A stretch of 64,000 bases of DNA, taken from the NCBI RefSeq assembly GCF_001280505.1, contig NZ_LBIO01000049.1, positions 62,001-126,000 on the forward strand, read 5' to 3'. The position numbers and the translations under genes were made by a program. How positions within the stretch are numbered: position 1 is the stretch's first letter; every line of letters begins with the position of its first letter. The notes beneath the pieces were generated by a model. The model was given only the letters and a program-made list of their open reading frames with translations, had not been told where the DNA came from and made no database searches. The DNA comes from Mangrovimonas sp. TPBH4. Its GTDB lineage: Bacteria > Bacteroidota > Bacteroidia > Flavobacteriales > Flavobacteriaceae. Shown in pieces: positions 1 through 64,000 of the stretch.

Positions 1-99
1 ATATCCTGGTTCTAAAGGTCTAAATTCGAATTTACCTTCAAAATCAGTAGAATCAATCATGATTACTTTGTCAGGCTTCTGAAAATTTAATATTGCCAT
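1..99 (-). CDS. rpoA: RNA polymerase alpha subunit, 5' end only
   Basis: The first 33 codons read [18 protein letters not shown] and continue to a [10 protein letters not shown] stretch, which is the start of the flavobacterial RpoA N-terminal domain. That domain dimerises and nucleates assembly of the beta subunits in the cytoplasm. The gene leaves the window at base 1, so the alphaNTD body, linker and CTD are not visible. It lies 23 bases after rpsD on the same strand, the normal alpha-operon order, and is probably co-transcribed with it from the promoter near 834-864. The ATG at 97-99 is the only plausible start. Confidence 0.96.
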
Positions 100-122
100 A
101 TTGTGTGTTTTGTTTCTAGTTA

Positions 123-728
123 TTATTTAGAGTATAATTCGACGATGAATTGCTCGTTGATATTTTCTGGAATTTGCACTCTTGCAGGTACTGAAACATA
201 AGTACCTTGCTTGGTTTCGCTATTCCAAGTAATCCACTCATAAACTTCACTAGAATTAGCCAATGAATTTAGAATGGTTTCTAAAGATTTTGATTTTTCT
301 CTTACTGCTACAACATCACCAGCTTTCAATTGGTAAGAAGGAACGTTTACAATTTCTCCGTTTACAGTAATGTGTCTGTGAGAAACCAATTGTCTAGCGC
401 CACTACGAGAAGGGGCAATACCCATTCTGTAAACTACGTTGTCAAGTCTAGACTCACAAAGTTGTAACAATACTTCACCTGTAATACCAGGGGCAGCAGT
501 TGCTCTTTTAAACATGTTTCTGAATTGCTTTTCCAAAATACCATAAGTGTATTTTGCTTTTTGCTTTTCCATCAATTGGATCGCGTATTCAGATTTTTTA
601 CCACGACGCTTGTTTACACCGTGTTGACCTGGAGGATAGTTTCTTTTTTCAAAAGCCTTGTCATCTCCATAGATAGCTTCACCGAATTTACGGGCTATCT
701 TAGTTTTAGGACCAGTATATCTTGCCAT
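123..728 (-). CDS. rpsD: Small ribosomal subunit protein uS4
   Basis: This 201-residue protein has the N-terminal S4 domain ([17 protein letters not shown]) followed by the S4 RNA-binding fold at about residues 92-155 ([21 protein letters not shown]). uS4 nucleates 30S assembly on 16S rRNA and in several bacteria represses its own operon. The N-terminal region lacks the zinc-binding cysteines of the C+ form. It is followed by rpoA. About 175 bases separate it from rpsK, unusually long for this cluster. That gap holds a large hairpin and a TAAATTTG promoter element, which suggests rpsD-rpoA has its own transcript and a leader of roughly 100 nt. Confidence 0.98.
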
Positions 729-783
729 TTGTTAAAATTAATTTTGGGAGTGTTTATGAATTAAGGTCTTATTCTTATCCTTC

Positions 784-798
784 GATAAACAGTTTATC
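784..798. repeat. Short perfect dyad in the rpsD leader
   Basis: GATAAAC-A-GTTTATC is a perfect 7-bp dyad with one central base. It sits in the predicted leader of rpsD, about 56 bases before the start codon. It could be a protein operator or a small RNA stem. No function is known from the sequence alone. Confidence 0.35.
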
Positions 799-833
799 TC
801 CCGTTAATACTTGTTTATAAATTTTTCAGCTTG

Positions 834-864
834 CAAATTTAACAGAAATAATTAATATCAATTG
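834..864 (-). promoter_or_regulatory. Putative rpsD-rpoA promoter
   Basis: On the minus strand ATTG is followed after 17 bases by TAAATTTG (834-841). The second box fits the Bacteroidota -7 consensus TAnnTTTG exactly; the -33 box differs by one base from TTTG. Transcription would start near 828, leaving a leader of about 100 nt before rpsD. The -33 box lies inside the downstream arm of the 843-897 hairpin. Confidence 0.5.
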
Positions 865-897
865 TAAAAACAATTGATATTAATTATAAAATTTCTG
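843..897 (-). terminator. Long AT-rich hairpin between rpsK and rpsD
   Basis: Bases 848-864 pair perfectly with 871-887 (17 bp, 6-base loop), and 843-847 pair with 893-897 beyond a five-base bulge. It begins seven bases after the rpsK stop. The stem is strong in length but AT-rich and has no clean U-tract, so it is either a weak terminator or attenuator, or an mRNA 3'-end stabiliser. Confidence 0.5.
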
Positions 898-903
898 AAT
901 AAA

Positions 904-1293
904 TTAAACTCTTCTTCTTTTTGGAGGTCTACATCCATTGTGTGGTAGTGGAGTAACATCGATAATTTCTGATACTTCAATACCTGAGTTATGGATAGAT
1001 CTAATAGCAGATTCTCTACCGTTACCAGGTCCTTTTACATAAACCTTCACTTTTTTCAAACCTGCTTCTTTAGCTACACCTGCAGCATCCTCTGCAGCCA
1101 ATTGCGCAGCATATGGCGTGTTCTTTTTAGAACCACGGAATCCCATTTTACCGGCAGATGACCATGCTATAACATCTCCTTTTTTGTTAGTCAAAGAGAT
1201 GATGATATTGTTGAAAGAGGCTGCAATATGTGCTTCTCCAATAGAGTCAACAATTACTTTACGCTTTTTAGTTTTAGTATTTGACTTTGCCAT
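904..1293 (-). CDS. rpsK: Small ribosomal subunit protein uS11
   Basis: This 129-residue protein carries the uS11 core ([34 protein letters not shown]) and the diagnostic basic tail [13 protein letters not shown]. uS11 lies on the 30S platform and helps shape the mRNA exit channel. The length is normal for the family. It starts 11 bases after rpsM, in the conserved order rpsM-rpsK-rpsD-rpoA. The long hairpin just downstream suggests that a transcript end or processing point follows it. Confidence 0.99.
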
Positions 1294-1304
1294 GTTACTA
1301 ATTA

Positions 1305-1679
1305 TTATTTAGTTGCCTTTTTCTTGTTTGCAACTGTTTTTCTTCTACCTTTTCTTGTTCTAGAGTTGTTTTTAGTACGTTGACCTCTTAATGGAAGTCC
1401 CGCTCTATGACGAATACCTCTGTAACATCCAATGTCCATTAAACGCTTAATGTTCAATTGAGTTTCAGAACGAAGTTCACCTTCAATAGTAAAGGCTGCA
1501 ACAGCGTCACGGATGCTTCCGATTTGATCATCTGTCCAGTCTTGTACTTTTGTGCTCTCGTCAACTTTAGCCGTTGCTAAAATTTCTTTCGCTCTACTTC
1601 TACCTATTCCATAGATATAAGTTAAAGAGATAACTCCTCTTTTCTGTTTTGGTATGTCTACACCTGCAATTCTTGCCAT
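1305..1679 (-). CDS. rpsM: Small ribosomal subunit protein uS13
   Basis: The 124-residue protein starts [19 protein letters not shown] and contains the [14 protein letters not shown] helix-two-turns-helix segment and the [19 protein letters not shown] motif near the C-terminus, both typical of uS13. It sits in the 30S head and contacts 23S rRNA and P-site tRNA. The lysine-rich tail ends the protein at normal length. It follows rpmJ by two bases and precedes rpsK by 11, so the three genes are almost certainly one translational unit. Confidence 0.99.
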
Positions 1680-1681
1680 AA

Positions 1682-1798
1682 TTACCCTTGTCTTTGTTTG
1701 AATCTAGGATTCTTTTTGTTAATCACGTAAAGTCTACCTTTTCTGCGCACTAGTTTACAGTCTGCGCTTCTTTTTTTAACTGATGCTCTTACTTTCAT
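1682..1798 (-). CDS. rpmJ: Large ribosomal subunit protein bL36, zinc-free form
   Basis: A 38-residue reading frame starts [20 protein letters not shown] and ends NPRFKQRQG, the full bL36 length. bL36 packs against 23S rRNA helices in the 50S. In zinc-binding versions four ligands (three Cys and one His) form a ribbon. Here Ser11 replaces the first cysteine, Cys14 remains, and the third and fourth positions are non-ligands, so this is a C-minus protein. It lies between infA (four bases upstream) and rpsM (two bases downstream), the usual flavobacterial position. Confidence 0.96.
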
Positions 1799-1802
1799 CG
1801 TA

Positions 1803-2018
1803 TTAGTATCTATAAGTTATTCTAGCCTTAGTTAAATCGTAAGGACTCATTTCTAATTTTACTTTGTCTCCTGGTAATAGTTTGATATAGTGCATACGCA
1901 TTTTACCAGAAATATGCGCAGTCACAATATGACCATTCTCCAATTCAACTCTAAACATTGCGTTAGACAATGCTTCGATAATTGATCCGTCTTGTTCTAT
2001 TGCTGCCTGTTTTGCCAT
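1803..2018 (-). CDS. infA: Translation initiation factor IF-1
   Basis: The 71-residue protein is a complete S1-type OB fold: the sequence runs from [19 protein letters not shown] through [20 protein letters not shown] to the C-terminal [11 protein letters not shown]-1 occupies the 30S A site during initiation and works with IF-2 and IF-3. It sits directly between secY (12 bases upstream) and rpmJ (four bases downstream); adk and map, which often separate secY from infA in other phyla, are absent here. Confidence 0.99.
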
Positions 2019-2030
2019 AGTATAATATTT

Positions 2031-3374
2031 TTAAGCTACTGCTTTTCTATTTTTACCGGTTTTCATCAAGCCATCATAGTGTTTGTTCAACAAGTAAGAA
2101 TTTACCTGTTGCATGGTATCTATTGCAACTCCTACCATAATTAGTAATGATGTCCCTCCAAAAAATAAGGCCCAACCTGCCTGTACATCCATAAGCTTCA
2201 CAATGATGGCTGGGAACACAGCTATCAAAGCCAAGAATATAGAACCAGGTAAGGTAATTTGCGACATTATCTTATCCAAATATTCTGAAGTTTCTGATCC
2301 AGGACGAATCCCTGGAATAAAACCACCACTACGCTTTAAATCGTCTGCCATTTTGTTTGTTGGAACAGTAATAGCAGTATAAAAATATGTAAATACAATG
2401 ATCAATACTGCAAATACCACGTTATACCAAAATCCGAAGATATCAGAAAACTGGGTTTGCATCCATGTACCTACCGCTCCAGAACCAAATGATTTTCCAA
2501 TTAAACTTGGCACGAACATAATAGCCTGTGCAAAGATGATTGGCATTACACCTGAAGCATTCAATTTTAAAGGTAAAAATTGTCTGGAACCAAAAACATT
2601 CTTTTCGTATCCACCAGTAGCGGTACGTCTAGCATACTCAACAGCAACTTTACGCACACCCATAACTAACATGATAGATCCTAAAATGATCAACAACCAA
2701 ATTACAAGCTCGATCAAAATCATGATCAAACCACCGTTTGATTGTGTTACCCTTGCAGCATATTCCTGCAAGAAGTTTTGTGGTAACTTAGCAATAATAC
2801 CTACCATAATCAATAATGAAATACCATTACCAATTCCTTTGTCGGTGATTTTTTCACCCAACCACATTGCGAAAACAGTTCCTGTAACCAAAATGATTAT
2901 TGATGAAAAATAGAACATCCCTCCTGTACCCAATAAAAAGGCTTCTTGAGGAATACCCAAAGTAGGTAAACTTGCCAAATATCCAGGTGCTTGAACCAAA
3001 CAGATACCAATGGTCAACCAACGGGTGATCTGATTGATTTTCTTACGTCCACTTTCTCCTTCCTTTTGTAGTTTTTGAAGATAAGGAATTGCAATTCCCA
3101 TCAACTGCACTACAATGGAAGCAGAGATATATGGCATAATACCCAATGCAAAAACAGAGGCATTAGCAAATGCTCCTCCGGTAAATGCATTTAATAATCC
3201 AAGTAGTCCGTCATCAGTACTGTCTGCCAAACCTCCTAATTGAGAAGCATCAATACCCGGCAATACTACTTGTGCACCAAAACGATAAACCAAAAGCAGG
3301 CCGAGCGTAAGCACGATCCTGTCTTTTAGTTCCGTTATTTTCCAAACATTTTTTAAAGTGTCTATAAATTTCAT
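2031..3374 (-). CDS. secY: Protein translocase subunit SecY
   Basis: This 447-residue, highly hydrophobic protein has the ten-helix SecY layout. The plug region follows the first helix (GLLNAFTGGAFANASVFALGIMPYISASIVVQLM), and later the cytoplasmic loop GVRKVAVEYARRTATGG and the motif PTNKMADDLKRSGGFIPGIRPG appear, which are SecY signatures. It forms the protein-conducting channel in the inner membrane with SecE and SecG. It lies between rplO and infA, as in nearly all bacteria, so secretion capacity is tied to ribosome synthesis. Confidence 0.99.
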   Translation of the reverse strand: MKFIDTLKNVWKITELKDRIVLTLGLLLVYRFGAQVVLPGIDASQLGGLADSTDDGLLGLLNAFTGGAFANASVFALGIMPYISASIVVQLMGIAIPYLQKLQKEGESGRKKINQITRWLTIGICLVQAPGYLASLPTLGIPQEAFLLGTGGMFYFSSIIILVTGTVFAMWLGEKITDKGIGNGISLLIMVGIIAKLPQNFLQEYAARVTQSNGGLIMILIELVIWLLIILGSIMLVMGVRKVAVEYARRTATGGYEKNVFGSRQFLPLKLNASGVMPIIFAQAIMFVPSLIGKSFGSGAVGTWMQTQFSDIFGFWYNVVFAVLIIVFTYFYTAITVPTNKMADDLKRSGGFIPGIRPGSETSEYLDKIMSQITLPGSIFLALIAVFPAIIVKLMDVQAGWALFFGGTSLLIMVGVAIDTMQQVNSYLLNKHYDGLMKTGKNRKAVA

Positions 3375-3387
3375 ACTCTAATTGGTC

Positions 3388-3840
3388 TTATAAAGTTACG
3401 GCTTCTCCACCTGCAGCTTCAATTGCAGCTTTTGCTGAAGCAGTAAATTTATGAGCAGATACTTTTAGTTTAGATTTCAATTCTCCACGACCTAGGATTT
3501 TCACCAAATCGTTTTTACCAGCCAAACGCAGTTCAACCAATGTATTAAAATCAACAGTATCCTTCACTTTCTTATCATCAACCAACTGTTGTAATGTATC
3601 TAGGTTTACACCTTGGTACTCTACACGGTTAATATTAGTAAATCCAAATTTAGGTACACGTCTTTGAAGTGGCATCTGCCCACCTTCAAAACCAACTTTC
3701 TTAGAATATCCAGAGCGAGACTTAGCTCCTTTGTGACCACGTGTAGCGGTACCACCTTTACCAGAACCTTGTCCTCTACCTACTCTCTTACCTTGATTTT
3801 TAACTGAGCCTTCAGCTGGTTTTAAATTACTTAAGTCCAT
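3388..3840 (-). CDS. rplO: Large ribosomal subunit protein uL15
   Basis: The 150-residue protein has the glycine- and basic-rich N-terminus of uL15 (RVGRGQGSGKGGTATRGHKG, then GFEGGQMPLQRRVPKFGF) that threads through 23S rRNA, followed by the globular L18e/L15 domain. It is a late-assembling 50S protein. It sits 12 bases after rpmD and 13 before secY, the standard spc-operon arrangement. Length and start are normal. Confidence 0.99.
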   Translation of the reverse strand: MDLSNLKPAEGSVKNQGKRVGRGQGSGKGGTATRGHKGAKSRSGYSKKVGFEGGQMPLQRRVPKFGFTNINRVEYQGVNLDTLQQLVDDKKVKDTVDFNTLVELRLAGKNDLVKILGRGELKSKLKVSAHKFTASAKAAIEAAGGEAVTL

Positions 3841-3852
3841 TTCTATGCTGTA

Positions 3853-4035
3853 TTATTTTGTTTCCTCAACAGAAACTAAATGTTTAACTTTATTCACCAT
3901 ACCAACGATGTTTGGAGTGGCATCATGTTCTACAACCTGACCGATTTTCTTCAAACCTAAAGCTTCCAAAGTTCTTTTTTGGTTTTGCGTACGGTTGATT
4001 GCGCTTTTTACTTTTGTTACTCTAATTTTAGCCAT
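3853..4035 (-). CDS. rpmD: Large ribosomal subunit protein uL30
   Basis: This short 60-residue protein begins MAKIRVTKVKSAINRTQNQK and contains the LGLKKIGQVVEHDATPNIVGMVNKVKHLV core of bacterial uL30. It binds the 50S near the central protuberance base. Bacterial uL30 lacks the C-terminal extension of archaeal forms, and the length here fits. The gene is flanked by rpsE and rplO with gaps of 11-12 bases, so it is plainly part of the spc operon. Confidence 0.98.
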   Translation of the reverse strand: MAKIRVTKVKSAINRTQNQKRTLEALGLKKIGQVVEHDATPNIVGMVNKVKHLVSVEETK

Positions 4036-4046
4036 CGTCCTATAAA

Positions 4047-4571
4047 TTAACCGTTAAATACTTTTTCAAGAGAAATTCCTCTATCCCTAGCAACAGATTC
4101 TGCGCTTCTCAATTGTAACAAAGCATCGAAAGTTGCTTTTACAACGTTGTGTGGGTTAGAAGATCCTTGAGATTTAGACAATACATCATGTACTCCAACT
4201 GCTTCCAAAACTGTTCTCACAGCTCCACCAGCAATTACCCCGGTACCAGGAGCTGCAGGAATAATGTTTACTCTAGCACCACCATATTTACCTTTTTGTT
4301 CGTGAGGTAAAGTTCCTTTGATGATTGGAATTTTCACCAAGTTCTTCTTAGCATCTTCTACAGCTTTCGCGATAGCAGTAGCAACGTCCTTAGACTTCCC
4401 TAAACCGTGTCCTACTACACCAGCTTCATCTCCAACTACTACGATAGCTGAAAAACCGAATGCTCTACCTCCTTTTGTTACTTTAGTAACCCTTTGTACA
4501 CCAACTAAACGATCTTTAAGATCTAATCCACCTGGTTTTACCAATTCTGCGTTTTTATATTTTTGATACAT
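4047..4571 (-). CDS. rpsE: Small ribosomal subunit protein uS5
   Basis: The 174-residue protein has the N-terminal dsRNA-binding-like S5 domain ([52 protein letters not shown]) and the C-terminal S5 domain ([36 protein letters not shown]). uS5 shapes the mRNA entry tunnel and decoding fidelity. It overlaps nothing; rplR ends six bases upstream and rpmD starts 11 bases downstream. Length is typical of Bacteroidota. Confidence 0.99.
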
Positions 4572-4577
4572 AATTTC

Positions 4578-4934
4578 TTAGAATTTTAGTCCTGCTTCTC
4601 TAGCACCTTCTGCCAATGATTTAACTCTTCCGTGATATTTATATCCTCCTCTATCAAAAGAAATAGTATCAACACCTGCCTTAAGGGCCTTTTCTGCGAT
4701 TGCTTTACCTACCAAGGCAGCAATTTCAGTTTTGTTCCCTGTTGCAGCGCTAATGTCTTTATCTCTTGAAGATGCAGAACTGATAGTTGTACCAGTTACA
4801 TCGTTTATAAGTTGAGCATAAATTTCTTTATTGCTTCTATACACAGCCAATCGTGGTCTAGCTTCAGTTCCTGAAACTATTTTACGGATTCTGCTTTTTA
4901 TTCTTAGTCTTCTCTGATTCTTTGTTAATGCCAT
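4578..4934 (-). CDS. rplR: Large ribosomal subunit protein uL18
   Basis: This 118-residue protein starts [22 protein letters not shown] and contains [18 protein letters not shown] and [27 protein letters not shown], all hallmark uL18 segments. uL18 brings 5S rRNA into the central protuberance together with uL5, which is encoded about 1.3 kb upstream in the same operon. Spacing to rplF and rpsE is 10 and 6 bases. Nothing is unusual in length or start. Confidence 0.99.
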
Positions 4935-4944
4935 AACTTAACTA

Positions 4945-5487
4945 TTAAGCTGATTTACCTGCTTTTCTTCTTAATTCTTCACCAACAAACTTGATACCTT
5001 TTCCTTTGTAAGGTTCTGGTTTTCTGAAACTACGGATCTTCGCAGCTACTTGTCCTACCAACTGTTTGTCGTGAGAGGTTAATTTAACGATTGGATTCTT
5101 TCCTTTTTCAGATATGGTCTCAACTTTAACTTCAGGAGCTAAATCTAATATAATATTATGAGAAAAACCTAATGCTAAATCCAATTTTTGCCCTTGGTTA
5201 GATGCTCTATAACCAACACCTACCAACTCTAGTTCCTTGGTCCATCCTTCAGATACACCCTTAATCATATTGTTAATCAAGGCTCTATAAAGTCCGTGTT
5301 TTGCTCTTACGTCCTTTTTATCTGAGGCACGCTCAACGATAACGTTTCCTTCTTCTACTTTAATTTCTACACCAGAAAATTCTTGAGTTAATTCACCTAA
5401 TTTACCTTTTACAGTAATTACATTGTCTTTAACTTCAACTGTAACTCCTCCTGGGATAGCTACTGGGTTTTTACCTATTCTTGACAT
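4945..5487 (-). CDS. rplF: Large ribosomal subunit protein uL6
   Basis: The 180-residue protein contains two tandem alpha/beta L6 repeats: MSRIGKNPVAIPGGVTVEV begins the first, and the second ends with the highly conserved IRSFRKPEPYKGKGIKFVGE segment, followed by the usual RRKAGK tail. uL6 lies near the factor-binding site of the 50S. It is placed between rpsH and rplR in the spc operon with gaps of 19 and 10 bases. Confidence 0.99.
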   Translation of the reverse strand: MSRIGKNPVAIPGGVTVEVKDNVITVKGKLGELTQEFSGVEIKVEEGNVIVERASDKKDVRAKHGLYRALINNMIKGVSEGWTKELELVGVGYRASNQGQKLDLALGFSHNIILDLAPEVKVETISEKGKNPIVKLTSHDKQLVGQVAAKIRSFRKPEPYKGKGIKFVGEELRRKAGKSA

Positions 5488-5506
5488 GTCTTTTCTGTTT
5501 TATAAA

Positions 5507-5905
5507 TTAGTAAACGTAACACAATAATTCTCCACCAACGTTTTGTTGTTGCGCTTGCTTTCCGGTTAACACCCCGTGAGATGTAGACACAATTGCAATT
5601 CCAAGACCATTAAGGATTCTTGGCATTTCATTGGAGCTTGCATATTTACGTAAACCTGGTTTACTGATTCTTTGAATCTTCTTGATTACAGGCTCTTTTG
5701 TTTCTTTGTTGTACTTAAGGGCAATTTTAATAGTCCCTTGTACTGAAGAATCATCAAACTTGTAACTTAAAATATATCCTTGGTCGAATAATATTTTAGT
5801 AATTTCTTTTTTCAGATTGGATGCTGGAATCTCAACCACTCTGTGGTTGGCTTTCACGGCATTTCTAATTCTTGTTAGATAATCTGCGATAGGATCTGTA
5901 TACAT
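5507..5905 (-). CDS. rpsH: Small ribosomal subunit protein uS8
   Basis: This 132-residue protein has the uS8 N-terminal domain (DPIADYLTRIRNAVKANHRVVEIPASNLKKEI) and the conserved C-terminus with GLGIAIVSTSHGVLTGKQA. uS8 binds the central domain of 16S rRNA and in enterobacteria also represses the spc operon by binding its mRNA. A 74-base gap separates it from rpsN, longer than its neighbours' gaps, and contains a perfect 11-bp hairpin, a candidate regulatory or processing site. Confidence 0.99.
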   Translation of the reverse strand: MYTDPIADYLTRIRNAVKANHRVVEIPASNLKKEITKILFDQGYILSYKFDDSSVQGTIKIALKYNKETKEPVIKKIQRISKPGLRKYASSNEMPRILNGLGIAIVSTSHGVLTGKQAQQQNVGGELLCYVY

Positions 5906-5929
5906 CTATATTAATTTTCGGTTTTGGTT

Positions 5930-5954
5930 TTCGGAGCCGATTTTCGGCTCCGAA
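5930..5954. promoter_or_regulatory. Perfect GC-rich hairpin between rpsN and rpsH
   Basis: TTCGGAGCCGA (5930-5940) pairs perfectly with TCGGCTCCGAA (5944-5954) across a three-base loop. In the transcript it ends 24 bases before the rpsH start codon. No U-tract follows, so it is not an ordinary terminator. It is much more GC-rich than the sequence around it. Confidence 0.6.
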
Positions 5955-5979
5955 CTTCAAACCAGTTTATAATTATTTT

Positions 5980-6249
5980 TTACCAGCTAGCTTTTTTCAC
6001 TCCTGGAATAAGTCCTTTATTTGCCATTTCACGCAACATTACACGTGAAATTCCAAATGTACGAACATACCCTTTTGGTCTTCCTGTAAGTTTACATCTA
6101 TTGTGCATACGTACCGGAGAAGCATTTTTAGGCAACTTCTGTAATGCTTCGTAATCTCCAGCTTCTTTTAAAGCTTTACGTTTCTCAGCATACTTAGCTA
6201 CTGTTTTTGCTCTTTTTACCTCACGGGCTTTCATTGATTCTTTAGCCAT
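5980..6249 (-). CDS. rpsN: Small ribosomal subunit protein uS14, zinc-free form
   Basis: The 89-residue protein is the longer C-minus type of uS14: it has the extended N-terminal helix ([24 protein letters not shown]) and the C-terminal [29 protein letters not shown], but only one cysteine where the zinc form has four. It sits in the 30S head. It begins three bases after rplE. The zinc-free state matches rpmJ in the same cluster. Confidence 0.99.
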
Positions 6250-6252
6250 ATC

Positions 6253-6804
6253 TTAATTCTTTTGAAAAGGTAATCCTAATTCAGTTAATAACGAATGTGC
6301 TTCCTTATCAGTCTCTGCAGACGTTACAAAGGTAATGTCCATTCCTGATATTTTGTTGATTTTGTCAATATCAATTTCTGGGAAAATGATTTGCTCGGTA
6401 ATACCTAAGTTGTAGTTACCTCTACCATCAAATCCAGTAGCTTTGATACCACCAAAATCTCTTACACGTGGTAAAGCCGAAGTAATCAAACGATCTAAGA
6501 ATTCGTACATTCTCTCTCCTCTCAAGGTTACGCGGGCACCAATTGGCATTCCTTTACGTAATTTGAAAGATGCTACGTCCTTTTTAGAAAGGGTAGCTAC
6601 GGCCTTTTGTCCAGAGATCTTAGTTAATTCTTCAACTGCATGATCGATTAATTTCTTATCGGCAACCGCAGCCCCAACTCCTCTAGATAAGATGATCTTT
6701 TCTAGTTTAGGAACCTGCATTACGTTTTGATAACCGAATTCTTCTGTAAGAGCTGAAACGATTCTGTCTCTGTACTCTTGTTTTAATCTTGGAGTATAAG
6801 TCAT
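6253..6804 (-). CDS. rplE: Large ribosomal subunit protein uL5
   Basis: This 183-residue protein carries the uL5 segments [36 protein letters not shown] and [23 protein letters not shown]. It binds 5S rRNA with uL18 and contacts the P-site tRNA and 30S head. It follows rplX by five bases and precedes rpsN by three, the standard order. In E. coli the uS8 repressor site lies in this gene's start region; no comparable fold was recognised here. Confidence 0.99.
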
Positions 6805-6809
6805 AACTA

Positions 6810-7121
6810 CTATATTACTTCATTAGATTTTTTGGCAAATCTTACTTTTTTATCACCTTCCATTTTGTACCCTACTCTAGTAGTTTCTCCTTTAGAATTC
6901 ATCAAAGACAAATTTGAGATATGGATTGGTGCTTCTTTCTCTACGATACCACCTTGAGGATTTTGTGCGCTTGGCTTTGTGTGCTTCTTCACAATGTTTA
7001 CTCCTTCTACGATGGCCTTGTTCTTATCTACAAATACTTTAAGTACTTTACCTTCCGATCCTTTGTTGTCTCCGGCAATTACTTTTACGGTATCTCCTGA
7101 TTTTATTTTAAGCTTTGTCAT
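6810..7121 (-). CDS. rplX: Large ribosomal subunit protein uL24
   Basis: The 103-residue protein starts with the KOW motif region ([24 protein letters not shown]) followed by [21 protein letters not shown] and the [15 protein letters not shown] segment that define bacterial uL24. It starts 50S assembly by binding the 5' end of 23S rRNA. Neighbours rplN and rplE lie 13 and 5 bases away. Length and start are typical. Confidence 0.99.
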
Positions 7122-7134
7122 CTTGGTTTAGTCA

Positions 7135-7503
7135 TTAAAGCACTTCAGGTGCCAATGATACAATTTTCATGAATTGTTTATCACGAAGTTCTCTAGCAAC
7201 AGGTCCAAATACACGTGTACCTCTCATCTCACCTTGAGCATTCAAAAGCACACAAGCGTTGTCGTCGAATCTAATATAAGATCCGTCTGGGCGTCTTACT
7301 TCTTTTACGGTACGTACAACAACGGCAGTAGAAACTGCACCTTTTTTTACGTTTCCGTTAGGAGTTGCATCTTTTACAGAAACAACAATTTTATCTCCAA
7401 TAGAAGCATATCGCTTCTTAGTACCACCTAGAACACGTATTGTCAATACTTCTTTTGCTCCAGTGTTATCGGCTACTTTTAATCTTGATTCTTGTTGTAC
7501 CAT
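7135..7503 (-). CDS. rplN: Large ribosomal subunit protein uL14
   Basis: This 122-residue protein has the complete uL14 beta-barrel: [52 protein letters not shown] and [12 protein letters not shown] are all signature segments. uL14 lies at the subunit interface and is the docking site for the silencing factor RsfS. It is encoded two bases after rpsQ, the first spc-operon gene in E. coli terms, but no promoter is evident between them here. Confidence 0.99.
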
Positions 7504-7505
7504 AA

Positions 7506-7763
7506 TTACTTCGCTCTTTCAATTATTTCTACTAATCTCCAACATTTGGATTTACTCATAGGTCGTGTTTCCATGATCTTTACAGTATCTCCAATGTTAC
7601 AGTCGTTTGTTTCATCGTGTGCAACGTATTTTTTCGTTTTCAACACGAATTTTCCATACATAGGGTGTTTTACTTTCTTAACCTCAGAAACCACAATGGA
7701 TTTCTGCATTTTGTTACTTGTAACAACTCCTATACGTTCTTTTCTTAAGTTTCTTTTTTCCAT
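7506..7763 (-). CDS. rpsQ: Small ribosomal subunit protein uS17
   Basis: The 85-residue protein is an OB-fold uS17: [38 protein letters not shown], and C-terminal [21 protein letters not shown] match the family. It binds 16S rRNA helices 7 and 11 early in 30S assembly. It follows rpmC by 17 bases. Nothing is unusual about length or start. Confidence 0.99.
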
Positions 7764-7780
7764 CTTTCAGCAGAATACAG

Positions 7781-7972
7781 TTATTGTAGTTCTCTTTTAG
7801 TTAATTCAGTCTCAATTCTTGCTATTGAACGTCTTACAGAACGCAATTGAATTGGATTTTCTAAAGGAGATATTGCATGAGCCATTTTCAGGTCTGCATA
7901 ACTCTTTTTGGTCACACCAAGTTGTTCTTGTAACTCGGCTGTAGATAGCTGTTTAATTTCTGATTGCTTCAT
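7781..7972 (-). CDS. rpmC: Large ribosomal subunit protein uL29
   Basis: This 63-residue protein is an all-helical uL29 hairpin: MKQSEIKQLSTAELQEQL at the start and NPIQLRSVRRSIARIETEL near the end. It sits by the peptide exit tunnel next to uL23 and contributes to the docking surface for SRP and trigger factor. The gene lies between rplP and rpsQ with gaps of 13 and 17 bases. Confidence 0.98.
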   Translation of the reverse strand: MKQSEIKQLSTAELQEQLGVTKKSYADLKMAHAISPLENPIQLRSVRRSIARIETELTKRELQ

Positions 7973-7985
7973 AATACATTCATTC

Positions 7986-8411
7986 TTATTGAGCTTCGTC
8001 GTAGTCTCGAGCTATAATAAACTTAGTTTTAACTGGAAGTTTTTGAGCTGCCAAACGTAACGCTTCTTTTGCGATTTCTAATGGCACACCTGTAACTTCA
8101 AATAATACTCTACCTGGTTTAACAACAGCAGCCCAGTATTCAACAGCACCTTTACCTTTACCCATACGTACTTCAAGAGGCTTCTTTGTGATAGGCTTGT
8201 CTGGAAAAATTTTAATCCAAAGTTGCCCTTCTCTTTTCATATAACGAGTTGCAGCAATACGAGCAGCTTCGATTTGACGCGCAGTAATAAATTGAGAGTC
8301 AAGTGATTTTATACCAAACATTCCATTTGAAAGTACATGCCCTCTTCCGGCATTTCCTTTCATGCGACCTTTCTGTTGCTTACGAAACTTTGTTTTCTTT
8401 GGTTGTAACAT
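7986..8411 (-). CDS. rplP: Large ribosomal subunit protein uL16
   Basis: The 141-residue protein begins [19 protein letters not shown] and contains [31 protein letters not shown] and the [23 protein letters not shown] segment of uL16. It sits near the A-site tRNA elbow and is needed for peptidyl transfer assembly. The conserved arginine of the KREGQLWI region, the hydroxylation site in some bacteria, is present as KREG. Spacing to rpsC and rpmC is 18 and 13 bases. Confidence 0.99.
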
Positions 8412-8429
8412 CTTCTTTTACTTTTTAAA

Positions 8430-9143
8430 TTACTTTCTTCGTCGAGATTTGTTATTACCTCCACGTCCTCCTTTTCCTTGCTTTTTGGATAAACCAACTA
8501 GCGGAGAAAGTTCTCTTTTACCATATACCTCACCTTTCATGATCCATACTTTAACTCCCAATCTACCGTAAGTAGTGTGGGCTTCAACCAAAGCATAGTC
8601 AATATCGGCTCTAAATGTAGATAATGGAATACGACCTTCCTTGTAGTGCTCAGAACGCGCCATCTCAGCTCCGTTCAAACGTCCACTGATCTGTACTTTA
8701 ATTCCTTCTGCATTCATACGCATCGCAGCCGCGATAGCCATTTTAATTGCACGTCTGTAAGAGATACGGTTCTCAATTTGACGGGCAATACTTGATGCTA
8801 CCAAATATGCGTCAAGTTCTGGTCTCTTTATTTCAAAGATGTTTAATTGAACTTCCTTGTTTGTAATCTTTTTAAGCTCTTCTTTCAACTTGTCTACCTC
8901 TTGACCACCTTTACCGATAATGATACCAGGTCTGGCAGTAGTGATAGTAACGGTTACAAGTTTAAGCGTACGCTCAATAATTACTCTAGACACACTAGCT
9001 TTAGATAAACGAGCGTGAACATATTTTCTAATCTTATCGTCTTCAGCAAGCTTGTCTCCATAGTCATTGCCTCCGTACCAGTTAGACTCCCATCCTCTGA
9101 TGATTCCTAAGCGATTTCCGATTGGATTTGTTTTTTGTCCCAT
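8430..9143 (-). CDS. rpsC: Small ribosomal subunit protein uS3
   Basis: This 237-residue protein has a type II KH domain with the GxxG loop ([16 protein letters not shown]) and the C-terminal S3 domain (KIQVSGRL-type segment [18 protein letters not shown]). It forms the mRNA entry site and helicase of the 30S. A glycine- and basic-rich tail ([15 protein letters not shown]) closes the protein. It follows rplV by nine bases, in the standard S10-operon order. Confidence 0.99.
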
Positions 9144-9152
9144 ATCTCTATC

Positions 9153-9563
9153 TTAGCTTTGTGTATTGTTATTTAATGCTCCAATCACAACTGTTACGTG
9201 GTTAGAACGTTTTCTAATTCTGTGTGCTCGACCTTGAGGCGCTGGACGCAATCTTTTCAACATTGTTCCACCGTCTACTCTGATCTCTTTTACAAATAAG
9301 TTAGCTTCTTCGATGTTAGCATCTTCGTTCTTAGCTTGCCAGTTAGCGATTGCTGAAAGTACAAGTTTCTCTAAACGACGTGATGCCTCTTTCGAGCTAA
9401 ATCTAAGGATCTGAAGAGCTTTTTCAGCTTTTTGACCTCTTACCAAATCAGCTACTAAACGCATTTTTCTTGGTGAGGTAGGACAGTTGTTCAATTTTGC
9501 AAACGCAATTTGCTTTCTGTCTTCTTTCATAGCCTCTGCCATCTGTTTTTTACGACTTCCCAT
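9153..9563 (-). CDS. rplV: Large ribosomal subunit protein uL22
   Basis: The 136-residue protein contains the uL22 core ([32 protein letters not shown]) and the tunnel-lining beta-hairpin with [23 protein letters not shown]. It lines the peptide exit tunnel. It has an N-terminal extension of about 20 residues ([18 protein letters not shown]) beyond the E. coli protein, which is usual in Flavobacteriia as I know them. Gaps to rpsS and rpsC are eight and nine bases. Confidence 0.98.
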
Positions 9564-9571
9564 AGCTCTTC

Positions 9572-9850
9572 TTATTTTTTACCTTTATTTTTTGCACCTG
9601 CATGCCCTCTAAAAGAACGTGTTGGTGAAAATTCTCCTAATTTATGACCTACCATGTTTTCTGTTACGTAAACTGGTACAAACTGACGACCGTTGTGCAC
9701 TGCAATAGTTTGTCCTACGAAGTCTGGAGTAATCATAGAAGCTCTAGACCAAGTTTTGATAACTGTCTTCTTGCCAGACTCAACATTTTGTTGAACTTTT
9801 CTATCTAATTTATAATGAACGTAAGGTCCTTTTTTTAATGATCTTGCCAT
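9572..9850 (-). CDS. rpsS: Small ribosomal subunit protein uS19
   Basis: This 92-residue protein starts [19 protein letters not shown] and contains [32 protein letters not shown] and [16 protein letters not shown], the complete uS19 pattern. It lies on the 30S head with uS13. It begins six bases after rplB and is followed by rplV, exactly the S10-operon order. Length and start are normal. Confidence 0.99.
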
Positions 9851-9856
9851 GTCCTA

Positions 9857-10684
9857 TTATTTCTTTCTACGTTCTACAATATATTTATTACTCGCTTTTG
9901 TTTTAGAACGGGTTCTGTAACCTTTAGCAGGTAAACCTTTTCTAGAACGTGGGTGTCCTCCAGATGAACGACCTTCACCACCACCCATTGGGTGATCAAC
10001 AGGGTTCATTACTACGGCTCTTGTTCTTGGTCTTCTACCCAACCATCTGCTTCTACCTGCTTTACCAGATACGATCAACTGGTGGTCTGAGTTAGAAACG
10101 GCTCCAATAGTTGCCATACAAGTTACAAGTACCAATCTGGTTTCACCTGATGGTAATTTAACGGTAGCAAATTTACCGTCTCTTGCCATCAATTGAGCAA
10201 ATGCCCCTGCACTACGAGCCATAACAGCCCCTTGTCCTGGGTGCAACTCAATACATGAAATAATAGTACCTAAAGGTATTTCGCTTAAAGGCATTGCGTT
10301 TCCAATTTCTGGAGCTACTCCTGAGGCACCAGATACAACGTTTTGTCCAACCTGTAAACCATTTTGGGCAATGATGTATCTCTTTTCACCATCTTGGTAG
10401 TTCAACAACGCGATAAAAGCTGTTCTGTTTGGATCGTACTCGATAGTTTTAACCTCGGCAGGGATTCCTGCTTTGTTTCTTTTGAAATCGATGATACGAT
10501 ACTTCTTTTTGTGACCACCACCAATGTAGCGCATGGTCATTTTTCCTTGACTGTTTCTACCACCAGATCTTTTTTTCGGAGCAAGCAAGCTTTTCTCCGG
10601 CTTATCAGTAGTAATGGCGTCAAATCCATTAACTACTCTAAAACGCTGAGCTGATGTAATCGGTTTTAATTTTCTTACTGACAT
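9857..10684 (-). CDS. rplB: Large ribosomal subunit protein uL2
   Basis: The 275-residue protein has the N-terminal OB fold and the C-terminal SH3-like domain, with the functionally key [20 protein letters not shown] loop that carries the conserved histidine close to the peptidyl transferase centre. uL2 is required for subunit association and tRNA binding. It lies ten bases after rplW and six before rpsS. Length is typical. Confidence 0.99.
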
Positions 10685-10694
10685 TTTCGTCTAA

Positions 10695-10985
10695 TTACAT
10701 GTTACTGTATAAATCAATAGTCTCACCTTCCGCCAGTTGTACAAATGCCTTTTTAATAGCATTTGTTTTACCATGTTGAATACCTGTTTTTGTATAACGG
10801 GTTCTTCTATCTGGACGGACATTTATAGTACGAACTTTTTCAACAGAAACGCCATAAGCAGCTTCTACTGCTTTTTTAATTTCTACCTTGTTCGCCTTTG
10901 TGCTCACTTCAAAGCTAAAGCAGTTGTTCAACTCACCCTGAGTTGTTGCTTTTTCGGTGATAATAGGTTTAATTAAGATACTCAT
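10695..10985 (-). CDS. rplW: Large ribosomal subunit protein uL23
   Basis: This 96-residue protein contains IIKPIITEKAT-type N-terminus (MSILIKPIITEKATTQGELN), the FEVSTKANKVEIKKAVEAAYGVSVEKV core and the RRTRYTKTGIQHGKTNAIKKAFV loop of uL23. It rims the exit tunnel and docks trigger factor and SRP. The gene sits between rplD and rplB with gaps of eight and nine bases. Confidence 0.98.
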   Translation of the reverse strand: MSILIKPIITEKATTQGELNNCFSFEVSTKANKVEIKKAVEAAYGVSVEKVRTINVRPDRRTRYTKTGIQHGKTNAIKKAFVQLAEGETIDLYSNM

Positions 10986-10993
10986 GACTTTCC

Positions 10994-11623
10994 TTATTTA
11001 CTTAAATTCGTTTCAATTCCCTCTAGAGCCCCCTCTAAAAGGACTACTTTATTTGCATTCAAAATTTTATAAGTATTTAATTCTGAAGCAGTTACAACTT
11101 CAGACCCTTTAAAATTGCGCGATGACAAATATACATTATTATTTGACGCTCCCAACACAAACAAAGATTTTTTGTCTTGAATATCAAGGGCTTTCAATAC
11201 CGCTGTGAAGTTCTTGGTTTTTGGAGTGTCAAAATTAAAGTCTTCCAAAACTACGATTGACTTGTCATTTGCCTTAATGCTCAAGGCAGATTTACGTGCC
11301 AAACGCTTAAGGTTTTTGTTCAATTTGATTCCGTAGTTTCTAGGTCTTGGACCAAACATACGTCCACCACCTTTAAATACTCCAGACTTGATACTTCCCG
11401 CACGGGCTGTACCAGTTCCTTTCTGCTTTTTAATCTTACGAGTACTTCCAGAAATTTCAGCTCTTTCCTTAGCCTTGTGCGTACCTTGACGTTGGTTAGC
11501 CAAATATTGCTTCACGTCTAAGTATACAGCATGATTGTTAGGCTCTATAGCAAACACATCCTTAGAAAGCTCTGCTTGTCTACCTGTGTCTTTTCCGTTT
11601 ATATCTAAAACTGCTACTTTCAT
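10994..11623 (-). CDS. rplD: Large ribosomal subunit protein uL4
   Basis: The 209-residue protein has the uL4 tunnel loop ([32 protein letters not shown]) and the core ending in [19 protein letters not shown]. uL4 reaches into the exit tunnel, and in gammaproteobacteria it also represses the S10 operon. Its ATG overlaps the rplC stop by one base (TAATG), so the two are translationally coupled. A hairpin upstream of rplC could serve autoregulation, although uL4 control has not been shown from this sequence. Confidence 0.99.
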
Positions 11624-12240
11624 TATTTCTCAATGATTACATAAGAGTTTTTGTGCCCAGGAACACATCCTTTAACAACAAGAAGGTTCTTTTCTGGAAC
11701 TACTTTGTAAACTCTTAAATTTTCAACTTTCACTTTTTCACCGCCCATTCTTCCGGCCATCTTCATTCCTTTGAATACTCTCGCAGGATAAGAAGCTGCA
11801 CCAATAGAACCAGGAGCTCTTAAACGGTTGTGTTGACCATGCGTAGCTTGACCAACTCCACCAAACCCATGACGTTTTACAACACCTTGGAATCCTTTAC
11901 CTTTAGATGTACCAGCAATATCCACAAACTCACCCTCTACGAAGTGCTCTACTGTGATTGCATCACCTAATTTGTAATCTCCTTCAAACCCTTGGAATTC
12001 AACGACTTTTTTCTTAACAGAAGTACCAGCTTTTTTGGCGTGACCAAGCTCTGCTTTTGTAGCACTTTTTTCTGTCTTGTCATCGAAACCAAGTTGAAGA
12101 GCATTATACCCGTCAACCTCTTCGGTTCTGACTTGGGTAACGATACATGGTCCAGCTTCGATTACTGTACATGGAATGTTTTTTCCATTTTCATCAAAAA
12201 TGCTGGTCATACCGATCTTTTTTCCTATTAACCCAGACAT
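11623..12240 (-). CDS. rplC: Large ribosomal subunit protein uL3
   Basis: This 205-residue protein begins [20 protein letters not shown] and contains [28 protein letters not shown] and [16 protein letters not shown], the uL3 signature around the finger that reaches the peptidyl transferase centre. It is one of the two assembly initiators of the 50S. Unlike its neighbours it is preceded by a 148-base gap with two hairpins, one followed by a U-tract, and by a TATTTTTG box, so its expression may be controlled separately from rpsJ. Confidence 0.99.
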
Positions 12241-12280
12241 ATTTATTAATTATTAAATTGATTACTATTTTGTTTTAAAA

Positions 12281-12315
12281 AATTCAGGGTCAAAAATACG
12301 TTTCAACCCTGAATT
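12281..12315 (-). terminator. Hairpin with U-tract upstream of rplC
   Basis: AATTCAGGGT (12281-12290) pairs perfectly with ACCCTGAATT (12306-12315). On the minus-strand transcript the stem runs straight into a run of six U. It has the form of an intrinsic terminator but lies inside the ribosomal superoperon. A TAnnTTTG box (TATTTTTG, minus, 12291-12298) falls in the loop. It could be an attenuator combined with an internal promoter. Confidence 0.6.
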
Positions 12316-12358
12316 GTACTTTTTCCGTTTTTCCTTTGCTCGAAGCTCCGGACATGTG

Positions 12359-12380
12359 ATCAAGAACTTAAATTCTTGAT
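12359..12380 (-). promoter_or_regulatory. Small hairpin after the rpsJ stop
   Basis: ATCAAGAA (12359-12366) pairs with TTCTTGAT (12373-12380) around a six-base loop. It begins eight bases downstream of the rpsJ stop codon. It could protect the rpsJ 3' end or pause the polymerase before the terminator-like hairpin further on. Confidence 0.4.
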
Positions 12381-12388
12381 GTGCTTAC

Positions 12389-12694
12389 TTACACCTTGAT
12401 CTCTACTTCAACTCCACTTGGCAATTCAAGTTTCATTAAAGCGTCGATTGTTTTAGAAGATGAAGAGTAGATATCCAACAATCTCTTGTAAGAGCTTAAT
12501 TGGAACTGCTCTCTAGACTTCTTGTTTACGTGTGGTGAACGTAATACAGTGAAAATCTTTTTGTGAGTTGGTAATGGAATTGGACCCGTTACCACAGCAC
12601 CTGTACTTTTTACTGTTTTTACAATCTTGTCAGCTGACTTGTCAACCAAGTTGTGATCGTAAGACTTTAATTTTATTCTGATTTTTTGACTCAT
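12389..12694 (-). CDS. rpsJ: Small ribosomal subunit protein uS10
   Basis: The 101-residue protein contains [49 protein letters not shown] and ends near [11 protein letters not shown], the full uS10 pattern. It belongs to the 30S head and can also act as NusE in antitermination. Here it follows fusA by 11 bases, joining the str and S10 blocks without the tuf gene that often lies between them. Confidence 0.99.
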
Positions 12695-12705
12695 TTTCTT
12701 AAGAT

Positions 12706-14835
12706 TTAAGCTTCAACTCCTTTTGCTGCCTTAATCACTTCTTCTGCAATGTTCGAAGGAGTTTCAGCGTAATGTGAAAATTCCATAGTAGAGGTTGCTC
12801 TACCAGAAGACAAAGTACGTAAAGACGTTACATAACCAAACATTTCAGATAATGGTACGTGCGCTTTTACAACTTTAGATCCTGCTCTATCGCTCATGTC
12901 GTTAACCTGTCCACGACGACGGTTAAGGTCACCTACGATATCACCCATGTTTTCTTCTGGAGTTAACACTTCCAATTTCATGATAGGCTCCATGATTACG
13001 GCTTTAGCAGCTTTAGCAGCAGCTTTGAAACCAAGTTTAGCAGCCAATTCGAATGATAACTGGTCAGAATCCACATCGTGGTAAGATCCATCTGTCAAGG
13101 TAACTTTCATAGCGTCTACTTCGTAACCCGCCAATGGACCGTTTACCATTGCCATCTTAAATCCTTTCTCAATTGAAGGGATAAATTCTTTTGGTACGTT
13201 ACCACCTTTGATCTCAGAAACGAACTCAAGACCAACTTTACCTTCTTCTGCAGGCTCAAGGGTAAATACGATATCTGCGAATTTACCACGTCCACCAGAT
13301 TGTTTCTTGTAAACTTCTCTGTGCTGTGCAGTTTGAGTAATAGCCTCTTTGTACTCTACTTGAGGTTGTCCTTGGTTAACTTCAACCTTGAACTCACGCT
13401 TCAAACGGTCAACAATAATATCTAAGTGAAGCTCTCCCATTCCAGAAATAATAGTCTGTCCTGAAGCCTCATCAGTTCTTGCAGTAAATGTTGGATCTTC
13501 TTCTGCCAATTTAGCCAAGGCCATACCTAACTTATCAACGTCAGCTTTAGTCTTAGGCTCAACAGCGATACCGATTACTGGGTCTGGGAAGTCCATACTT
13601 TCCAATACGATTGGCGCTTTTTCGTCAGAAAGGGTATCTCCTGTTTTGATATCCTTAAATCCTACTGCTGCTCCAATATCTCCAGCTTCGATGAAGTCGA
13701 TCGCATTTTGCTTGTTAGAGTGCATTTGGTAGATACGAGAGATACGCTCTTTCTTACCAGAACGGTTGTTCATTACGTAAGAACCAGCATCCAATCTACC
13801 AGAATAAGCACGGAAGAATGCCAAACGACCTACGAAAGGATCGGTAGCAATCTTAAATGCCAAAGCAGCAAACGGTGCATCTACATCTGGCTTACGAGTT
13901 ACAGTTTCACCTGTATTTGGATCTGTACCTTCAATAGCATCCTTATCTACCGGTGAAGGCAAATAACGACAAACAGCGTCCAATAAGAACTGTACTCCTT
14001 TATTCTTGAAAGAAGAACCACAAATCATAGGAATGATCGCTCTGTCCATTACAGCAGCTCTCAATGCAGCGTGCACTTCATCTTCAGTAATAGAATCTTC
14101 ATCTTCCATGAATTTCTCAAGAAGGTTCTCGTCATAACCAGCTACCTCCTCGATCAATAAAGCTCTGTATTTCTTCACCTCTTCTTGCATGTCTGCAGGA
14201 ATATCAACAACGTCGAAAGTAGATCCGAAGTTATCATCGTGCCATACAATAGCTCTATTCTTTACAAGGTCTACAATACCTTTAAAGTCTGCTTCGTCAC
14301 CAATGTTCAATACAATTGGCACAGCATTAGACCCCAACATATCTTTTACTTGTTGACATACAGCCAAAAAGTTAGATCCTTGACGGTCCATTTTGTTAAC
14401 GAAACCAATTCTAGGTACTTTATAGTTGTCTGCAAGTCTCCAGTTAGTTTCAGATTGTGGCTCAACACCATCAACCGCACTAAACAAGAATACCAATCCG
14501 TCCAATACACGTAAAGAACGGTTTACCTCTACTGTAAAATCAACGTGACCAGGAGTATCAATAATATTAAAGTGATATCCTTTAGCATCGGCTGTAGGCT
14601 TTCCTTGCTCAGTTGGGAACTGCCAAGTACAAGTAGTTGCAGCAGAAGTAATGGTGATACCTCTTTCCTGCTCTTGCTCCATCCAGTCCATTGTAGCTGC
14701 ACCATCGTGCACCTCACCAATCTTGTGGGAAACTCCAGTATAAAAAAGAATACGCTCAGTTGTTGTTGTTTTACCAGCATCAATGTGAGCCGCAATTCCT
14801 ATGTTTCTTGTATATTTTAAATCTCTTTGTGCCAT
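12706..14835 (-). CDS. fusA: Elongation factor G
   Basis: This 709-residue GTPase has the G1 loop [20 protein letters not shown]3 DTPGHVDF and G4 NKMDR, then domains II to V (for example [18 protein letters not shown] and the C-terminal [21 protein letters not shown]). It drives tRNA and mRNA translocation on the ribosome. The length and EF-G-specific domain IV indicate the canonical factor rather than an EF-G2 paralogue. It follows rpsG by five bases. Confidence 0.99.
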
Positions 14836-14840
14836 TTTTA

Positions 14841-15317
14841 TTAGAATCTAAAGTGTGAGAATGCTTTGTTAGCCTCTGCCATCTTATGAGTATCAACTCT
14901 CTTCTTCACGGCTGCTCCTTCTTCCTTAGCTGCTGCTAAAATCTCAGCTGCCAATTTCTGAGGCATAGATTTTTCATTTCTTTTACGCGCGTAACCAATC
15001 AACCACTTCATTGCAGTTGAAATTTTACGGTCTGGACGTATTTGCATAGGGATTTGAAAGGTTGCACCACCAACTCTACGACTACGTACTTCTACGTGAG
15101 GCATAACGTTTGATAAAGCATCTTTCCAAATTTCCAACGCTGTTTTCTCATCATCAGCTTTCTTAGACTCTACAATATCAATAGCATCATAGAATATTTT
15201 AAAAGCTACAGACTTCTTTCCGTCCCACATCATCATATTAACGAAACGTGTTACCAACTGATCGTTAAAGCGTGGATCTGGTAAAAGCGGTCTTTTTTTC
15301 GCTTGTCTTTTTCTCAT
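14841..15317 (-). CDS. rpsG: Small ribosomal subunit protein uS7
   Basis: The 158-residue protein starts [19 protein letters not shown] and has [15 protein letters not shown]-like and [16 protein letters not shown] segments plus the helix ending AFSHFRF, typical of uS7. It organises the 30S head and contacts the E-site tRNA. In E. coli it is the str-operon translational repressor. It is flanked by rpsL (24 bases) and fusA (five bases). Confidence 0.99.
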
Positions 15318-15341
15318 GTCTTCTTCTTAAAGTTTTTTTAA

Positions 15342-15716
15342 TTACTTCTTAGGGCGTTTTGCACCATACTTAGATCTACGTTGTGTTCTTCCTGATACAC
15401 CTGCGGTATCCAAAGCTCCACGAACGATGTGATATCTAACACCTGGTAAATCTTTTACCCTTCCGCCTCTAACCAATACTATCGAGTGCTCTTGTAGGTT
15501 GTGACCCTCACCACCGATGTATGCGTTAACCTCGTTTCCGTTTGTTAAACGAACCCTTGCTACCTTACGCATTGCTGAGTTAGGTTTCTTAGGTGTTGTA
15601 GTATAAACACGAGTACACACACCGCGTCTTTGCGGGCACGAATCCAAAGCAGCCGATTTACTCTTCTTGGTTATTTTGGCTCTTCCTTTTCGTACTAATT
15701 GTGAAATTGTTGGCAT
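15342..15716 (-). CDS. rpsL: Small ribosomal subunit protein uS12
   Basis: This 124-residue protein contains the decoding-centre loops [18 protein letters not shown] and [16 protein letters not shown]. The lysines whose substitution gives streptomycin resistance are wild type in both loops. uS12 monitors codon-anticodon pairing. It is the first gene of the whole superoperon: a near-perfect promoter and a small leader hairpin lie directly upstream, and the next gene on that side is divergent. Confidence 0.99.
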
Positions 15717-15741
15717 ATATTACTATATAATTTTTATTAAA

Positions 15742-15757
15742 CCCTCTATTTAGAGGG
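15742..15757 (-). promoter_or_regulatory. Leader hairpin of the str operon
   Basis: CCCTCT (15742-15747) pairs with AGAGGG (15752-15757) around a four-base loop. It lies about 4-7 bases downstream of the -7 box, so it would form the very 5' end of the rpsL transcript. A 5'-terminal stem commonly protects mRNA; a regulatory role is only possible. Confidence 0.5.
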
Positions 15758-15760
15758 CTG

Positions 15761-15791
15761 CAAAGGTAGGAATAAAAATGAATTTTTCAAA
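15761..15791 (-). promoter_or_regulatory. Promoter of the str-S10-spc-alpha superoperon
   Basis: On the minus strand TTTG (15788-15791) is followed after exactly 19 bases by TACCTTTG (15761-15768). Both boxes match the Bacteroidota primary sigma consensus without mismatch. Transcription should start near 15755, giving rpsL a leader of about 40 nt. Confidence 0.85.
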
Positions 15792-15864
15792 TGTTAAGTA
15801 ATTAATTTTAAAAAGTTTGGTGAATTATTTTTTGCTCCAGATATTTTAGTTGAATTATTTCCGT

Positions 15865-15872
15865 TAGCTTTG
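15865..15872 (+). promoter_or_regulatory. Probable -7 box for the Omp85-like gene
   Basis: TAGCTTTG matches TAnnTTTG. The start codon follows 14 bases later, so the leader would be very short. The -33 box is weak: only TTTT or ATTTT is seen about 17 bases upstream. Confidence 0.45.
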
Positions 15873-15886
15873 AAATTAAATTCCGT

Positions 15887-17575
15887 ATGATGCCCGCCTC
15901 AAAATTGTTAATGCAATTGGTTTTTTGGATGTTGTTCTGCAACTTCATTAACGCTCAATCACTTCACTTAAACGTTAAGGGTACCAATGAAACGGAAAGC
16001 AAAATTATCGACTCGCTCGGGTACAAAAAAAAACTTGAAAACTATAAAGCGATTCAAACCGAGTTGATTTCCCTTCAACAGAAACTCAACAATTTGGGGT
16101 ATCTAGAATCAAAACTAGAACGACTTCAAAGAGAAACCGACTCTACTTATATCGCCCACCTTCAGTTAAACAACAAATACAACTTTGTACATATATATAT
16201 TGAAGAGGTTAAAAAGGATTTTTTTAAAAACATAAACCTAAAAACCCTGGACGGCTATTTTATAGTTTCCATTGCCGAACTAGAAACCACCTTGGAAAAG
16301 CTCAACAATGAAATTGCAAATTCAGGGGATCCTTTCAACTCCATTCAATTAACCGACCTACAAAAAACCAACGATTCTACTCTGTCTGCAAATCTGAAAA
16401 TCACTAGCAACAAAATCAGAACCATTGACGGCATCGTTATTAAAGGTTATGAGAAATTCCCCAAATCTTACACCAAGCACTTCTTAAAGATTAAAACATC
16501 ACAAACCTTTAATCTTTCAAAAATAAAACAGCAAACCAATCTTTTGAATGATTTGCAGTTTGCCAACCAGATTAAGGAGCCTGAAGTTCTATTTACCAAG
16601 GACTCCACTACTTTATATTTATACATCGAAAAAAAGAAAGCCAATTCCTTTGATGGCTTTTTGGGTTTTGGCACCAATGCGGAAAATCAAAAATTGGAAT
16701 TCGATGGTTATTTGGACTTATCACTGATTAACAATCTTAATTATGGAGAATCATTGAAGCTCCTTTACAAAAGTGACGAAAATGAGCAAAGAACCTTTAA
16801 TGTAGATATTAGTTTACCATATCTATTCAAAAGCCCTTTGGGTGTGAACGGCAGGCTCAATATTTTTAGAAGAGATTCTTCATTTGTAAACGTCACCCAA
16901 TCTGCCAACATCTTTTATCAAATAAATTCTAGGAACAAACTGGCTATAGGAATTGAAGCAATCAACTCAAGTAATTTACTCAACAGTTCTTCTACAACCT
17001 TAATAGATTACAATTCCACTTTTTACCAAATTGACTATAGCTACACCAAGCAACAATATTATGACTCTTTATTCCCTACCAACTTTTTATTTGAGTTTTC
17101 AACTGGCCTTGGGAATAGAAATACCGAATCCAACAAGGAAAACCAAACCAACTTTCAACTTAATAGCTTCAAAATTTTCAACCTAAATCATCGCAATAGC
17201 ATTTATACAAGATTAAATGGCGCTTATTTAAATTCCAATAACTACTTGGAAAATGAACTGTATCGCTTTGGAGGCATCAATTCCATAAGAGGGTTTGAAG
17301 AAAACAGCATTTTGGCCAACCTCTTTACGGTGCTTAATACAGAATACAGATACCGCCTTTCCAATAACCTCTACATACATAGCGTTTTGGACGCTTCCTA
17401 TTTTGAAAACCAATTAAACAGCACCAAAGAAAAACTCTTTGGGATAGGCTTTGGTTTTGGGCTTCTAACCAACACAGGTCTCTTCAGACTAAATTACTCC
17501 AACGGAAAGACTGAGAATCAGAAGTTCAAGTTTTCCGACTCCAAAGTCCACATCAGTATTTCTTCTACATTTTAA
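15887..17575 (+). CDS. Small Omp85/BamA-like outer membrane protein
   Basis: The 562-residue protein has a signal peptide (about 23 residues, ending FINAQ), a coiled-coil-rich periplasmic stretch up to about residue 170, one POTRA-like domain (TIDGIVIKGYEKFPKSYTKHFLKI) and a C-terminal beta-barrel. The barrel has a GGINSIRGFEENS segment that resembles the conserved RGF lid-loop motif of Omp85 proteins, and it ends in phenylalanine. The family inserts or secretes outer-membrane proteins, but BamA itself has five POTRA domains and is larger. The gene stands alone, divergent from rpsL. The specific role is unknown; a flavobacterial accessory Omp85 protein or an autonomous surface antigen D15-type protein are the choices. 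The second Met (15890) is an equal alternative start. Confidence 0.75.
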   Translation: MMPASKLLMQLVFWMLFCNFINAQSLHLNVKGTNETESKIIDSLGYKKKLENYKAIQTELISLQQKLNNLGYLESKLERLQRETDSTYIAHLQLNNKYNFVHIYIEEVKKDFFKNINLKTLDGYFIVSIAELETTLEKLNNEIANSGDPFNSIQLTDLQKTNDSTLSANLKITSNKIRTIDGIVIKGYEKFPKSYTKHFLKIKTSQTFNLSKIKQQTNLLNDLQFANQIKEPEVLFTKDSTTLYLYIEKKKANSFDGFLGFGTNAENQKLEFDGYLDLSLINNLNYGESLKLLYKSDENEQRTFNVDISLPYLFKSPLGVNGRLNIFRRDSSFVNVTQSANIFYQINSRNKLAIGIEAINSSNLLNSSSTTLIDYNSTFYQIDYSYTKQQYYDSLFPTNFLFEFSTGLGNRNTESNKENQTNFQLNSFKIFNLNHRNSIYTRLNGAYLNSNNYLENELYRFGGINSIRGFEENSILANLFTVLNTEYRYRLSNNLYIHSVLDASYFENQLNSTKEKLFGIGFGFGLLTNTGLFRLNYSNGKTENQKFKFSDSKVHISISSTF

Positions 17576-17675
17576 CATATTCTCTGAAGGTCCTTTTTAA
17601 ATTTTAGTGAAAGTTTATTGTTTTATTAACTTTTTATTAAGATATTGGTGCTGGCTAATTCAAATTAATTTAAAT

Positions 17676-20600
17676 ATGAAAACAAAGTTTAGTGGAATTC
17701 TAACGCTAATACTGGCGTTTGTCGTGCAGCTAACTTTTGCACAAGAAAAAACAATTTCAGGAACGGTTGCGGATGACACCGGCCTACCGCTTCCTGGAGT
17801 TAACATCATCGTAAAAGGAACAACCACAGGAACCCAAACTGATTTTGATGGGAACTACAGCATCACCGCTAAGGCTGGGGACGTTTTAACTTTTACTTAC
17901 ATCGGATTGAAAACCCAAGAAATCACGGTAGGCTCTTCAAACACAATCAACGTTACTATGTTAGAAGACGCTGCAGTTCTAGATGAAGTTGTGGTAACTG
18001 CTTTGGGAATCAAAAGAGAAGAAAAAGCACTTGGTTATTCCGTACAAAGTATTAAAGGTGAAGGTATGACCGAAGCGAGGGAAAGCAACATATCAAATGC
18101 CATTAGTGGTAAAGTTGCCGGGGTTCAAGTTACAGGTACTTCCGGTAGCGTTGGAGCTTCTTCCCGTATTGTACTAAGGGGTAACTCTTCGATCACTGGT
18201 AACAACGAACCTCTTTATGTAGTTGACGGTGTACCAATTGACAACCGTTCATTTGGTAACGCTGGTAGTGGCGGAGGTGTGGATTTACCTAATGGCGCTG
18301 CCGATATTAACCCCGACGACATTGAATCTGTAACGGTCCTTAAAGGACCTAACGCAGCTGCACTATACGGACTTCGTGCGGGTAACGGGGTTATTGTAAT
18401 CACTACAAAAAGTGGTAGCGGCGCTAAGAAATTTGGAATATCAATCAATACCAACGTAACTTTTTCAAATCCATTGTTGCTTCCTGATTACCAAAACTCC
18501 TATGGACAGGGTGGAGACCCAAGTTACTTTGAGTTTGTTAATGGTGCCGGTGGAGGTGTTGGAGACGGTGTTGACGAAAGTTGGGGTCCTGCCTTGGATA
18601 CAGGATTGGAGTTCATTCAATGGAACTCTCAATTATATGGAGGCTCTCCGCTTCCATGGCAGTCATATCCAGACAACGTAAAAGACTTTTTAGATACAGG
18701 GGTAAACATTAGCAACAATGTATCTTTAACCACTGATAAGCTGAGACTGTCTATAGGGAACAGTGATGAAAAGGGAATGGTGCCTTTCACTGAATTAAAA
18801 AAGACAACCTTTGGTCTTAACGGAACTCTTGATTTAGGCGAACGCTTTACAGCAATGGCTTCCGTTACTTATTTTAACATAGACAGTGACAACCTTCCTA
18901 TTACAGGATACAATAATGAAAATCCATTCCAGCAGTTCATCTGGTCTGCAAGACAGGTAAACTTTTCCGATTTAAGAGATTGGAGAAATTTCCCATTAGC
19001 TCCTGCAGGAACAGCAGCAGAGGGCACTCCTTTGAACTGGAACCACAATTTCCAAAACAACCCTTATTGGGTGTTGGAAACCAACAGAAATACTCTTGAA
19101 AAAGACCGTATCATAGGAAATGTGGATTTAAGTTATGAAGTTTTGGATTGGTTAACGGTTGGTGCCAAAGTTGGAATTGATTACTACAACCAATTTGAAA
19201 CAAGAAGACAAGCCAAAGGAAGTAACAATGCTCCTGATGGTTCTTACTACGAAATTGAAAGACGCTTTGAAGAAATCAACTCTAGCCTTTTAGTGAGCAT
19301 TAATAAAGACCTAGGAGAGAATTTCAACTTCTCTTTAAATTTAGGTGCTAATAAAATGTCTCAAAAAAACAGTTTGACCTCTGGATATCTTCCAGCATTG
19401 GAACTACCAAACCTATACACACTTTCCAACCTTCAAACAGGAGCTACGGCAGGAACAAATGTTAGCCCAACAGGCGCTCAATATTTATTCCCTCAAAGTT
19501 CTCAAGAAATAAGCAGTTTGTATGGATATGGACAAATTGGATTTGGAAATTTCGTCTTTATCGATTTTACAGCAAGAAATGACTGGGCAAGTATCCTTCC
19601 TGTTGAAAACAACTCCTTCTTTTATCCTTCTGTAAGTGGATCAATTGTACTTACTGATGCTCTAGACATTACTAGCGATGCCGTTAACTTCCTAAAAATT
19701 AGAGGTGGTTGGTCAAAGGTTGGTAGTACAGGAGCTTTAGGGCCATATAGACTAAACTCCATTTACAGCTTAGGTAACAATGCTTTTGGAAACCAGGCCT
19801 CTGTACCAGACATTCAATGGAATCCAAATTTGAAGGCTGAAACAGTAACGGGAGTGGAAGTTGGTATTGATGGTAAATTCTTCCAAAACAGATTGCGTTT
19901 TGGGTTCACCTATTACGACCAAAAATCAGAAGACCTATTAGTACCGATCCAGGTAACAGCTGCAACTGGTTTCACCAATGTGTGGGATAATGTGGCCGAT
20001 ATGACCAATAAAGGATTTGAAGTTCAATTTGGAGCAACTGTAATAGAAACAGAAGATTTTAGTTTCGATATAGACCTCAACTGGGCTACCAATGACAATG
20101 AAGTTACGTCTCTTGGAGAATTGGACACTTATATTTTAGGAGGTCAATGGGGACTTAATTTAGAAGCCAGACCGGGATTACCTTACGGAGTTTTGGTTGG
20201 TAGAGATTTTGAAAGAACCGAAGACGGTCAAGTAATTTACGAAGATGGTCTTCCTGTAATTGACCAAGACTATAAAGTTTTGGGAGACATTGCTCCAGAT
20301 TGGACAGGAGGTGCCAACTTTGCCATTAGAATCAAAAACTTTGACCTTTCTACTTTGATCGATGCCAAAATTGGTGGCGATGTACATAGTATGACTTACG
20401 CTTGGGGTAGATATGCAGGAACTCTTGAAGAATCTTTGATTGGAAGAGAATCTGGTGTAGTTGGAAACGGTGTTATGTCTGATGGAAACGGAGGATACGT
20501 TCCAAACAATGTAGTGGTAGATGCAAAAGTTTTCAACCAAGCAGCCTATAGTAATGACGTAGAATCTAGTTCTATCTTCGATGCTTCCTACGTAAAACTA

Positions 20601-20828
20601 AGACAAATTACTTTGGGGTATTCCATTCCAAAGAAATTCTTCAAAAACTCCGCTATAGAAGGATTAAAATTCTCTGTTGTGGGAAGAAATCTAGCGATGT
20701 TGTATAAGAAAGCACCGCACATCGATCCTGAAACAGGATTTAGTAGTGCCAATGGACAACAGGGCCAAGAATTTGGTCAGTATCCATCAGCGAGAAATAT
20801 TGGTTTCAACATCAACTTAAAATTCTAA
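17676..20828 (+). CDS. SusC/RagA-family TonB-linked outer membrane transporter
   Basis: From the ATG at 17676 the protein has 1050 residues: a signal peptide ending TFAQ, a carboxypeptidase-regulatory-like domain (GTVADDTGLPLPGVNIIVKG), the plug with the SusC signature LYVVDGVPIDNRSF, and a 22-strand type barrel ending NIGFNINLKF. The reading frame can be opened 23 codons earlier, but that extension would bury the signal peptide. It should import a polymer fragment or peptide with the SusD lipoprotein encoded ten bases downstream, powered by TonB-ExbBD. No TonB box could be assigned with certainty. No sigma/anti-sigma pair or two-component hybrid is next to it. Confidence 0.95.
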   Translation: MKTKFSGILTLILAFVVQLTFAQEKTISGTVADDTGLPLPGVNIIVKGTTTGTQTDFDGNYSITAKAGDVLTFTYIGLKTQEITVGSSNTINVTMLEDAAVLDEVVVTALGIKREEKALGYSVQSIKGEGMTEARESNISNAISGKVAGVQVTGTSGSVGASSRIVLRGNSSITGNNEPLYVVDGVPIDNRSFGNAGSGGGVDLPNGAADINPDDIESVTVLKGPNAAALYGLRAGNGVIVITTKSGSGAKKFGISINTNVTFSNPLLLPDYQNSYGQGGDPSYFEFVNGAGGGVGDGVDESWGPALDTGLEFIQWNSQLYGGSPLPWQSYPDNVKDFLDTGVNISNNVSLTTDKLRLSIGNSDEKGMVPFTELKKTTFGLNGTLDLGERFTAMASVTYFNIDSDNLPITGYNNENPFQQFIWSARQVNFSDLRDWRNFPLAPAGTAAEGTPLNWNHNFQNNPYWVLETNRNTLEKDRIIGNVDLSYEVLDWLTVGAKVGIDYYNQFETRRQAKGSNNAPDGSYYEIERRFEEINSSLLVSINKDLGENFNFSLNLGANKMSQKNSLTSGYLPALELPNLYTLSNLQTGATAGTNVSPTGAQYLFPQSSQEISSLYGYGQIGFGNFVFIDFTARNDWASILPVENNSFFYPSVSGSIVLTDALDITSDAVNFLKIRGGWSKVGSTGALGPYRLNSIYSLGNNAFGNQASVPDIQWNPNLKAETVTGVEVGIDGKFFQNRLRFGFTYYDQKSEDLLVPIQVTAATGFTNVWDNVADMTNKGFEVQFGATVIETEDFSFDIDLNWATNDNEVTSLGELDTYILGGQWGLNLEARPGLPYGVLVGRDFERTEDGQVIYEDGLPVIDQDYKVLGDIAPDWTGGANFAIRIKNFDLSTLIDAKIGGDVHSMTYAWGRYAGTLEESLIGRESGVVGNGVMSDGNGGYVPNNVVVDAKVFNQAAYSNDVESSSIFDASYVKLRQITLGYSIPKKFFKNSAIEGLKFSVVGRNLAMLYKKAPHIDPETGFSSANGQQGQEFGQYPSARNIGFNINLKF

Positions 20829-20838
20829 AAAAAAGATT

Positions 20839-22287
20839 ATGAAAAAAATAAAATTCATTATTTGCACCTTCATCACGCTTTCCGTGATTACAGGTTGTAC
20901 CAAAGATTATGAAGAGCTGAATACAGACCCTAATAACCCTGTAGCAGTTCCTGCTCACCTATTGTTAGGAACTACACAAAGAGTCTACATGAATGTGATG
21001 CACGGTGTATTAGGTGGAGCCGGTGGAGACATGGGAGCTGTTTGGGCACAGTTGTGGACAAAGGTTCAATACAACTCTGAAGAGCGTTACATTCCAAGAC
21101 GTACCGTAATTGACAATATTTGGGATAATGCTTTTGCAAGTGTTATTGCCGAAGCAGACGCTATGGAACAGTTGGCTATAGAAGAAGGCAACACAAACCT
21201 TCAAGCCGCCGCAATGATCATGAAAGCAAGTGGATTTCAGTTTTTAACAGAACTATTCGGACCAATCCCGTTTACCGAGGCCATGAACCCATCTATCTTG
21301 AAGCCAGTTTATGATGATGAAGCTACCATATATAATGGAATCATAGAAATGTACACAGAGGCTGCTTCAATGCTAGCCAACGGTTCTGGAGAAATAGTTG
21401 CTTCTTCTGATTTATTCTACGGAGGAGATGTAACGAAATGGAGAAAACTGGCCAACTCTTTAAAATTTAGAGCTTTGATGAGAATTTCATCCACACAAGA
21501 TGTTAGTTCAGAATTACAGGCACTTGTAAATGGAGGTTACCTTATGTCATCAAACGCAGATGACGCCCAGGTTAACTACACAGCAACACAACCTGATGCC
21601 AACCCAATCTACGAATTGATTGATTTTGGATCTAGATTGGAGTATAAAGTAAATTCTCTTGTTGTGGATAGAATGACAACCTTAAATGATGATCGTTTAC
21701 CTCTATATGTTGCCCCAGCAGAATCTGATGGAGAATATAGAGGGAAACCAGCAGGTTATGGAGACCTTACCGCTTTACCTAACGAAGGTTTAGGATATAC
21801 ATATGCCAACATTTCTGGACTTGGAGATTTCTATTTAGATCCTGAATTACCCGGAGTATTGATGTCATTTTCGGAACTTAGTTTCTTAATGGCAGAAGCT
21901 GCAAATGAAGGCTATATTTCTGGAGGTCTAGATGCTGCCTTGAATTACTATTACACCGGTATCGAAGCGAGTTACGAATTTCATGGCATTAGTCCTTCTT
22001 CGTACATTGGACAAGAAGGGTTAGGTTTTGCCAATCAAAATGATGCACGTGAAAAAATTGGCGAAGAAAAGTGGTTAGCACTGTTTGGACAGGGGTTTGA
22101 AGCTTGGACAGAATGGAGAAGAACAAATGTTCCTGTTCTAACTCCAGCGGTCGAAGGAGACATCAACCAAATTCCTTCAAGATACTACTACCCAACAACA
22201 GAACCATCACTTAATGGAGATAACCATGCTGCAGCAGCTTCTTCGATTGGAGGTGACGAATTGACTTCTTCATTATTTTGGCAATAA
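20839..22287 (+). CDS. SusD/RagB-like nutrient-binding lipoprotein
   Basis: This 482-residue lipoprotein has a signal ending at Cys20 (VITGC-TKDYEELNTDPNNP), then the TPR-like SusD fold of the SusD-like_2 type, with the recognisable segment SELSFLMAEAANEG and C-terminal GFEAWTEWRRTNVP. It would form the lid over the SusC barrel on the cell surface and capture the substrate. The NTDPNNP start is common in members whose partner substrates are not classical glycans. It is translationally close to both SusC and the next lipoprotein gene (20 bases). Confidence 0.93.
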   Translation: MKKIKFIICTFITLSVITGCTKDYEELNTDPNNPVAVPAHLLLGTTQRVYMNVMHGVLGGAGGDMGAVWAQLWTKVQYNSEERYIPRRTVIDNIWDNAFASVIAEADAMEQLAIEEGNTNLQAAAMIMKASGFQFLTELFGPIPFTEAMNPSILKPVYDDEATIYNGIIEMYTEAASMLANGSGEIVASSDLFYGGDVTKWRKLANSLKFRALMRISSTQDVSSELQALVNGGYLMSSNADDAQVNYTATQPDANPIYELIDFGSRLEYKVNSLVVDRMTTLNDDRLPLYVAPAESDGEYRGKPAGYGDLTALPNEGLGYTYANISGLGDFYLDPELPGVLMSFSELSFLMAEAANEGYISGGLDAALNYYYTGIEASYEFHGISPSSYIGQEGLGFANQNDAREKIGEEKWLALFGQGFEAWTEWRRTNVPVLTPAVEGDINQIPSRYYYPTTEPSLNGDNHAAAASSIGGDELTSSLFWQ

Positions 22288-22307
22288 TAACCTATAAACT
22301 TACAAGT

Positions 22308-23231
22308 ATGAAAAATATAAAATTCTTAATATTAATGTTGTTTTCGTTGTCAATGGTTGTGTCCTGTATAGACGACGATAATGACGAATTAACCGGGGGA
22401 GCGTCAACTGGAGGTTTAATAACACTTAATAACGCTGCTATTGGTTATGTAGTTGGAAACGGTGCTACTTATACTGCCTCTGGAAGTGTTTACCAGGGCA
22501 ATACGAAGACTGTAAACATCGACATTTATAAATCTTTTACAAGTTCTGCTACAGGAAATAGTACTGATGAAATCTTATATGATTCGGTTACAATTACAGA
22601 TACTGAATTAGGGACTAATGCTCCTTTTTCAACATCGTTTACTTATGAAGATTTAATTGAGGGTTTGACATTGGATGGAAGCCCATTACCTACAAGTGAT
22701 AGCGAACTAAATATTGGGGACTTTTGGACACTTCGCTATGAAGCGACCCTGAGTACTGGAGAAGTTTTTGCTAGTGCTGCAATTACCAAAGTTTCTGTTG
22801 GAACGCGTTTTGCTGGTCTTTACCGATGCCTAGAAGCTGAGTACTACAGAATTGGAGTGCTTACTTATACTACCTCGGATTGGCCTTCAGAAACAACCAT
22901 TGAATCTGTTGACGCAACCACCTATAGAGTTGTAGAATACTTCGGAGCATTTAATGGTAATGAGTGGTACTTCCAAATTGACGAGAACGACAAAATCACC
23001 TATCCTGACGAAACTCCTAGTGGAGATGCCCAAACAGGAAACGGACAACCGTTGATTACCTGTGAATCTTCTCCAGCAGATATGAGTAATGTTCCATGTG
23101 GGGCAGAAACTAATATTGTAGTAAGAGATGAAGTTAATGGTGAGGATTTACTATATATGTCCTTTGGTTATTATACTTCAGGATCTGGATCAAGAGAATT
23201 CTATCAAGTCATGGAAAAAATTGTAGAATAA
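22308..23231 (+). CDS. Surface lipoprotein of the SusCD operon, unknown fold
   Basis: From ATG 22308 it encodes 307 residues with a lipoprotein signal ending at Cys20 followed by IDDDNDE, an acidic stretch like the export signal that sends lipoproteins to the cell surface in Bacteroidota. An upstream in-frame ATG at 22278 overlaps susD and would put ten extra residues before the signal. The rest is rich in beta-type sequence with many Thr, Ser and Asp and no family I recognise. Its place directly after SusD suggests a SusE/F-like accessory substrate-binding protein, an inference from context only. Confidence 0.8.
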   Translation: MKNIKFLILMLFSLSMVVSCIDDDNDELTGGASTGGLITLNNAAIGYVVGNGATYTASGSVYQGNTKTVNIDIYKSFTSSATGNSTDEILYDSVTITDTELGTNAPFSTSFTYEDLIEGLTLDGSPLPTSDSELNIGDFWTLRYEATLSTGEVFASAAITKVSVGTRFAGLYRCLEAEYYRIGVLTYTTSDWPSETTIESVDATTYRVVEYFGAFNGNEWYFQIDENDKITYPDETPSGDAQTGNGQPLITCESSPADMSNVPCGAETNIVVRDEVNGEDLLYMSFGYYTSGSGSREFYQVMEKIVE

Positions 23232-23244
23232 TAAATCAAAAAAC

Positions 23245-24471
23245 ATGAAAAATAAATTTATAAAAATATATCTTATGGTCTTTGCTCTTATTGTTACTAC
23301 AGCTTGTAGCGACGATGATCTAACAGGGCACAGCACCATGGAACCAAGCACCCCAACACTTAGCGTTGCATTGGATTTCGCTAATAACCAAACTTTGGTT
23401 GAAGAAGAAACAACTTATGGTTTTACAGTAAGTATAAGTGAGCCTCAAATTGTAAACGTAAGAGTTTATCTTGAGCAAACTGCAGGGGACGCAACTGATG
23501 GTGAGGATTTCTCTTTTCCACATAGCGTAACAATTCCTGCGGGGTCAACTTCTGTATCAGATGTAATAGCTATTCATGCCGATGATTTAATTGAAGAAAC
23601 TGAAACAGCTACAATCAAAATCGGTACAGGTAATGAATCCAACGTTTCTGCTGTAAATGAGCAGGTCGTTACGTTCAATATCCAAAACCTTGTTGAAGGT
23701 GATTTAATGATAGGAATGTCTTGGGAAACTGCAACAACGGTTACGGACAATTTCGGAACAGAATTGGGAGCTACGGACGTAGCTGATTTACGCCTATTGA
23801 TAACTGATGTACCTTACACAGAAATATTAGGAGGTGCAGATGGGGGTAGCTTTGAAACTTACACCATTTCTTCAGACACTCCTGACGGTGATTACTACGT
23901 GGTAGCCGATTATTACTCTGCTATGGACATTCCTGTAGATTTAAATCTACATTTGACCTTTGACCAAACAGGAGTTATCAACGGTGAGGAATATAGTTTT
24001 GCAGGTGCAATGAATACTGGAAATTCTTGCTCCAGTGTTTACTACATCATGGCTCAAATAACCAAAATGGGAGATAGTTACACAATCACTGAAGTAGGAG
24101 AACCTAGCCCTGTTACGGCAGCACCTTTTATTGGAACAGCAACTGTTGTTACGGATGAATGGGCCGATTATTCACCGGGAGATACCATAGAGATTGAAGC
24201 TGGTGCCAATGAATACGAATTTTGGATCAGAGCTTACGCCAATCCATACATTGAAAATCCAGATACGGCATATTTTATTGTTACTGTTGATCCTGCTACA
24301 GCAAATGTAACACTAATGTCCAATGAAGATTTTCAATATGGCTGTAGTGAGGGAGACGTCACTGGTTCTGGATCGGTAAATGCTTGTGCGGGAACAATAG
24401 ACCTTGTTTTAGATTTTGGTCTAGGTAACTGTGGTGATTACCCAGGATATGGCTTCTCACTACAATTATAA
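23245..24471 (+). CDS. Surface lipoprotein with a Calx-beta-like domain
   Basis: The 408-residue product has a lipoprotein signal ending at Cys21 followed by SDDDLTG. Residues of about 35-140 look like a Calx-beta domain (DATDGEDFSFPHSVTIPAG, followed by an ETETATIKI-type strand). The remainder appears to be beta-sandwich with an aromatic- and acid-rich composition. As the last gene of the SusCD operon, before a strong terminator, it is probably a second accessory substrate-binding protein. Calx-beta motifs often bind calcium. No catalytic motif was found. Confidence 0.8.
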   Translation: MKNKFIKIYLMVFALIVTTACSDDDLTGHSTMEPSTPTLSVALDFANNQTLVEEETTYGFTVSISEPQIVNVRVYLEQTAGDATDGEDFSFPHSVTIPAGSTSVSDVIAIHADDLIEETETATIKIGTGNESNVSAVNEQVVTFNIQNLVEGDLMIGMSWETATTVTDNFGTELGATDVADLRLLITDVPYTEILGGADGGSFETYTISSDTPDGDYYVVADYYSAMDIPVDLNLHLTFDQTGVINGEEYSFAGAMNTGNSCSSVYYIMAQITKMGDSYTITEVGEPSPVTAAPFIGTATVVTDEWADYSPGDTIEIEAGANEYEFWIRAYANPYIENPDTAYFIVTVDPATANVTLMSNEDFQYGCSEGDVTGSGSVNACAGTIDLVLDFGLGNCGDYPGYGFSLQL

Positions 24472-24509
24472 ATTCAGAATAATTCACCAATTATTATAGT
24501 TAGTCTTTT

Positions 24510-24537
24510 AAAACCACCTCATAGAGGTGGTTTTTTT
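24510..24537 (+). terminator. Intrinsic terminator of the SusCD operon
   Basis: AAAACCACCTC (24510-24520) pairs with GAGGTGGTTTT (24524-24534) around a three-base loop and continues into a U-tract. It lies 38 bases after the last lipoprotein stop. Confidence 0.92.
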
Positions 24538-24573
24538 ATGAATTGCTCCAACTATTTATTTTATACAATGCAT

Positions 24574-24601
24574 TTTGTGAAACTGCTTTTTCATACCTTT
24601 G
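24574..24601 (+). promoter_or_regulatory. rlmB promoter, probably giving a leaderless mRNA
   Basis: TTTG (24574-24577) and TACCTTTG (24594-24601) lie 16 bases apart. The -7 box is perfect and the spacer slightly short. The rlmB ATG begins at 24607, only five bases after the box, so the transcript would start at or beside the start codon. This also rules out the longer reading frame opening at 24538. Confidence 0.7.
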
Positions 24602-24606
24602 CCCCA

Positions 24607-25341
24607 ATGGAAAAAGAGACTACTATTTTTGGGATTAGAGCTGTTATTGAAGCTATTAAATCCGGCGAGAACATCGACAAGGTTTTTATTCAAAAAGGAC
24701 TTCGGGGAGATTTGTTTTCCGAATTGGAACAACTTCTAAAAAAAGAGCGTTTAAATACTTCATATGTCCCTGTTGAAAAGCTCAATAGACTCTCCAAGAA
24801 AAACCATCAGGGAGTCATCGCACAAATTGCTCCAATTACCTTCTATGACTTGGAGGAATTGGTAATAGAAGTAATGGAATCAGGCAAAACACCGCTCTTT
24901 CTCCTACTCGACCAATTGAGTGATGTCCGTAACTTTGGAGCCATTGTGAGAACAGCAGAATGCACAGGGGTTTCTGGAATCATTATACAAAAAAAAGGAG
25001 GGGCGCCTGTAAACGGTGATACCGTAAAAACCAGTGCTGGTGCCATTTTTAAAATGCCTATTTGTAAAGTAGACCACATAAAGGATGCTGTATTCTATAT
25101 GCAGGCTTCCGGCATCAAAGTGATTGCGGCTACAGAAAAAACAGACCAAACCCTTTACGATGTCTCTTTTACAGAACCTTGTGCCATAATCATGGGTTCT
25201 GAAGGCAAAGGGATCAATCCTTCGGTATTGAGTGTCGTGGATGAAAAAGCTAAACTTCCTATTTTGGGAGAGATTGAGTCACTAAACGTTTCCGTGGCAT
25301 GTGGTGCTTTTTTATATGAAGCTATTCGCCAAAGACGTTAA
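24607..25341 (+). CDS. rlmB: 23S rRNA (guanosine-2'-O-)-methyltransferase RlmB-type
   Basis: This 244-residue protein has the N-terminal substrate-binding domain and the SpoU/TrmH knot with its three motifs: DVRNFGAIVRTAECTGV (Asn109, Arg115), MGSEGKGI (196-203) and SLNVSVACG (225-233). The family methylates G2251 of 23S rRNA using S-adenosylmethionine. Length matches RlmB. The stop overlaps the stop of the convergent rhomboid gene by four bases. A related tRNA methyltransferase of the same fold cannot be fully excluded. Confidence 0.93.
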   Translation: MEKETTIFGIRAVIEAIKSGENIDKVFIQKGLRGDLFSELEQLLKKERLNTSYVPVEKLNRLSKKNHQGVIAQIAPITFYDLEELVIEVMESGKTPLFLLLDQLSDVRNFGAIVRTAECTGVSGIIIQKKGGAPVNGDTVKTSAGAIFKMPICKVDHIKDAVFYMQASGIKVIAATEKTDQTLYDVSFTEPCAIIMGSEGKGINPSVLSVVDEKAKLPILGEIESLNVSVACGAFLYEAIRQRR

Positions 25342-26099
25342 TCCTCTGTGGGGCTTTCTTTAAAATCATAGACAATCTTTACATGACTATCCTTTGAGAG
25401 ATTTTCTAGAGTTTCTTCAGGTTCATCTTCCTCTTCCTTAAGCTCAATGAAATTACCATTTTCATCAAAATGTTTGAGAAATGGGTCGTCATCCTCGTTA
25501 TAATCCGGTTGTTGCCACACATAACGTTCCGGCTTTGCAATGGTTTTTCTAAATAGCAGGGCAAATACAAATCCAGTAACTAAACCTGCCAAATGGCCTT
25601 CCCAAGACATTCCCCTCTCTCCCGGAAACACATACCAAATCATACTTCCATATAGAAAAACAATCAAAAAGGAAAGTGCCACCAACCTGTAATATTTGGC
25701 AAAAACCCCCTTAAAAAAAATAAAGCTTACCAAAACATAAATCAATCCACTAGCACCAATATGGTTTGCTGGCCTACCAATGCACCATGTTATAAAGCCC
25801 GACAGTAGAATACCATAAAACAAGACCTTCCATGCTATTTTTCTGTAGAAATAGAACAAGGACATGGACAAGATTAAAAACGGAAGACTGTTGTGGTACA
25901 GATGCTTAATATCCGAATGGATAAAGGGACTGAACAGAATACCCCTCAATCCTTTAAAAGTCATGGGATAGACACCAAAGTTTTTAATCCCGTGAAAAAA
26001 CCGCACCTGAAGCCAAAACACAATCCAAAGTGCCAGTACCATAAATATGGGGTAAGCAACGACTCCCGTTGAATATTTAAACTGTTGAGAATTGTCCAT
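25338..26099 (-). CDS. Rhomboid-family intramembrane serine protease
   Basis: The 253-residue membrane protein has about six helices. The catalytic serine lies in GASG (Ser117), the histidine in GHLAGLVTG (His169), and HLYHN (66-70) supplies the oxyanion-side residues, so the enzyme looks active. It cleaves membrane protein substrates near the bilayer face. A charged cytoplasmic tail (about residues 185-253, rich in Asp and Glu) extends past the last helix. It is convergent with rlmB. Substrates are unknown. Confidence 0.93.
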   Translation of the reverse strand: MDNSQQFKYSTGVVAYPIFMVLALWIVFWLQVRFFHGIKNFGVYPMTFKGLRGILFSPFIHSDIKHLYHNSLPFLILSMSLFYFYRKIAWKVLFYGILLSGFITWCIGRPANHIGASGLIYVLVSFIFFKGVFAKYYRLVALSFLIVFLYGSMIWYVFPGERGMSWEGHLAGLVTGFVFALLFRKTIAKPERYVWQQPDYNEDDDPFLKHFDENGNFIELKEEEDEPEETLENLSKDSHVKIVYDFKESPTED

Positions 26100-26244
26100 A
26101 CTTAAATTTAAAATATTCTTGTCAAAATACTAACCATTTCTAGGTTTAATGAAATATTGTCATCTTTTTACTATTCAGTTGAATTGAAAAATTGAATCAA
26201 GTCCTCTTTACAAACTTGCCTCTCAATTTTGTAATTTTACCGCT

Positions 26245-27525
26245 ATGAATGAACCTTTAGCAGAACGACTCAGACCCAAGCACCTTAAAGAGTACCTTAG
26301 TCAAACCCATTTGGTTGGTGAGCAAGGCGCTCTTGCACAGCAATTGAGAAACGGCGTTATCCCCTCCATGATTTTTTGGGGCCCTCCAGGCACAGGAAAA
26401 ACTACCTTGGCCAATATTATTGCCAACGAATCAGACCGCCCATTCTATACCTTAAGTGCCATTAGTTCTGGAGTGAAAGATGTACGGGAAGTCATAGAGA
26501 AAGCCAAACAAAGCGGAGGATTGTTCACTACCAAAAACCCAATCTTGTTTATTGATGAGATCCACCGGTTCAGTAAATCGCAGCAGGATTCCCTGTTACA
26601 GGCTGTAGAAAAAGGCTGGGTAACCCTTATTGGTGCCACTACAGAAAACCCCAGTTTTGAAGTGATTCCCGCACTTATTTCGCGCTGTCAGGTTTATGTA
26701 TTGAATTCTTTCAGCAAAGAGGATTTAGAAGCGCTTCTTAATAGAGCCATGCATGAAGACACCATTTTATCCTCCAAAAATATCCAACTCAAAGAAACGG
26801 AAGCTTTAATTCGGCTTTCAGGTGGTGATGGGCGTAAGCTTCTCAATATTTTTGAACTCATTGTCTCTTCTTTTGGAGAAGATCAGGACATTGTTATTAC
26901 TAATGACGATGTATTTAAGAAAGTTCAGAACAATACGGTTCGTTATGACAAAACCGGCGAACAGCATTACGACATTATTTCAGCCTTTATAAAATCCATA
27001 AGGGGAAGCGATCCCAATGCTGCCGTGTATTGGTTGGCAAGAATGATTGAAGGCGGTGAAGATGTTAAATTCATTGCCCGCCGACTTCTTATTTTGGCCA
27101 GTGAAGATATTGGCAATGCCAACCCAACTGCGCTTGTTATTGCCAACAATTCCTTTCAGGCGGTTTCTACAATTGGCTACCCGGAATCGCGTATAATTTT
27201 AAGTCAGTGCACTATTTATTTGGCCACCTCCCCTAAAAGTAACGCTTCCTACCAAGCTATAGGCCAAGCTCAGCAACTTGTGAGACAAACAGGCGATTTG
27301 TCGGTGCCATTATCCATAAGAAATGCGCCTACCAAACTTATGAAAGAGTTAGGTTACGGTGAAGACTACCAATACGCACATAATTACGAGAACAATTTCG
27401 CAGCTCAAGAGTTTATGCCTGAAGAAATTAAAAACACTCGGCTCTACGAGCCCGGCAGCAATGCCAGGGAACAATCTCAACGTGAGTTTCTAAAACAACG
27501 TTGGAAAGATAAATACGGGTACTAA
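26245..27525 (+). CDS. rarA: Replication-associated recombination protein RarA (MgsA)
   Basis: This 426-residue clamp-loader-like AAA ATPase has Walker A GPPGTGKTT (46-54), Walker B LFIDEIHRFS (101-110), the sensor region TENPSFEVIPALISRCQVY, and the C-terminal MgsA tetramerisation domain (GSDPNAAVYWLARMIEGGED). RarA acts at stalled replication forks with SSB and RecA. Its stop overlaps the stop of the next, convergent gene by four bases. Start choice is supported by the conserved N-terminal PLAERLRPKHLKEYL. Confidence 0.97.
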   Translation: MNEPLAERLRPKHLKEYLSQTHLVGEQGALAQQLRNGVIPSMIFWGPPGTGKTTLANIIANESDRPFYTLSAISSGVKDVREVIEKAKQSGGLFTTKNPILFIDEIHRFSKSQQDSLLQAVEKGWVTLIGATTENPSFEVIPALISRCQVYVLNSFSKEDLEALLNRAMHEDTILSSKNIQLKETEALIRLSGGDGRKLLNIFELIVSSFGEDQDIVITNDDVFKKVQNNTVRYDKTGEQHYDIISAFIKSIRGSDPNAAVYWLARMIEGGEDVKFIARRLLILASEDIGNANPTALVIANNSFQAVSTIGYPESRIILSQCTIYLATSPKSNASYQAIGQAQQLVRQTGDLSVPLSIRNAPTKLMKELGYGEDYQYAHNYENNFAAQEFMPEEIKNTRLYEPGSNAREQSQREFLKQRWKDKYGY

Positions 27526-28322
27526 AATTTAATATTTAAGGTTTTGGAATTCACCGATGTGCCATCGTTATGGGAATAGTACCAGGTCCCGTTTTCCTTG
27601 TACACAATAGCATCGCTACCTTTTACAACAAATACATCCGCTTTGGAAGTTTCCAATAGAACCATAACAACCTTTGGAGTTCTATCTACCAATTGATATC
27701 CTTTATCCAAAGCCTGTGCATATAAGGTTTCCGTTTCCCCTACTGCTGATGGAGTAGATTTAACAGTATTGCTCACCGAAGCCGAGGCTGCTACAGTCGT
27801 GGTATTTTCTTTTACAGTATTTGAAGTAACCGGAGTAGTCTCTGTTACGGGCACGACTGATTGACTTGCCCCAGACACTGGCTCATATACATAGCCCATA
27901 TATTGAAAAGTTTCAAAGGCATCCCTTAGGGCCATGGTATATGCTGTATCGTATGATTTTTCCCTAGACTCCCCTACTTGGGATGATTCAATTACCTTAC
28001 CATCACAATTCTTTAAATCTATCTGCAATTTCGTCTTGAAAAGCCCACCTTTTATTTGCGTAACATTGGCATACAAAGCCAAACACCTGTTAGACTGCAA
28101 ATCTGCAGGAAGTGTCTCATTGTTGAAAAAAGCCGTAAAACCGTATTTATTGAATAGAAACTTGGTCAATGAATTTAATTGATATTCATCATTTGCCTTT
28201 AGAAATTCATATTTCGTTGGAATGATGATATATTTATAATTATTTACGGCATCTTGAGCAAAGCTCCCAAATGCAAACAAGTTGATGGATACCAGTAATA
28301 AAAGACGTTTATAAAAGTTCAT
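27522..28322 (-). CDS. Secreted protein of unknown function
   Basis: This 266-residue protein has a clear signal peptide (ending FGSFAQ). The first half resembles a compact domain (YKYIIIPTKYEFLKANDEYQLNS, then LFNKYGFTAFFNNE). A Thr/Val/Ser-rich linker follows at about residues 160-200, and a C-terminal region contains SKADVFVVKGSDAIVYKENGTWYYSH. No catalytic motif is visible. The N-terminal domain pattern is shared by proteins I know only as hypothetical in Flavobacteriaceae. It is probably periplasmic or surface-attached. Confidence 0.75.
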   Translation of the reverse strand: MNFYKRLLLLVSINLFAFGSFAQDAVNNYKYIIIPTKYEFLKANDEYQLNSLTKFLFNKYGFTAFFNNETLPADLQSNRCLALYANVTQIKGGLFKTKLQIDLKNCDGKVIESSQVGESREKSYDTAYTMALRDAFETFQYMGYVYEPVSGASQSVVPVTETTPVTSNTVKENTTTVAASASVSNTVKSTPSAVGETETLYAQALDKGYQLVDRTPKVVMVLLETSKADVFVVKGSDAIVYKENGTWYYSHNDGTSVNSKTLNIKF

Positions 28323-28362
28323 TGTATTCTTTTTTATGAATTATAAGCTTGCTTAATATAGC

Positions 28363-29052
28363 CTAAAGATAGTTTTTTAATTGAATAAGATGCGTTACTT
28401 GTTTTACAGTTTTCTCTACGTATTCGTTCCTGCAATTGAAAAAAATAGCATCTAAGCCTACTTCCATTGCGCCCTGTACATCTGCTTCAAAACTATCTCC
28501 CACCATGATACTCTCTTCTGGTTTAGCCTTGGCTTCATTTAGGGCAAACTCAAAAATCTCCGGATTAGGCTTCTTAACCCCTACCACTTCTGCATTGGTC
28601 ATGGTCTTGAAAAAATGCCCCATTTTAGAACCATTCATTTTTTTATTTTGGGCTTCCTTAAAACCGTTGGTTATGATATGGAGTTCATAGTTGGGTTTTA
28701 AATAATCCAAGATTTCCAAAGCACCTTCATATACGTGATTAAATGTGGTTAAATAGGTAATATAATCTACCGAAATTTGCAAAATAAGTTCATCAGACAC
28801 ATCAAATTCAATGCTATCAAATGTGTCACGCAACCTACCGTAACGCAACTTTTCTTTATCTATCTTTTCATGCCTGTAGAGTTTCCAATAATTACGGTTC
28901 ACTTTGTTGTACACCAGTAAAAACCTATCCAACGGTGCTTTCAACCCATGAATTTGAAATATTTTCTCAAAAGTCAAGGCAGAATTCCGGTCAAAATCCC
29001 AAAGGGTATGATCCAAATCAAAAAATACGTGCTTGATTTTATGAAGCTTCAT
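28363..29052 (-). CDS. yjjG: HAD-family 5'-nucleotidase, YjjG type
   Basis: The 229-residue protein has HAD motif I FDLDHTLWDFDRNS, motif II in HIITNGF, motif III lysine in GVKKPNPEIF and motif IV MVGDSFEADVQGA. The four-helix cap between motifs I and II fits YjjG-type pyrimidine nucleotidases, which hydrolyse non-canonical dUMP and similar nucleotides and so keep them out of DNA. It overlaps the upstream gene by 14 bases, so the two are coupled. Confidence 0.88.
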   Translation of the reverse strand: MKLHKIKHVFFDLDHTLWDFDRNSALTFEKIFQIHGLKAPLDRFLLVYNKVNRNYWKLYRHEKIDKEKLRYGRLRDTFDSIEFDVSDELILQISVDYITYLTTFNHVYEGALEILDYLKPNYELHIITNGFKEAQNKKMNGSKMGHFFKTMTNAEVVGVKKPNPEIFEFALNEAKAKPEESIMVGDSFEADVQGAMEVGLDAIFFNCRNEYVEKTVKQVTHLIQLKNYL

Positions 29053-30343
29053 TTACAGAATCCAAAACAATATTAAACAATTCCCTAAATCCTTTCCATC
29101 TATGGTCCTCACTAAACGTATAGTTGTGGAAAATTGGAGTAAATGTACCGTTTACTTTTTGCACACTGTGCATTAACCGCTGCAATTCTTCTTTCTTATC
29201 TAAAAATGACTGCTTTTTTAAAAGTGCAAAATCAATACAATGAAAGGAATTAATCTGCAAAGGCGTTTGGATTTCATAATCCAGATCATAAAACTGAAAG
29301 GGTGTACAGGTACTGGCCCTAAACCCCAATTCATTAATATACCCCATGGTAAAGTCTTGTTTCACTTCCAATTCTATCAAGCTTCTGTAGGTTTCGGGTA
29401 AATTGATTTTTGAAAAAGAATTCCTAGAGGCTTCTAAATTGTAATTGGTAATGGCCTCCATTTTTGCCTTTTCTTTTTTAAGAGCTTCATTATTGTCCAA
29501 AGCAAAATAGGAAACCTTGAGCCCTACCTTGCAATAATCTGCAACAGATTTGATAAGGGACATAAACTTCTTCTTGTTTACATTGATATTTTTATCGTAA
29601 GTAGAAAAATCCCCTATCAAAAAGAACACAATGAACCTTTCCTTAAATTGTTTTTGTCTGTTGATGATCCATTTGAAGTTATCATAGGGATCACGTTTAA
29701 AACCAAACATTACTAAAAAACGGGTGTAGACACTTTTCAGTTTGAAGCGAAACAAATCACTCATAGTTCCTCCTATGGTCCTCAGTAAACCTTTTTGCTT
29801 GTAATAATAGGCCATGGGAACGTCTATTACTGGCTGCACCTTATAGCTCCGTTCTGGAAACTGAAACGACTCGAATTGACCTTGAATGACCGCCTTGAAT
29901 TTATAGGCCCAAATGTCGATAACCGGTTGGTTGAGAAAACCGTTTTTATAGGCCAGACTTTCCTTAGCCACAAACCTTCCATAAGGATCTTTAACATGTG
30001 GCAAATATTCCTCATAACGACACAGTAGGTAGAATGCTGCCGCAAAAATATCGAACGGCAGGCTGCTTTTATCACTAGAAGTAAAAAAGCATTTGGTATC
30101 CTCCCAATCCATCACATTAATGTCTACATCACTCAAGCCCTGCTCAAACAACAGTTCATGGCTCCTTATGAAAATTTCATTGCCCAAAGGTTGTTTGGTA
30201 TATGACATCTTAATGTCCTCATGGGCAATAAATTCTTCGATAGTAGTGGTAAAGCCAACAGGAACCCCTAAAATCCTGGTGCAAATATGCTTGAAAGTAT
30301 AAGTTAGACGCGGGGTTATTTTATGGGTATAGACTAATAGCAT
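29039..30343 (-). CDS. Polysaccharide deacetylase-like protein, possibly inactive
   Basis: This 434-residue protein resembles the flavobacterial polysaccharide-deacetylase-family proteins with an N-terminal DUF7033-type domain (PFDIFAAAFYLLCRYEEYLPH is its clearest stretch) and a C-terminal NodB-like fold (YDNFKWIINRQKQF, FTMGYINELGFRASTC). From memory, relatives carry IDIDNAY and GLHPSY where this one has VIDVPMAYY and GLKVSY; the second Asp and the His would then be lost. If so, it may not deacetylate. It overlaps yjjG by 14 bases. No signal peptide or transmembrane segment is apparent. Confidence 0.65.
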   Translation of the reverse strand: MLLVYTHKITPRLTYTFKHICTRILGVPVGFTTTIEEFIAHEDIKMSYTKQPLGNEIFIRSHELLFEQGLSDVDINVMDWEDTKCFFTSSDKSSLPFDIFAAAFYLLCRYEEYLPHVKDPYGRFVAKESLAYKNGFLNQPVIDIWAYKFKAVIQGQFESFQFPERSYKVQPVIDVPMAYYYKQKGLLRTIGGTMSDLFRFKLKSVYTRFLVMFGFKRDPYDNFKWIINRQKQFKERFIVFFLIGDFSTYDKNINVNKKKFMSLIKSVADYCKVGLKVSYFALDNNEALKKEKAKMEAITNYNLEASRNSFSKINLPETYRSLIELEVKQDFTMGYINELGFRASTCTPFQFYDLDYEIQTPLQINSFHCIDFALLKKQSFLDKKEELQRLMHSVQKVNGTFTPIFHNYTFSEDHRWKGFRELFNIVLDSVNEAS

Positions 30344-30433
30344 AAATAGTATTGGAAGGCCTCAACCGGTGTTGTCAACCAAAAATAAGAAATTCCGAAA
30401 GTCCATTGGCAGCATCTTCCCATAAATTTAATT

Positions 30434-31132
30434 TTATAGAATGCCTTCATCGGCGAAACTAAAATAGGCTCTTTCGGTAATGATTAAATGATCCAGTACT
30501 TTAATATCCAAACTAGAACTTGCCTGCTTTAATTTTTGGGTGATTTGTTTATCGGCTTCGCTAGCCACCAAAGTCCCAGAAGGATGGTTGTGAACTAAAA
30601 TAAGTCCTGTAGCTCCCACCTGAAGTGCCGTTTTTAAAACCAGTCGCACATCCACCAAGGTTCCCGTGATTCCACCTTTACTTAACAAATTTTTCTGAAT
30701 TACCTTATTTGAATTATTGAGATATAGTATCCAAAACTCTTCATGGGGCAACTCTCCCACAATAGGCTGCATAAGTTCAAACACAGAAGCGCTGGAGAGT
30801 ATTTTTTGTTTTTCCAAGGCTTCCTCCCCTCTTCGTCGTCTTCCCAATTCCATAGCCGCAACAATACTAATAGCTTTGGCCTCACCAATCCCTTTGAACT
30901 CCATAAGCTGAGTGATGCTCAATTTCCCAAGGTCATTTAAATTGTTGTCAACGCTTGCCAAAATACGCTTGCAGAGTTCCACGGCGCTTTCACTTCTGCT
31001 TCCAGAACCTATCAAAATAGCAAGTAATTCGGAATCACTCAATACCGATTTTCCTTTATCTCGTAATTTTTCGCGGGGTTGGTCGTCTTGCGACCAGTTT
31101 TTAATGGAGAATGATGGTTGGTTATTCTGCAT
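30434..31132 (-). CDS. radC: RadC family JAB/MPN-domain protein
   Basis: The 232-residue protein has an N-terminal helix-hairpin-helix region (LMEFKGIGEAKAISIVAAMELGRRR) and a C-terminal JAB domain with the metal-binding motif HNHPSG followed by the SEAD acid. RadC was named for a supposed repair role that has since been doubted; the fold suggests a metal-dependent isopeptidase or nuclease. It stands alone, 90 bases before the next gene on its strand. Length is normal. Confidence 0.95.
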   Translation of the reverse strand: MQNNQPSFSIKNWSQDDQPREKLRDKGKSVLSDSELLAILIGSGSRSESAVELCKRILASVDNNLNDLGKLSITQLMEFKGIGEAKAISIVAAMELGRRRRGEEALEKQKILSSASVFELMQPIVGELPHEEFWILYLNNSNKVIQKNLLSKGGITGTLVDVRLVLKTALQVGATGLILVHNHPSGTLVASEADKQITQKLKQASSSLDIKVLDHLIITERAYFSFADEGIL

Positions 31133-31263
31133 AATAAAACTTAAGGGTTAGTGTTCCTTAAATTTACATAAAGTAAATCAAACTTTAAGGCACAATAAAT
31201 TTTGACTGACAATCTTTGAAATCCTTTTTATTGTAAATTTACCCGATACCTTTAAACCTTATT

Positions 31264-31713
31264 ATGAAATCCCTTTTTGACACTTCGGCACATACAGAAA
31301 TTTTAGAGCGCATAGATAACATTCAAGAACATAGCATTCCGCTTTGGGGAGAGATGAATGCTGCCAAAATGTTTGCTCACTGTTGTGGCCCTTTAAAAGT
31401 GTCGTTGGGGAAACTTAAACTGAAAAAACCTAATTTTATGATGAAGTTAATGTTGTCATTTTTCAGAAGTTCCCTATACGATGACAAACCCTGGAAAAAA
31501 GGGCTGCCAACCACCAAGGAATACAAAATTACCCAAGACACCAATTTCAGCAGCTCCAAAAAAGAACTGATAGACCTCATCAACGAATTCCATGCTAAAA
31601 AAGACCAAACCACTTGGCCAGTGCACCCCTATTTTGGTACCTTTACCCCCGAACAGTGGGGCATGATGCAGTATAAACATTTAGATCATCACTTTACACA
31701 ATTTGGAGTATAA
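31264..31713 (+). CDS. DUF1569 (DinB-like four-helix) protein
   Basis: This 149-residue protein matches the DUF1569 pattern: IPLWGEMNAAKMFAHCCGPLKVS at the N-terminus, and HPYFGTFTPEQWGMMQYKHLDHHFTQFG at the C-terminus. These helices form a DinB-like metal-binding bundle; the His residues in AHCC and HLDHH are the likely ligands. The function of the family is not known. A TACCTTTA box at 31247-31254 could be its promoter. It is followed six bases later by the PaiB-like gene, so the two are probably co-transcribed. Confidence 0.85.
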   Translation: MKSLFDTSAHTEILERIDNIQEHSIPLWGEMNAAKMFAHCCGPLKVSLGKLKLKKPNFMMKLMLSFFRSSLYDDKPWKKGLPTTKEYKITQDTNFSSSKKELIDLINEFHAKKDQTTWPVHPYFGTFTPEQWGMMQYKHLDHHFTQFGV

Positions 31714-31719
31714 CGGTTT

Positions 31720-32313
31720 ATGGCCTATCCTCCAAAAACATATCGGGACAGCTCTTTACCTCATTTGCTTGAAGTGATAAAAGCATACCCCTTGGCCACG
31801 GTAATTTCTGTAGAAAACAACCGTCCAATAGTTACTCATATCCCGTTGGTCTATAAAGACGGTAAACTCATTGGCCATTTGGACAAACAAAATCCACAAG
31901 CCAAACTTCTAAAAAACAATCAGCCCGTAACCGCTATTTTTTCAGGACCACAGGCCTACATATCGCCCAGCAATTTTGAGTCGGAACAATTACCAACATG
32001 GAATTATATTTTTGTTCATATTCAAGGAAATGCCATTGAAATTTCAGATGCAAATGCCATCAAGGACTCCATGGTAGCCATGACCCATTTTTTAGAAGCT
32101 CCAGATCACAAATACATTTTGGAACAGGACAATCCAAGGATGGAGCAACTCATTAACTACGTAAGTGGTTTTGAGATAGACATTACCCATTGGGAGGGTA
32201 AATTCAAACTGTCACAGGACAAACCCCATCTAGAATTTGTACAGGCCAAAGAAGCGCTTATCACTGAAAACCAAAAGAGCATTCAAGAGTTTTTGGGGAG
32301 ACTCTTTAAGTGA
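31720..32313 (+). CDS. FMN-binding PaiB-like protein
   Basis: The 197-residue protein begins MAYPPKTYRDSSLPHLLEV and contains VISVENNRPIVTHIPLVY, GHLDKQNPQAKLL and LPTWNYIFVHIQGNAIEI, matching the PaiB/split-barrel FMN-binding family. B. subtilis PaiB is called a negative regulator, but most members look like flavin-binding redox or stress proteins. It is coupled to the DUF1569 gene. Function in this organism is unknown. Confidence 0.9.
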   Translation: MAYPPKTYRDSSLPHLLEVIKAYPLATVISVENNRPIVTHIPLVYKDGKLIGHLDKQNPQAKLLKNNQPVTAIFSGPQAYISPSNFESEQLPTWNYIFVHIQGNAIEISDANAIKDSMVAMTHFLEAPDHKYILEQDNPRMEQLINYVSGFEIDITHWEGKFKLSQDKPHLEFVQAKEALITENQKSIQEFLGRLFK

Positions 32314-32340
32314 ATGCCCTTTTCAAAAAAATGATTTAAA

Positions 32341-32985
32341 TTATTCCAAATGATAGGAAACCAATCGTCTTTCTATGGCAGGAATGTCTAGAGCTACATG
32401 TGATGGCGTATCCTTTACCAAACCTATTCCTTCGGCATAGTAATAGTTAACTTTACCCTTATACATAGTTTCATCTTCATCATACTTCAAATAATACTCC
32501 ATTTTCAAACATTCAAAACTTCCTGATTCTACATCAACCAAAACAGGGTTTTCATCAACTCGAATATAATAGGAACCAAAACCTTCCAATTCCCTAACCA
32601 GAATTTCATCAAAATTGTTGTTTACAAATTTGATACTGTTATCCTGGTCTATAAGTGAGCCTTTATAAGCCCTTAAATATTCAAAGTGCTCTCCGTTGGG
32701 ATTACAGTAAGTTATCTCTGCATCATTTCCCGTTGTCTTTGTTCTAAACTCAAAATAAGAATCCCCATAAATATGCTTTGTACCAACTATGGATACAGAA
32801 TCTATAATGCCAGTATCCTCATATGCTTGAGATGTTGTATTATACTTATAATTCTTATAGACCCAAGAATTCCCCTCTTTTAATGCATAAAAGTCTTCAG
32901 GCGAAGGACTTGAATCGTCACTCGAACTACAAGACACTAAAAGGAATATTACCACTATTGCGAATACTGTTGCTTTCATATTCAT
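32341..32985 (-). CDS. Lipoprotein, tandem paralogue B
   Basis: This 214-residue protein has a lipoprotein signal ending LLVSC followed by SSSDDSS, the surface-export pattern. The domain that follows shares FYALKEGNSWVYK, DSVSIVG, NGEHFEYLR and YYYAEGIGLV with the upstream gene at 32992-33630. The two lie six bases apart and clearly arose by tandem duplication. No enzymatic motif is visible. It may be a beta-barrel-like binding domain on the cell surface. Met3 is an alternative start. Confidence 0.8.
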   Translation of the reverse strand: MNMKATVFAIVVIFLLVSCSSSDDSSPSPEDFYALKEGNSWVYKNYKYNTTSQAYEDTGIIDSVSIVGTKHIYGDSYFEFRTKTTGNDAEITYCNPNGEHFEYLRAYKGSLIDQDNSIKFVNNNFDEILVRELEGFGSYYIRVDENPVLVDVESGSFECLKMEYYLKYDEDETMYKGKVNYYYAEGIGLVKDTPSHVALDIPAIERRLVSYHLE

Positions 32986-32991
32986 AAACTA

Positions 32992-33630
32992 TTAATTTTT
33001 AATTTTATAAGAATCTAATCTTCTAATAATATTTGGTATGGGCTGACTGACAAATGAAACCGTACTCAACACCAAACCAATACCTTCGGCATAATAATAA
33101 CGATCTAATCCCGGCAATTGTACACCAGAAGCAGTGATTAAGTACATTTCAGAGTTGATACATGTGAATGTTCCTGCTTCAACCGTAAGTTCCGTGGTTC
33201 CTTCCACCAAGCGTTCATAAACCGATCCCCAATCCTCTTCCCAAATCAATCGTTCTGAATAATCATTATTTGTAAATTTCACAAAACCATCATCCCGTAA
33301 AAGAGTTCCTTCATAGTCCCGCAACAATTCAAAATGTTCTCCATTGGCATTGTAAAGAGCGCTACCAGAGTCATTGCCTGTAGTCCAGGTTCGAAATTTA
33401 TAATATGTATTACCATAAACTTGCTCCTTACCCACAATACTTACGGAATCCACTACACTAGTCTCTAAATACTCGTCTAGAGAAGGACTATATTGATAGT
33501 ATTTATAAACCCAAGAGTTTCCAACTTTTAAGGCATAAAAATTGGAGGATTGATTGGAGGATTCATCGTCGCTCGAGTCACAGGCAATAAATAACGCCCA
33601 AAAGCATAAACAGAAAAGAATACGTTTCAT
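32992..33630 (-). CDS. Lipoprotein, tandem paralogue A
   Basis: This 212-residue protein has a lipoprotein signal ending ALFIAC followed by DSSDDESS, again the acidic surface-export pattern. Its sequence aligns along its whole length with the downstream 32341-32985 product (FYALKVGNSWVYK, VDSVSIVG, NGEHFELLR, YYYAEGIGLV). It is the first gene of the two-gene unit. The function is unknown. Divergence from its copy is large, so the duplication is not recent. Confidence 0.8.
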   Translation of the reverse strand: MKRILFCLCFWALFIACDSSDDESSNQSSNFYALKVGNSWVYKYYQYSPSLDEYLETSVVDSVSIVGKEQVYGNTYYKFRTWTTGNDSGSALYNANGEHFELLRDYEGTLLRDDGFVKFTNNDYSERLIWEEDWGSVYERLVEGTTELTVEAGTFTCINSEMYLITASGVQLPGLDRYYYAEGIGLVLSTVSFVSQPIPNIIRRLDSYKIKN

Positions 33631-33858
33631 AATTGATTGGTTAAAGTTGATTAATTAAAAAACGTAGTTGTACTCTATGCTTGTGATTTTATGGTTTACA
33701 ATTCATTTAACGCAATAATTCCTACAATATTATTGAATTTTAAAATTTCTTATCCAACACTACAAGACCACCAACTACACCATTCATTTTCAATGAACTA
33801 AATATTTTTTAAGGGAATAAAATAGTATATTAGCTATGTAAGTCCATGGCCAATATTT

Positions 33859-36501
33859 ATGTTTAAAATTTCCTCGCACACATATAAAACTATTGTATTT
33901 CTTGCGCTTCTAATATTTCCTATCCTTACCAACGGACAGATTTTGGATACCGAAATCCCCAATGTAATATCAGATTCCATAAAGACAAAAACGCCAAAGG
34001 TCATTCCTCTTACCCATATTATTGAAGGCATTGAGGTTACCAACAAGGAAATCAAGAACATTGACAAAAAGATCAACAAGGACAGAAAGATCACAGAAAT
34101 AGACTCGATGTTCCCCTTTTATGAAGAGTTTTTGAAAATCCAGAAAGAGGAAGTTGACAAATTTCTAAAAGCCGACCCTAACCGTGAAAAAATTGACAAC
34201 CTCATCATAAAATGGGAGGGCTATGGCGAATATCTGGAAATATGGCAGTCTGAAATCAACGAATTTGAAGAACGTAACTCCAGGCTTTACGAAACTATTG
34301 AACCTGCAGAAACCACTTGGAATTTAACCTACGACAATGCCCTAGAGGAAAATGCCCCGCCCGAAATTTTAAACAATATTGTAGCCATTAGGGACAGCGT
34401 TGTAAAACTCAAGGATATCATACTGAAAAACAACAATGACTTTTTGAGTATGGAGGCAAGGATTAATGTGGAATTAAATGAAATTGATGAAGTCATTGAA
34501 GAACTGACCTCTTTGAAAGATTCAGAGGTTTACAATTTGTTCTATCAACGACTTGCCCCTATCTGGACAACCTCCTTTAGCAATATTTGGAAACGCTCCG
34601 GGACCAAAAATATTGATGCTGTTAGAAAGAGTACTTTGGGTACTTTCGATTTTGTAAAAAACCTTAAAAGATTGCTTCCCCTTTTCCTGTTTTTAGTGGC
34701 CTTGATCACACTTCTTATACTCTATTTAAAAAAGGCCTTTACAACATATCCCTTCACGGAAGAGAATGCAGATTTACAACATGCCCAAAGCACTCTCAAG
34801 GAACATTATTTGGCAACCATCTTCTTTCTAACATTTCTACTAGCAAGGTTCTACTTTGTACCAGCACCAAAATTGTTTTTGGACATCTTGACGCTTTGCT
34901 CTTTGTTCTCGGCCATTGCGTTAGTAAGACCTTTAATGTATAAGCGCTTTAAAAAGCTTATCTATTTTGCCATATTTTTTTATGTGTTCGACTCGATTAA
35001 AACCTATGTCTGGTTCAATGCGCAACAGTATAGACTGTATACTTTCATGGAAGCAGTTTTGGCTATGGCAGTTATATTTTCCTTTACCCATCCCTACAGA
35101 GAAACCCTCAAAATGAAGATGGAAACTTTTGGAAAATTCCTGTTTCGGTTGACTCCATTAATTTATGTTTTGTGTGGCATCTCCATAATCGCAAACATAC
35201 TAGGATATATCAACCTAACAGATTTAACTCTAAAAATTAGTACTCGAAGTGGGGTGTTCATCATTTTGTTCTATTCCCTTTTGATTATTTCCAATTCCAT
35301 TTTCTTAAGTATCATCCATAGGCATTTTAGTGTACAGCCTTCCTTCGATCCTGAACTAAAACTACAAACCGAAAAGAAAGTACTTAAGTTCAATAGAGTT
35401 ACTGTCATTATCATTTGGGGGTTGGTTTTTCTAAATATGATAGACCAATTAGCTCCTATCCAAACCTATTTTACTGATACCTCCAGCGACCCCTATAAGT
35501 TTGGCAACTTGTCCTTCACCCTAAATGAAGTCCTTTCATTTTTAGTGGTGTTGTTCATTTCCTTTGCCCTAACCCGCATTGTATCTTTTCTTATTAATGA
35601 TGGCCAAGGGATATTAAGAGTTTTCAAATTTCCCAAAGGCATACCAGCGGCCATATCACTTGTGATTAGATATTTGATTATTGGATTTGGAATCATCTTG
35701 GCTTTATCATCTCTAGGAATCGACTTGAGCAAATTCAACCTTATGGCCGGCGCCTTAGGTTTAGGGATTGGATTTGGCCTGCAAACAGTGATCTCCAATT
35801 TTGTGTCGGGCTTGATCTTGGTATTCGAGCGCCCCATTTTACAGGGAGATACTGTTGAAGTAGACAACCTTTTGGGGACCGTAAACAGGATTGGAGTTAG
35901 ATCTTCCTCAATTACCACTTTTGAAGGTGCCGAAGTGATAGTGCCTAACAACAACTTAATATCAAACGATCTCATCAACTGGACACTTTCCAACAACACC
36001 AAACGTGTAGAAATATTGGTAGGCACTTCTTACAGCTCCGATCCCAATGAAGTACTTAAAATTTTATATGAAGCGGCCAGCAACTATGAAGACACCCTTA
36101 AAAATCCACCTCCACAAGCCTTATTTGTAGACTTTGGGGATAATTCACTGAATTTTACACTTCGGTTTTGGGTACACTATGAATTATGGCTTCAGGCAAA
36201 AAGTGATGTCTCTATTGAAGTTTATAACCAATTTAAGGAAGCCGACATAGAAATTCCATTCCCACAACGTGACATCCATGTAAAAAATATTCCCGAAATT
36301 GTTTCCAATTATAAAACGCCTCCACCCCATGATCCACCTGAAAGCGAAACCAATTTGGACGATACTGAGATTCCGAAAGTGGTGATTCCAATTGAGCACA
36401 GAGATCCTGGGCACGATGTGGAGGTAGATGAAGATGAAAGCGAAGAAACAAATGATGAAGAACCAAACTATGATCAAGAACCAAACAATGACAACCAATA
36501 A
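33859..36501 (+). CDS. Large MscS-family mechanosensitive channel
   Basis: The 880-residue protein starts with a signal-like hydrophobic segment, has a periplasmic helical region rich in Lys and Glu to about residue 270, then roughly ten membrane helices. The MscS core follows: the pore helix AGALGLGIGFGLQTVISNFVSGLILVFERPI and the beta domain GTVNRIGVRSSSITTFEGAEVIVPNN. A very acidic tail of about 50 residues (DEDESEETNDEEP region) ends the protein. It resembles the MscK/YnaI class, which releases solutes on osmotic downshock. The tail could be a site for cation sensing, an inference only. Confidence 0.92.
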   Translation: MFKISSHTYKTIVFLALLIFPILTNGQILDTEIPNVISDSIKTKTPKVIPLTHIIEGIEVTNKEIKNIDKKINKDRKITEIDSMFPFYEEFLKIQKEEVDKFLKADPNREKIDNLIIKWEGYGEYLEIWQSEINEFEERNSRLYETIEPAETTWNLTYDNALEENAPPEILNNIVAIRDSVVKLKDIILKNNNDFLSMEARINVELNEIDEVIEELTSLKDSEVYNLFYQRLAPIWTTSFSNIWKRSGTKNIDAVRKSTLGTFDFVKNLKRLLPLFLFLVALITLLILYLKKAFTTYPFTEENADLQHAQSTLKEHYLATIFFLTFLLARFYFVPAPKLFLDILTLCSLFSAIALVRPLMYKRFKKLIYFAIFFYVFDSIKTYVWFNAQQYRLYTFMEAVLAMAVIFSFTHPYRETLKMKMETFGKFLFRLTPLIYVLCGISIIANILGYINLTDLTLKISTRSGVFIILFYSLLIISNSIFLSIIHRHFSVQPSFDPELKLQTEKKVLKFNRVTVIIIWGLVFLNMIDQLAPIQTYFTDTSSDPYKFGNLSFTLNEVLSFLVVLFISFALTRIVSFLINDGQGILRVFKFPKGIPAAISLVIRYLIIGFGIILALSSLGIDLSKFNLMAGALGLGIGFGLQTVISNFVSGLILVFERPILQGDTVEVDNLLGTVNRIGVRSSSITTFEGAEVIVPNNNLISNDLINWTLSNNTKRVEILVGTSYSSDPNEVLKILYEAASNYEDTLKNPPPQALFVDFGDNSLNFTLRFWVHYELWLQAKSDVSIEVYNQFKEADIEIPFPQRDIHVKNIPEIVSNYKTPPPHDPPESETNLDDTEIPKVVIPIEHRDPGHDVEVDEDESEETNDEEPNYDQEPNNDNQ

Positions 36502-36513
36502 ACCCAATAAATC

Positions 36514-36723
36514 ATGAAACAGGTTACTGTATATTCTGCAAAATCAGATGTTAAAGCCATGGCTATAAAAAATTTGTTAGCCGACAACGCTATTTCCTTT
36601 ACCGAAATTGATAAGAGAGATACCTCTTATGCCAATCTTTTCGGAAATATTGAAATTTCAGTGGATGAAACCGATGTTGAAAAAGCCCAATCTCTTATTG
36701 AAGAGCTTCAGTTTGAGGAATAA
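36514..36723 (+). CDS. DUF2007 putative signal-transducing protein
   Basis: This 69-residue protein begins with an alpha/beta DUF2007-like sequence (QVTVYSAKSDVKAMAIKNLLADNAISFTE) and ends in GNIEISVDETDVEKAQSLIEELQ. Such small ferredoxin-like domains are called putative signal-transducing proteins, but their partners are unknown. It follows the mechanosensitive channel by 12 bases and is followed by a strong terminator, so the two form one operon. Confidence 0.85.
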   Translation: MKQVTVYSAKSDVKAMAIKNLLADNAISFTEIDKRDTSYANLFGNIEISVDETDVEKAQSLIEELQFEE

Positions 36724-36730
36724 ACTATAA

Positions 36731-36777
36731 AAAAGAAGTCTATTGGATCTTTGTTATTTCCCCAATAGACTTCTTTT
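36731..36777. terminator. Bidirectional terminator
   Basis: Sixteen bases at 36731-36746 pair perfectly with 36762-36777 (GAAGTCTATTGG against CCAATAGACTTC, plus AAAA/TTTT ends) around a 15-base loop. It serves the channel/DUF2007 operon on the plus strand and the lipoprotein gene ending at 36797 on the minus strand. Confidence 0.9.
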
Positions 36778-36796
36778 CGCTGAATGAAAATTTAAT

Positions 36797-37801
36797 TTAC
36801 AACTCCAAGTTCTTTCTTCTAAGTAAAGTTTTAGCATAATCTCTGCTCAAATCATCTCCATAATCTCGATAAGCACGTTGGGCCCACTCCAAAGCCAATT
36901 CGGTATCTCCCAACACTTCATAAGCTACAGCAATGTTTAAAGCAGCTCTCCCTGCCGATTTACTTCCAAAATCGTTTACGATATTTTTCCAAATTTCTAT
37001 GGCATCATCCCACTTGGCAACTTCGGCAGAGCGCCACCCCATTTCAAATTGTCGTTTATCAGCGCCTTTTCCTTTTTTGTACATGTCTCGTTTCACTCTA
37101 TAATAACTCGGCAAAAACCTAGACACATAATCTTGTCCAGCTGCATAAGCAGTTTCATGAAGTGCATTCAGTGGAGGTAAACCATTTATTAAATTAAAAT
37201 CCATAAAATAGGTTTGCTGAAAATGGTCTGAAATATTTTGGGTTGCTGGGTCATAAAGCCTCCAATAACTCCGTACATCAATTCGCGCTTGGGTTGGAAA
37301 CCTAGCGCTAGGTTTTCCCGTGGTAATCACAGCATTTACTTGATCTGCTACCGCGGCCCTCAGAAGATCGGAATTAGAGTCGAAAGTTTCCAAGACCAAC
37401 AGCATATCGGCATTGGCAGTATTACAGATTTGGGATACCTTCTCCCAACTTAATCTATCAGGCGTTTGACGCGTTCCAGTACCGTACATTCTTAGTGTGT
37501 CGGGGATAATAATCTTTAAATGACTTTTATTCTGCAAACCATCGAACACGCCTTTAATAGCCTCATCAGAAGCTAACTTGTCAGAACCCGCTATTTCACC
37601 TGTGGTGATAGCTTCAATAGCTTCTGAATTTTTGTCTTCTTCCTTTGTAAGAGAGCGGTTCACTACCACAATATCATTCACATTATCTGGTAACGACACC
37701 ACTGAAGCTTGCGGATAATTTAAGCGGACATATCCATATTTACTGCATGAAGTTAGGCTAAGCAACACCATTGCAAAGCCTAAAAAGTAGATTTTTTTCA
37801 T
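36797..37801 (-). CDS. DUF6340-like lipoprotein with TPR-type helices
   Basis: From ATG 37801 it has 334 residues: a lipoprotein signal ending LTSC (Cys19) then SKYGYVRLNYPQ, a domain with DNVNDIVVVNRSLTKEED, and C-terminal helical repeats (AALNIAVAYEVLGDTELALEWAQRAYRDYG), which look like one or two TPR units. It resembles the DUF6340 family of Bacteroidota. An in-frame upstream ATG (37828) would bury the signal and is rejected. It is separated from the barrel gene upstream by a structured 150-base spacer. Confidence 0.8.
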   Translation of the reverse strand: MKKIYFLGFAMVLLSLTSCSKYGYVRLNYPQASVVSLPDNVNDIVVVNRSLTKEEDKNSEAIEAITTGEIAGSDKLASDEAIKGVFDGLQNKSHLKIIIPDTLRMYGTGTRQTPDRLSWEKVSQICNTANADMLLVLETFDSNSDLLRAAVADQVNAVITTGKPSARFPTQARIDVRSYWRLYDPATQNISDHFQQTYFMDFNLINGLPPLNALHETAYAAGQDYVSRFLPSYYRVKRDMYKKGKGADKRQFEMGWRSAEVAKWDDAIEIWKNIVNDFGSKSAGRAALNIAVAYEVLGDTELALEWAQRAYRDYGDDLSRDYAKTLLRRKNLEL

Positions 37802-37846
37802 AATAATCGATTTAGTGCCGCTATGCAATTAACAATAAATATGCCA

Positions 37847-37944
37847 TTTTTCGAAGAAAAACTGTACCTACCAAATACAGTTGAAGCTCCAATCCAAGGT
37901 TTTACGCTTGGTTTGAAGCTTCAAAATAATTGTTCTTCGAAAAA
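37847..37944. repeat. 98-nt compound inverted repeat, possible three-way junction
   Basis: TTTTTCGAAGAA (37847-37858) pairs perfectly with TTCTTCGAAAAA (37933-37944). Within it a 7-bp hairpin (37860-37866 with 37876-37882, 9-base loop) and a 16-position stem with 14 pairs (37883-37898 with 37907-37922, 8-base loop) follow each other. All three stems can form together on either strand. It has no U-tract after its 3' arm. Confidence 0.6.
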
Positions 37945-37952
37945 ATATTTCC

Positions 37953-39689
37953 CTAAAAATCGAACTGGTAAGTTGCTCCTCCAAGAATCTGTAAGCCTTG
38001 TACTGGGTAATGCATCCAACGTTCGTAGTCCCGGTTGAACAGGTTATTACCTTTAAGGAAAATAGACAGTTTTTCATTCACCCTATAACCTGCATGTAAG
38101 TTGGCATCAAAATAGCCATCAAGCGTTCTGGTTTCTACAATAGGTAATACCAAAGTCCCCTCTTCAAAGAACACATCTTTACGTTCTCCTACATAGAACA
38201 AGCTAGCGCCTGCAAACCATTGTTCAGTAATTTGATAATCCGCGAACAAAGAGGCCTTAAGTTCTGGAAGGTTCCATGCCTCATCTTGATTTTTGGTATT
38301 ATACATAAAATACGCTGCTTTAGCCCCAAGGTTGAAATTTCTATTGATGTCAACGCTAAGCTCCCCTTCAAAAGAAAAGGTTTTAACATCATCATATACC
38401 ACTCCAAAAGAATTCCCAAATTGGTAATCTTCGGTGGCTTCTCCCAGTACACTGTTCGCTCTAAAAAGCGCTTTGTTTCTGTCTGCCGTATAGTTTCCAC
38501 TTACACTATAACCTATAGTATGGGTCAATTTTCCTTTTACTCCCAAAGTGGCATTATACTGTTGGTCTGTTGGAACCACCAATAAAGTTGGTGATACAAA
38601 TGGATTTTCCATTGCGAAATCTTCATAGGTATTTTGTATCAAGCGACCTTCAATACCTCCAAAAGCAATCATTAACTCATCTACCAAACGATAGGATCCT
38701 GTAATATTTGGATAGATATACAGTTTATTGTCACCATCTTTTGTATTGTTTAAATACACCAACCCAATCCCCAAATTAAGGGTTAAATCATCCTGTACCA
38801 ACTGATAGCTAGGCGCCAGTCCAACATTGAAATTCCCATATTCCAATTTGTCTTCAGAATAATAGTTTCTCTCAAAAGCACCGCCCAAATAATCCAAGGT
38901 TACTTCTGTTTTAATGGTTTCGTCCATTACAGGAATACCAAAAGTTCCTTTTACCAATAACCGATTTTCACCAGAGCCTTGGTCATCACCGAAATGTCTA
39001 AAACGTAAACTAGCCTCTTCTGCTATAGCATCATCAAAAGTAATCTTACCTCCTACATTGGCATTATAAAACGCATGCTTTACATTTAAATCGTTGGCGG
39101 TAATTCCATCAAAATAAGGTTGTGGCAATCCATACCAATTATAGGAAAGAAATTTTCCTCCTCCATCAACACGCCAAGTATAATCGCGCTGTCTTTGGGT
39201 AAAATTGGCATGAAGGTTAGTATTGGAAAATTTGTCATCCAAAAGCAAACCATCGATGCCTCCTTGAGACGAATGGTGACTAAAATACCCACCAACCGTT
39301 TCAGTATTGCTCAATTTATGGTTTAGATACACTTCCCCTAAAATGGTCGTATAGGTCCCCAACCCCAGAGAGGCATAATTATCATACAACTTTACAGATT
39401 TGGTCTTAGCCACTGCCTCTGCTTTCCCTTTGGCAGGCGTAAACGTGGACGCCACAGGAATAGAGAAAATATTGTATTTCACCTCCTTTTTGGTAGCTGT
39501 GGTTTTATCATCCAAAGTAGGTTCTTCCTTTATTTTAAAGGCATCGGAAATGGTAGGTGTATAAGGCTTTACCACAGTTACCACTTGGGTGTCGATGGTA
39601 TCATTGGTTTGTTTACGCTCCTGCGCATAGGTTTGACATACGGTTCCCGTAAAGGCCGTAAGTACTATATATTTAAATTGCTTGAACAT
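37953..39689 (-). CDS. Outer membrane beta-barrel protein, TonB-receptor-like without plug
   Basis: This 578-residue protein has a signal peptide (ending QTYAQ) and a barrel whose last strands (SIFLKGNNLFNRDYERW and terminal ATYQFDF) are typical of TonB-dependent receptors, but no plug domain with its VDG-type motif is evident. The N-terminal segment after the signal (QVVTVVKPYTPTISDAFKIKEEP) resembles the short region found in the same families instead. It lies 30 bases after the giant TPR gene and probably works with it; the substrate is unknown. Confidence 0.8.
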   Translation of the reverse strand: MFKQFKYIVLTAFTGTVCQTYAQERKQTNDTIDTQVVTVVKPYTPTISDAFKIKEEPTLDDKTTATKKEVKYNIFSIPVASTFTPAKGKAEAVAKTKSVKLYDNYASLGLGTYTTILGEVYLNHKLSNTETVGGYFSHHSSQGGIDGLLLDDKFSNTNLHANFTQRQRDYTWRVDGGGKFLSYNWYGLPQPYFDGITANDLNVKHAFYNANVGGKITFDDAIAEEASLRFRHFGDDQGSGENRLLVKGTFGIPVMDETIKTEVTLDYLGGAFERNYYSEDKLEYGNFNVGLAPSYQLVQDDLTLNLGIGLVYLNNTKDGDNKLYIYPNITGSYRLVDELMIAFGGIEGRLIQNTYEDFAMENPFVSPTLLVVPTDQQYNATLGVKGKLTHTIGYSVSGNYTADRNKALFRANSVLGEATEDYQFGNSFGVVYDDVKTFSFEGELSVDINRNFNLGAKAAYFMYNTKNQDEAWNLPELKASLFADYQITEQWFAGASLFYVGERKDVFFEEGTLVLPIVETRTLDGYFDANLHAGYRVNEKLSIFLKGNNLFNRDYERWMHYPVQGLQILGGATYQFDF

Positions 39690-39719
39690 GAATATCTATT
39701 ATTTGTTTTGAGGGAAAAA

Positions 39720-42700
39720 TTAGTTGCCTGGTTCTGAAATTACCGATGAATTGGTCTTGGCCTGTTCGGTTTTGATTTTGTTCAATTCCTCTTGGGCTTC
39801 TTGCACAACATCATCAAACTCTACAAAATTCTTGGTAACACTTTCCAAAATATAAGTGGCTTGGAAAGCATCATCCAAAGCATAGAAGTTTTTGGCCATG
39901 ATCACCAAACCTTTAGCACTATAATATTTGTAGCTAGAGTAATCTTTGGCCAACTGTTGAACCGTTGCGTTGGAAGCTTCAAACTGCCCTTCCTTATTTT
40001 TGAAATAGGCATTGTAGTAAAGTGCCTCTGCCGCCAAGGAACCTGTTGCTATCTTTTCAACATTGGCATAGGCCGCTTTAGCTTTGGCTTCATCTCCTGT
40101 TTTAATAGCCGAACGCGCAATAATAATCTGGGCATCACTTTTCACCTTATTGTCAATTTTGGAATTCGACAATACTTTTTCGGCATAGCTTACTGCTTCG
40201 GAATACTTTTCCTGCTTGTAGTACGCATTCATTAAGTTGGATTGCGCATATGTGATATTTTGAGGGTAATCCGCTTCGGTTTCCAAACGCTTCAACAACG
40301 GAATGGCCTCATCCAATTGAGAGGTATTCAAATAAATTTCAGAAAGCTTTACCATGGCCTGCTCGGTATATTCATTTTTCGGTTTGTCCACCACATATTC
40401 ATAATGAGATTGGGCATTTTCTGGTAAATCCTTTTTGGTATACAGTTCTGCCAAATAGAAATGTGATTTCAAGGCGTGGATACCATTAGGAAATTCCGTC
40501 AAGTATGTATTGAATTGCTTGATGGCTTTTTCAGAATTATTATCCAAATACTGCTTTTCGGCAGCTAAGTATGAAGTGTTGTCCAACTCGGCATCGGAAA
40601 CATCAATATAATCTAGAGTTCTTACCCATTCAGCATATTCGTCTACACGTCCCAAATCAATATAAATCAAACGTGCTGTCGCAACCGCCTGCACTGCTTC
40701 TTCCGAATTCGGAAAATCTTTGGCAACTGTTTTAAACTTGGTCAAGGCTCTATTGTTGTCATTGGTATTGTAGTAAGACAATCCCTGACGCAATAATGAT
40801 TTCGAAACGAAAACGGAGTTTTTATATTCTGAATTCAATCGGTCGTACATGGCCATAGCCTTATCGGTTTCACCTGCCTTTACATAAGAATTAGCCAATT
40901 CGTACATGGCATCATCACGTAACGAAGATTTAGAATAACTATTGATAAAAGCATTAAGCTCTTGGATTTTTTTAGAACCTTGTCCCAAATAACCATAACT
41001 CATCGCCTTCTGGAAAAATGGATAATCCGATTCCAAAACTTTAAGAGCAATCGCCTTATCATAAGCAGCAATGGCATTGCTGTAATCGCTGGACACGAAA
41101 TAACCGTCACCAAGTCTTAGGTAAGCGTCATTCACCCTTAATTTGTCATCTTTATTTGCATTGATAAATTCTTGAAAATGCTCTGTAGACTTCGGGTAAT
41201 TTTTCAGTTTGAAATAGGTATAGGCCAAGTTATAGTCTATATGCTCCATTTCTGGCACATTGTTGGCCTCTGCCTGTTGCAAAAATTGCTTAAAGCCAAT
41301 AAGTGCATCGTTGAAATTATTCAACAAGTAATCTGTTTCCGCTTTCCAGTAAATAGCCCTAGCTGTGAACACGGGATCCTTCGCTTCTTGAGCCGAACTG
41401 GAGAACATACCTTTAGCCTCGTTATACTTAGCCTCATTGTACATTTCAATTCCACGGTAAAAAGTCACTTTTTGATACGCTACCCTATTTTCGAAGCTGC
41501 GCTTTCCTTTCAAAAGCTCCAAAGCCTCTTCGTAATTTTTTGAAGTAATGTAAGAGTCAATCAATAAGGTCTCCACCTCTTCCTTATAAGCCGTATTAGG
41601 ATACTTTTCCAAATAACCTGTCAATACCTGTGGTACGGATTGGTACGGATTTCCAATTTCGTAACTGATCTTGGCATAATTCAACCAAGCATCTTCCTGA
41701 ATTTTCAAATCGAAATCCATTTGAGATGCATTTCTGAAAGCGTTTAATGCTTCCTGCTTTTTATCCAGGTTGATGTAACTTTCCCCTAAATGATAATAGG
41801 CATTTTGCGCCACACTGTTTGTTCCGTCTATAATTTTATTAAACTCTGAAATGGCACTTTCAAAATCATTTTGCTTATAATAGGCATAACCCAACTGATA
41901 GTAATCTGTATTTGTCCACTTGCCCTTTTTACCCCTATAATCTTTTAAATAAGTAATGGCTTGATCATATTGTCCTAAATTGAAATAACTCTCCCCAATG
42001 ATTTTGGAAAGGTCGGATACTTCATCACGATTACCTTTTGCCATTTGGGCTTTGGCTAGTTCAATGGCTTTTTCAAAGTTTCCTAATTTGAAATTTAAAT
42101 CCGCTTGGTAATAGGAAAGTTTTTCTTTGTAACCTTCTTGGTCGCTAACCTGGTCGAAGTATTCATTGGCGGTATCATAATCATCTCCTTCATAGGCCAT
42201 ATAACCAATATAATACTTGGCCTGTGACCCGTATGTTTTTGAATTGACCACACGGTTCAAATACTTTTGGGCTTCCACCTCTTCCTTAGTAGAATACAAG
42301 GAATACCCGTAGTTGAAATAGAAACGATCGCGCTCTGTACGCGAAATACTGTTTTCTTCCACACGCTCATACCACTTGCGAGCATACGAATATTTACCGT
42401 TGGCGAAATAGTAATCGGCCACATCCAAAAACGCCGTATTGCGCTTGGTACTCGTTGGATAATTGTCCACAAACTGCTGCATTAAAAAATCAGCATTTTT
42501 TTGATTTAATCGTACCGCACAATTGGCGATGTAATAGGCACAATCAGATTCCACCTGCTCATTATCGGCCTGGTCCTTAACCTGATCGAACAATGTTTGG
42601 GATGCTTGGTACTGTTTGTTGTTGTAAAGTGTGAGGGCTTTTTGGTAATCCACCAAATCGTTGGTGTAAATTGAAGATTCCTGTGCTTGTATATAAACGT

Positions 42701-42746
42701 TTAGCATCGCAAAGCTTGCTAAAGTGATTATTTTTTTGTGAGCCAT
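39720..42746 (-). CDS. Large secreted TPR-repeat protein
   Basis: From the ATG at 42746 it encodes 1008 residues (the frame opens eight codons earlier at a TTG, but that start would lie inside the promoter box). It has a signal peptide ending YIQAQ, and then almost the whole length is TPR-like helical repeats (for example FNLGQYDQAITYLKDY, YKQNDFESAISEFNKII, YKQEKYSEAVSYAEKVL). Such proteins act as scaffolds in envelope assemblies. Its constant partner seems to be the beta-barrel gene immediately downstream. No catalytic domain is visible. Confidence 0.85.
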   Translation of the reverse strand: MAHKKIITLASFAMLNVYIQAQESSIYTNDLVDYQKALTLYNNKQYQASQTLFDQVKDQADNEQVESDCAYYIANCAVRLNQKNADFLMQQFVDNYPTSTKRNTAFLDVADYYFANGKYSYARKWYERVEENSISRTERDRFYFNYGYSLYSTKEEVEAQKYLNRVVNSKTYGSQAKYYIGYMAYEGDDYDTANEYFDQVSDQEGYKEKLSYYQADLNFKLGNFEKAIELAKAQMAKGNRDEVSDLSKIIGESYFNLGQYDQAITYLKDYRGKKGKWTNTDYYQLGYAYYKQNDFESAISEFNKIIDGTNSVAQNAYYHLGESYINLDKKQEALNAFRNASQMDFDLKIQEDAWLNYAKISYEIGNPYQSVPQVLTGYLEKYPNTAYKEEVETLLIDSYITSKNYEEALELLKGKRSFENRVAYQKVTFYRGIEMYNEAKYNEAKGMFSSSAQEAKDPVFTARAIYWKAETDYLLNNFNDALIGFKQFLQQAEANNVPEMEHIDYNLAYTYFKLKNYPKSTEHFQEFINANKDDKLRVNDAYLRLGDGYFVSSDYSNAIAAYDKAIALKVLESDYPFFQKAMSYGYLGQGSKKIQELNAFINSYSKSSLRDDAMYELANSYVKAGETDKAMAMYDRLNSEYKNSVFVSKSLLRQGLSYYNTNDNNRALTKFKTVAKDFPNSEEAVQAVATARLIYIDLGRVDEYAEWVRTLDYIDVSDAELDNTSYLAAEKQYLDNNSEKAIKQFNTYLTEFPNGIHALKSHFYLAELYTKKDLPENAQSHYEYVVDKPKNEYTEQAMVKLSEIYLNTSQLDEAIPLLKRLETEADYPQNITYAQSNLMNAYYKQEKYSEAVSYAEKVLSNSKIDNKVKSDAQIIIARSAIKTGDEAKAKAAYANVEKIATGSLAAEALYYNAYFKNKEGQFEASNATVQQLAKDYSSYKYYSAKGLVIMAKNFYALDDAFQATYILESVTKNFVEFDDVVQEAQEELNKIKTEQAKTNSSVISEPGN

Positions 42747-42767
42747 TAAGTTCGTTTTTTTGATGTT

Positions 42768-42775
42768 CAAAGATA
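42768..42775 (-). promoter_or_regulatory. -7 box for the TPR/barrel operon
   Basis: TATCTTTG on the minus strand matches TAnnTTTG exactly and lies 21 bases before the ATG at 42746. No clear TTTG is found at the right distance upstream, so a different -33 contact is likely. Confidence 0.5.
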
Positions 42776-42943
42776 AATGAATCCTTATACTATAACGACG
42801 GATTTTACGTATAATTATAAACGGATTTATTAAAAATTACATTTACAAAAAGAAGCTAATCCCTTACTTTTTTGAATATTTGCAATTTTCTGTTTGACGA
42901 ATTCAAGTTGACATTCAGCCTATAGACTTTGCAAAACATAAAA

Positions 42944-42975
42944 TTTGAATTTTGAATTTTAAAACAATACATTTA
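42944..42975 (+). promoter_or_regulatory. Possible ftsE promoter
   Basis: TTTG (42944-42947) and TACATTTA (42968-42975) lie 20 bases apart; the second box has one mismatch to TAnnTTTG. The start codon follows 28 bases later. Confidence 0.35.
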
Positions 42976-43003
42976 CAACGCTTAAAAAATACCCCACTAC
43001 AAA

Positions 43004-43687
43004 ATGTCCGAAATGGTTTTACAATTAAAAGACGCCTCTATTTTCCAAGGAGAAAACATGGTGCTCAGCAATGTGAATTTTGAAATGCACAAGGGTGATT
43101 TTGTGTATTTAATTGGAAAAACCGGAAGCGGAAAAAGTAGTTTTATGAAAACGCTTTACGGCGATTTGGAACTTACCAAAGGGGAAGGCTCCATCGTGGA
43201 TTTTGACTTGAGAACGCTAAAGGAAAAGGACATTCCCTTTTTAAGACGTAAACTTGGAATTGTATTTCAGGATTTCAAATTACTACCGGATAGAACCATC
43301 AATAGCAATCTGGAATTCGTTTTAAAAGCAACTGGCTGGAAAAACAAAAATGAAATCACCGAACGCATCGAGAAAGTATTGGACAAAGTGGGCATGAAAA
43401 CCAAGGGATTTAAATTTCCTCATGAACTTTCTGGAGGAGAACAACAACGTATTGCCATTGCAAGAGCCTTATTGAACGAACCAGAACTCATCCTTGCAGA
43501 TGAGCCAACTGGAAACCTAGATCCTCAAACCAGCATTGAGGTAATGGAAGTGCTGCGTGAAATCAACAAAAATGGCAACACCATCCTTATGGCCACACAT
43601 GACTATGCCTTGCTTTTAAAATACCCAAGCAAGACCTTAAAATGTGATGAAAATAAAGTGTTTGAAGTGGTGCAGCGTAGAGGGTAG
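43004..43687 (+). CDS. ftsE: Cell-division ABC ATPase FtsE-type
   Basis: The 227-residue ATPase has Walker [10 protein letters not shown] (38-46), the signature LSGGEQQR (142-149) and Walker [10 protein letters not shown], with the FtsE-type [15 protein letters not shown]-loop region. FtsE drives the transmembrane partner FtsX to activate peptidoglycan hydrolases at the septum. ftsX is not adjacent, as is common in Flavobacteriia, so the assignment rests on sequence. A LolD-type exporter ATPase is the main alternative. Confidence 0.8.
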
Positions 43688-43720
43688 ATTTTTTCAATTA
43701 AATATCAGAGTTTCTTCAAA

Positions 43721-44608
43721 ATGCTTTCAATACTAATTCCAACATACAATTATAATGTATTACCATTAGTAAAAAGCCTTTCGGAAGAAATTGCATCTCT
43801 GTCATTCCCTGTCGAAATCGTCGTTATAGATGATGCTTCCCCTGCCCCTAAAAATAAACAAGAAGATTTCATTCAATTTTTACACGTTAAATTCTTAGCT
43901 TTAAATTCCAACCTAGGGAGAAGTAAAGTCAGAAATCTACTTGCCAAACATGCTTCGTTTGACAATCTTATTTTTTTGGATAGCGATACCCTTCCAGTCA
44001 ACAATGACTTTATTTACAAATATCTTCAGTATTTCAATATTCATAAAGTTATTTTTGGAGGTATCGAGTACACTCAAAATAACAACCCAAAATTTTCATT
44101 AAGACATAAATACGGAACAAAAAGGGAAGCAATTCCCCATAACAAAAGACAGACAAGTAAAACCCTTCATTTTACAACTGCCAATTTTGGGATTAAAAAA
44201 TCGCTTTTCAGCTCCATATTGTTCAACGAAACTCTTTTAGGTTATGGCTATGAAGATATTATATTTTCCAACAGCATAATAAAAAGAGGCTTCAGCATCA
44301 AACAAATCAACAATCCTGTTTACCATTTGCAATTGGACAATAATAAGGTCTATCTTGAAAAGATCAAACAGTCTATCAAAAACTTATATATTTACAACCT
44401 AAAAAAAAAGGAACCGCCTCTTTCCATTAAAATATTAAAATATTACCACTTTATAGAATTACTACGGATACAACAGCCAATATCCTATGGTTTCTACAAG
44501 TTTGAAAAGCTCCTTTTAAAAAACCTGCTCTCAAAAAATCCGAATTTATGGCTTTTTGATATGTACCGTATTGGATATTTCTGCACTTTAAAAAACAAAA
44601 ATGATTAA
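43721..44608 (+). CDS. Family 2 glycosyltransferase with C-terminal galactosyltransferase-like region
   Basis: This 295-residue GT-A enzyme has the N-terminal SILIPTYNYNVLPLV nucleotide-binding segment, the IDDAS loop, the DSD motif in IFLDSDTLP, and the LLGYGYEDIIFSNSI region found in Glyco_transf_7C proteins, where Glu-Asp acts in acceptor binding or catalysis. It adds a sugar at the cytoplasmic face of the membrane. It overlaps the next glycosyltransferase by eight bases, so the two are coupled. Donor and acceptor are not known. Confidence 0.88.
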   Translation: MLSILIPTYNYNVLPLVKSLSEEIASLSFPVEIVVIDDASPAPKNKQEDFIQFLHVKFLALNSNLGRSKVRNLLAKHASFDNLIFLDSDTLPVNNDFIYKYLQYFNIHKVIFGGIEYTQNNNPKFSLRHKYGTKREAIPHNKRQTSKTLHFTTANFGIKKSLFSSILFNETLLGYGYEDIIFSNSIIKRGFSIKQINNPVYHLQLDNNKVYLEKIKQSIKNLYIYNLKKKEPPLSIKILKYYHFIELLRIQQPISYGFYKFEKLLLKNLLSKNPNLWLFDMYRIGYFCTLKNKND

Positions 44609-45533
44609 TATCTCCATCGTCATATCGGTCTATAACAAGGAAGATTATCTAAAGAGCACCATTGAATCCGTACTCAATCAAACCTATCAAAATTTTGAGA
44701 TTATTGCAGTTAACGATGGTTCTTCAGATAATAGTTTAAATATTCTAAAAGGGTTTTCAGATTCCCGTTTACGCATTATCAACCAAACCAATCAAGGTGC
44801 CTCTGCAGCAAGAAACCTAGGGATTAAAGAGAGTAAATATGAATATATAGCACTTCTTGACGGAGATGACTTATGGCTACCAAATTATTTAGCAGAAATG
44901 GTTACAAGCATTCAAACATTCCCTAATGAGGCTGTTTTCGCTAGCGCCATTGCCAACACCTATGATGATAAAATAGTCCCCGTATCTTACGCCGTTAAAA
45001 ATACTAATACCATAAAAATTATTGATTATTTTAAAAACAGTACTTATAACTACTCCCTACTTACCAGTTCAAGTATTATTTTCAAAAAGGAAATCATAAA
45101 AAAAACGGGGTGGTACGACACATCGATAGTCTCAGGACAAGATGTTGATTTCTGGATAAAAATAGGCTTAAATTTCCCTGTAGTTTTTATCAATAGAGTG
45201 CTCGTGCATTATAGATTTAACGACTATAGCCTGTCTAACACTACTTTTGACCCTAAGTATAAACCTAAATTTAACAATTATACAACCCAAGAAATCAACA
45301 ATAAACATTTAAAAAAATTCTTAGATGTCAATCGATATTCTTTAGCCCTGATGTGTAAGCTCCATGACTATAACAATGAGTTTTCTGAATACAAGAATGC
45401 AATTGATTTAACGAACCTAAAATGGCGCCATCGCATTTTTTTACAAAGTCCTAAATGGTTTTTGAAAATGCTTTTGGATTTAAAATCCTTAAAAAAAGAA
45501 AAAGTGTATTACAAAGCCTTAAACCGTAAATAA
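44601..45533 (+). CDS. Family 2 glycosyltransferase
   Basis: The 310-residue protein shows the classical GT2 pattern: SIVISVYNKEDYLKSTIESV, VNDGSSDNS, GASAARNLGI and the LLDGDDLWLP motif with the metal-binding DGDD. It is probably a soluble or membrane-associated enzyme of the glycan locus. It ends 25 bases inside the convergent FdtA-like gene: the last eight codons overlap. The donor sugar is unknown. Confidence 0.92.
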   Translation: MINISIVISVYNKEDYLKSTIESVLNQTYQNFEIIAVNDGSSDNSLNILKGFSDSRLRIINQTNQGASAARNLGIKESKYEYIALLDGDDLWLPNYLAEMVTSIQTFPNEAVFASAIANTYDDKIVPVSYAVKNTNTIKIIDYFKNSTYNYSLLTSSSIIFKKEIIKKTGWYDTSIVSGQDVDFWIKIGLNFPVVFINRVLVHYRFNDYSLSNTTFDPKYKPKFNNYTTQEINNKHLKKFLDVNRYSLALMCKLHDYNNEFSEYKNAIDLTNLKWRHRIFLQSPKWFLKMLLDLKSLKKEKVYYKALNRK

Positions 45534-45913
45534 TCATCATAATCCCTAATATATTCAGCTTCCTCAAACTCTGTAGAGGCCAAAACCAAACATACAGCTC
45601 CCGCCGAAAAATTTTCCAATTCTCGCCACACTCCTGTAGAAATCAACAATCCCTTATCTGGCTTATTCAACATAATTCTATCCTTTTTTAAACCATCGTC
45701 GATCACCACCTCAAAACTCCCGCTTAAGGCCACTAAAAAAGATTCCTGTTTTTTATGTGCGTGTCCTCCTCTGTAAGCATCACTCGGCACATCAAATAAA
45801 TAGTACACCCTTTTAATTTCAAACGGGATACAATCTTTTTCTATAATAGCAAGGTTGCCCCTTGCATCTTTTATTTTTGGAATTTCAATAATTCTAACAC
45901 TATTTTCTGTCAT
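45509..45913 (-). CDS. fdtA: Sugar 3,4-ketoisomerase, FdtA/QdtA type
   Basis: The ATG at 45913 gives 134 residues with a single cupin domain: RIIEIPKIKDARGNLAII, IKRVYYLFDVP, YRGGHAHKKQESFLVALSG. His51 and His53 in GGHAHK fit the catalytic pair. Such enzymes convert dTDP-4-keto-6-deoxyglucose to a 3-keto isomer, the precursor of Fuc3N or Qui3N. The FdtB-like aminotransferase lies 5.8 kb away on the same strand. An opening codon nine triplets upstream is less likely because this start overlaps the upstream stop as ATGA. FdtA and QdtA cannot be told apart here. Confidence 0.85.
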   Translation of the reverse strand: MTENSVRIIEIPKIKDARGNLAIIEKDCIPFEIKRVYYLFDVPSDAYRGGHAHKKQESFLVALSGSFEVVIDDGLKKDRIMLNKPDKGLLISTGVWRELENFSAGAVCLVLASTEFEEAEYIRDYDDYLRFKAL

Positions 45914-47007
45914 AATATTTCTTGTAATAGGGCTTCCCATTTTTTAGATATATTGGCTATAGAAAACTCCTCTACACTGCCTTCTGCATTTTTTTTACAA
46001 GCATCATATGCCCCCTTATCCAAAATAAATTTATCCATTGCTTCAGCTAAAGACCTGACATCATGATTGGTTATCAAACTCCCGTTGTACCCATCTTTTA
46101 AAACCTCTTTAGAAGATGGTAAATCTACAGATATCACTGGAGTACCTACAGACAAGCTTTCCATAATTACCATAGGAAATCCTTCATATTTACTGGTCAA
46201 CAAAGTAAATTTCGCTCTTTTTATATAAGGAAATGGATTTTTTGTATAAGGCAAAAATAACACGTGTTGAGATAGCTTCAGATTACGGACCTTTTTCTCT
46301 AAGTCATCCTTGTCCACGCCGTCACCCAAAATCACCAACTTAACATTCCTAGACTTAAGCTTGGACAGGTGATAGGCATCTATTAAAAGAGACACATTTT
46401 TCACTTTATCTACAAGCCTACCAAAATACAAAACAAACTCATCTTCTATGGAAATATCGTCTTTAGCATCTAATTTGTTGTTAACTACATCTACAGCGTT
46501 GTGAATTGTAGATACATTTTGAAGGGCGTATTTCTCTTTTACCTCCCTCGCAATAGATGTACTTACACAAACAAAATGATCCTCGGGTTTAAACATTAAC
46601 GGCAATGCGTTTTTGCTCTTGGGAAGGTATAAATCCAATTTTGAACTATGAACAAGATAAAGGACCTTGTAATCCTTATAAATTAATCTTTTTATACCTA
46701 TCTCCTTTAAAAGAACTGGCCTGGATCGGCTATCAATAATAAGATCAAAATGATGTGTATCCAAATAGGCCTTCATGACTTTCAACCTATTGAACCTACC
46801 TAACAAGCTATCATTCTCATCCTTTAAAGCCCCAAGATTTAACAATTTACCTTCAAAGGGATAATCAATAGCATTTAAAATAGAGATTATATGAATATCA
46901 TACCCCAAATTGGACAACATTTTAGAGAGTAATGCCGACGTTCGTTCCGCTCCTCCATTCGCCAACGAGGACACCAATATTGCTATTTTAATATTCTTAT
47001 TTTGCAC
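45910..47007 (-). CDS. Family 4 glycosyltransferase
   Basis: This GT-B enzyme of about 365 residues has the N-terminal KIAILVSSLANGGAERTSALL and the C-terminal nucleotide-sugar site FTLLTSKYEGFPMVIMESLSVGTPVIS, with the EGFP...E motif that is standard for GT4. It retains anomeric configuration. No ATG is available; GTG at 47007 is the best start, with TTG at 47013 as the alternative. The stop overlaps the FdtA-like start as ATGA, so the two are coupled. Confidence 0.9.
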   Translation of the reverse strand: MQNKNIKIAILVSSLANGGAERTSALLSKMLSNLGYDIHIISILNAIDYPFEGKLLNLGALKDENDSLLGRFNRLKVMKAYLDTHHFDLIIDSRSRPVLLKEIGIKRLIYKDYKVLYLVHSSKLDLYLPKSKNALPLMFKPEDHFVCVSTSIAREVKEKYALQNVSTIHNAVDVVNNKLDAKDDISIEDEFVLYFGRLVDKVKNVSLLIDAYHLSKLKSRNVKLVILGDGVDKDDLEKKVRNLKLSQHVLFLPYTKNPFPYIKRAKFTLLTSKYEGFPMVIMESLSVGTPVISVDLPSSKEVLKDGYNGSLITNHDVRSLAEAMDKFILDKGAYDACKKNAEGSVEEFSIANISKKWEALLQEIL

Positions 47008-47017
47008 AGCCAAACAC

Positions 47018-47034
47018 TATCTTTGACAAAGATA
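47018..47034. promoter_or_regulatory. Palindromic overlapping divergent -7 boxes
   Basis: TATCTTTG (47018-47025, plus) and its mirror CAAAGATA (47027-47034, minus TATCTTTG) flank one central base. Both match TAnnTTTG exactly. They lie between two divergent glycosyltransferase genes that start only 40 bases apart. No TTTG lies at the normal spacing on either side. Confidence 0.5.
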
Positions 47035-47047
47035 TAATTTAAAACAC

Positions 47048-48202
47048 GTGAAGATATTATTAATTGGGGAATATAACCGCTCCCATAAATTCTTAAAGGA
47101 AGGCCTAATAAAATTAAACCATGAAGCCATAGTGGTTGGACTCAATGATGGTTTCAAAAAAGTAGACGTGGACCACCTTATAAAATCTTTCCCCAGCAAT
47201 TGGATGGCAAGAAAAACAAGAACAGCACTATATAAAATCTTCAAGATAGACCTTCATTCCTATTATGTTAAAAGACAAGTATTAAGACTAAAACCTTTAC
47301 TATCGGGATATGACATCGTCCAGTTTATCAACGAATCTCCTTTTTTGTGTACCCCAAAAGTGGAAAAGGAATTATTTAAATCAATTTCCAGCTGGAACAA
47401 GAATATCTTTTTGTCATCATGTGGTTGCGATTACCCCAGCGTAAAATATGCTTATGACAAAAAATTCACCTACTCCATTCTAACACCTTATTTTGAAAAC
47501 CGAGGTACCCCATTTAACTACAACCATGCCTTAAAATATTTGGAACCAGATTTTGTTGACCTCCATAAATACATTTACAATACCATTAAAGGAGTAGTTT
47601 CATACGACCTTGATTATTATCTTCCTTTACAGGACCACCCAAAACACTTGGGGCTCATCCCTCACCCCATAAACGTGGACAAAATTCCCTATTCAAAATT
47701 AAACGTTGAAGATAAGATTGTAATTTTCCACGGCATTAACAGAAGTACTTATTTCAAAAAAGGCAATGATATTTTTGAAAAAGCCTTGGCAATAGTCCAT
47801 AAAAAACATAGAGATCTCATTGAAATAATCACTGTAGAAAGTGTGCCTTACCACATATACATCAAAGCGTTTGATCAAGCTCACATATTGCTTGACCAAG
47901 TTTATGCCTACGATCAAGGTTACAATGCCCTTGAGGCTATGGCAAAAGGAAAAGTGGTCTTTACCGGGGCAGAACAAGAATGGCTAGACTATTACGGCTT
48001 AGCGGAAGACACCGTTGCCATCAATGCGTTACCTGATCCTAATGCTATTGCCGAAAAACTAGAATGGTTAATCCAAAATCCAAACAAACTAAAATCAATA
48101 TCCAAAAATGCCCGCAAGTTTGTTGAGGACCACCACCATCACGTTAAATGTGCTAAAGATATCCTTCAAAAATGGTCTACCCAAACCGAGATCACACCCT
48201 AG
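47048..48202 (+). CDS. GT-B glycosyltransferase
   Basis: The 384-residue protein starts with a GTG (no earlier ATG fits) at KILLIGEYNRSHKFLKEG, which is the usual N-terminal strand of GT-B enzymes, and has the C-terminal AYDQGYNALEAMAKGKVVFTG donor site. It is a looser match to GT4 than the previous gene and could belong to a related family. Its last 11 bases overlap the end of the convergent dioxygenase gene. Confidence 0.75.
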   Translation: MKILLIGEYNRSHKFLKEGLIKLNHEAIVVGLNDGFKKVDVDHLIKSFPSNWMARKTRTALYKIFKIDLHSYYVKRQVLRLKPLLSGYDIVQFINESPFLCTPKVEKELFKSISSWNKNIFLSSCGCDYPSVKYAYDKKFTYSILTPYFENRGTPFNYNHALKYLEPDFVDLHKYIYNTIKGVVSYDLDYYLPLQDHPKHLGLIPHPINVDKIPYSKLNVEDKIVIFHGINRSTYFKKGNDIFEKALAIVHKKHRDLIEIITVESVPYHIYIKAFDQAHILLDQVYAYDQGYNALEAMAKGKVVFTGAEQEWLDYYGLAEDTVAINALPDPNAIAEKLEWLIQNPNKLKSISKNARKFVEDHHHHVKCAKDILQKWSTQTEITP

Positions 48203-49022
48203 GGAAGCGTAATTCCAAAGAAACCCTAGTTAGGTTATTGTTCTCATTTACGGCTGCCCCGTGGATTAAAAACGGAGAAAATATCAAAGCCTCTCCTTGT
48301 TTAGGATTAGGCCTTACCATTTCCATAATGCCATTTTTAGTTTCCAAAATACAAGGTACATAATAGATATTCCCATTTATTTTTGCGCCTTTACTTTCCG
48401 TCCTTAAAATCTCATTTTCTGGTAACAGATGACTTTTTGGAAGCACTGGCAATGAGGATTTTTCGTTGCTTCCTTCTACGGGGATCCAAACATTTATAAT
48501 ATCTTCCCAATAACTCAAATAACCATCTCTATGAGGTGGATTAATATCTAAAGATTCAGGCCTACTAATTCTAATTTGGATATGGGATTTCTGCAATTCT
48601 TCAACCCAAGAGGTGAGTTTGCACCCCAGAATATTTCCAAAACGCTCTACAAGCAAATTAATGTCGAAATCAAAATCTTCCAGCTCCAGATTTCTTGTAA
48701 TATTTATCACTTTGTTGTGCATCTCATCGGTTGTAACAACTTCATGGTATCTAGACAAGGAAAACGTCACTTCATCAAAGTCTATGTTGTTTGTCCTAAT
48801 GGCATTTAAAATATTTTGAGTCACTGATTTTCTTAACTCCTCAAACTCTTCTCCTGTAAAAGCCTTTACCACCGCATACCCAATATCTTTCCAATTCGCT
48901 TTGGAGATAGGACTCTTTGATTCTGAATACAAGACTTCCTCTTCTCCCCAGAAAAACGCTCCTTCAACATCAAAACTAAAAGGCTTGTCGTCAATAAGCA
49001 GGTTACATTTCTTATTTGGCAT
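48192..49022 (-). CDS. PhyH-type 2-oxoglutarate Fe(II) dioxygenase
   Basis: This 276-residue protein has the double-stranded beta-helix iron ligands: His164 and Asp166 in PPHRDGY, and His254 in FLIHGAAV with Arg266 for 2-oxoglutarate. The region LPVLPKSHLLPEN between them matches PhyH proteins. It would hydroxylate or modify a sugar, acyl chain or peptide in this locus. The N-terminal 40 residues (with FSFDVEGAFFWGEEEV) form an extra segment. No close relative of known substrate is recognised. Confidence 0.8.
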   Translation of the reverse strand: MPNKKCNLLIDDKPFSFDVEGAFFWGEEEVLYSESKSPISKANWKDIGYAVVKAFTGEEFEELRKSVTQNILNAIRTNNIDFDEVTFSLSRYHEVVTTDEMHNKVINITRNLELEDFDFDINLLVERFGNILGCKLTSWVEELQKSHIQIRISRPESLDINPPHRDGYLSYWEDIINVWIPVEGSNEKSSLPVLPKSHLLPENEILRTESKGAKINGNIYYVPCILETKNGIMEMVRPNPKQGEALIFSPFLIHGAAVNENNNLTRVSLELRFPRV

Positions 49023-49049
49023 TATTAATATAAATTAGTTCCATTAATT

Positions 49050-50345
49050 CTATTCTGACAGCTTTCCTAAAAGTGGTTTGTAAAAAATTGCCAATAACAA
49101 TATATAGTACAACAGATAGTCAACAAAATGTGCCATTACCACTCCTTTTAAACCATAAACACTTATTAAATAAATACTCGCAAAATACAATAATGCAACA
49201 GAGAAAATTTCACTGAGCATATAACGCCATAGCATTTTTTTTGCCAAAAATTGATAGCTAACTACCATGGAAAGCACTTTTAGAAAATCACCCATAAGCT
49301 GCCAAAAAAACAATTCTTCTACCACAACGAATTCTTCGGTAAAGATAACTTTAACGATTAGGTTTCTAAGCAAATAAATAATGACAAGGCCCATACAAAA
49401 TATGGGCACGATAGTTTTATAAAAATTCCAAACTTCCTTTCTGAACTCCAAATTGGTGTGAATTGAAGCAAAACGCGGTAAAATATACAGCGTCACCAAA
49501 CTACTGATGAACATTAAATAATAATTGGAAATTCTCCCCATGGCCACCCAATATCCCGCCGATGCTTCTCCTAAATTATCAATGATATGATTTCTTATCA
49601 AAACAGATACCATTGGCAATACCGTAGCAGAAAATAAGGCCATGATTGAAAAAGCACTTAAATTTTTAATGCTAGAAAAACTCACTTTTTTAAATGAAAT
49701 AAAATTAACTCCCTTCCAAAATTTGGAAACACCCAAAAAAGTGATCAAACACAGTACAATTTCAACGGCCGCTATATATATCAAAGCTCCTTCAAGTTGA
49801 AATTTCCAAATAAGAATCCCGTTTATAACAACTCCAATAATATGTGAAAAAATGGTGATATAAAGCAGCTTCTTTTGTTTAGACAAGCCGTTTAATATTG
49901 AAAACACATATGTTTTCATAGTATAAAAAGGAATGGCAACAGCCAAAGTTCTTATAATATGAACATAGTTGTGCTGTGGTGTAAACAAAGCATCGTTTAT
50001 GTACTTTGCCTTAAAAAAGCAATAGGCAGCCACAGCCATAGAAGAAAGCAAAAACAAATAAAAGGTCGTTGAGATAGTTTTTCTCAACTCCTTAACATCA
50101 TCCTTGAACTCCGCTACATACTTAATAATACCATTATAAAGTCCAAGAGTAGAAAAGGCTTGAGTCGAGGTCATAAAATCCCTCAAGTTTCCAACCAGAG
50201 CCAAACCACTGGGTCCAACAAAAATGGCAATGAATTTTGAAGTAATAAATCCCGCCAGAACTTTAATAATTATGGCTACAGAATTTAAGGAAGCAATCTT
50301 AACAAGATGGTTCCCCTTAAAAAAAGATATTAGTTTCTGCTTCAT
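49050..50345 (-). CDS. wzx: Wzx-type lipid-linked oligosaccharide flippase, copy 2
   Basis: The 431-residue polytopic protein has about 12 helices of the MOP/PST superfamily, with an N-terminus SLNSVAIIIKVLAGFITSKFIA and a NYYLMFISSLVTLYILPRFASI region like WzxE O-antigen translocases. It flips undecaprenyl-linked units to the periplasm. It lies 17 bases after its paralogue, and the two match over most of their length, for example YYLMF..S..., YILPRF, EEF...E.LF.WQL.GDF.KVLS and QFLAKKM. Confidence 0.88.
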   Translation of the reverse strand: MKQKLISFFKGNHLVKIASLNSVAIIIKVLAGFITSKFIAIFVGPSGLALVGNLRDFMTSTQAFSTLGLYNGIIKYVAEFKDDVKELRKTISTTFYLFLLSSMAVAAYCFFKAKYINDALFTPQHNYVHIIRTLAVAIPFYTMKTYVFSILNGLSKQKKLLYITIFSHIIGVVINGILIWKFQLEGALIYIAAVEIVLCLITFLGVSKFWKGVNFISFKKVSFSSIKNLSAFSIMALFSATVLPMVSVLIRNHIIDNLGEASAGYWVAMGRISNYYLMFISSLVTLYILPRFASIHTNLEFRKEVWNFYKTIVPIFCMGLVIIYLLRNLIVKVIFTEEFVVVEELFFWQLMGDFLKVLSMVVSYQFLAKKMLWRYMLSEIFSVALLYFASIYLISVYGLKGVVMAHFVDYLLYYILLLAIFYKPLLGKLSE

Positions 50346-50362
50346 TTATCCCTGGAATGTCC

Positions 50363-51694
50363 TCACAAATTATGGTCTTCTTCAGGTTTCTGTTCTCCGT
50401 TTTTATCGGCAACAATACCGAAAAGGGAACTTCCAAATATCAACAATATTACTCCGTAATGCATCAAGTAACTGGCAAAATGCCCCATTACGGCACCTTT
50501 CACACCAAAGTCATCTATTAAATATACACTGGAAAAATACAGCATCACCACTAAAAACAATTGGATAATGATAAAGTGAGTAAACATTTTCTTGGCCAGA
50601 AATTGAAATGCAATGACAAAGGATAGCACCTTGACAAAATCTCCTAACAACTGCCATAAAAACAAGCCTTCTACTGGCTGAAATTCTTCAGAGAAAATGA
50701 TATTAATCAAAAATGACCTTAAAAAATAAATAGCCACCAATCCTAATCCGAAGATTGGGATTATAGATTTATAAAAACTAAAAACCTCGGCCCGAAACTC
50801 CGCTTTATTATCTATTTCACTAAACCTTGGTAAAATATACAGTGACATTAAGGAATTGACGAACATTAAATAATAATCCGAAATCCGGTTCATGGCTTCC
50901 CAATAACCGGCTTCCTTCATACCAACTTCATGAATAATATAATTTCGAATTAAAATAGACACCAAAGGCAAAGCAAACGTAGACACTAATGCCATTAAGG
51001 TAAAAGGACTGAATTTCTTTAAAATTTCGAAATTGACGTTGGTGATTTTGATAGAGCCTACCAAACTTCTCTGATTCATAAAGCCCACAAAGGTTATCAA
51101 GAATATTAAGGAAGGTGCTATCACTGCCGAGATCAGTGCCCCGTCAATGTTGTTTTGGTAGATCAATAAAAGCGTAACTAATAGCCCCAATATTTGCCCA
51201 ATAATACTAATTACAAGCAGTATTTTAAATTTGGAAAAGCCGTTCATTATTGAAAAACTGAACATATTCAACGAATAGAACGGCAAGGCCAAAGCCATTA
51301 TTTTAATAATGTATGCGTAATTGTAAATGGGTGAAAATAAAAAGTCATTTATCGTATTTGCATTGTAATAACAAACAAATGCTATGAGCATAGTGGCTAT
51401 AAATCCAAAATAATAGGCCGAAGACAATGTTTGGCTGAGTTTAAGCGCATCGTTTTTAAACTCCGCGATATACTTTACCAAGCCTTTGTAAAACCCTAAA
51501 ATAGAAAATGACTGAACCGCACTTAGGAAGTTTCTAATGTTGCCAATAAGTGCCAAACCTTCTACACCAATAAAAATAGCAATTGCTTTGGAGGTAACAA
51601 TTCCTGCCAAAATCTTGGTAATGATCGTAGCCGAATTTAAATGGGCTACCTTAAATAAAACCTTTGTATTGATATAGTGCAGTAACTTTCTCAA
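50363..51694 (-). CDS. wzx: Wzx-type lipid-linked oligosaccharide flippase, copy 1
   Basis: This 443-residue polytopic protein is the closest paralogue of the adjacent flippase (HLNSATIITKILAGIVTSKAIA, DYYLMFVNSLMSLYILPRF, LWQLLGDFVKVLS). It opens with a TTG immediately after the fdtB stop, with no ATG that preserves the family N-terminus. Two neighbouring flippases are unusual; they might serve two repeat units or two lengths of the same unit, or one might have changed role. The last 30 residues are polar and specific to this copy. Confidence 0.87.
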   Translation of the reverse strand: MRKLLHYINTKVLFKVAHLNSATIITKILAGIVTSKAIAIFIGVEGLALIGNIRNFLSAVQSFSILGFYKGLVKYIAEFKNDALKLSQTLSSAYYFGFIATMLIAFVCYYNANTINDFLFSPIYNYAYIIKIMALALPFYSLNMFSFSIMNGFSKFKILLVISIIGQILGLLVTLLLIYQNNIDGALISAVIAPSLIFLITFVGFMNQRSLVGSIKITNVNFEILKKFSPFTLMALVSTFALPLVSILIRNYIIHEVGMKEAGYWEAMNRISDYYLMFVNSLMSLYILPRFSEIDNKAEFRAEVFSFYKSIIPIFGLGLVAIYFLRSFLINIIFSEEFQPVEGLFLWQLLGDFVKVLSFVIAFQFLAKKMFTHFIIIQLFLVVMLYFSSVYLIDDFGVKGAVMGHFASYLMHYGVILLIFGSSLFGIVADKNGEQKPEEDHNL

Positions 51695-52795
51695 TTAGTA
51701 GGCATTTAAGATATCAATTACACGGCTCACCTCTTTATCCTCCATAACGGGGCTCATCGGGATACTTATCACTTTTTGATGTATTTGATCGGTTAATGGC
51801 AGCGACAAGTTACAAAAATTTATCAAGGCTTTTTGACGATGTGGAGGCGTTGGGTAATGAATCAACCAACCAATACCGCTATCATCTAAATATTCTGAAA
51901 AATGATCCCTATTTTCAACCACTACCACAAACACATGGAACACATGATTATCGCTTCCATCGTAAAAAGGCAACTTTATTTTTGAATTGTTGATCTCGGA
52001 CAAATACCGGCGAGCAACACTTCGACGCCTTTCGTTGTCCCTTTCTAAATTTGGCAGTTTGACATTTAAAAACATGGCCTGCAATTCATCCATTCTGCTG
52101 TTATAGCCTACATACCCATTGACATATTTTTGCAGTCCGCCGTAGTTCCTCAAGGCCGAAATACAATTTGCCAACTCCGAATCATTTGTAACCACAGCAC
52201 CCGCATCCCCCAGAGCTCCTAAATTTTTACTCGGATAAAAGCTAAATCCAGCGGCATCCGACAAATTACCGGCTTTTATACCTTTTGAATTTATTGCACC
52301 ATGCGCTTGGGCAGCATCCTCGATTACCAACAAATCATTGAGACTAGCTAAAGAATTGATAGCATCCATGTCGGCCAATTGTCCATAAAGATGCACCACG
52401 AGAATTGCTTTTGTTTTGGGAGATATATGTTTTTCGATTTCTTCAATTGAAATATTATAAGTATTTCTATCTGGTTCCACAAAAACAGGAGTTAACCCAG
52501 CATGCAATACAGACAAAATACTAGCAATATAAGTGTTTGCTGGCACAATAACTTCATCTCCTTCCTTTAGTTTCCCCACTTCTATATAGCCCTTAAAAAT
52601 CAGAGTGAGCGCATCCAACCCATTCCCAACTCCTACACAGTGTTTCGCACCACAATATTCCGCGAAATTGGTTTCAAACTGTTCAACGCCATTTCCTAAA
52701 ATATAACAGCCTGTATCCAAAAACTGTTGAAATTCAACTTTGAATTTCTCCTCATATTCGGCATTTATTTTCTGTAGATCTAGGAATTTAATCAT
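51695..52795 (-). CDS. fdtB: DegT/DnrJ-family sugar aminotransferase, FdtB type
   Basis: The 366-residue PLP enzyme has the lysine in [13 protein letters not shown] (Lys190), the cofactor-binding Asp in [11 protein letters not shown] (Asp160) and the phosphate-site segment around [10 protein letters not shown]. With the FdtA-like isomerase it would form dTDP-3-amino-3,6-dideoxyhexose (Fuc3N or Qui3N). It overlaps the acyltransferase by four bases (ATGA), so the amine is probably acylated at once. Relatives include QdtB and DesV; which product forms is not decided by sequence. Confidence 0.9.
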
Positions 52796-53742
52796 GCTAA
52801 TTTCAAACTATATATTTCCTGAAGATAAAGATCACACCCCAACTCTTCCTTTTGTTTTAAGAGCCCCGGATTATATCCTTGTTCGAAGCTATCATCCATA
52901 ACGGTTCCCATAGAAAAATGGTGTTTCCCTTTTTCTTGGAAATGTTTTATTAAGTGTATGAACAAATAATCAAATGCCCGTAATTTTTCACCTTCTTTGG
53001 TAGTTGCTCCATATTGCGATTTTACGACCAATTCATTCTCAAATATGGTGATTCCAGCCAAAATTCTATCCTCATAAAAAATATCAAATTGCCTAATATT
53101 ATCAGGAAACCTCTCCCTTAACAGCTGAATCTCTTCTAAACTATGAACGGGTTTTGTTTCAAACCTACTTTGTAAACGTGGCTTTAATACTTCGTTCCAG
53201 AACAGAGAAAAGTCAGTGCTTTCTTTAATTACAAACCCCATATCACTATTTCGTTTGTAATGCTTGAGCTTCGTTTTATGAATTAATAACGGGCTAGCAT
53301 AATCAACGGCCAATACCATAAATGTCTTCACCAAACTGCCGCCTTTATTTTGAAACATAAAAGTCATTTCATTCGCTGCCGATTTGCAATAAAAAGAAGG
53401 CAAAGTTTTCACATTAAACTGTTTTATCCCTTGTTTTGACAAAAACTCCAAAATGACACTTATCATCTCGCTTACCTGCTCAAAACCTATATTGGACTCC
53501 AAAAGTAATCCTCCAAAGGTCAATCCCTGATGTGAATGCAATACTTCCCCAACCCTATTTCCCGGTAATACAGCTTTAAGAACACTATCTTTAAATACCA
53601 TAAGGGAAAAATCATGGAACCTATCACTATGATATTCCATAAAATTTCTATGAAATAAAAATGTAGAATTTTTTGCCTTAGCAACAAAAAGGTTCCAAAC
53701 ATCGAAGTCGTTTGGTGTATATAATCTTACAGTAAATTTCAA
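52792..53742 (-). CDS. FemAB/GNAT-like acyltransferase
   Basis: The 316-residue protein resembles FemAB-type double-GNAT acyltransferases: [19 protein letters not shown] at the start and [15 protein letters not shown] plus [28 protein letters not shown] at the end. In characterised Fuc3N/Qui3N pathways the acyltransferase (FdtC or QdtC) is a left-handed beta-helix; this one has no hexapeptide repeats. Tight overlap with fdtB makes it the probable N-acyltransferase of the amino sugar. The donor and acyl group are unknown. Confidence 0.75.
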
Positions 53743-53816
53743 ATCTTTGTTTGGTTAGTTCAAGGGTCCTAAAACTCAAAAATCACGCTTATTACATGAC
53801 TATTCATAACACTTTT

Positions 53817-53824
53817 CAAAGATA
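53817..53824 (-). promoter_or_regulatory. -7 box of the fdtB-flippase operon
   Basis: TATCTTTG on the minus strand matches TAnnTTTG. It lies 75 bases before the acyltransferase start and inside a gap without other genes. No strong -33 box is seen. Confidence 0.45.
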
Positions 53825-53864
53825 ATATTATTTCGATGCCTTAGATAACGGACCTCTGTAGAAT

Positions 53865-54098
53865 TTAAGTTTTCCTTTTGAAGAATAAATAATAGAAGTT
53901 GATAAGCAGAATTGCTGCGTTGGTAACAATAATGGGCCATGCCGTCTGCAACATAAACCCATAAATTACAAACAATGCACACCCAACGGAATTAATAATG
54001 CGCAACTTCACCAAATCCTTCATGGTAAAAGACAGTAACAACCCAGCCGAGGCCAAATAACCCACCCATTCCGTAAAGCTCACTCCTAGGAATTCCAT
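53865..54098 (-). CDS. Small YgjV-like inner membrane protein
   Basis: From ATG 54098 it encodes 77 residues in about three helices: MEFLGVSFTEWVGYLASAGLL, then MKDLVKLRIINSVGCALFVIYG and the last TNAAILLINFYYLF. The pattern KLRIINSVGCALFVIYG matches the Imp-YgjV family of unknown function, sometimes misnamed uroporphyrinogen decarboxylase. A TTG opening 26 codons earlier is rejected because the family starts at the ATG. It lies between the sugar operon and the three-gene cassette upstream. Confidence 0.75.
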   Translation of the reverse strand: MEFLGVSFTEWVGYLASAGLLLSFTMKDLVKLRIINSVGCALFVIYGFMLQTAWPIIVTNAAILLINFYYLFFKRKT

Positions 54099-54188
54099 AA
54101 TCTTAAATTGATTGTTTAAGATAGTGAAAAAGTATGTATATAACACTACAACAATGCTTGTCAGCAAACTTATCAAAGAAAGTTCAAT

Positions 54189-55670
54189 TTACCTCTTTAT
54201 AAACACTGCTTCCCCCTCCTCATCAATATATTGATAAACACCAAAAGAGGCCCCTTCCTTAAGAACCACAAAACTGGTATCAGACTCCAAATTCTCCAAA
54301 TACTTTGGATTTTCACTAAGATAGGAAAACAGGATCCTAAATAGATTCACATTTGTTTTAAGCTCCTTATCATAATTCATTGCATTCTCAGGCCATTTTA
54401 CAGCTAGGGCCGTTGAAAAAATAGAATAAATCAAATTTCGGTTAGTTTGCTTTTCCTTACATTCCAACGTATAATCCATTCCAACAAATCCTCCATGGTC
54501 CGCCACAATTACAATTAAGGCATTTTCATCATGTGTTTGAATTAACTCTACCATTTCCTTTAGCCAGTCATTGGCAGACTTCAATTTTTCAAGATAGTTC
54601 AACCGCTCCTGCTCCTTTCCCAAGGATCGATTTTTGTAAGTTGTAATATGCCCAGGAGCAATTTTTTCTATAAAATAAAAATTAGGCTCATTGGTTTGAT
54701 TCTGCAAAGCATTTTCTAAATCAGCTTTTAGATCTTTTGTTATCTCAAAACCTCTTGCTAAAAATGACAGTTCATCTTGAGCTATATTGCAAAAATCATA
54801 TTGTAGTTTTGGTTTGTTAAGTAGTAAATAGGACTTCTCCAAAAGCAAAGACGTGTTATAGCCATTATTTTTAAAAACTGGGACCACAGCGTTTTGTCCT
54901 ACAATAATATCCCTTGCATTATAAAACTCATTTTCACCTTTTGGCGGGCTGTTGTAATAATGATGTTTCATTGCAAACATCGAAGAGTTGGAACTAAGTG
55001 TGGAGAAGTAATTACTTCTAAAACCTTCATAAAGCGTGAAACCATTCTCCTGTAAAAACCCCTCAAACTGGCTATTATCAAAATTATAACAACCTCTTTT
55101 AAGCTCTTCAAAATTAGGATAGCCATCTGGTTGAATTACATACACATTTGGTTTTCTTGTAAACTTGACTTCTTCAATATTATCAGGTAAGCTCATCCAT
55201 GTTTTATCGTAAGAAACATGTCTTTGAATATGCGTTATTAATTTTGGTACTGCCAACAAGATCAATACAAATTGAATGACCAATATTTTCTTGAAATGTT
55301 TTTGAAGTAAAAAACCCAACCCCAAAGCGGCCATGGTGACCAAAAGATATCTCTTTTTACCAACACCATAAGAACTTAGTATCATTAGCCCTCCAAAAAG
55401 CACAAAATTGAGAACAGGCAAGACATAACCAAAAAATCTTTGCGGTAATACTCTTTTGAAAAACAATAAAGCAATCTGAAAAACAGCAATAGGGACAAAA
55501 AGAAACCACAACACAAATTGTAAAAATTGCCCCCAAGAATTTACCAATGAAAAATTATTGTTGTAGTAATAAAGCAAAGGGTACAATCCTGCTCCTAATG
55601 CGCTTATTATTGGATATTGTTTATCGTTGGTGGTAAATTCTATTAACCGTTCCCTTAATTTATTTGGCAT
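54189..55670 (-). CDS. Membrane-anchored sulfatase/phosphoethanolamine-transferase-like enzyme
   Basis: This 493-residue protein has five N-terminal transmembrane helices and a large outer domain of the alkaline-phosphatase fold: PDGY (181-184) and ADHGG (390-394) hold the metal acids, with a Ser/Thr-rich segment (about 223-230) as the likely nucleophile and APGHI (338-342) nearby. The layout fits LtaS/EptA-type transferases that add a phospho-substituent to a glycan or lipid. It overlaps the methyltransferase by 11 bases. Substrate is unknown. Confidence 0.8.
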   Translation of the reverse strand: MPNKLRERLIEFTTNDKQYPIISALGAGLYPLLYYYNNNFSLVNSWGQFLQFVLWFLFVPIAVFQIALLFFKRVLPQRFFGYVLPVLNFVLFGGLMILSSYGVGKKRYLLVTMAALGLGFLLQKHFKKILVIQFVLILLAVPKLITHIQRHVSYDKTWMSLPDNIEEVKFTRKPNVYVIQPDGYPNFEELKRGCYNFDNSQFEGFLQENGFTLYEGFRSNYFSTLSSNSSMFAMKHHYYNSPPKGENEFYNARDIIVGQNAVVPVFKNNGYNTSLLLEKSYLLLNKPKLQYDFCNIAQDELSFLARGFEITKDLKADLENALQNQTNEPNFYFIEKIAPGHITTYKNRSLGKEQERLNYLEKLKSANDWLKEMVELIQTHDENALIVIVADHGGFVGMDYTLECKEKQTNRNLIYSIFSTALAVKWPENAMNYDKELKTNVNLFRILFSYLSENPKYLENLESDTSFVVLKEGASFGVYQYIDEEGEAVFIKR

Positions 55671-57048
55671 TCTTTGATTTTAACAAATACATGATTCGAT
55701 GCGAATTGGCAATCACTTCCTTTCTCTCCAAAGTGAAGTAGTGCATAAACGCCTTTTCAAAATTTTCTTGATTATAAAAATCAAAATGTCCCTTGAATTC
55801 AGATTTAGCATTTAACAGTCGTTGCACCCATGAGTCTTCTCTTTTGGGAAATTCAATAATTAGATAGTTGGAAAAAGCAGCAAAAAACTCAGCCGACTTG
55901 TTAAATGGCACATTCCCTGAAAGAGATATATGATGTATCACCGCCAAAGCCAAGGTAATATCCGGAGAAAATTCCTGTAGCCTTTCCCTAAATGAAAATC
56001 GTTCATCATTATTAAACCCAATAGATGCCGATGGATTTAAAACATCTTGAACAAAAGGAGTCATATAACCTTCCTTGCTCCTTTTAACCTCCCTGTAATT
56101 GTTGTCTACTGCGTTGTTATCAATATCACATACCAAAGCCTGCTCCAGCCTAACATCAATTTTTCTAACAAATGTTCCATCATTCCCGCCAACATCTATA
56201 AGTGTTTTGGCTTTGTTTTCCTTTACCCAAGCAATCACTATTTTTTCCTTTTGTAGAAAGGCATCACTTGTATAATTGGTTTTGTTATAATAATCACCCC
56301 ATTCGCTAGCCTCCTTAAGTGTCAACCTCTTAATATATCCGTAAAGACTTTTAATTATTTTTTTTTGAGCAGCTTTGGATAATGTGCCAGACTTAACCTC
56401 CCCTTTATAATCTTCACTATGCTTATCTTCATATTTAGATAACAAATGAATGTTTGAGTATAAAAACGGTGAAAGCTTCGTTTTTCCTGGCAACATTGAC
56501 GATAATATCTTGATAGGAATCCCATCAATAAAACTATGCATCAATTTCAAGGATTGCGCTCCATGATAATGGGCTAAAACCAATGGCCCAAAGAAATGAC
56601 TAATAAATTGTTTATACGCCCGCCAAGGAGAATTATCTTGATAAAAATCGAAAGACAATGTATCTATAAAAATGGCTTTGCCCTTATGAAAAGTTACATT
56701 AAATGCAGTGGCGTCCTTTAGCGAAAAATCATGGTCCAAACAAAATTTCTGCAGCTTTAAGGTTAAAAGAGCTGCTTCCTTATATTGATTGAAACTCCAT
56801 TCATAGGGATATGTTACAAAAGGAATAAATTCAGGCTGGATAACAACTCCTGTATTGTCTTCCGTAATTTCCTTGTGAGAAATCAACAGCCCTGCTTTGA
56901 TTAATTTCTGATAAAAACCAGACTCCTTTAATGCTTTATATTGCTTAAAATAAAGAGGAGATATCTGTCTTTTTAAAATATTTCCCTCTGTAAAAACATA
57001 CCCAGAAGGGTCTCTGAAGGAAGAAGAGTGTTGAATCTTATCTGTCAC
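55660..57048 (-). CDS. NoeA-like fusion: kinase-like domain plus SAM methyltransferase
   Basis: The 462-residue protein has an N-terminal region (1-150) with KDATAFN (Asp112, Asn117) followed 12 residues later by the acid in IFIDTLSF (Asp129), spacing like the catalytic and metal residues of kinase-fold enzymes. The C-terminal half is a class I methyltransferase with the S-adenosylmethionine motif LIDVGGNDGTF (283-293). Relatives are annotated NoeA-like nodulation methyltransferases. It overlaps the genes on both sides by 11 bases. Acceptor is unknown; a glycan or glycolipid is the best guess. Confidence 0.75.
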   Translation of the reverse strand: MTDKIQHSSSFRDPSGYVFTEGNILKRQISPLYFKQYKALKESGFYQKLIKAGLLISHKEITEDNTGVVIQPEFIPFVTYPYEWSFNQYKEAALLTLKLQKFCLDHDFSLKDATAFNVTFHKGKAIFIDTLSFDFYQDNSPWRAYKQFISHFFGPLVLAHYHGAQSLKLMHSFIDGIPIKILSSMLPGKTKLSPFLYSNIHLLSKYEDKHSEDYKGEVKSGTLSKAAQKKIIKSLYGYIKRLTLKEASEWGDYYNKTNYTSDAFLQKEKIVIAWVKENKAKTLIDVGGNDGTFVRKIDVRLEQALVCDIDNNAVDNNYREVKRSKEGYMTPFVQDVLNPSASIGFNNDERFSFRERLQEFSPDITLALAVIHHISLSGNVPFNKSAEFFAAFSNYLIIEFPKREDSWVQRLLNAKSEFKGHFDFYNQENFEKAFMHYFTLERKEVIANSHRIMYLLKSKNAK

Positions 57049-57250
57049 TATTCTCGGTATTTTCTATATCCTTGTCAGTAACATCTATATCGTCAAAAAG
57101 CTCTTCATTTTTATCCTGTGAAAAACCAAAGAGTGATTTGATCTTAAACATCAAATTTTTAGAAAACAAGACAACACCAGCAACTGCAGCAATGACAGCT
57201 TGTACAACCATCGCCCCTAAACCAGGATCAAAATATAGAAAATGTACCAT
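57038..57250 (-). CDS. Small single-span membrane protein of the cassette
   Basis: This 70-residue protein has one helix pair or hairpin (DPGLGAMVVQAVIAAVAGVVLF), a basic stretch (KNLMFKIKSLFG) and an acidic tail (DIDVTDKDIENTENSD). It starts at ATG 57250 and overlaps the methyltransferase by 11 bases. It may anchor the methyltransferase at the membrane, an inference from position and topology. No family is recognised. Confidence 0.7.
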   Translation of the reverse strand: MVHFLYFDPGLGAMVVQAVIAAVAGVVLFSKNLMFKIKSLFGFSQDKNEELFDDIDVTDKDIENTENSDR

Positions 57251-57263
57251 TCTTCTTTTTCTG

Positions 57264-57271
57264 TAAAGATA
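57264..57271 (-). promoter_or_regulatory. Possible -7 box of the three-gene cassette
   Basis: TATCTTTA on the minus strand differs by one base from TAnnTTTG and lies 13 bases before the small membrane protein start, directly after the typA terminator. No clear -33 box was found. Confidence 0.35.
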
Positions 57272-57295
57272 GGAAACCCGTGAGACCTTTAAAGA

Positions 57296-57327
57296 AAAAA
57301 GCGAAACCTTTAAAGGTTTCGCTTTTT
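57296..57327. terminator. Bidirectional terminator after typA
   Basis: AAAAAGCGAAACC (57296-57308) pairs perfectly with GGTTTCGCTTTTT (57315-57327) around TTTAAA; the centre is itself palindromic. It lies 27 bases past the typA stop and separates it from the glycan cassette. Confidence 0.92.
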
Positions 57328-57354
57328 AAAATGATGTTTTGGAACATCTATATG

Positions 57355-59154
57355 TTAGATATTCTTATTACGCTTACGCTCTACTTCCGTTAATAAAATT
57401 TTACGGATACGTAAGTGGTTTGGAGTAACCTCTACATACTCATCCTTTTGGATGTATTCCAAGGCTTCTTCCAAAGAGAATTTAATAGCAGGTACAATTC
57501 TAGCTTTATCATCTGCTCCAGCCGAACGTACGTTACTTAATTTTTTGGTCTTGGTAATATTTACTGTCATATCATCTTGACGAGAGTTCTCACCAATTAC
57601 TTGACCTTCGTAAATATCTTCTCCTGGATCTACAAAAAACTTACCTCTATCCTGTAACTTATCAATCGAGTAAGGGATTGCCTGACCTTTTTCCATAGAT
57701 ACCAAGGATCCATTTTGACGCTCAGGAATACCTCCTTTTAGAGGTTGGTATTCTTTAAAACGGTGCGCCATAATAGCCTCACCAGCCGTAGCTGTCAACA
57801 ATTGATTACGTAAGCCAATAATACCACGGGATGGCACCATAAACTCAATCACCATACGATCGCCTTTAGCTTCCATACTTAACATTTCACCTTTACGTAT
57901 GGTTACTAATTCAACCGCCTTACCAGAAACATTTTCAGGTAAATCAATCGTCATCTCTTCTACCGGCTCACATTTCACACCATCAATTTCCTTGATGATT
58001 ACCTGTGGTTGCCCAATTTGAAGCTCATATCCTTCACGACGCATGGTTTCAATCAAAACAGATAAGTGAAGTACCCCACGACCAAATACCAAAAACTTAT
58101 CGGCACTATCAGTTTCCTGAACACGTAAGGCCAAGTTTTTCTCCAACTCTTTTGTCAAGCGCTCTTTGATGTGACGAGATGTTACAAACTTTCCGTCTTT
58201 TCCGAAGAAAGGAGAATCGTTAATAGTAAACAACATACTCATTGTTGGCTCATCAATGGCGATGGTTTTTAAAGCTTCCGGATTTTCAAAATCGGCAACA
58301 GTGTCACCAATTTCAAAACCTTCCAGACCAACGATAGCACAGATATCTCCAGTTTGCACGTGATCTACTTTTACACGTCCAAGACCTTCAAATACATGAA
58401 GCTCTTTAATTTTATTTTTAACCACAGTTCCATCACGCTTTACCAACGAAATGTTCTGTCCTGCTTTCAATTCTCCACGAGTCAAACGTCCAATAGCAAT
58501 ACGTCCTGTAAAGCTTGAGAAGTCTAATGAAGTAATCAACATTTGAGTAGTTCCTTGATCAAATTTTGGCTCAGGAATATGCTCGATTACCATATCCAAC
58601 AATGGCTCGATGTTTTCGGTTTGGTTTTTCCAGTCGTCACTCATCCAGTTGTTTTTCGCCGAACCATAAACGGTTGGGAAATCCAACTGCCACTCTTCCG
58701 CTCCAAGTTCAAACATCAGGTCGAATACCTTTTCATGAACTTCTTCTGGCGTACAGTTTTCTTTATCTACTTTATTAACTACCACACAAGGTTTCAATCC
58801 AAGGTCAATAGCTTTTTGTAATACAAATCTTGTTTGCGGCATTGGACCTTCAAAGGCATCCACCAACAACAAAACCCCATCGGCCATGTTAAGAACACGC
58901 TCTACTTCTCCTCCAAAATCGGCGTGACCAGGAGTGTCAATAATATTGATTTTAGTGTCTTTGTAAGTTACGGACACATTCTTGGAAGTAATGGTGATTC
59001 CTCTTTCACGTTCCAAGTCGTTATTATCCAATATAAGATCCCCTGTATTTTCGTTTTCACGAAACAATTGACAGTGGTACATGATCTTATCAACCAAGGT
59101 TGTCTTACCGTGGTCTACGTGAGCAATAATTGCTATGTTTTTAATCTTAGCCAT
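57355..59154 (-). CDS. typA: Ribosome-associated GTPase TypA/BipA
   Basis: The 599-residue GTPase has G1 [15 protein letters not shown]3 [15 protein letters not shown]4 NKVDKENC and the TypA C-terminal domain ([27 protein letters not shown]). It helps 50S assembly and stress adaptation, especially in the cold. It is single, with its own promoter (59178-59185) and terminator. The domain order distinguishes it from LepA and EF-G. Confidence 0.98.
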
Positions 59155-59474
59155 AATGACGCCTTATTTTAAGCGTGCAAAGGTACATTAAATTCCTTAG
59201 GAAAAATTAATTATCAATAATTATTACAATCCTTTAAAACAAATTTCAAAAGCATTTAACATGCCCTCCCACAAACCAACCAACTAACTGAATGCAAACA
59301 TCTTAAAAACACTCAATTTAAATTAAAGATTTATTAATTTAGTTAATTCTATGTTAGAATAATCCAAAAACAGGGGTTCTATACGTATATTTATGAGAAG
59401 AATGACCTTTAACATTATACTTCACCTACTTATCACCAATAATTAATATACATTTTAGTTAAGATCATTTAAAA
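59155..59474. other. 320-base spacer between typA and a divergent membrane protein
   Basis: The stretch is very AT-rich. It holds the typA promoter at the left end (minus strand). I see no convincing gene, RNA or repeat in the rest. A short TATATTTA resemblance near 59386 could be a plus-strand promoter, but it is too weak to claim. Confidence 0.5.
59178..59185 (-). promoter_or_regulatory. typA promoter -7 box
   Basis: TACCTTTG on the minus strand is the preferred version of TAnnTTTG and is identical to the boxes before rpsL and rlmB. It lies 23 bases before the typA ATG. The -33 region is only TTTTTC-like. Confidence 0.6.
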
Positions 59475-59834
59475 ATGAATCTAATTCAAAAATATTCCAA
59501 ATTCATACCCTACCTATATTTCCTGTCGGTAATCGTCTTTTGGTTTACTGATGTCAACCGAAATCTGGGCATTGAAGCCTATCCTATTTTAATTTTTGCT
59601 CTGCCTTTTGTTTGGCAACTCATAAAACCAAGTAAGCAACTCAACTTCTCACTGGGCATCACCTTTGTGTGCCTGTCCTCTTATATGATTTGGGCCTACC
59701 TTTCAGATTTACTCAATATCATTCAATTTTCAAGCTTTGTGAAAAGGTTTGTCCTTTATGGTGGCCTCTTTGTATTTGCCAATTTTGCCATGTCTCTTTG
59801 GATGATTCGAAACAGCATAAAAAAAACCTTTTAA
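59475..59834 (+). CDS. Small polytopic membrane protein of unknown function
   Basis: The 119-residue protein has about four hydrophobic helices (IPYLYFLSVIVFWF, YPILIFALPFVWQLI, FSLGITFVCLSSYMIWAYL, RFVLYGGLFVFANFAMSLWMI) and short loops. No family is recognised. It is followed by kdsA after 39 bases, but a TATATTTG box in the gap suggests kdsA has its own promoter. There is no evidence it acts in KDO metabolism. Confidence 0.65.
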   Translation: MNLIQKYSKFIPYLYFLSVIVFWFTDVNRNLGIEAYPILIFALPFVWQLIKPSKQLNFSLGITFVCLSSYMIWAYLSDLLNIIQFSSFVKRFVLYGGLFVFANFAMSLWMIRNSIKKTF

Positions 59835-59839
59835 ATGCG

Positions 59840-59847
59840 TATATTTG
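59840..59847 (+). promoter_or_regulatory. kdsA promoter -7 box
   Basis: TATATTTG matches TAnnTTTG and ends 26 bases before the kdsA ATG. No TTTG is found at a suitable distance upstream. Confidence 0.5.
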
Positions 59848-59873
59848 CCGCTCAATTTTAGAAATTCAAGCAG

Positions 59874-60692
59874 ATGAAACTCAGCGATGTCCCTAACATA
59901 AAACACAGCAATTCAAACAATTTCTTTTTATTGGCCGGTCCATGTGCCATTGAAGGCGAAGACATGGCCATGCGCATTGCCGAAAAAGTGGTGGGCATTA
60001 CCAACAAACTGGAAATCCCTTATGTATTTAAAGGAAGTTTCAAAAAAGCCAATCGTAGTAGAATTGATAGTTTTACAGGGATCGGTGACGAGAAAGCCTT
60101 GAAAATTTTACAAAAAGTCTCCCAAGAATTTGGCGTGCCTACAGTTACAGATATCCATGAAGTTTCTGACGCTGCAAAAGCTGCTGAATATGTAGACGTC
60201 CTTCAAATTCCAGCCTTTTTGGTAAGACAGACGGATTTGGTTGTGGCGGCCGCCGAAACAGGCAAAGTGGTCAACCTTAAAAAAGGACAATTCATGAGCC
60301 CTGAAGCCATGAAACATGCGGTGCAAAAGGTAAAAGATTCAGGAAGTGACAAAGCTTGGATTACCGACCGTGGTACCATGTTTGGTTATCAAGACATGAT
60401 TGTTGATTTTAGAGGCATCCCTACCATGAAGCAATACGCACCAGTAGTATTGGATGTAACCCACTCTCTTCAACAACCAAACCAAACGGCTGGGGTAACA
60501 GGCGGAAGACCTGATATGATTGAAACCATTGCTCGTGCAGGAGTTGTCAATAATGTTGATGGCCTATTTATTGAAACCCATTTTGATCCAGCCAAAGCCA
60601 AAAGTGATGGAGCCAATATGTTGCATTTGGACAACTTGGAAAACCTTCTTACCAACCTAGTTGCAATTAGAAAAACAATTAACTCTTTATAA
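59874..60692 (+). CDS. kdsA: 3-deoxy-8-phosphooctulonate synthase
   Basis: This 272-residue protein shows the KdsA pattern: LLAGPCAIEGEDMAMRIAE, KGSFKKANRSRIDSFTGIG, QIPAFLVRQTDLVVAAAETG and ITDRGTMFGYQDMIVDFRGIP. It condenses phosphoenolpyruvate and arabinose 5-phosphate to KDO-8-phosphate for the lipopolysaccharide core. It lies near but outside the glycan locus, with its own promoter box. Metal dependence was not assigned. Confidence 0.97.
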   Translation: MKLSDVPNIKHSNSNNFFLLAGPCAIEGEDMAMRIAEKVVGITNKLEIPYVFKGSFKKANRSRIDSFTGIGDEKALKILQKVSQEFGVPTVTDIHEVSDAAKAAEYVDVLQIPAFLVRQTDLVVAAAETGKVVNLKKGQFMSPEAMKHAVQKVKDSGSDKAWITDRGTMFGYQDMIVDFRGIPTMKQYAPVVLDVTHSLQQPNQTAGVTGGRPDMIETIARAGVVNNVDGLFIETHFDPAKAKSDGANMLHLDNLENLLTNLVAIRKTINSL

Positions 60693-60724
60693 CATCCTTT
60701 AGGGGAACGCATATTTGCAACATC

Positions 60725-61189
60725 ATGATTCAAATTAGAGAAGCTACCAAAGAAGACATTCCGTTTATTACTGCACTTTTCAGGGATACCATCCAGAATG
60801 TTAACAGTAAGGACTATTCTGAAAAACAGATAGAAGTTTGGGCTTCTGGTGCCAATGATATCGAGAAATGGGAAGAACGCATTGAGTCCCTTTATTTCAT
60901 TGTTGCCGAACAAGATGACACCATCACAGGCTTTGCCTACCTTAAAAACGGTAATTATCTAGACGGACTTTTTGTACACAAGGATTACCAGCGCCAGGGC
61001 ATTGCCTCTAAACTTTTAAGGGTGATGGAATCTTACGCCATTGGAGAAGGCTTTGAAGAGATGCGCTCCGATGTTAGCAAAACAGCACTCCCCTTTTTCG
61101 AGAACCATTATTTTGATGTCATCAAAAAACAGAAGAAACCTTTTAAAGGCATCGTGTTCCAAAACTATTTGGTGAATAAAGCTTTATAA
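60725..61189 (+). CDS. GNAT-family N-acetyltransferase
   Basis: The 154-residue protein has the acetyl-CoA loop YLDGLFVHKDYQRQGIASKLL with QRQGIA at 89-94, and the C-terminal KTALPFFENHYFDVIKK region common to ElaA/PhnO-like GNATs. Its substrate is unknown. A CATATTTG box (60710-60717) ends only seven bases before the ATG, so the mRNA may lack a leader. Confidence 0.9.
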   Translation: MIQIREATKEDIPFITALFRDTIQNVNSKDYSEKQIEVWASGANDIEKWEERIESLYFIVAEQDDTITGFAYLKNGNYLDGLFVHKDYQRQGIASKLLRVMESYAIGEGFEEMRSDVSKTALPFFENHYFDVIKKQKKPFKGIVFQNYLVNKAL

Positions 61190-61298
61190 ACTTTTGATCA
61201 TTGATCTCTACTTAGGTCTATTACTATAATCTTTCATTTCTTAAACCTCTAGATTTTTTTTTCAAAAAAACATAGTTCAAAATTGAAATAAATTTATT

Positions 61299-61317
61299 TA
61301 CTTTGTTTTTCAAAGTA
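61299..61317. promoter_or_regulatory. Operator-like dyad, copy 1
   Basis: TACTTTG-N5-CAAAGTA is a perfect 7-bp dyad with a five-base spacer. It ends seven bases before the ATG of the membrane protein gene and is repeated before creD. Its right half continues as CAAAGTACTTTAA, so a third half-site (AAAGTACTTT is itself a palindrome) overlaps it. Confidence 0.6.
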
Positions 61318-61324
61318 CTTTAAT

Positions 61325-61933
61325 ATGGAATCAAAAGATTATCTAAAAGACATTACCGAAATTAAAAACCTAATGAACAAATCCTCGCGATTTATTTCAT
61401 TAAGCGGCCTCTCTGGAATTCTCGCTGGTATTTACGCCCTAATTGGAGCTAGTGTTGCCTATTGGCTCGTTGCCAATTCCGATAGAGATTATCTAATATT
61501 GGATGGTATGATTTTCAAATTGGTGATGTTAGATCTGTTTTTGATTGCCTTTTTAAGCGCAGTTACAGGCGTGATCCTAACCACCAGAAAAGCGAAAAAA
61601 GCAGGTGAAAAAATATGGGATGGCGCTTCCAAAAGATTGGTCATAAATTTTTTGATTCCTCTGGTAGTAGGCGGTATCTACATCTTGATAATTTTGGGTC
61701 AACAAAAATATGGTCAAACTGGTGCTCTAATGCTTATTTTTTATGGACTGGCATTAATCAACGCGTCAAAGTATAGTATAGGAGATATTCGCTATTTAGG
61801 TTTCGCCGAAATAATTTTAGGCTTAATTTGCGCCCTATATCCCGGTTGTGGTTTTTGGCTGTGGGTCATTGGCTTTGGCCTTATGCACATCATTTACGGT
61901 ACTTGGATGCATTTCAAATATGACAGAGCATAG
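61325..61933 (+). CDS. Polytopic membrane protein of the CreD module
   Basis: The 202-residue protein has an N-terminal cytoplasmic helix (SKDYLKDITEIKNLMNKSSRF) and about six transmembrane segments (LSGLSGILAGIYALIGASVAYW, LDLFLIAFLSAVTGVI, LVINFLIPLVVGGIYILIIL, IILGLICALYPGCGFWLWVIGFGLMHIIYG). No family is recognised. It precedes the winged-helix regulator by three bases and starts right after an operator-like dyad. It may sense the membrane or work with CreD, an inference. Confidence 0.75.
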   Translation: MESKDYLKDITEIKNLMNKSSRFISLSGLSGILAGIYALIGASVAYWLVANSDRDYLILDGMIFKLVMLDLFLIAFLSAVTGVILTTRKAKKAGEKIWDGASKRLVINFLIPLVVGGIYILIILGQQKYGQTGALMLIFYGLALINASKYSIGDIRYLGFAEIILGLICALYPGCGFWLWVIGFGLMHIIYGTWMHFKYDRA

Positions 61934-61936
61934 GTT

Positions 61937-62230
61937 TTGAGCATTATCAACAACATAAATAAGGTCTTTGACCATAGAATTAGGCTGGGTATTATGTCCA
62001 TTTTAATGGTCAACGAATACGCCGATTTCAATACCTTAAAAGAACTTCTCGGTGCTACGGACGGGAATCTTGCCAGCCATACGAAGGCTCTGGAAAAGGC
62101 AGAATATATAAAGGTGGAAAAGCAATTTATAGGAAGAAAACCTAACACACGCTATTCGGTGACAAAACTTGGCAAAGTCGAATTTCAAAAGCACATCGAA
62201 GCCCTTGAAAAATTGATCAATAAACAATAA
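61937..62230 (+). CDS. Winged-helix transcriptional regulator
   Basis: This 97-residue protein opens with a TTG (no ATG keeps the family start) and has a compact winged-helix domain: NKVFDHRIRLGIMSILM, DFNTLKELLGATDGNLASHTKALEKAEYIKVEK, then RKPNTRYSVTKLGK. The pattern fits the small MarR/PadR-like regulators paired with CreD in Bacteroidota. It is coupled to the membrane protein gene. It is the natural candidate to bind the repeated TACTTTG-N5-CAAAGTA dyads. Confidence 0.88.
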   Translation: MSIINNINKVFDHRIRLGIMSILMVNEYADFNTLKELLGATDGNLASHTKALEKAEYIKVEKQFIGRKPNTRYSVTKLGKVEFQKHIEALEKLINKQ

Positions 62231-62248
62231 CATATTTTTTTATCAACT

Positions 62249-62267
62249 TACTTTGAATTTCAAAGTA
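62249..62267. promoter_or_regulatory. Operator-like dyad, copy 2
   Basis: TACTTTG-N5-CAAAGTA recurs here with only the spacer changed (AATTT instead of TTTTT), again followed by CTTTAA. It lies 16 bases before the creD ATG. Confidence 0.6.
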
Positions 62268-62283
62268 CTTTAAACACTTAACC

Positions 62284-63657
62284 ATGGAACAACTACAAAA
62301 ACCTCAACCGAACAAATTTGGCAACTGGCTAAAAACCTCTATTACAGCAAGAATGCTCATGGTAGGTTTCTTGGTATTGATTTTATTGATTCCCCTTTCA
62401 TTTATTGAAAGCCTCATTTTTGAACGTTCCATGCGACAACAGGATGTGGTCAACGAAATCAATGACAAATGGGGAAACCACGTGATGATTTACGGCCCTA
62501 TTTTAAAACTCCCATACAAAACCTATTCGGAAACAAAAACCTACAACGAACAAACCAAAACCTATTTTACCGAAACGACATCAGAAATAAAATATGCCTA
62601 TATCTTTCCTGAATCCTTAACATCTGATGTAGATGTCGATTCTAAATCTTTGAACCGAAACAATTATGAGTCGGCCGTCTACACCGCTAACATGGATTTT
62701 AATGGGAATTTTCCAATCCCCAACCTTAAAATAAAAGACATCAAGGATGAGGATATCTTGTGGAACAAAGCCACAATTCTTATTAAAACGTCCAATCTAA
62801 AGGGCATAAAGAATGAAATGTCCTTAAAATTGAACGACAGCACCTATTCTTTTGAAACCAACTTTAAAAACAATTCTAGAAATAGCTCACAATTGGATGA
62901 ATTGGAATCTGGATTTTTAAAAGAAACGGATGTTCCAAAATCTGCCAATACCAATTTCAGTTTCCACATGACCTTTAACGGAAGCCAGAACATTCAGCTC
63001 ATTCCAATTGGAAAAACAACCACCATGCATATGACGTCCAATTGGGCCAACCCTAGTTTTATTGGCAATTTTCTTCCCAACGACGAAACAAAAACCATTA
63101 CAGACGAAGGTTTTGAAGCCGATTGGAAAATCCTGCATATCAACAGGGCCTTTTCTCAGCAATACTTAAAAAACATACCAGATTTACAGGAATTTGCCTT
63201 CGGCACCAAGTTTATCGTCATGGTAGACGAATACCAAAAAAGTGAGCGCTCTGCCAAATATGGCTTCCTTGTCATCGGGTTAACCTTCCTCATTTTCTTC
63301 CTCATACAAACCATGAGTAACATTAATATACACCCATTTCAATATTTAATGATTGGTTTGGCACTCACCATGTTTTACACTTTGCTCGTTTCCATTTCGG
63401 AACACAGTAATTTCCTAAAAGCTTATTTGGTAGCAGGTATTTCGGTGGTGACTCTTATAACACTGTACTCCAAATCCATACTCAAAACCTTTAAGTTCCC
63501 CATTTTTATTGGATTGAGCCTTACTGCGCTTTACACCTTCATCTACGTCATTATTCAATTGGAAAACTATGCGCTTTTGGTTGGCAGCATTGGACTGTTC
63601 ATCATTTTGGCAACCGTCATGTTTGTATCTAGAAAAATTGATTGGAATAACGGATAA
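62284..63657 (+). CDS. creD: Inner membrane protein CreD-like
   Basis: The 457-residue protein has an N-terminal helix, a large periplasmic domain (about residues 50-330) and a C-terminal cluster of six helices (YGFLVIGLTFLIFFLIQTMSNINIHPFQYLMIGLALTMFYTLLVS), the CreD/CbrB pattern. CreD is tied to envelope stress and beta-lactam tolerance in enterobacteria, but its activity is unknown. Here it follows its regulator and an operator-like dyad. No CreBC two-component genes are nearby. Confidence 0.9.
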   Translation: MEQLQKPQPNKFGNWLKTSITARMLMVGFLVLILLIPLSFIESLIFERSMRQQDVVNEINDKWGNHVMIYGPILKLPYKTYSETKTYNEQTKTYFTETTSEIKYAYIFPESLTSDVDVDSKSLNRNNYESAVYTANMDFNGNFPIPNLKIKDIKDEDILWNKATILIKTSNLKGIKNEMSLKLNDSTYSFETNFKNNSRNSSQLDELESGFLKETDVPKSANTNFSFHMTFNGSQNIQLIPIGKTTTMHMTSNWANPSFIGNFLPNDETKTITDEGFEADWKILHINRAFSQQYLKNIPDLQEFAFGTKFIVMVDEYQKSERSAKYGFLVIGLTFLIFFLIQTMSNINIHPFQYLMIGLALTMFYTLLVSISEHSNFLKAYLVAGISVVTLITLYSKSILKTFKFPIFIGLSLTALYTFIYVIIQLENYALLVGSIGLFIILATVMFVSRKIDWNNG

Positions 63658-63672
63658 TCTTTTCCCCAAAAC

Positions 63673-63711
63673 AACTCCTGTTCCCTTCATCCCATTGAAG
63701 GGGCGGGAGTT
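63673..63711. repeat. GC-rich imperfect palindrome after creD
   Basis: AACTCC...GGAGTT (outer) and CCCTTCA...TGAAGGG (inner) form a long imperfect stem around a six-base centre. It is much more GC-rich than its surroundings and is followed by TTTAAAA, so it may terminate creD. Such palindromes occur in many copies in some flavobacterial genomes. Confidence 0.55.
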
Positions 63712-63727
63712 TAAAACCTACCACATA

Positions 63728-64000
63728 ATGAAAACATACAGAAAACAACTTATCCATTGGCTCTTTGAAATATCAAAGACTATATACACACGAATTTTCA
63801 AACATCATGAACCATGGGGCATTACTACAAATCAACTCCTCCAACTTCCGGAAACCTCCTTTGGCAGACACTTGGGCGAATTTTTAAACCAACACGGTTT
63901 TGAATTGATTCCAAAAGTAGAACGTCACGATTGCTACCATGTTTTGACAGGATACGGTATTACCGTAGAAGATGAAATAGCTTTACAATATTTAAGCTTT
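63728..64000 (+). CDS. Coq4-family protein, 5' part
   Basis: The frame runs 91 codons to the window edge: MKTYRKQLIHWLFEISKTIY, then FELIPKVERHDCYHVLTGYG. The HDxxH motif (HDCYH, 67-71) followed by an acid at residue 81 or 83 is the metal site of Coq4, which assists ubiquinone C1 modification in eukaryotes. Bacteroidota use menaquinone, so the role here is unknown. It lies 70 bases after creD, past the palindrome. Confidence 0.75.
   Translation, partial: MKTYRKQLIHWLFEISKTIYTRIFKHHEPWGITTNQLLQLPETSFGRHLGEFLNQHGFELIPKVERHDCYHVLTGYGITVEDEIALQYLSF

Follow-up and report, generated by a model that had tools for sequence, protein, structure and literature searches.

A NoeA/NoeB-type gene trio of Mangrovimonas sp. 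TPBH4 and its possible role in phosphate methylation at the cell envelope

Introduction

The genetics of the Sinorhizobium meliloti genes noeA and noeB were reportedly described by Ardourel in 1995. Both genes have counted since that year as host-range genes of this symbiont of alfalfa, and the available extracts of that literature present modification of the Nod factor by their products as possible or hypothesised only. On rhizobial plasmids the gene order is nodL, a small membrane protein gene, noeA and noeB. A survey from 2022 (PMC9758233) describes, in its accessible sections, a family of kinase-methyltransferase fusions, Lani_1194, with a neighbour of the alkaline phosphatase (AP) fold. 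Literature searched for noeA, mainly open-access, gave no link to methyl phosphate among the matches listed, and searches on related terms gave nothing direct among theirs. The 'noea' text matches in PMC2247475 refer to the plant Medicago noeana, and PMC13390465 concerns a different system, as far as its accessible text goes.

The window analysed here is a 64,000-nucleotide stretch of Mangrovimonas sp. TPBH4 DNA (contig NZ_LBIO01000049.1). A fusion protein encoded in it matches NoeA at 31% identity over about 450 residues (8-454; BLASTP, E 4e-58). The initial annotation of the window stated that it knew of no characterised system composed in this way. NoeA/NoeB of S. meliloti, however, has the same composition, and the accessible part of PMC9758233 already reports the family and its neighbours; the trio is not an orphan set. 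It is read here, with slightly better than even confidence, as a NoeA/NoeB-type envelope-modification operon for phosphorylation, phosphate methylation and handling of the product outside the membrane.

Results

The gene trio and its setting

Three co-directional genes on the minus strand encode a small membrane protein (57038-57250, a 70-aa open reading frame), a NoeA-like bifunctional fusion (55660-57048, 462 aa, GTG start) and, in the NoeB position, an AP-superfamily membrane enzyme (54189-55670, 493 aa). The reading-frame coordinates bear out an overlap of 11 bases at each of the two junctions, as initially annotated. Both junctions have this overlap in only 4 of 80 related loci, although the genes there are as a rule closely spaced or overlapping, and the exact figure was therefore dropped as a signature of the cassette. 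The earliest possible start codon was taken for the gap figures of the 80-locus count, and overlaps at the first junction are thus inflated.

The trio is flanked by typA on one side and by a Wzx-type polysaccharide locus on the other. The terminator that had been placed beside it is a strong intrinsic-terminator-like hairpin with a U-run in the typA/trio interval (57296-57327, no strand assigned; -17.9 kcal/mol; z -5.4 on the minus strand and -3.95 on the plus strand). The hairpin was not among the calls of a simple terminator scan, at a guess because the U-run is probably paired within the stem. Downstream, also on the minus strand, the adjoining polysaccharide locus starts with a FemAB/GNAT-like gene (52792-53742, weak family matches), followed by genes for a DegT-type aminotransferase (51695-52795, Pfam match) and two Wzx-like flippases (50363-51694, called by eye; 49050-50345, Pfam match).

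Relatives of the trio

The fusion was found in 7 of 60 relative genomes, its own included. Strong matches to the small protein occurred in the same seven, three weak ones (E about 0.004; G301, G322 and G341) being left out of the count. The AP protein occurred in the seven fusion genomes and in G311, a fragmented assembly with the gene at a contig end. As a single query, the AP protein was found in 2 of 296 genomes of the phylum, yet several fusion-bearing genomes have an AP-fold neighbour; such a query is insensitive across families, and the figure was not taken as absence. A wider search found at least 587 related places, and tblastn in 65 plasmid records agreed with full-length homology of the fusion to NoeA.

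The initial annotation had proposed a survey of gene neighbourhoods, in which a lack of co-occurrence would have formed half of the case against its reading. The trio proved widespread, and that half accordingly fails: the small gene lies directly upstream of the fusion in 79 of 80 related loci and an AP-fold gene directly downstream in 78. In 22 loci a single fusion is accompanied by two or more AP genes in tandem. Some loci needed separate treatment. The first AP gene of L037 is in pieces and was counted as present and, wrongly, as part of a run of four, the sole true run of four being that of L066; L010 and L011 are one gene in two overlapping loci. The order in L050 is small-AP-fusion-AP-AP, which was scored as having no small gene directly upstream, and the AP gene is absent from the flanks of L086 and L088 (about 6.0 and 3.2 kb). 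An 879-aa reading frame of L019, a profile match, and a 730-aa one of L111 were set aside, and the match in G109 is confined to the methyltransferase half.

The same order occurs in Rhizobiaceae, Novosphingobium, Singulisphaera and, in an unannotated record, Gemmatirosa. Synteny of the trio across relatives extends to FemAB, DegT and Wzx genes; of the 70 relatives whose downstream flank reaches 4.5 kb or more, 52 have a FemAB homologue downstream in the same orientation. One relative (in genome G222) directly follows Wzm and Wzt with a Wzt_C domain, a setting described, in the sources as available, for terminated ABC-exported O antigens.

These neighbourhoods bear on the idea that the trio modifies a secreted signal resembling a lipochitooligosaccharide, as proposed for NoeA/NoeB and Nod factors. 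The location of noeA/noeB downstream of nodL, their host-range phenotype and the hypothesised Nod factor modification, all taken from extracts of the literature, speak for it. However, many genomes without known nodulation carry homologues, and several of the loci are polysaccharide loci; this idea is judged highly improbable. A search for NodA found none in the window's genome, but the control genomes gave no match either. The envelope-modification reading is followed below.

The methyltransferase half of the fusion

The fusion comprises a kinase-like N-terminal half (about residues 1-215) and a class I SAM methyltransferase C-terminal half (about 247-462). For the window protein alone, the Pfam methyltransferase match is weak and below cut-off, and phmmer without the family profile gave two weak matches and did not find WbdD, the methyl-phosphate capping enzyme of O9a. 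With the fusion-family profile, WbdD is the top PDB match (E 7.7e-6 for the whole profile and 1.3e-6 for the methyltransferase half). The alignment registers WbdD His132/His133 with the invariant His372/His373, and WbdD Asp351/Asn356/Asp369 with the invariant Asp112/Asn117/Asp129. According to the accessible text of PMC3482155, phosphate methylation by WbdD requires His132, His133, Arg203 and Tyr16, and His pairs are known also in methyltransferases such as NodS. Invariant candidates for Tyr16 and Arg203 are Tyr253, an equivalence that assumes a gap-free aligned range there, and Arg451, a candidate pairing.

The VIA fold list spans residues 247-462 only. A methylphosphate capping enzyme (6dcc, 6dcb) and BCDIN3D (6l8u), which is taken here to be a phosphate methyltransferase, are among its tied top entries, and WbdD is tied there at Z 16.2; Foldseek placed WbdD at rank 30, behind other methyltransferases. 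The phosphate-methyl cap suggested in the initial annotation is favoured, WbdD being the best PDB profile match. Its likening to chain-length control found no support in this window: the model has no coiled-coil ruler, and no Wzm/Wzt was recognised by eye among the reading frames of the 48-64 kb part of the window.

The kinase-like half of the fusion

The D-x4-N...D pattern reported at residues 112, 117 and 129 is present, and all 19 of the 19 diverse members compared share these three residues and Arg27. The predicted secondary structure places the D-x4-N...D residues at the positions of the catalytic loop and metal-binding aspartate of a kinase. The N-terminal half may have a kinase fold, as judged from motif, predicted topology and published modelling. 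Sequence comparison gave little in the way of kinase relatives: Pfam assigned the half no family; among the best 25 of 27 Pfam families for the 19 members there were the methyltransferase and stray families and no kinase; and the N-terminal profile matched 0 PDB chains at E <=10. When this profile was aligned by hhalign with seven protein-kinase and nine APH sequences from related genomes, catalytic loop fell onto catalytic loop with probabilities of 0.1% (protein kinase) and 3.6% (APH), against 1.3% reached by shuffled columns and 90% for a kinase versus APH positive control. The WbdD kinase stretch scored -1.0 bits in the fusion-profile alignment, insignificant alone. The fold list contains no kinase, its rows all being filled by the methyltransferase half, and is therefore uninformative on this point.

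The missing family and PDB matches would fit a pseudokinase or glycan-binding domain, with the methyltransferase acting on a sugar hydroxyl or carboxylate of the glycan and the AP partner independently attaching phosphoethanolamine, phosphoglycerol or a similar phospholipid head group. Precedents exist for both parts. EptA takes its group from phosphatidylethanolamine. The donor of LtaS is phosphatidylglycerol (available parts of PMC7576196 and PMC4192460), and WbdD of O8 has no kinase and methylates a hydroxyl (PMC3482155, accessible text). Most pseudokinases, however, lack such invariant catalytic residues, and the 19/19 invariance of Asp112, Asn117, Asp129 and Arg27 argues against one here. 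So does the conserved kinase active site that PMC9758233 reports for the family in its accessible sections, and this combination is considered unlikely. A phosphorylating N-terminal half remains the preferred reading.

The membrane enzyme and the small protein

The 493-aa protein matches PF00884 Sulfatase (28.7 bits, cut-off 25), and its model (pLDDT 92) has five long N-terminal helices, read from the model, followed by a catalytic domain. The candidate active site is Asp182, Thr224, His341, Asp391 and His392. In two AP alignments, Asp182 and Asp391 are conserved in 28/28 and 16/16 sequences, position 224 is Thr or Ser in all, and position 392 is His in 28/28 and 14/16. Among its nearest structural neighbours is YejM (6vat_A; Z 22.1, rmsd 3.3 Å over 276 residues), with EptC at Z 21.0, LtaS at Z 19.1 and sulfatases up to Z 21.1. 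The phosphotransferase fold initially assigned is thus right at the level of fold, true sulfatases scoring nearly as well. The protein as a single query found no PDB sequence, and AP profile A3 found weak sulfatase matches and one stray guanylate kinase. Formylglycine-type sulfatases carry a C/S-x-P-x-R nucleophile motif; the corresponding region here reads S-T-L-S-S-N, which does not match it.

The third protein has the appearance of an extracytoplasmic phosphotransferase with a threonine nucleophile, and its resemblance to such enzymes agrees with the activity outside the membrane that had been proposed for it. Many members of the AP superfamily are hydrolases. A phosphodiesterase or phosphatase that trims or removes the cap outside, as an editing enzyme, would be consistent with this and with the reported phosphatase activity of YejM, among the nearest structural neighbours (PMC7576196 and PMC4192460, as available). 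However, the N-terminal set of five helices and the residues of the active site are like those of the transferases LtaS and EptA; the spacing Asp182-Thr224-His341-Asp391 (42, 117, 50) is near that of Listeria LtaS, Glu263-Thr307-His422-Asp481 (44, 115, 59; available text of the same two papers); and the tandem AP genes of 22/80 loci fit several acceptors better. Editing is accordingly judged quite improbable and transfer is preferred.

The 70-aa protein matched no Pfam or NCBIfam family. It has a Y-x-D-P-G-x-G motif ahead of one hydrophobic segment, and a charged tail; Tyr6, Asp8 and Gln17 are invariant in 20/20 relatives from several phyla, and in seven of the 20 a signal-peptide-like stretch ending in AHA or AYA, identified by eye, directly precedes the Tyr. 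The rhizobial small protein directly upstream of noeA carries YLDPGTGS.

Discussion

In the proposed mechanism, the kinase half of the fusion would phosphorylate a hydroxyl of a lipid-linked glycan or lipid on the cytosolic side of the inner membrane, and the methyltransferase half would methylate that phosphate to a methyl phosphodiester, as WbdD does. The five-helix AP-fold enzyme would handle the methyl phosphodiester outside the membrane via a covalent phospho-threonine intermediate, most likely by transferring it to a surface glycan, and the small protein would join the partners at the membrane. Gene order, co-occurrence, conserved residues, predicted folds and the WbdD profile match are its observed basis; every chemical step, every substrate and the part played by the small protein are added by inference.

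A more specific version is possible, though doubtful: the fusion would make a methyl phosphodiester donor, X-P-OMe, on a lipid or polyprenol carrier, from which the AP-fold enzyme would move methyl phosphate to envelope glycans outside the cell, by analogy with LtaS and glycerol phosphate or EptA and phosphoethanolamine. Such a scheme would account for the two to four AP-fold enzymes that often stand in tandem beside a single fusion. If true, it would represent a new class of extracytoplasmic methylphosphate transferase and give NoeA/NoeB a chemistry. More generally, if the fusion is a WbdD-like kinase and phosphate methyltransferase and its partner a transferase like LtaS or EptA, the chemistry of noeA/noeB could be settled by phosphorus NMR, and a widespread envelope modification, with its at least 587 related places, would be identified that Pfam and NCBIfam leave unnamed.

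WbdD of E. coli O9a is, like the fusion, a bifunctional kinase and methyltransferase with alignable catalytic residues (PMC3482155, accessible text). In WbdD, however, the methyltransferase precedes the kinase, the reverse of the order in the window; it has a long coiled-coil ruler, whereas the model of the 462-residue fusion, on inspection, has no long C-terminal helix; and its partners differ. The Klebsiella O7 terminator ORF6 is likewise a methyltransferase-kinase, which makes a terminal methylphosphate with a kinase unlike that of WbdD in sequence and predicted structure (PMC11231755, in the parts available).

LtaS, EptA, MCR-1 and YejM (PbgA) share with the AP protein the fold, five N-terminal helices, the Thr nucleophile and the Asp/His metal residues, as far as the accessible sources describe them. 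Sequence identity to LtaS/EptA/YejM-type enzymes is near 12%, and, unlike these four, the AP genes of trio loci are often tandem paralogues beside a kinase-methyltransferase.

The nod box n5 operon of S. meliloti has the three-gene order of the window, full-length homology of the fusion and an AP-superfamily gene directly downstream of it. It differs in that nodL adjoins noeA/noeB, whereas the trio has no adjacent nodL. Between the window's AP protein and NoeB the similarity is weak and distant (hhalign 1.9%), both exceeding the PF00884 cut-off; the NoeB match of alignment A5 is circular, as that alignment includes L104 and NoeB proteins. The Lani_1194 family of PMC9758233 is, through its stated homology to NoeA, the family of the window fusion, with the kinase before the methyltransferase and conserved same-strand neighbours in both; Lani_1193, a neighbour in that family, is a candidate counterpart of the small protein. 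In its accessible sections, that survey proposes decoration of a secreted signal or action on the envelope; the trio is suggested here to methylate a phosphate carried by a glycan or lipid of the envelope.

A conserved three-gene cassette

The trio lies on the minus strand, where ORF calling gave a small membrane protein of 70 aa (57038-57250), a NoeA-like fusion of 462 aa (55660-57048) and an alkaline-phosphatase (AP)-fold membrane enzyme of 493 aa (54189-55670). These coordinates bear out the initial annotation in that the genes overlap by exactly 11 bases at each of the two junctions. On this strand typA comes first, then a strong hairpin terminator, then the trio; genes for a SemiSWEET-like small membrane protein (53865-54176, directly 3', a weak NCBIfam match), a FemAB/GNAT-like protein, a DegT aminotransferase and two Wzx-like flippases follow on the same strand.

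A genome_contigs scan of 84,980 species gave at least 593 pattern matches, at least 587 of them fusion relatives. The best 80 of these were retained (55-93% identical to the window fusion); by record titles nearly all are flavobacteria or Bacteroidetes, with one labelled Rokubacteria, and the closest named relative among the loci listed is Mangrovimonas (93% identity). The neighbourhood survey proposed with the initial annotation found that the trio recurs: among these best 80 of at least 587, the small gene is immediately 5' of the fusion in 79 (in the exception, L050, it lies 1.6 kb upstream with an AP gene in between) and an AP-fold gene immediately 3' in 78. Every locus in this set has one fusion, while AP-fold genes are in tandem in 22, counting L037 with one copy in pieces; the highest copy number is four tandem paralogues after one fusion (L066 7439-13339). 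Within the same best 80, a same-strand typA lies 5' in 66 of the 72 loci whose upstream flank reaches at least 2.5 kb, and a FemAB homologue lies 3' in 52 of the 70 whose downstream flank reaches at least 4.5 kb.

Among 60 relative genomes, including that of the window, the fusion was found in seven and the small protein in the same seven (E < 1e-17; three further weak matches, E near 0.004, were set aside). The AP protein was found in these seven and in G311, a fragmented assembly in which its gene is at a contig end; in G306 about 10 kb separates the AP gene from the other two. Fisher's test for co-presence gave 3e-9 and 2e-8, values that overstate independence, three of the seven positives being one genus. 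Of 296 genomes sampled across the phylum, ten hold the fusion; a profile search gave 11 positives, one of them the methyltransferase half only. Nine of the ten have the small gene within the cluster (in G253 with an AP gene in between), and an AP-superfamily gene adjoins the fusion in at least seven. The trio is a conserved cassette.

Variant neighbourhoods were also seen. In a relative from another family (L114 5857-11645), an M42-peptidase-like gene, identified by eye, is followed by small, AP, fusion and AP genes; L003/L115, L004 and L007 also have a similar gene ahead of the cassette. In a glycosyltransferase locus, an adenylylsulfate-kinase-like gene (by eye) is directly 3' of the trio's AP gene (L112 56-694).

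The fusion resembles WbdD

WbdD adds a phosphate to the terminal mannose and, in a second step, methylates that phosphate; its kinase requires D351, with metal bound by N356 and D369, and methylation requires H132, H133, R203 and Y16 (PMC3482155). WbdD was the best match of the fusion family profile among 177,635 PDB sequences (E 7.7e-6), and again the first with the methyltransferase half alone (E 1.3e-6); it was not found with the window fusion alone as the sequence query. With a uniform 13-residue offset between construct and published numbering, WbdD H132/H133 are in register with fusion H372/H373, and D351/N356/D369 with D112/N117/D129, the latter stretch (-1.0 bits) not being significant alone. 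R27, D112, N117, D129, Y253, H372, H373 and R451 are invariant in 19 diverse fusion members (26-94% identical to the window protein).

In the fusion model (pLDDT 87), a long helix (86-105) precedes a strand (108-110) leading to D112 and a hairpin (118-127) leading to D129, a predicted arrangement that follows the order in a kinase C-lobe. The residues of the kinase-like D-x4-N...D pattern proposed initially are invariant and fall in kinase order in the model, but direct tests of the N-terminal half for kinase similarity gave negative or weak results. Fold comparison aligned WbdD chain 10-221 with model 247-462 (Z 16.2, rmsd 2.9 Å, 185 residues), beside the phosphate-methylating MePCE (6dcc, Z 17.2) and BCDIN3D (Z 17.1); this ranking is not decisive because the top 50 rows span only Z 16.1 to 17.6. 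Foldseek placed WbdD at rank 30. The phosphate-methyl chemistry first suggested is plausible and, given the profile match and aligned residues, better supported than before.

The AP-fold enzyme and the small protein

The AP protein was modelled with high confidence (pLDDT 92), and its best Foldseek matches were full-length YejM/PbgA, MCR-1 and EptA. Its catalytic domain matched YejM (Z 22.1), EptC (21.0) and LtaS (19.1), with sulfatases in between (up to 21.1); the sulfatase nucleophile motif is absent from the 493-aa protein. Members from different phyla conserve D182, T/S224, D391 and H392 (the last replaced by Glu in 2 of 16). H341 is invariant in 28 flavobacterial sequences, whereas 12 of 16 diverse members have the His one alignment column earlier. 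The spacing of these residues matches that of Listeria LtaS (residues from PMC4192460). The modelled fold is of the LtaS/EptA type, with a corresponding activity as the candidate. The LtaS substrate is phosphatidylglycerol, a phosphodiester lipid whose head group is kept on threonine (PMC4192460); if the fusion methylates a phosphate monoester to the diester, its product would give the AP enzyme an LtaS-like kind of substrate.

The small protein carries a Y-x-D-P-G-x-G motif. Inspection by eye of 20 relatives showed that in seven, of which two are from the same phylum, a stretch resembling a signal peptide ends right before the Y, which suggests that the motif faces outward.

Genomic settings that bear on capping

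In G222 (L108 7293-10867), a NoeA-like fusion directly follows an ABC-2 permease (Wzm) and a Wzt carrying the Wzt_C domain; glycosyltransferase genes are 3', nucleotide-sugar genes (by eye) lie around it, and the small and AP neighbours are absent. As a carbohydrate-binding module like Wzt_C recognises terminated O antigen (PMC11231755), at least one fusion branch shares the genomic setting of WbdD. The flavobacterial trio adjoins a Wzx-type locus; export there would not require a cytosolic cap, and a periplasmic transferase would make more sense.

On two IMG/VR contigs a NoeA-like fusion is followed by an AP-fold protein, which in L103 is cut by the contig end. Both have a Zot/protein-I-like gene, and on one a coat-protein-like ORF was recognised by eye; neither showed the small gene. 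The pair thus seems to be carried by an inovirus-like phage (L103 4998-7236, L104 2706-5533, L135 5760-5978), perhaps as a means of changing the host surface.

Comparison with known systems

The fusion probably works like WbdD, but its domain order is reversed and it has no counterpart of WbdD's ruler, so it is not a WbdD member. The initial statement that no system of this composition had been characterised was wrong. The fusion and its neighbourhood are not new, since PMC9758233 describes the family from Legionella anisa (Lani_1194), with kinase and methyltransferase together in 94% of some two thousand homologues, Lani_1193 in 65% and Lani_1195 in 38% of 816 neighbourhoods, and an AP fold predicted for Lani_1195 and NoeB. 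A truncated noeA is reported in a nodulation-deficient S. meliloti strain (PMC4053727).

A tblastn search of plasmids gave 65 records, 57 from Sinorhizobium, and the fusion is 31% identical to NoeA over residues 8-454. Ensifer canadensis pT173b has the order nodL, a 71-aa hypothetical protein, noeA and noeB, as does Rhizobium sp. T1473; this order recurs in Novosphingobium PP1Y, adjoining mannose and polysaccharide-export genes, and in Singulisphaera and Gemmatirosa (unannotated record), while a deltaproteobacterial plasmid differs. The trio is thus a NoeA-type cassette with the AP gene as candidate NoeB ortholog: both sets share the order small gene, noeA or fusion, noeB or AP gene, with nodL heading the rhizobial one.
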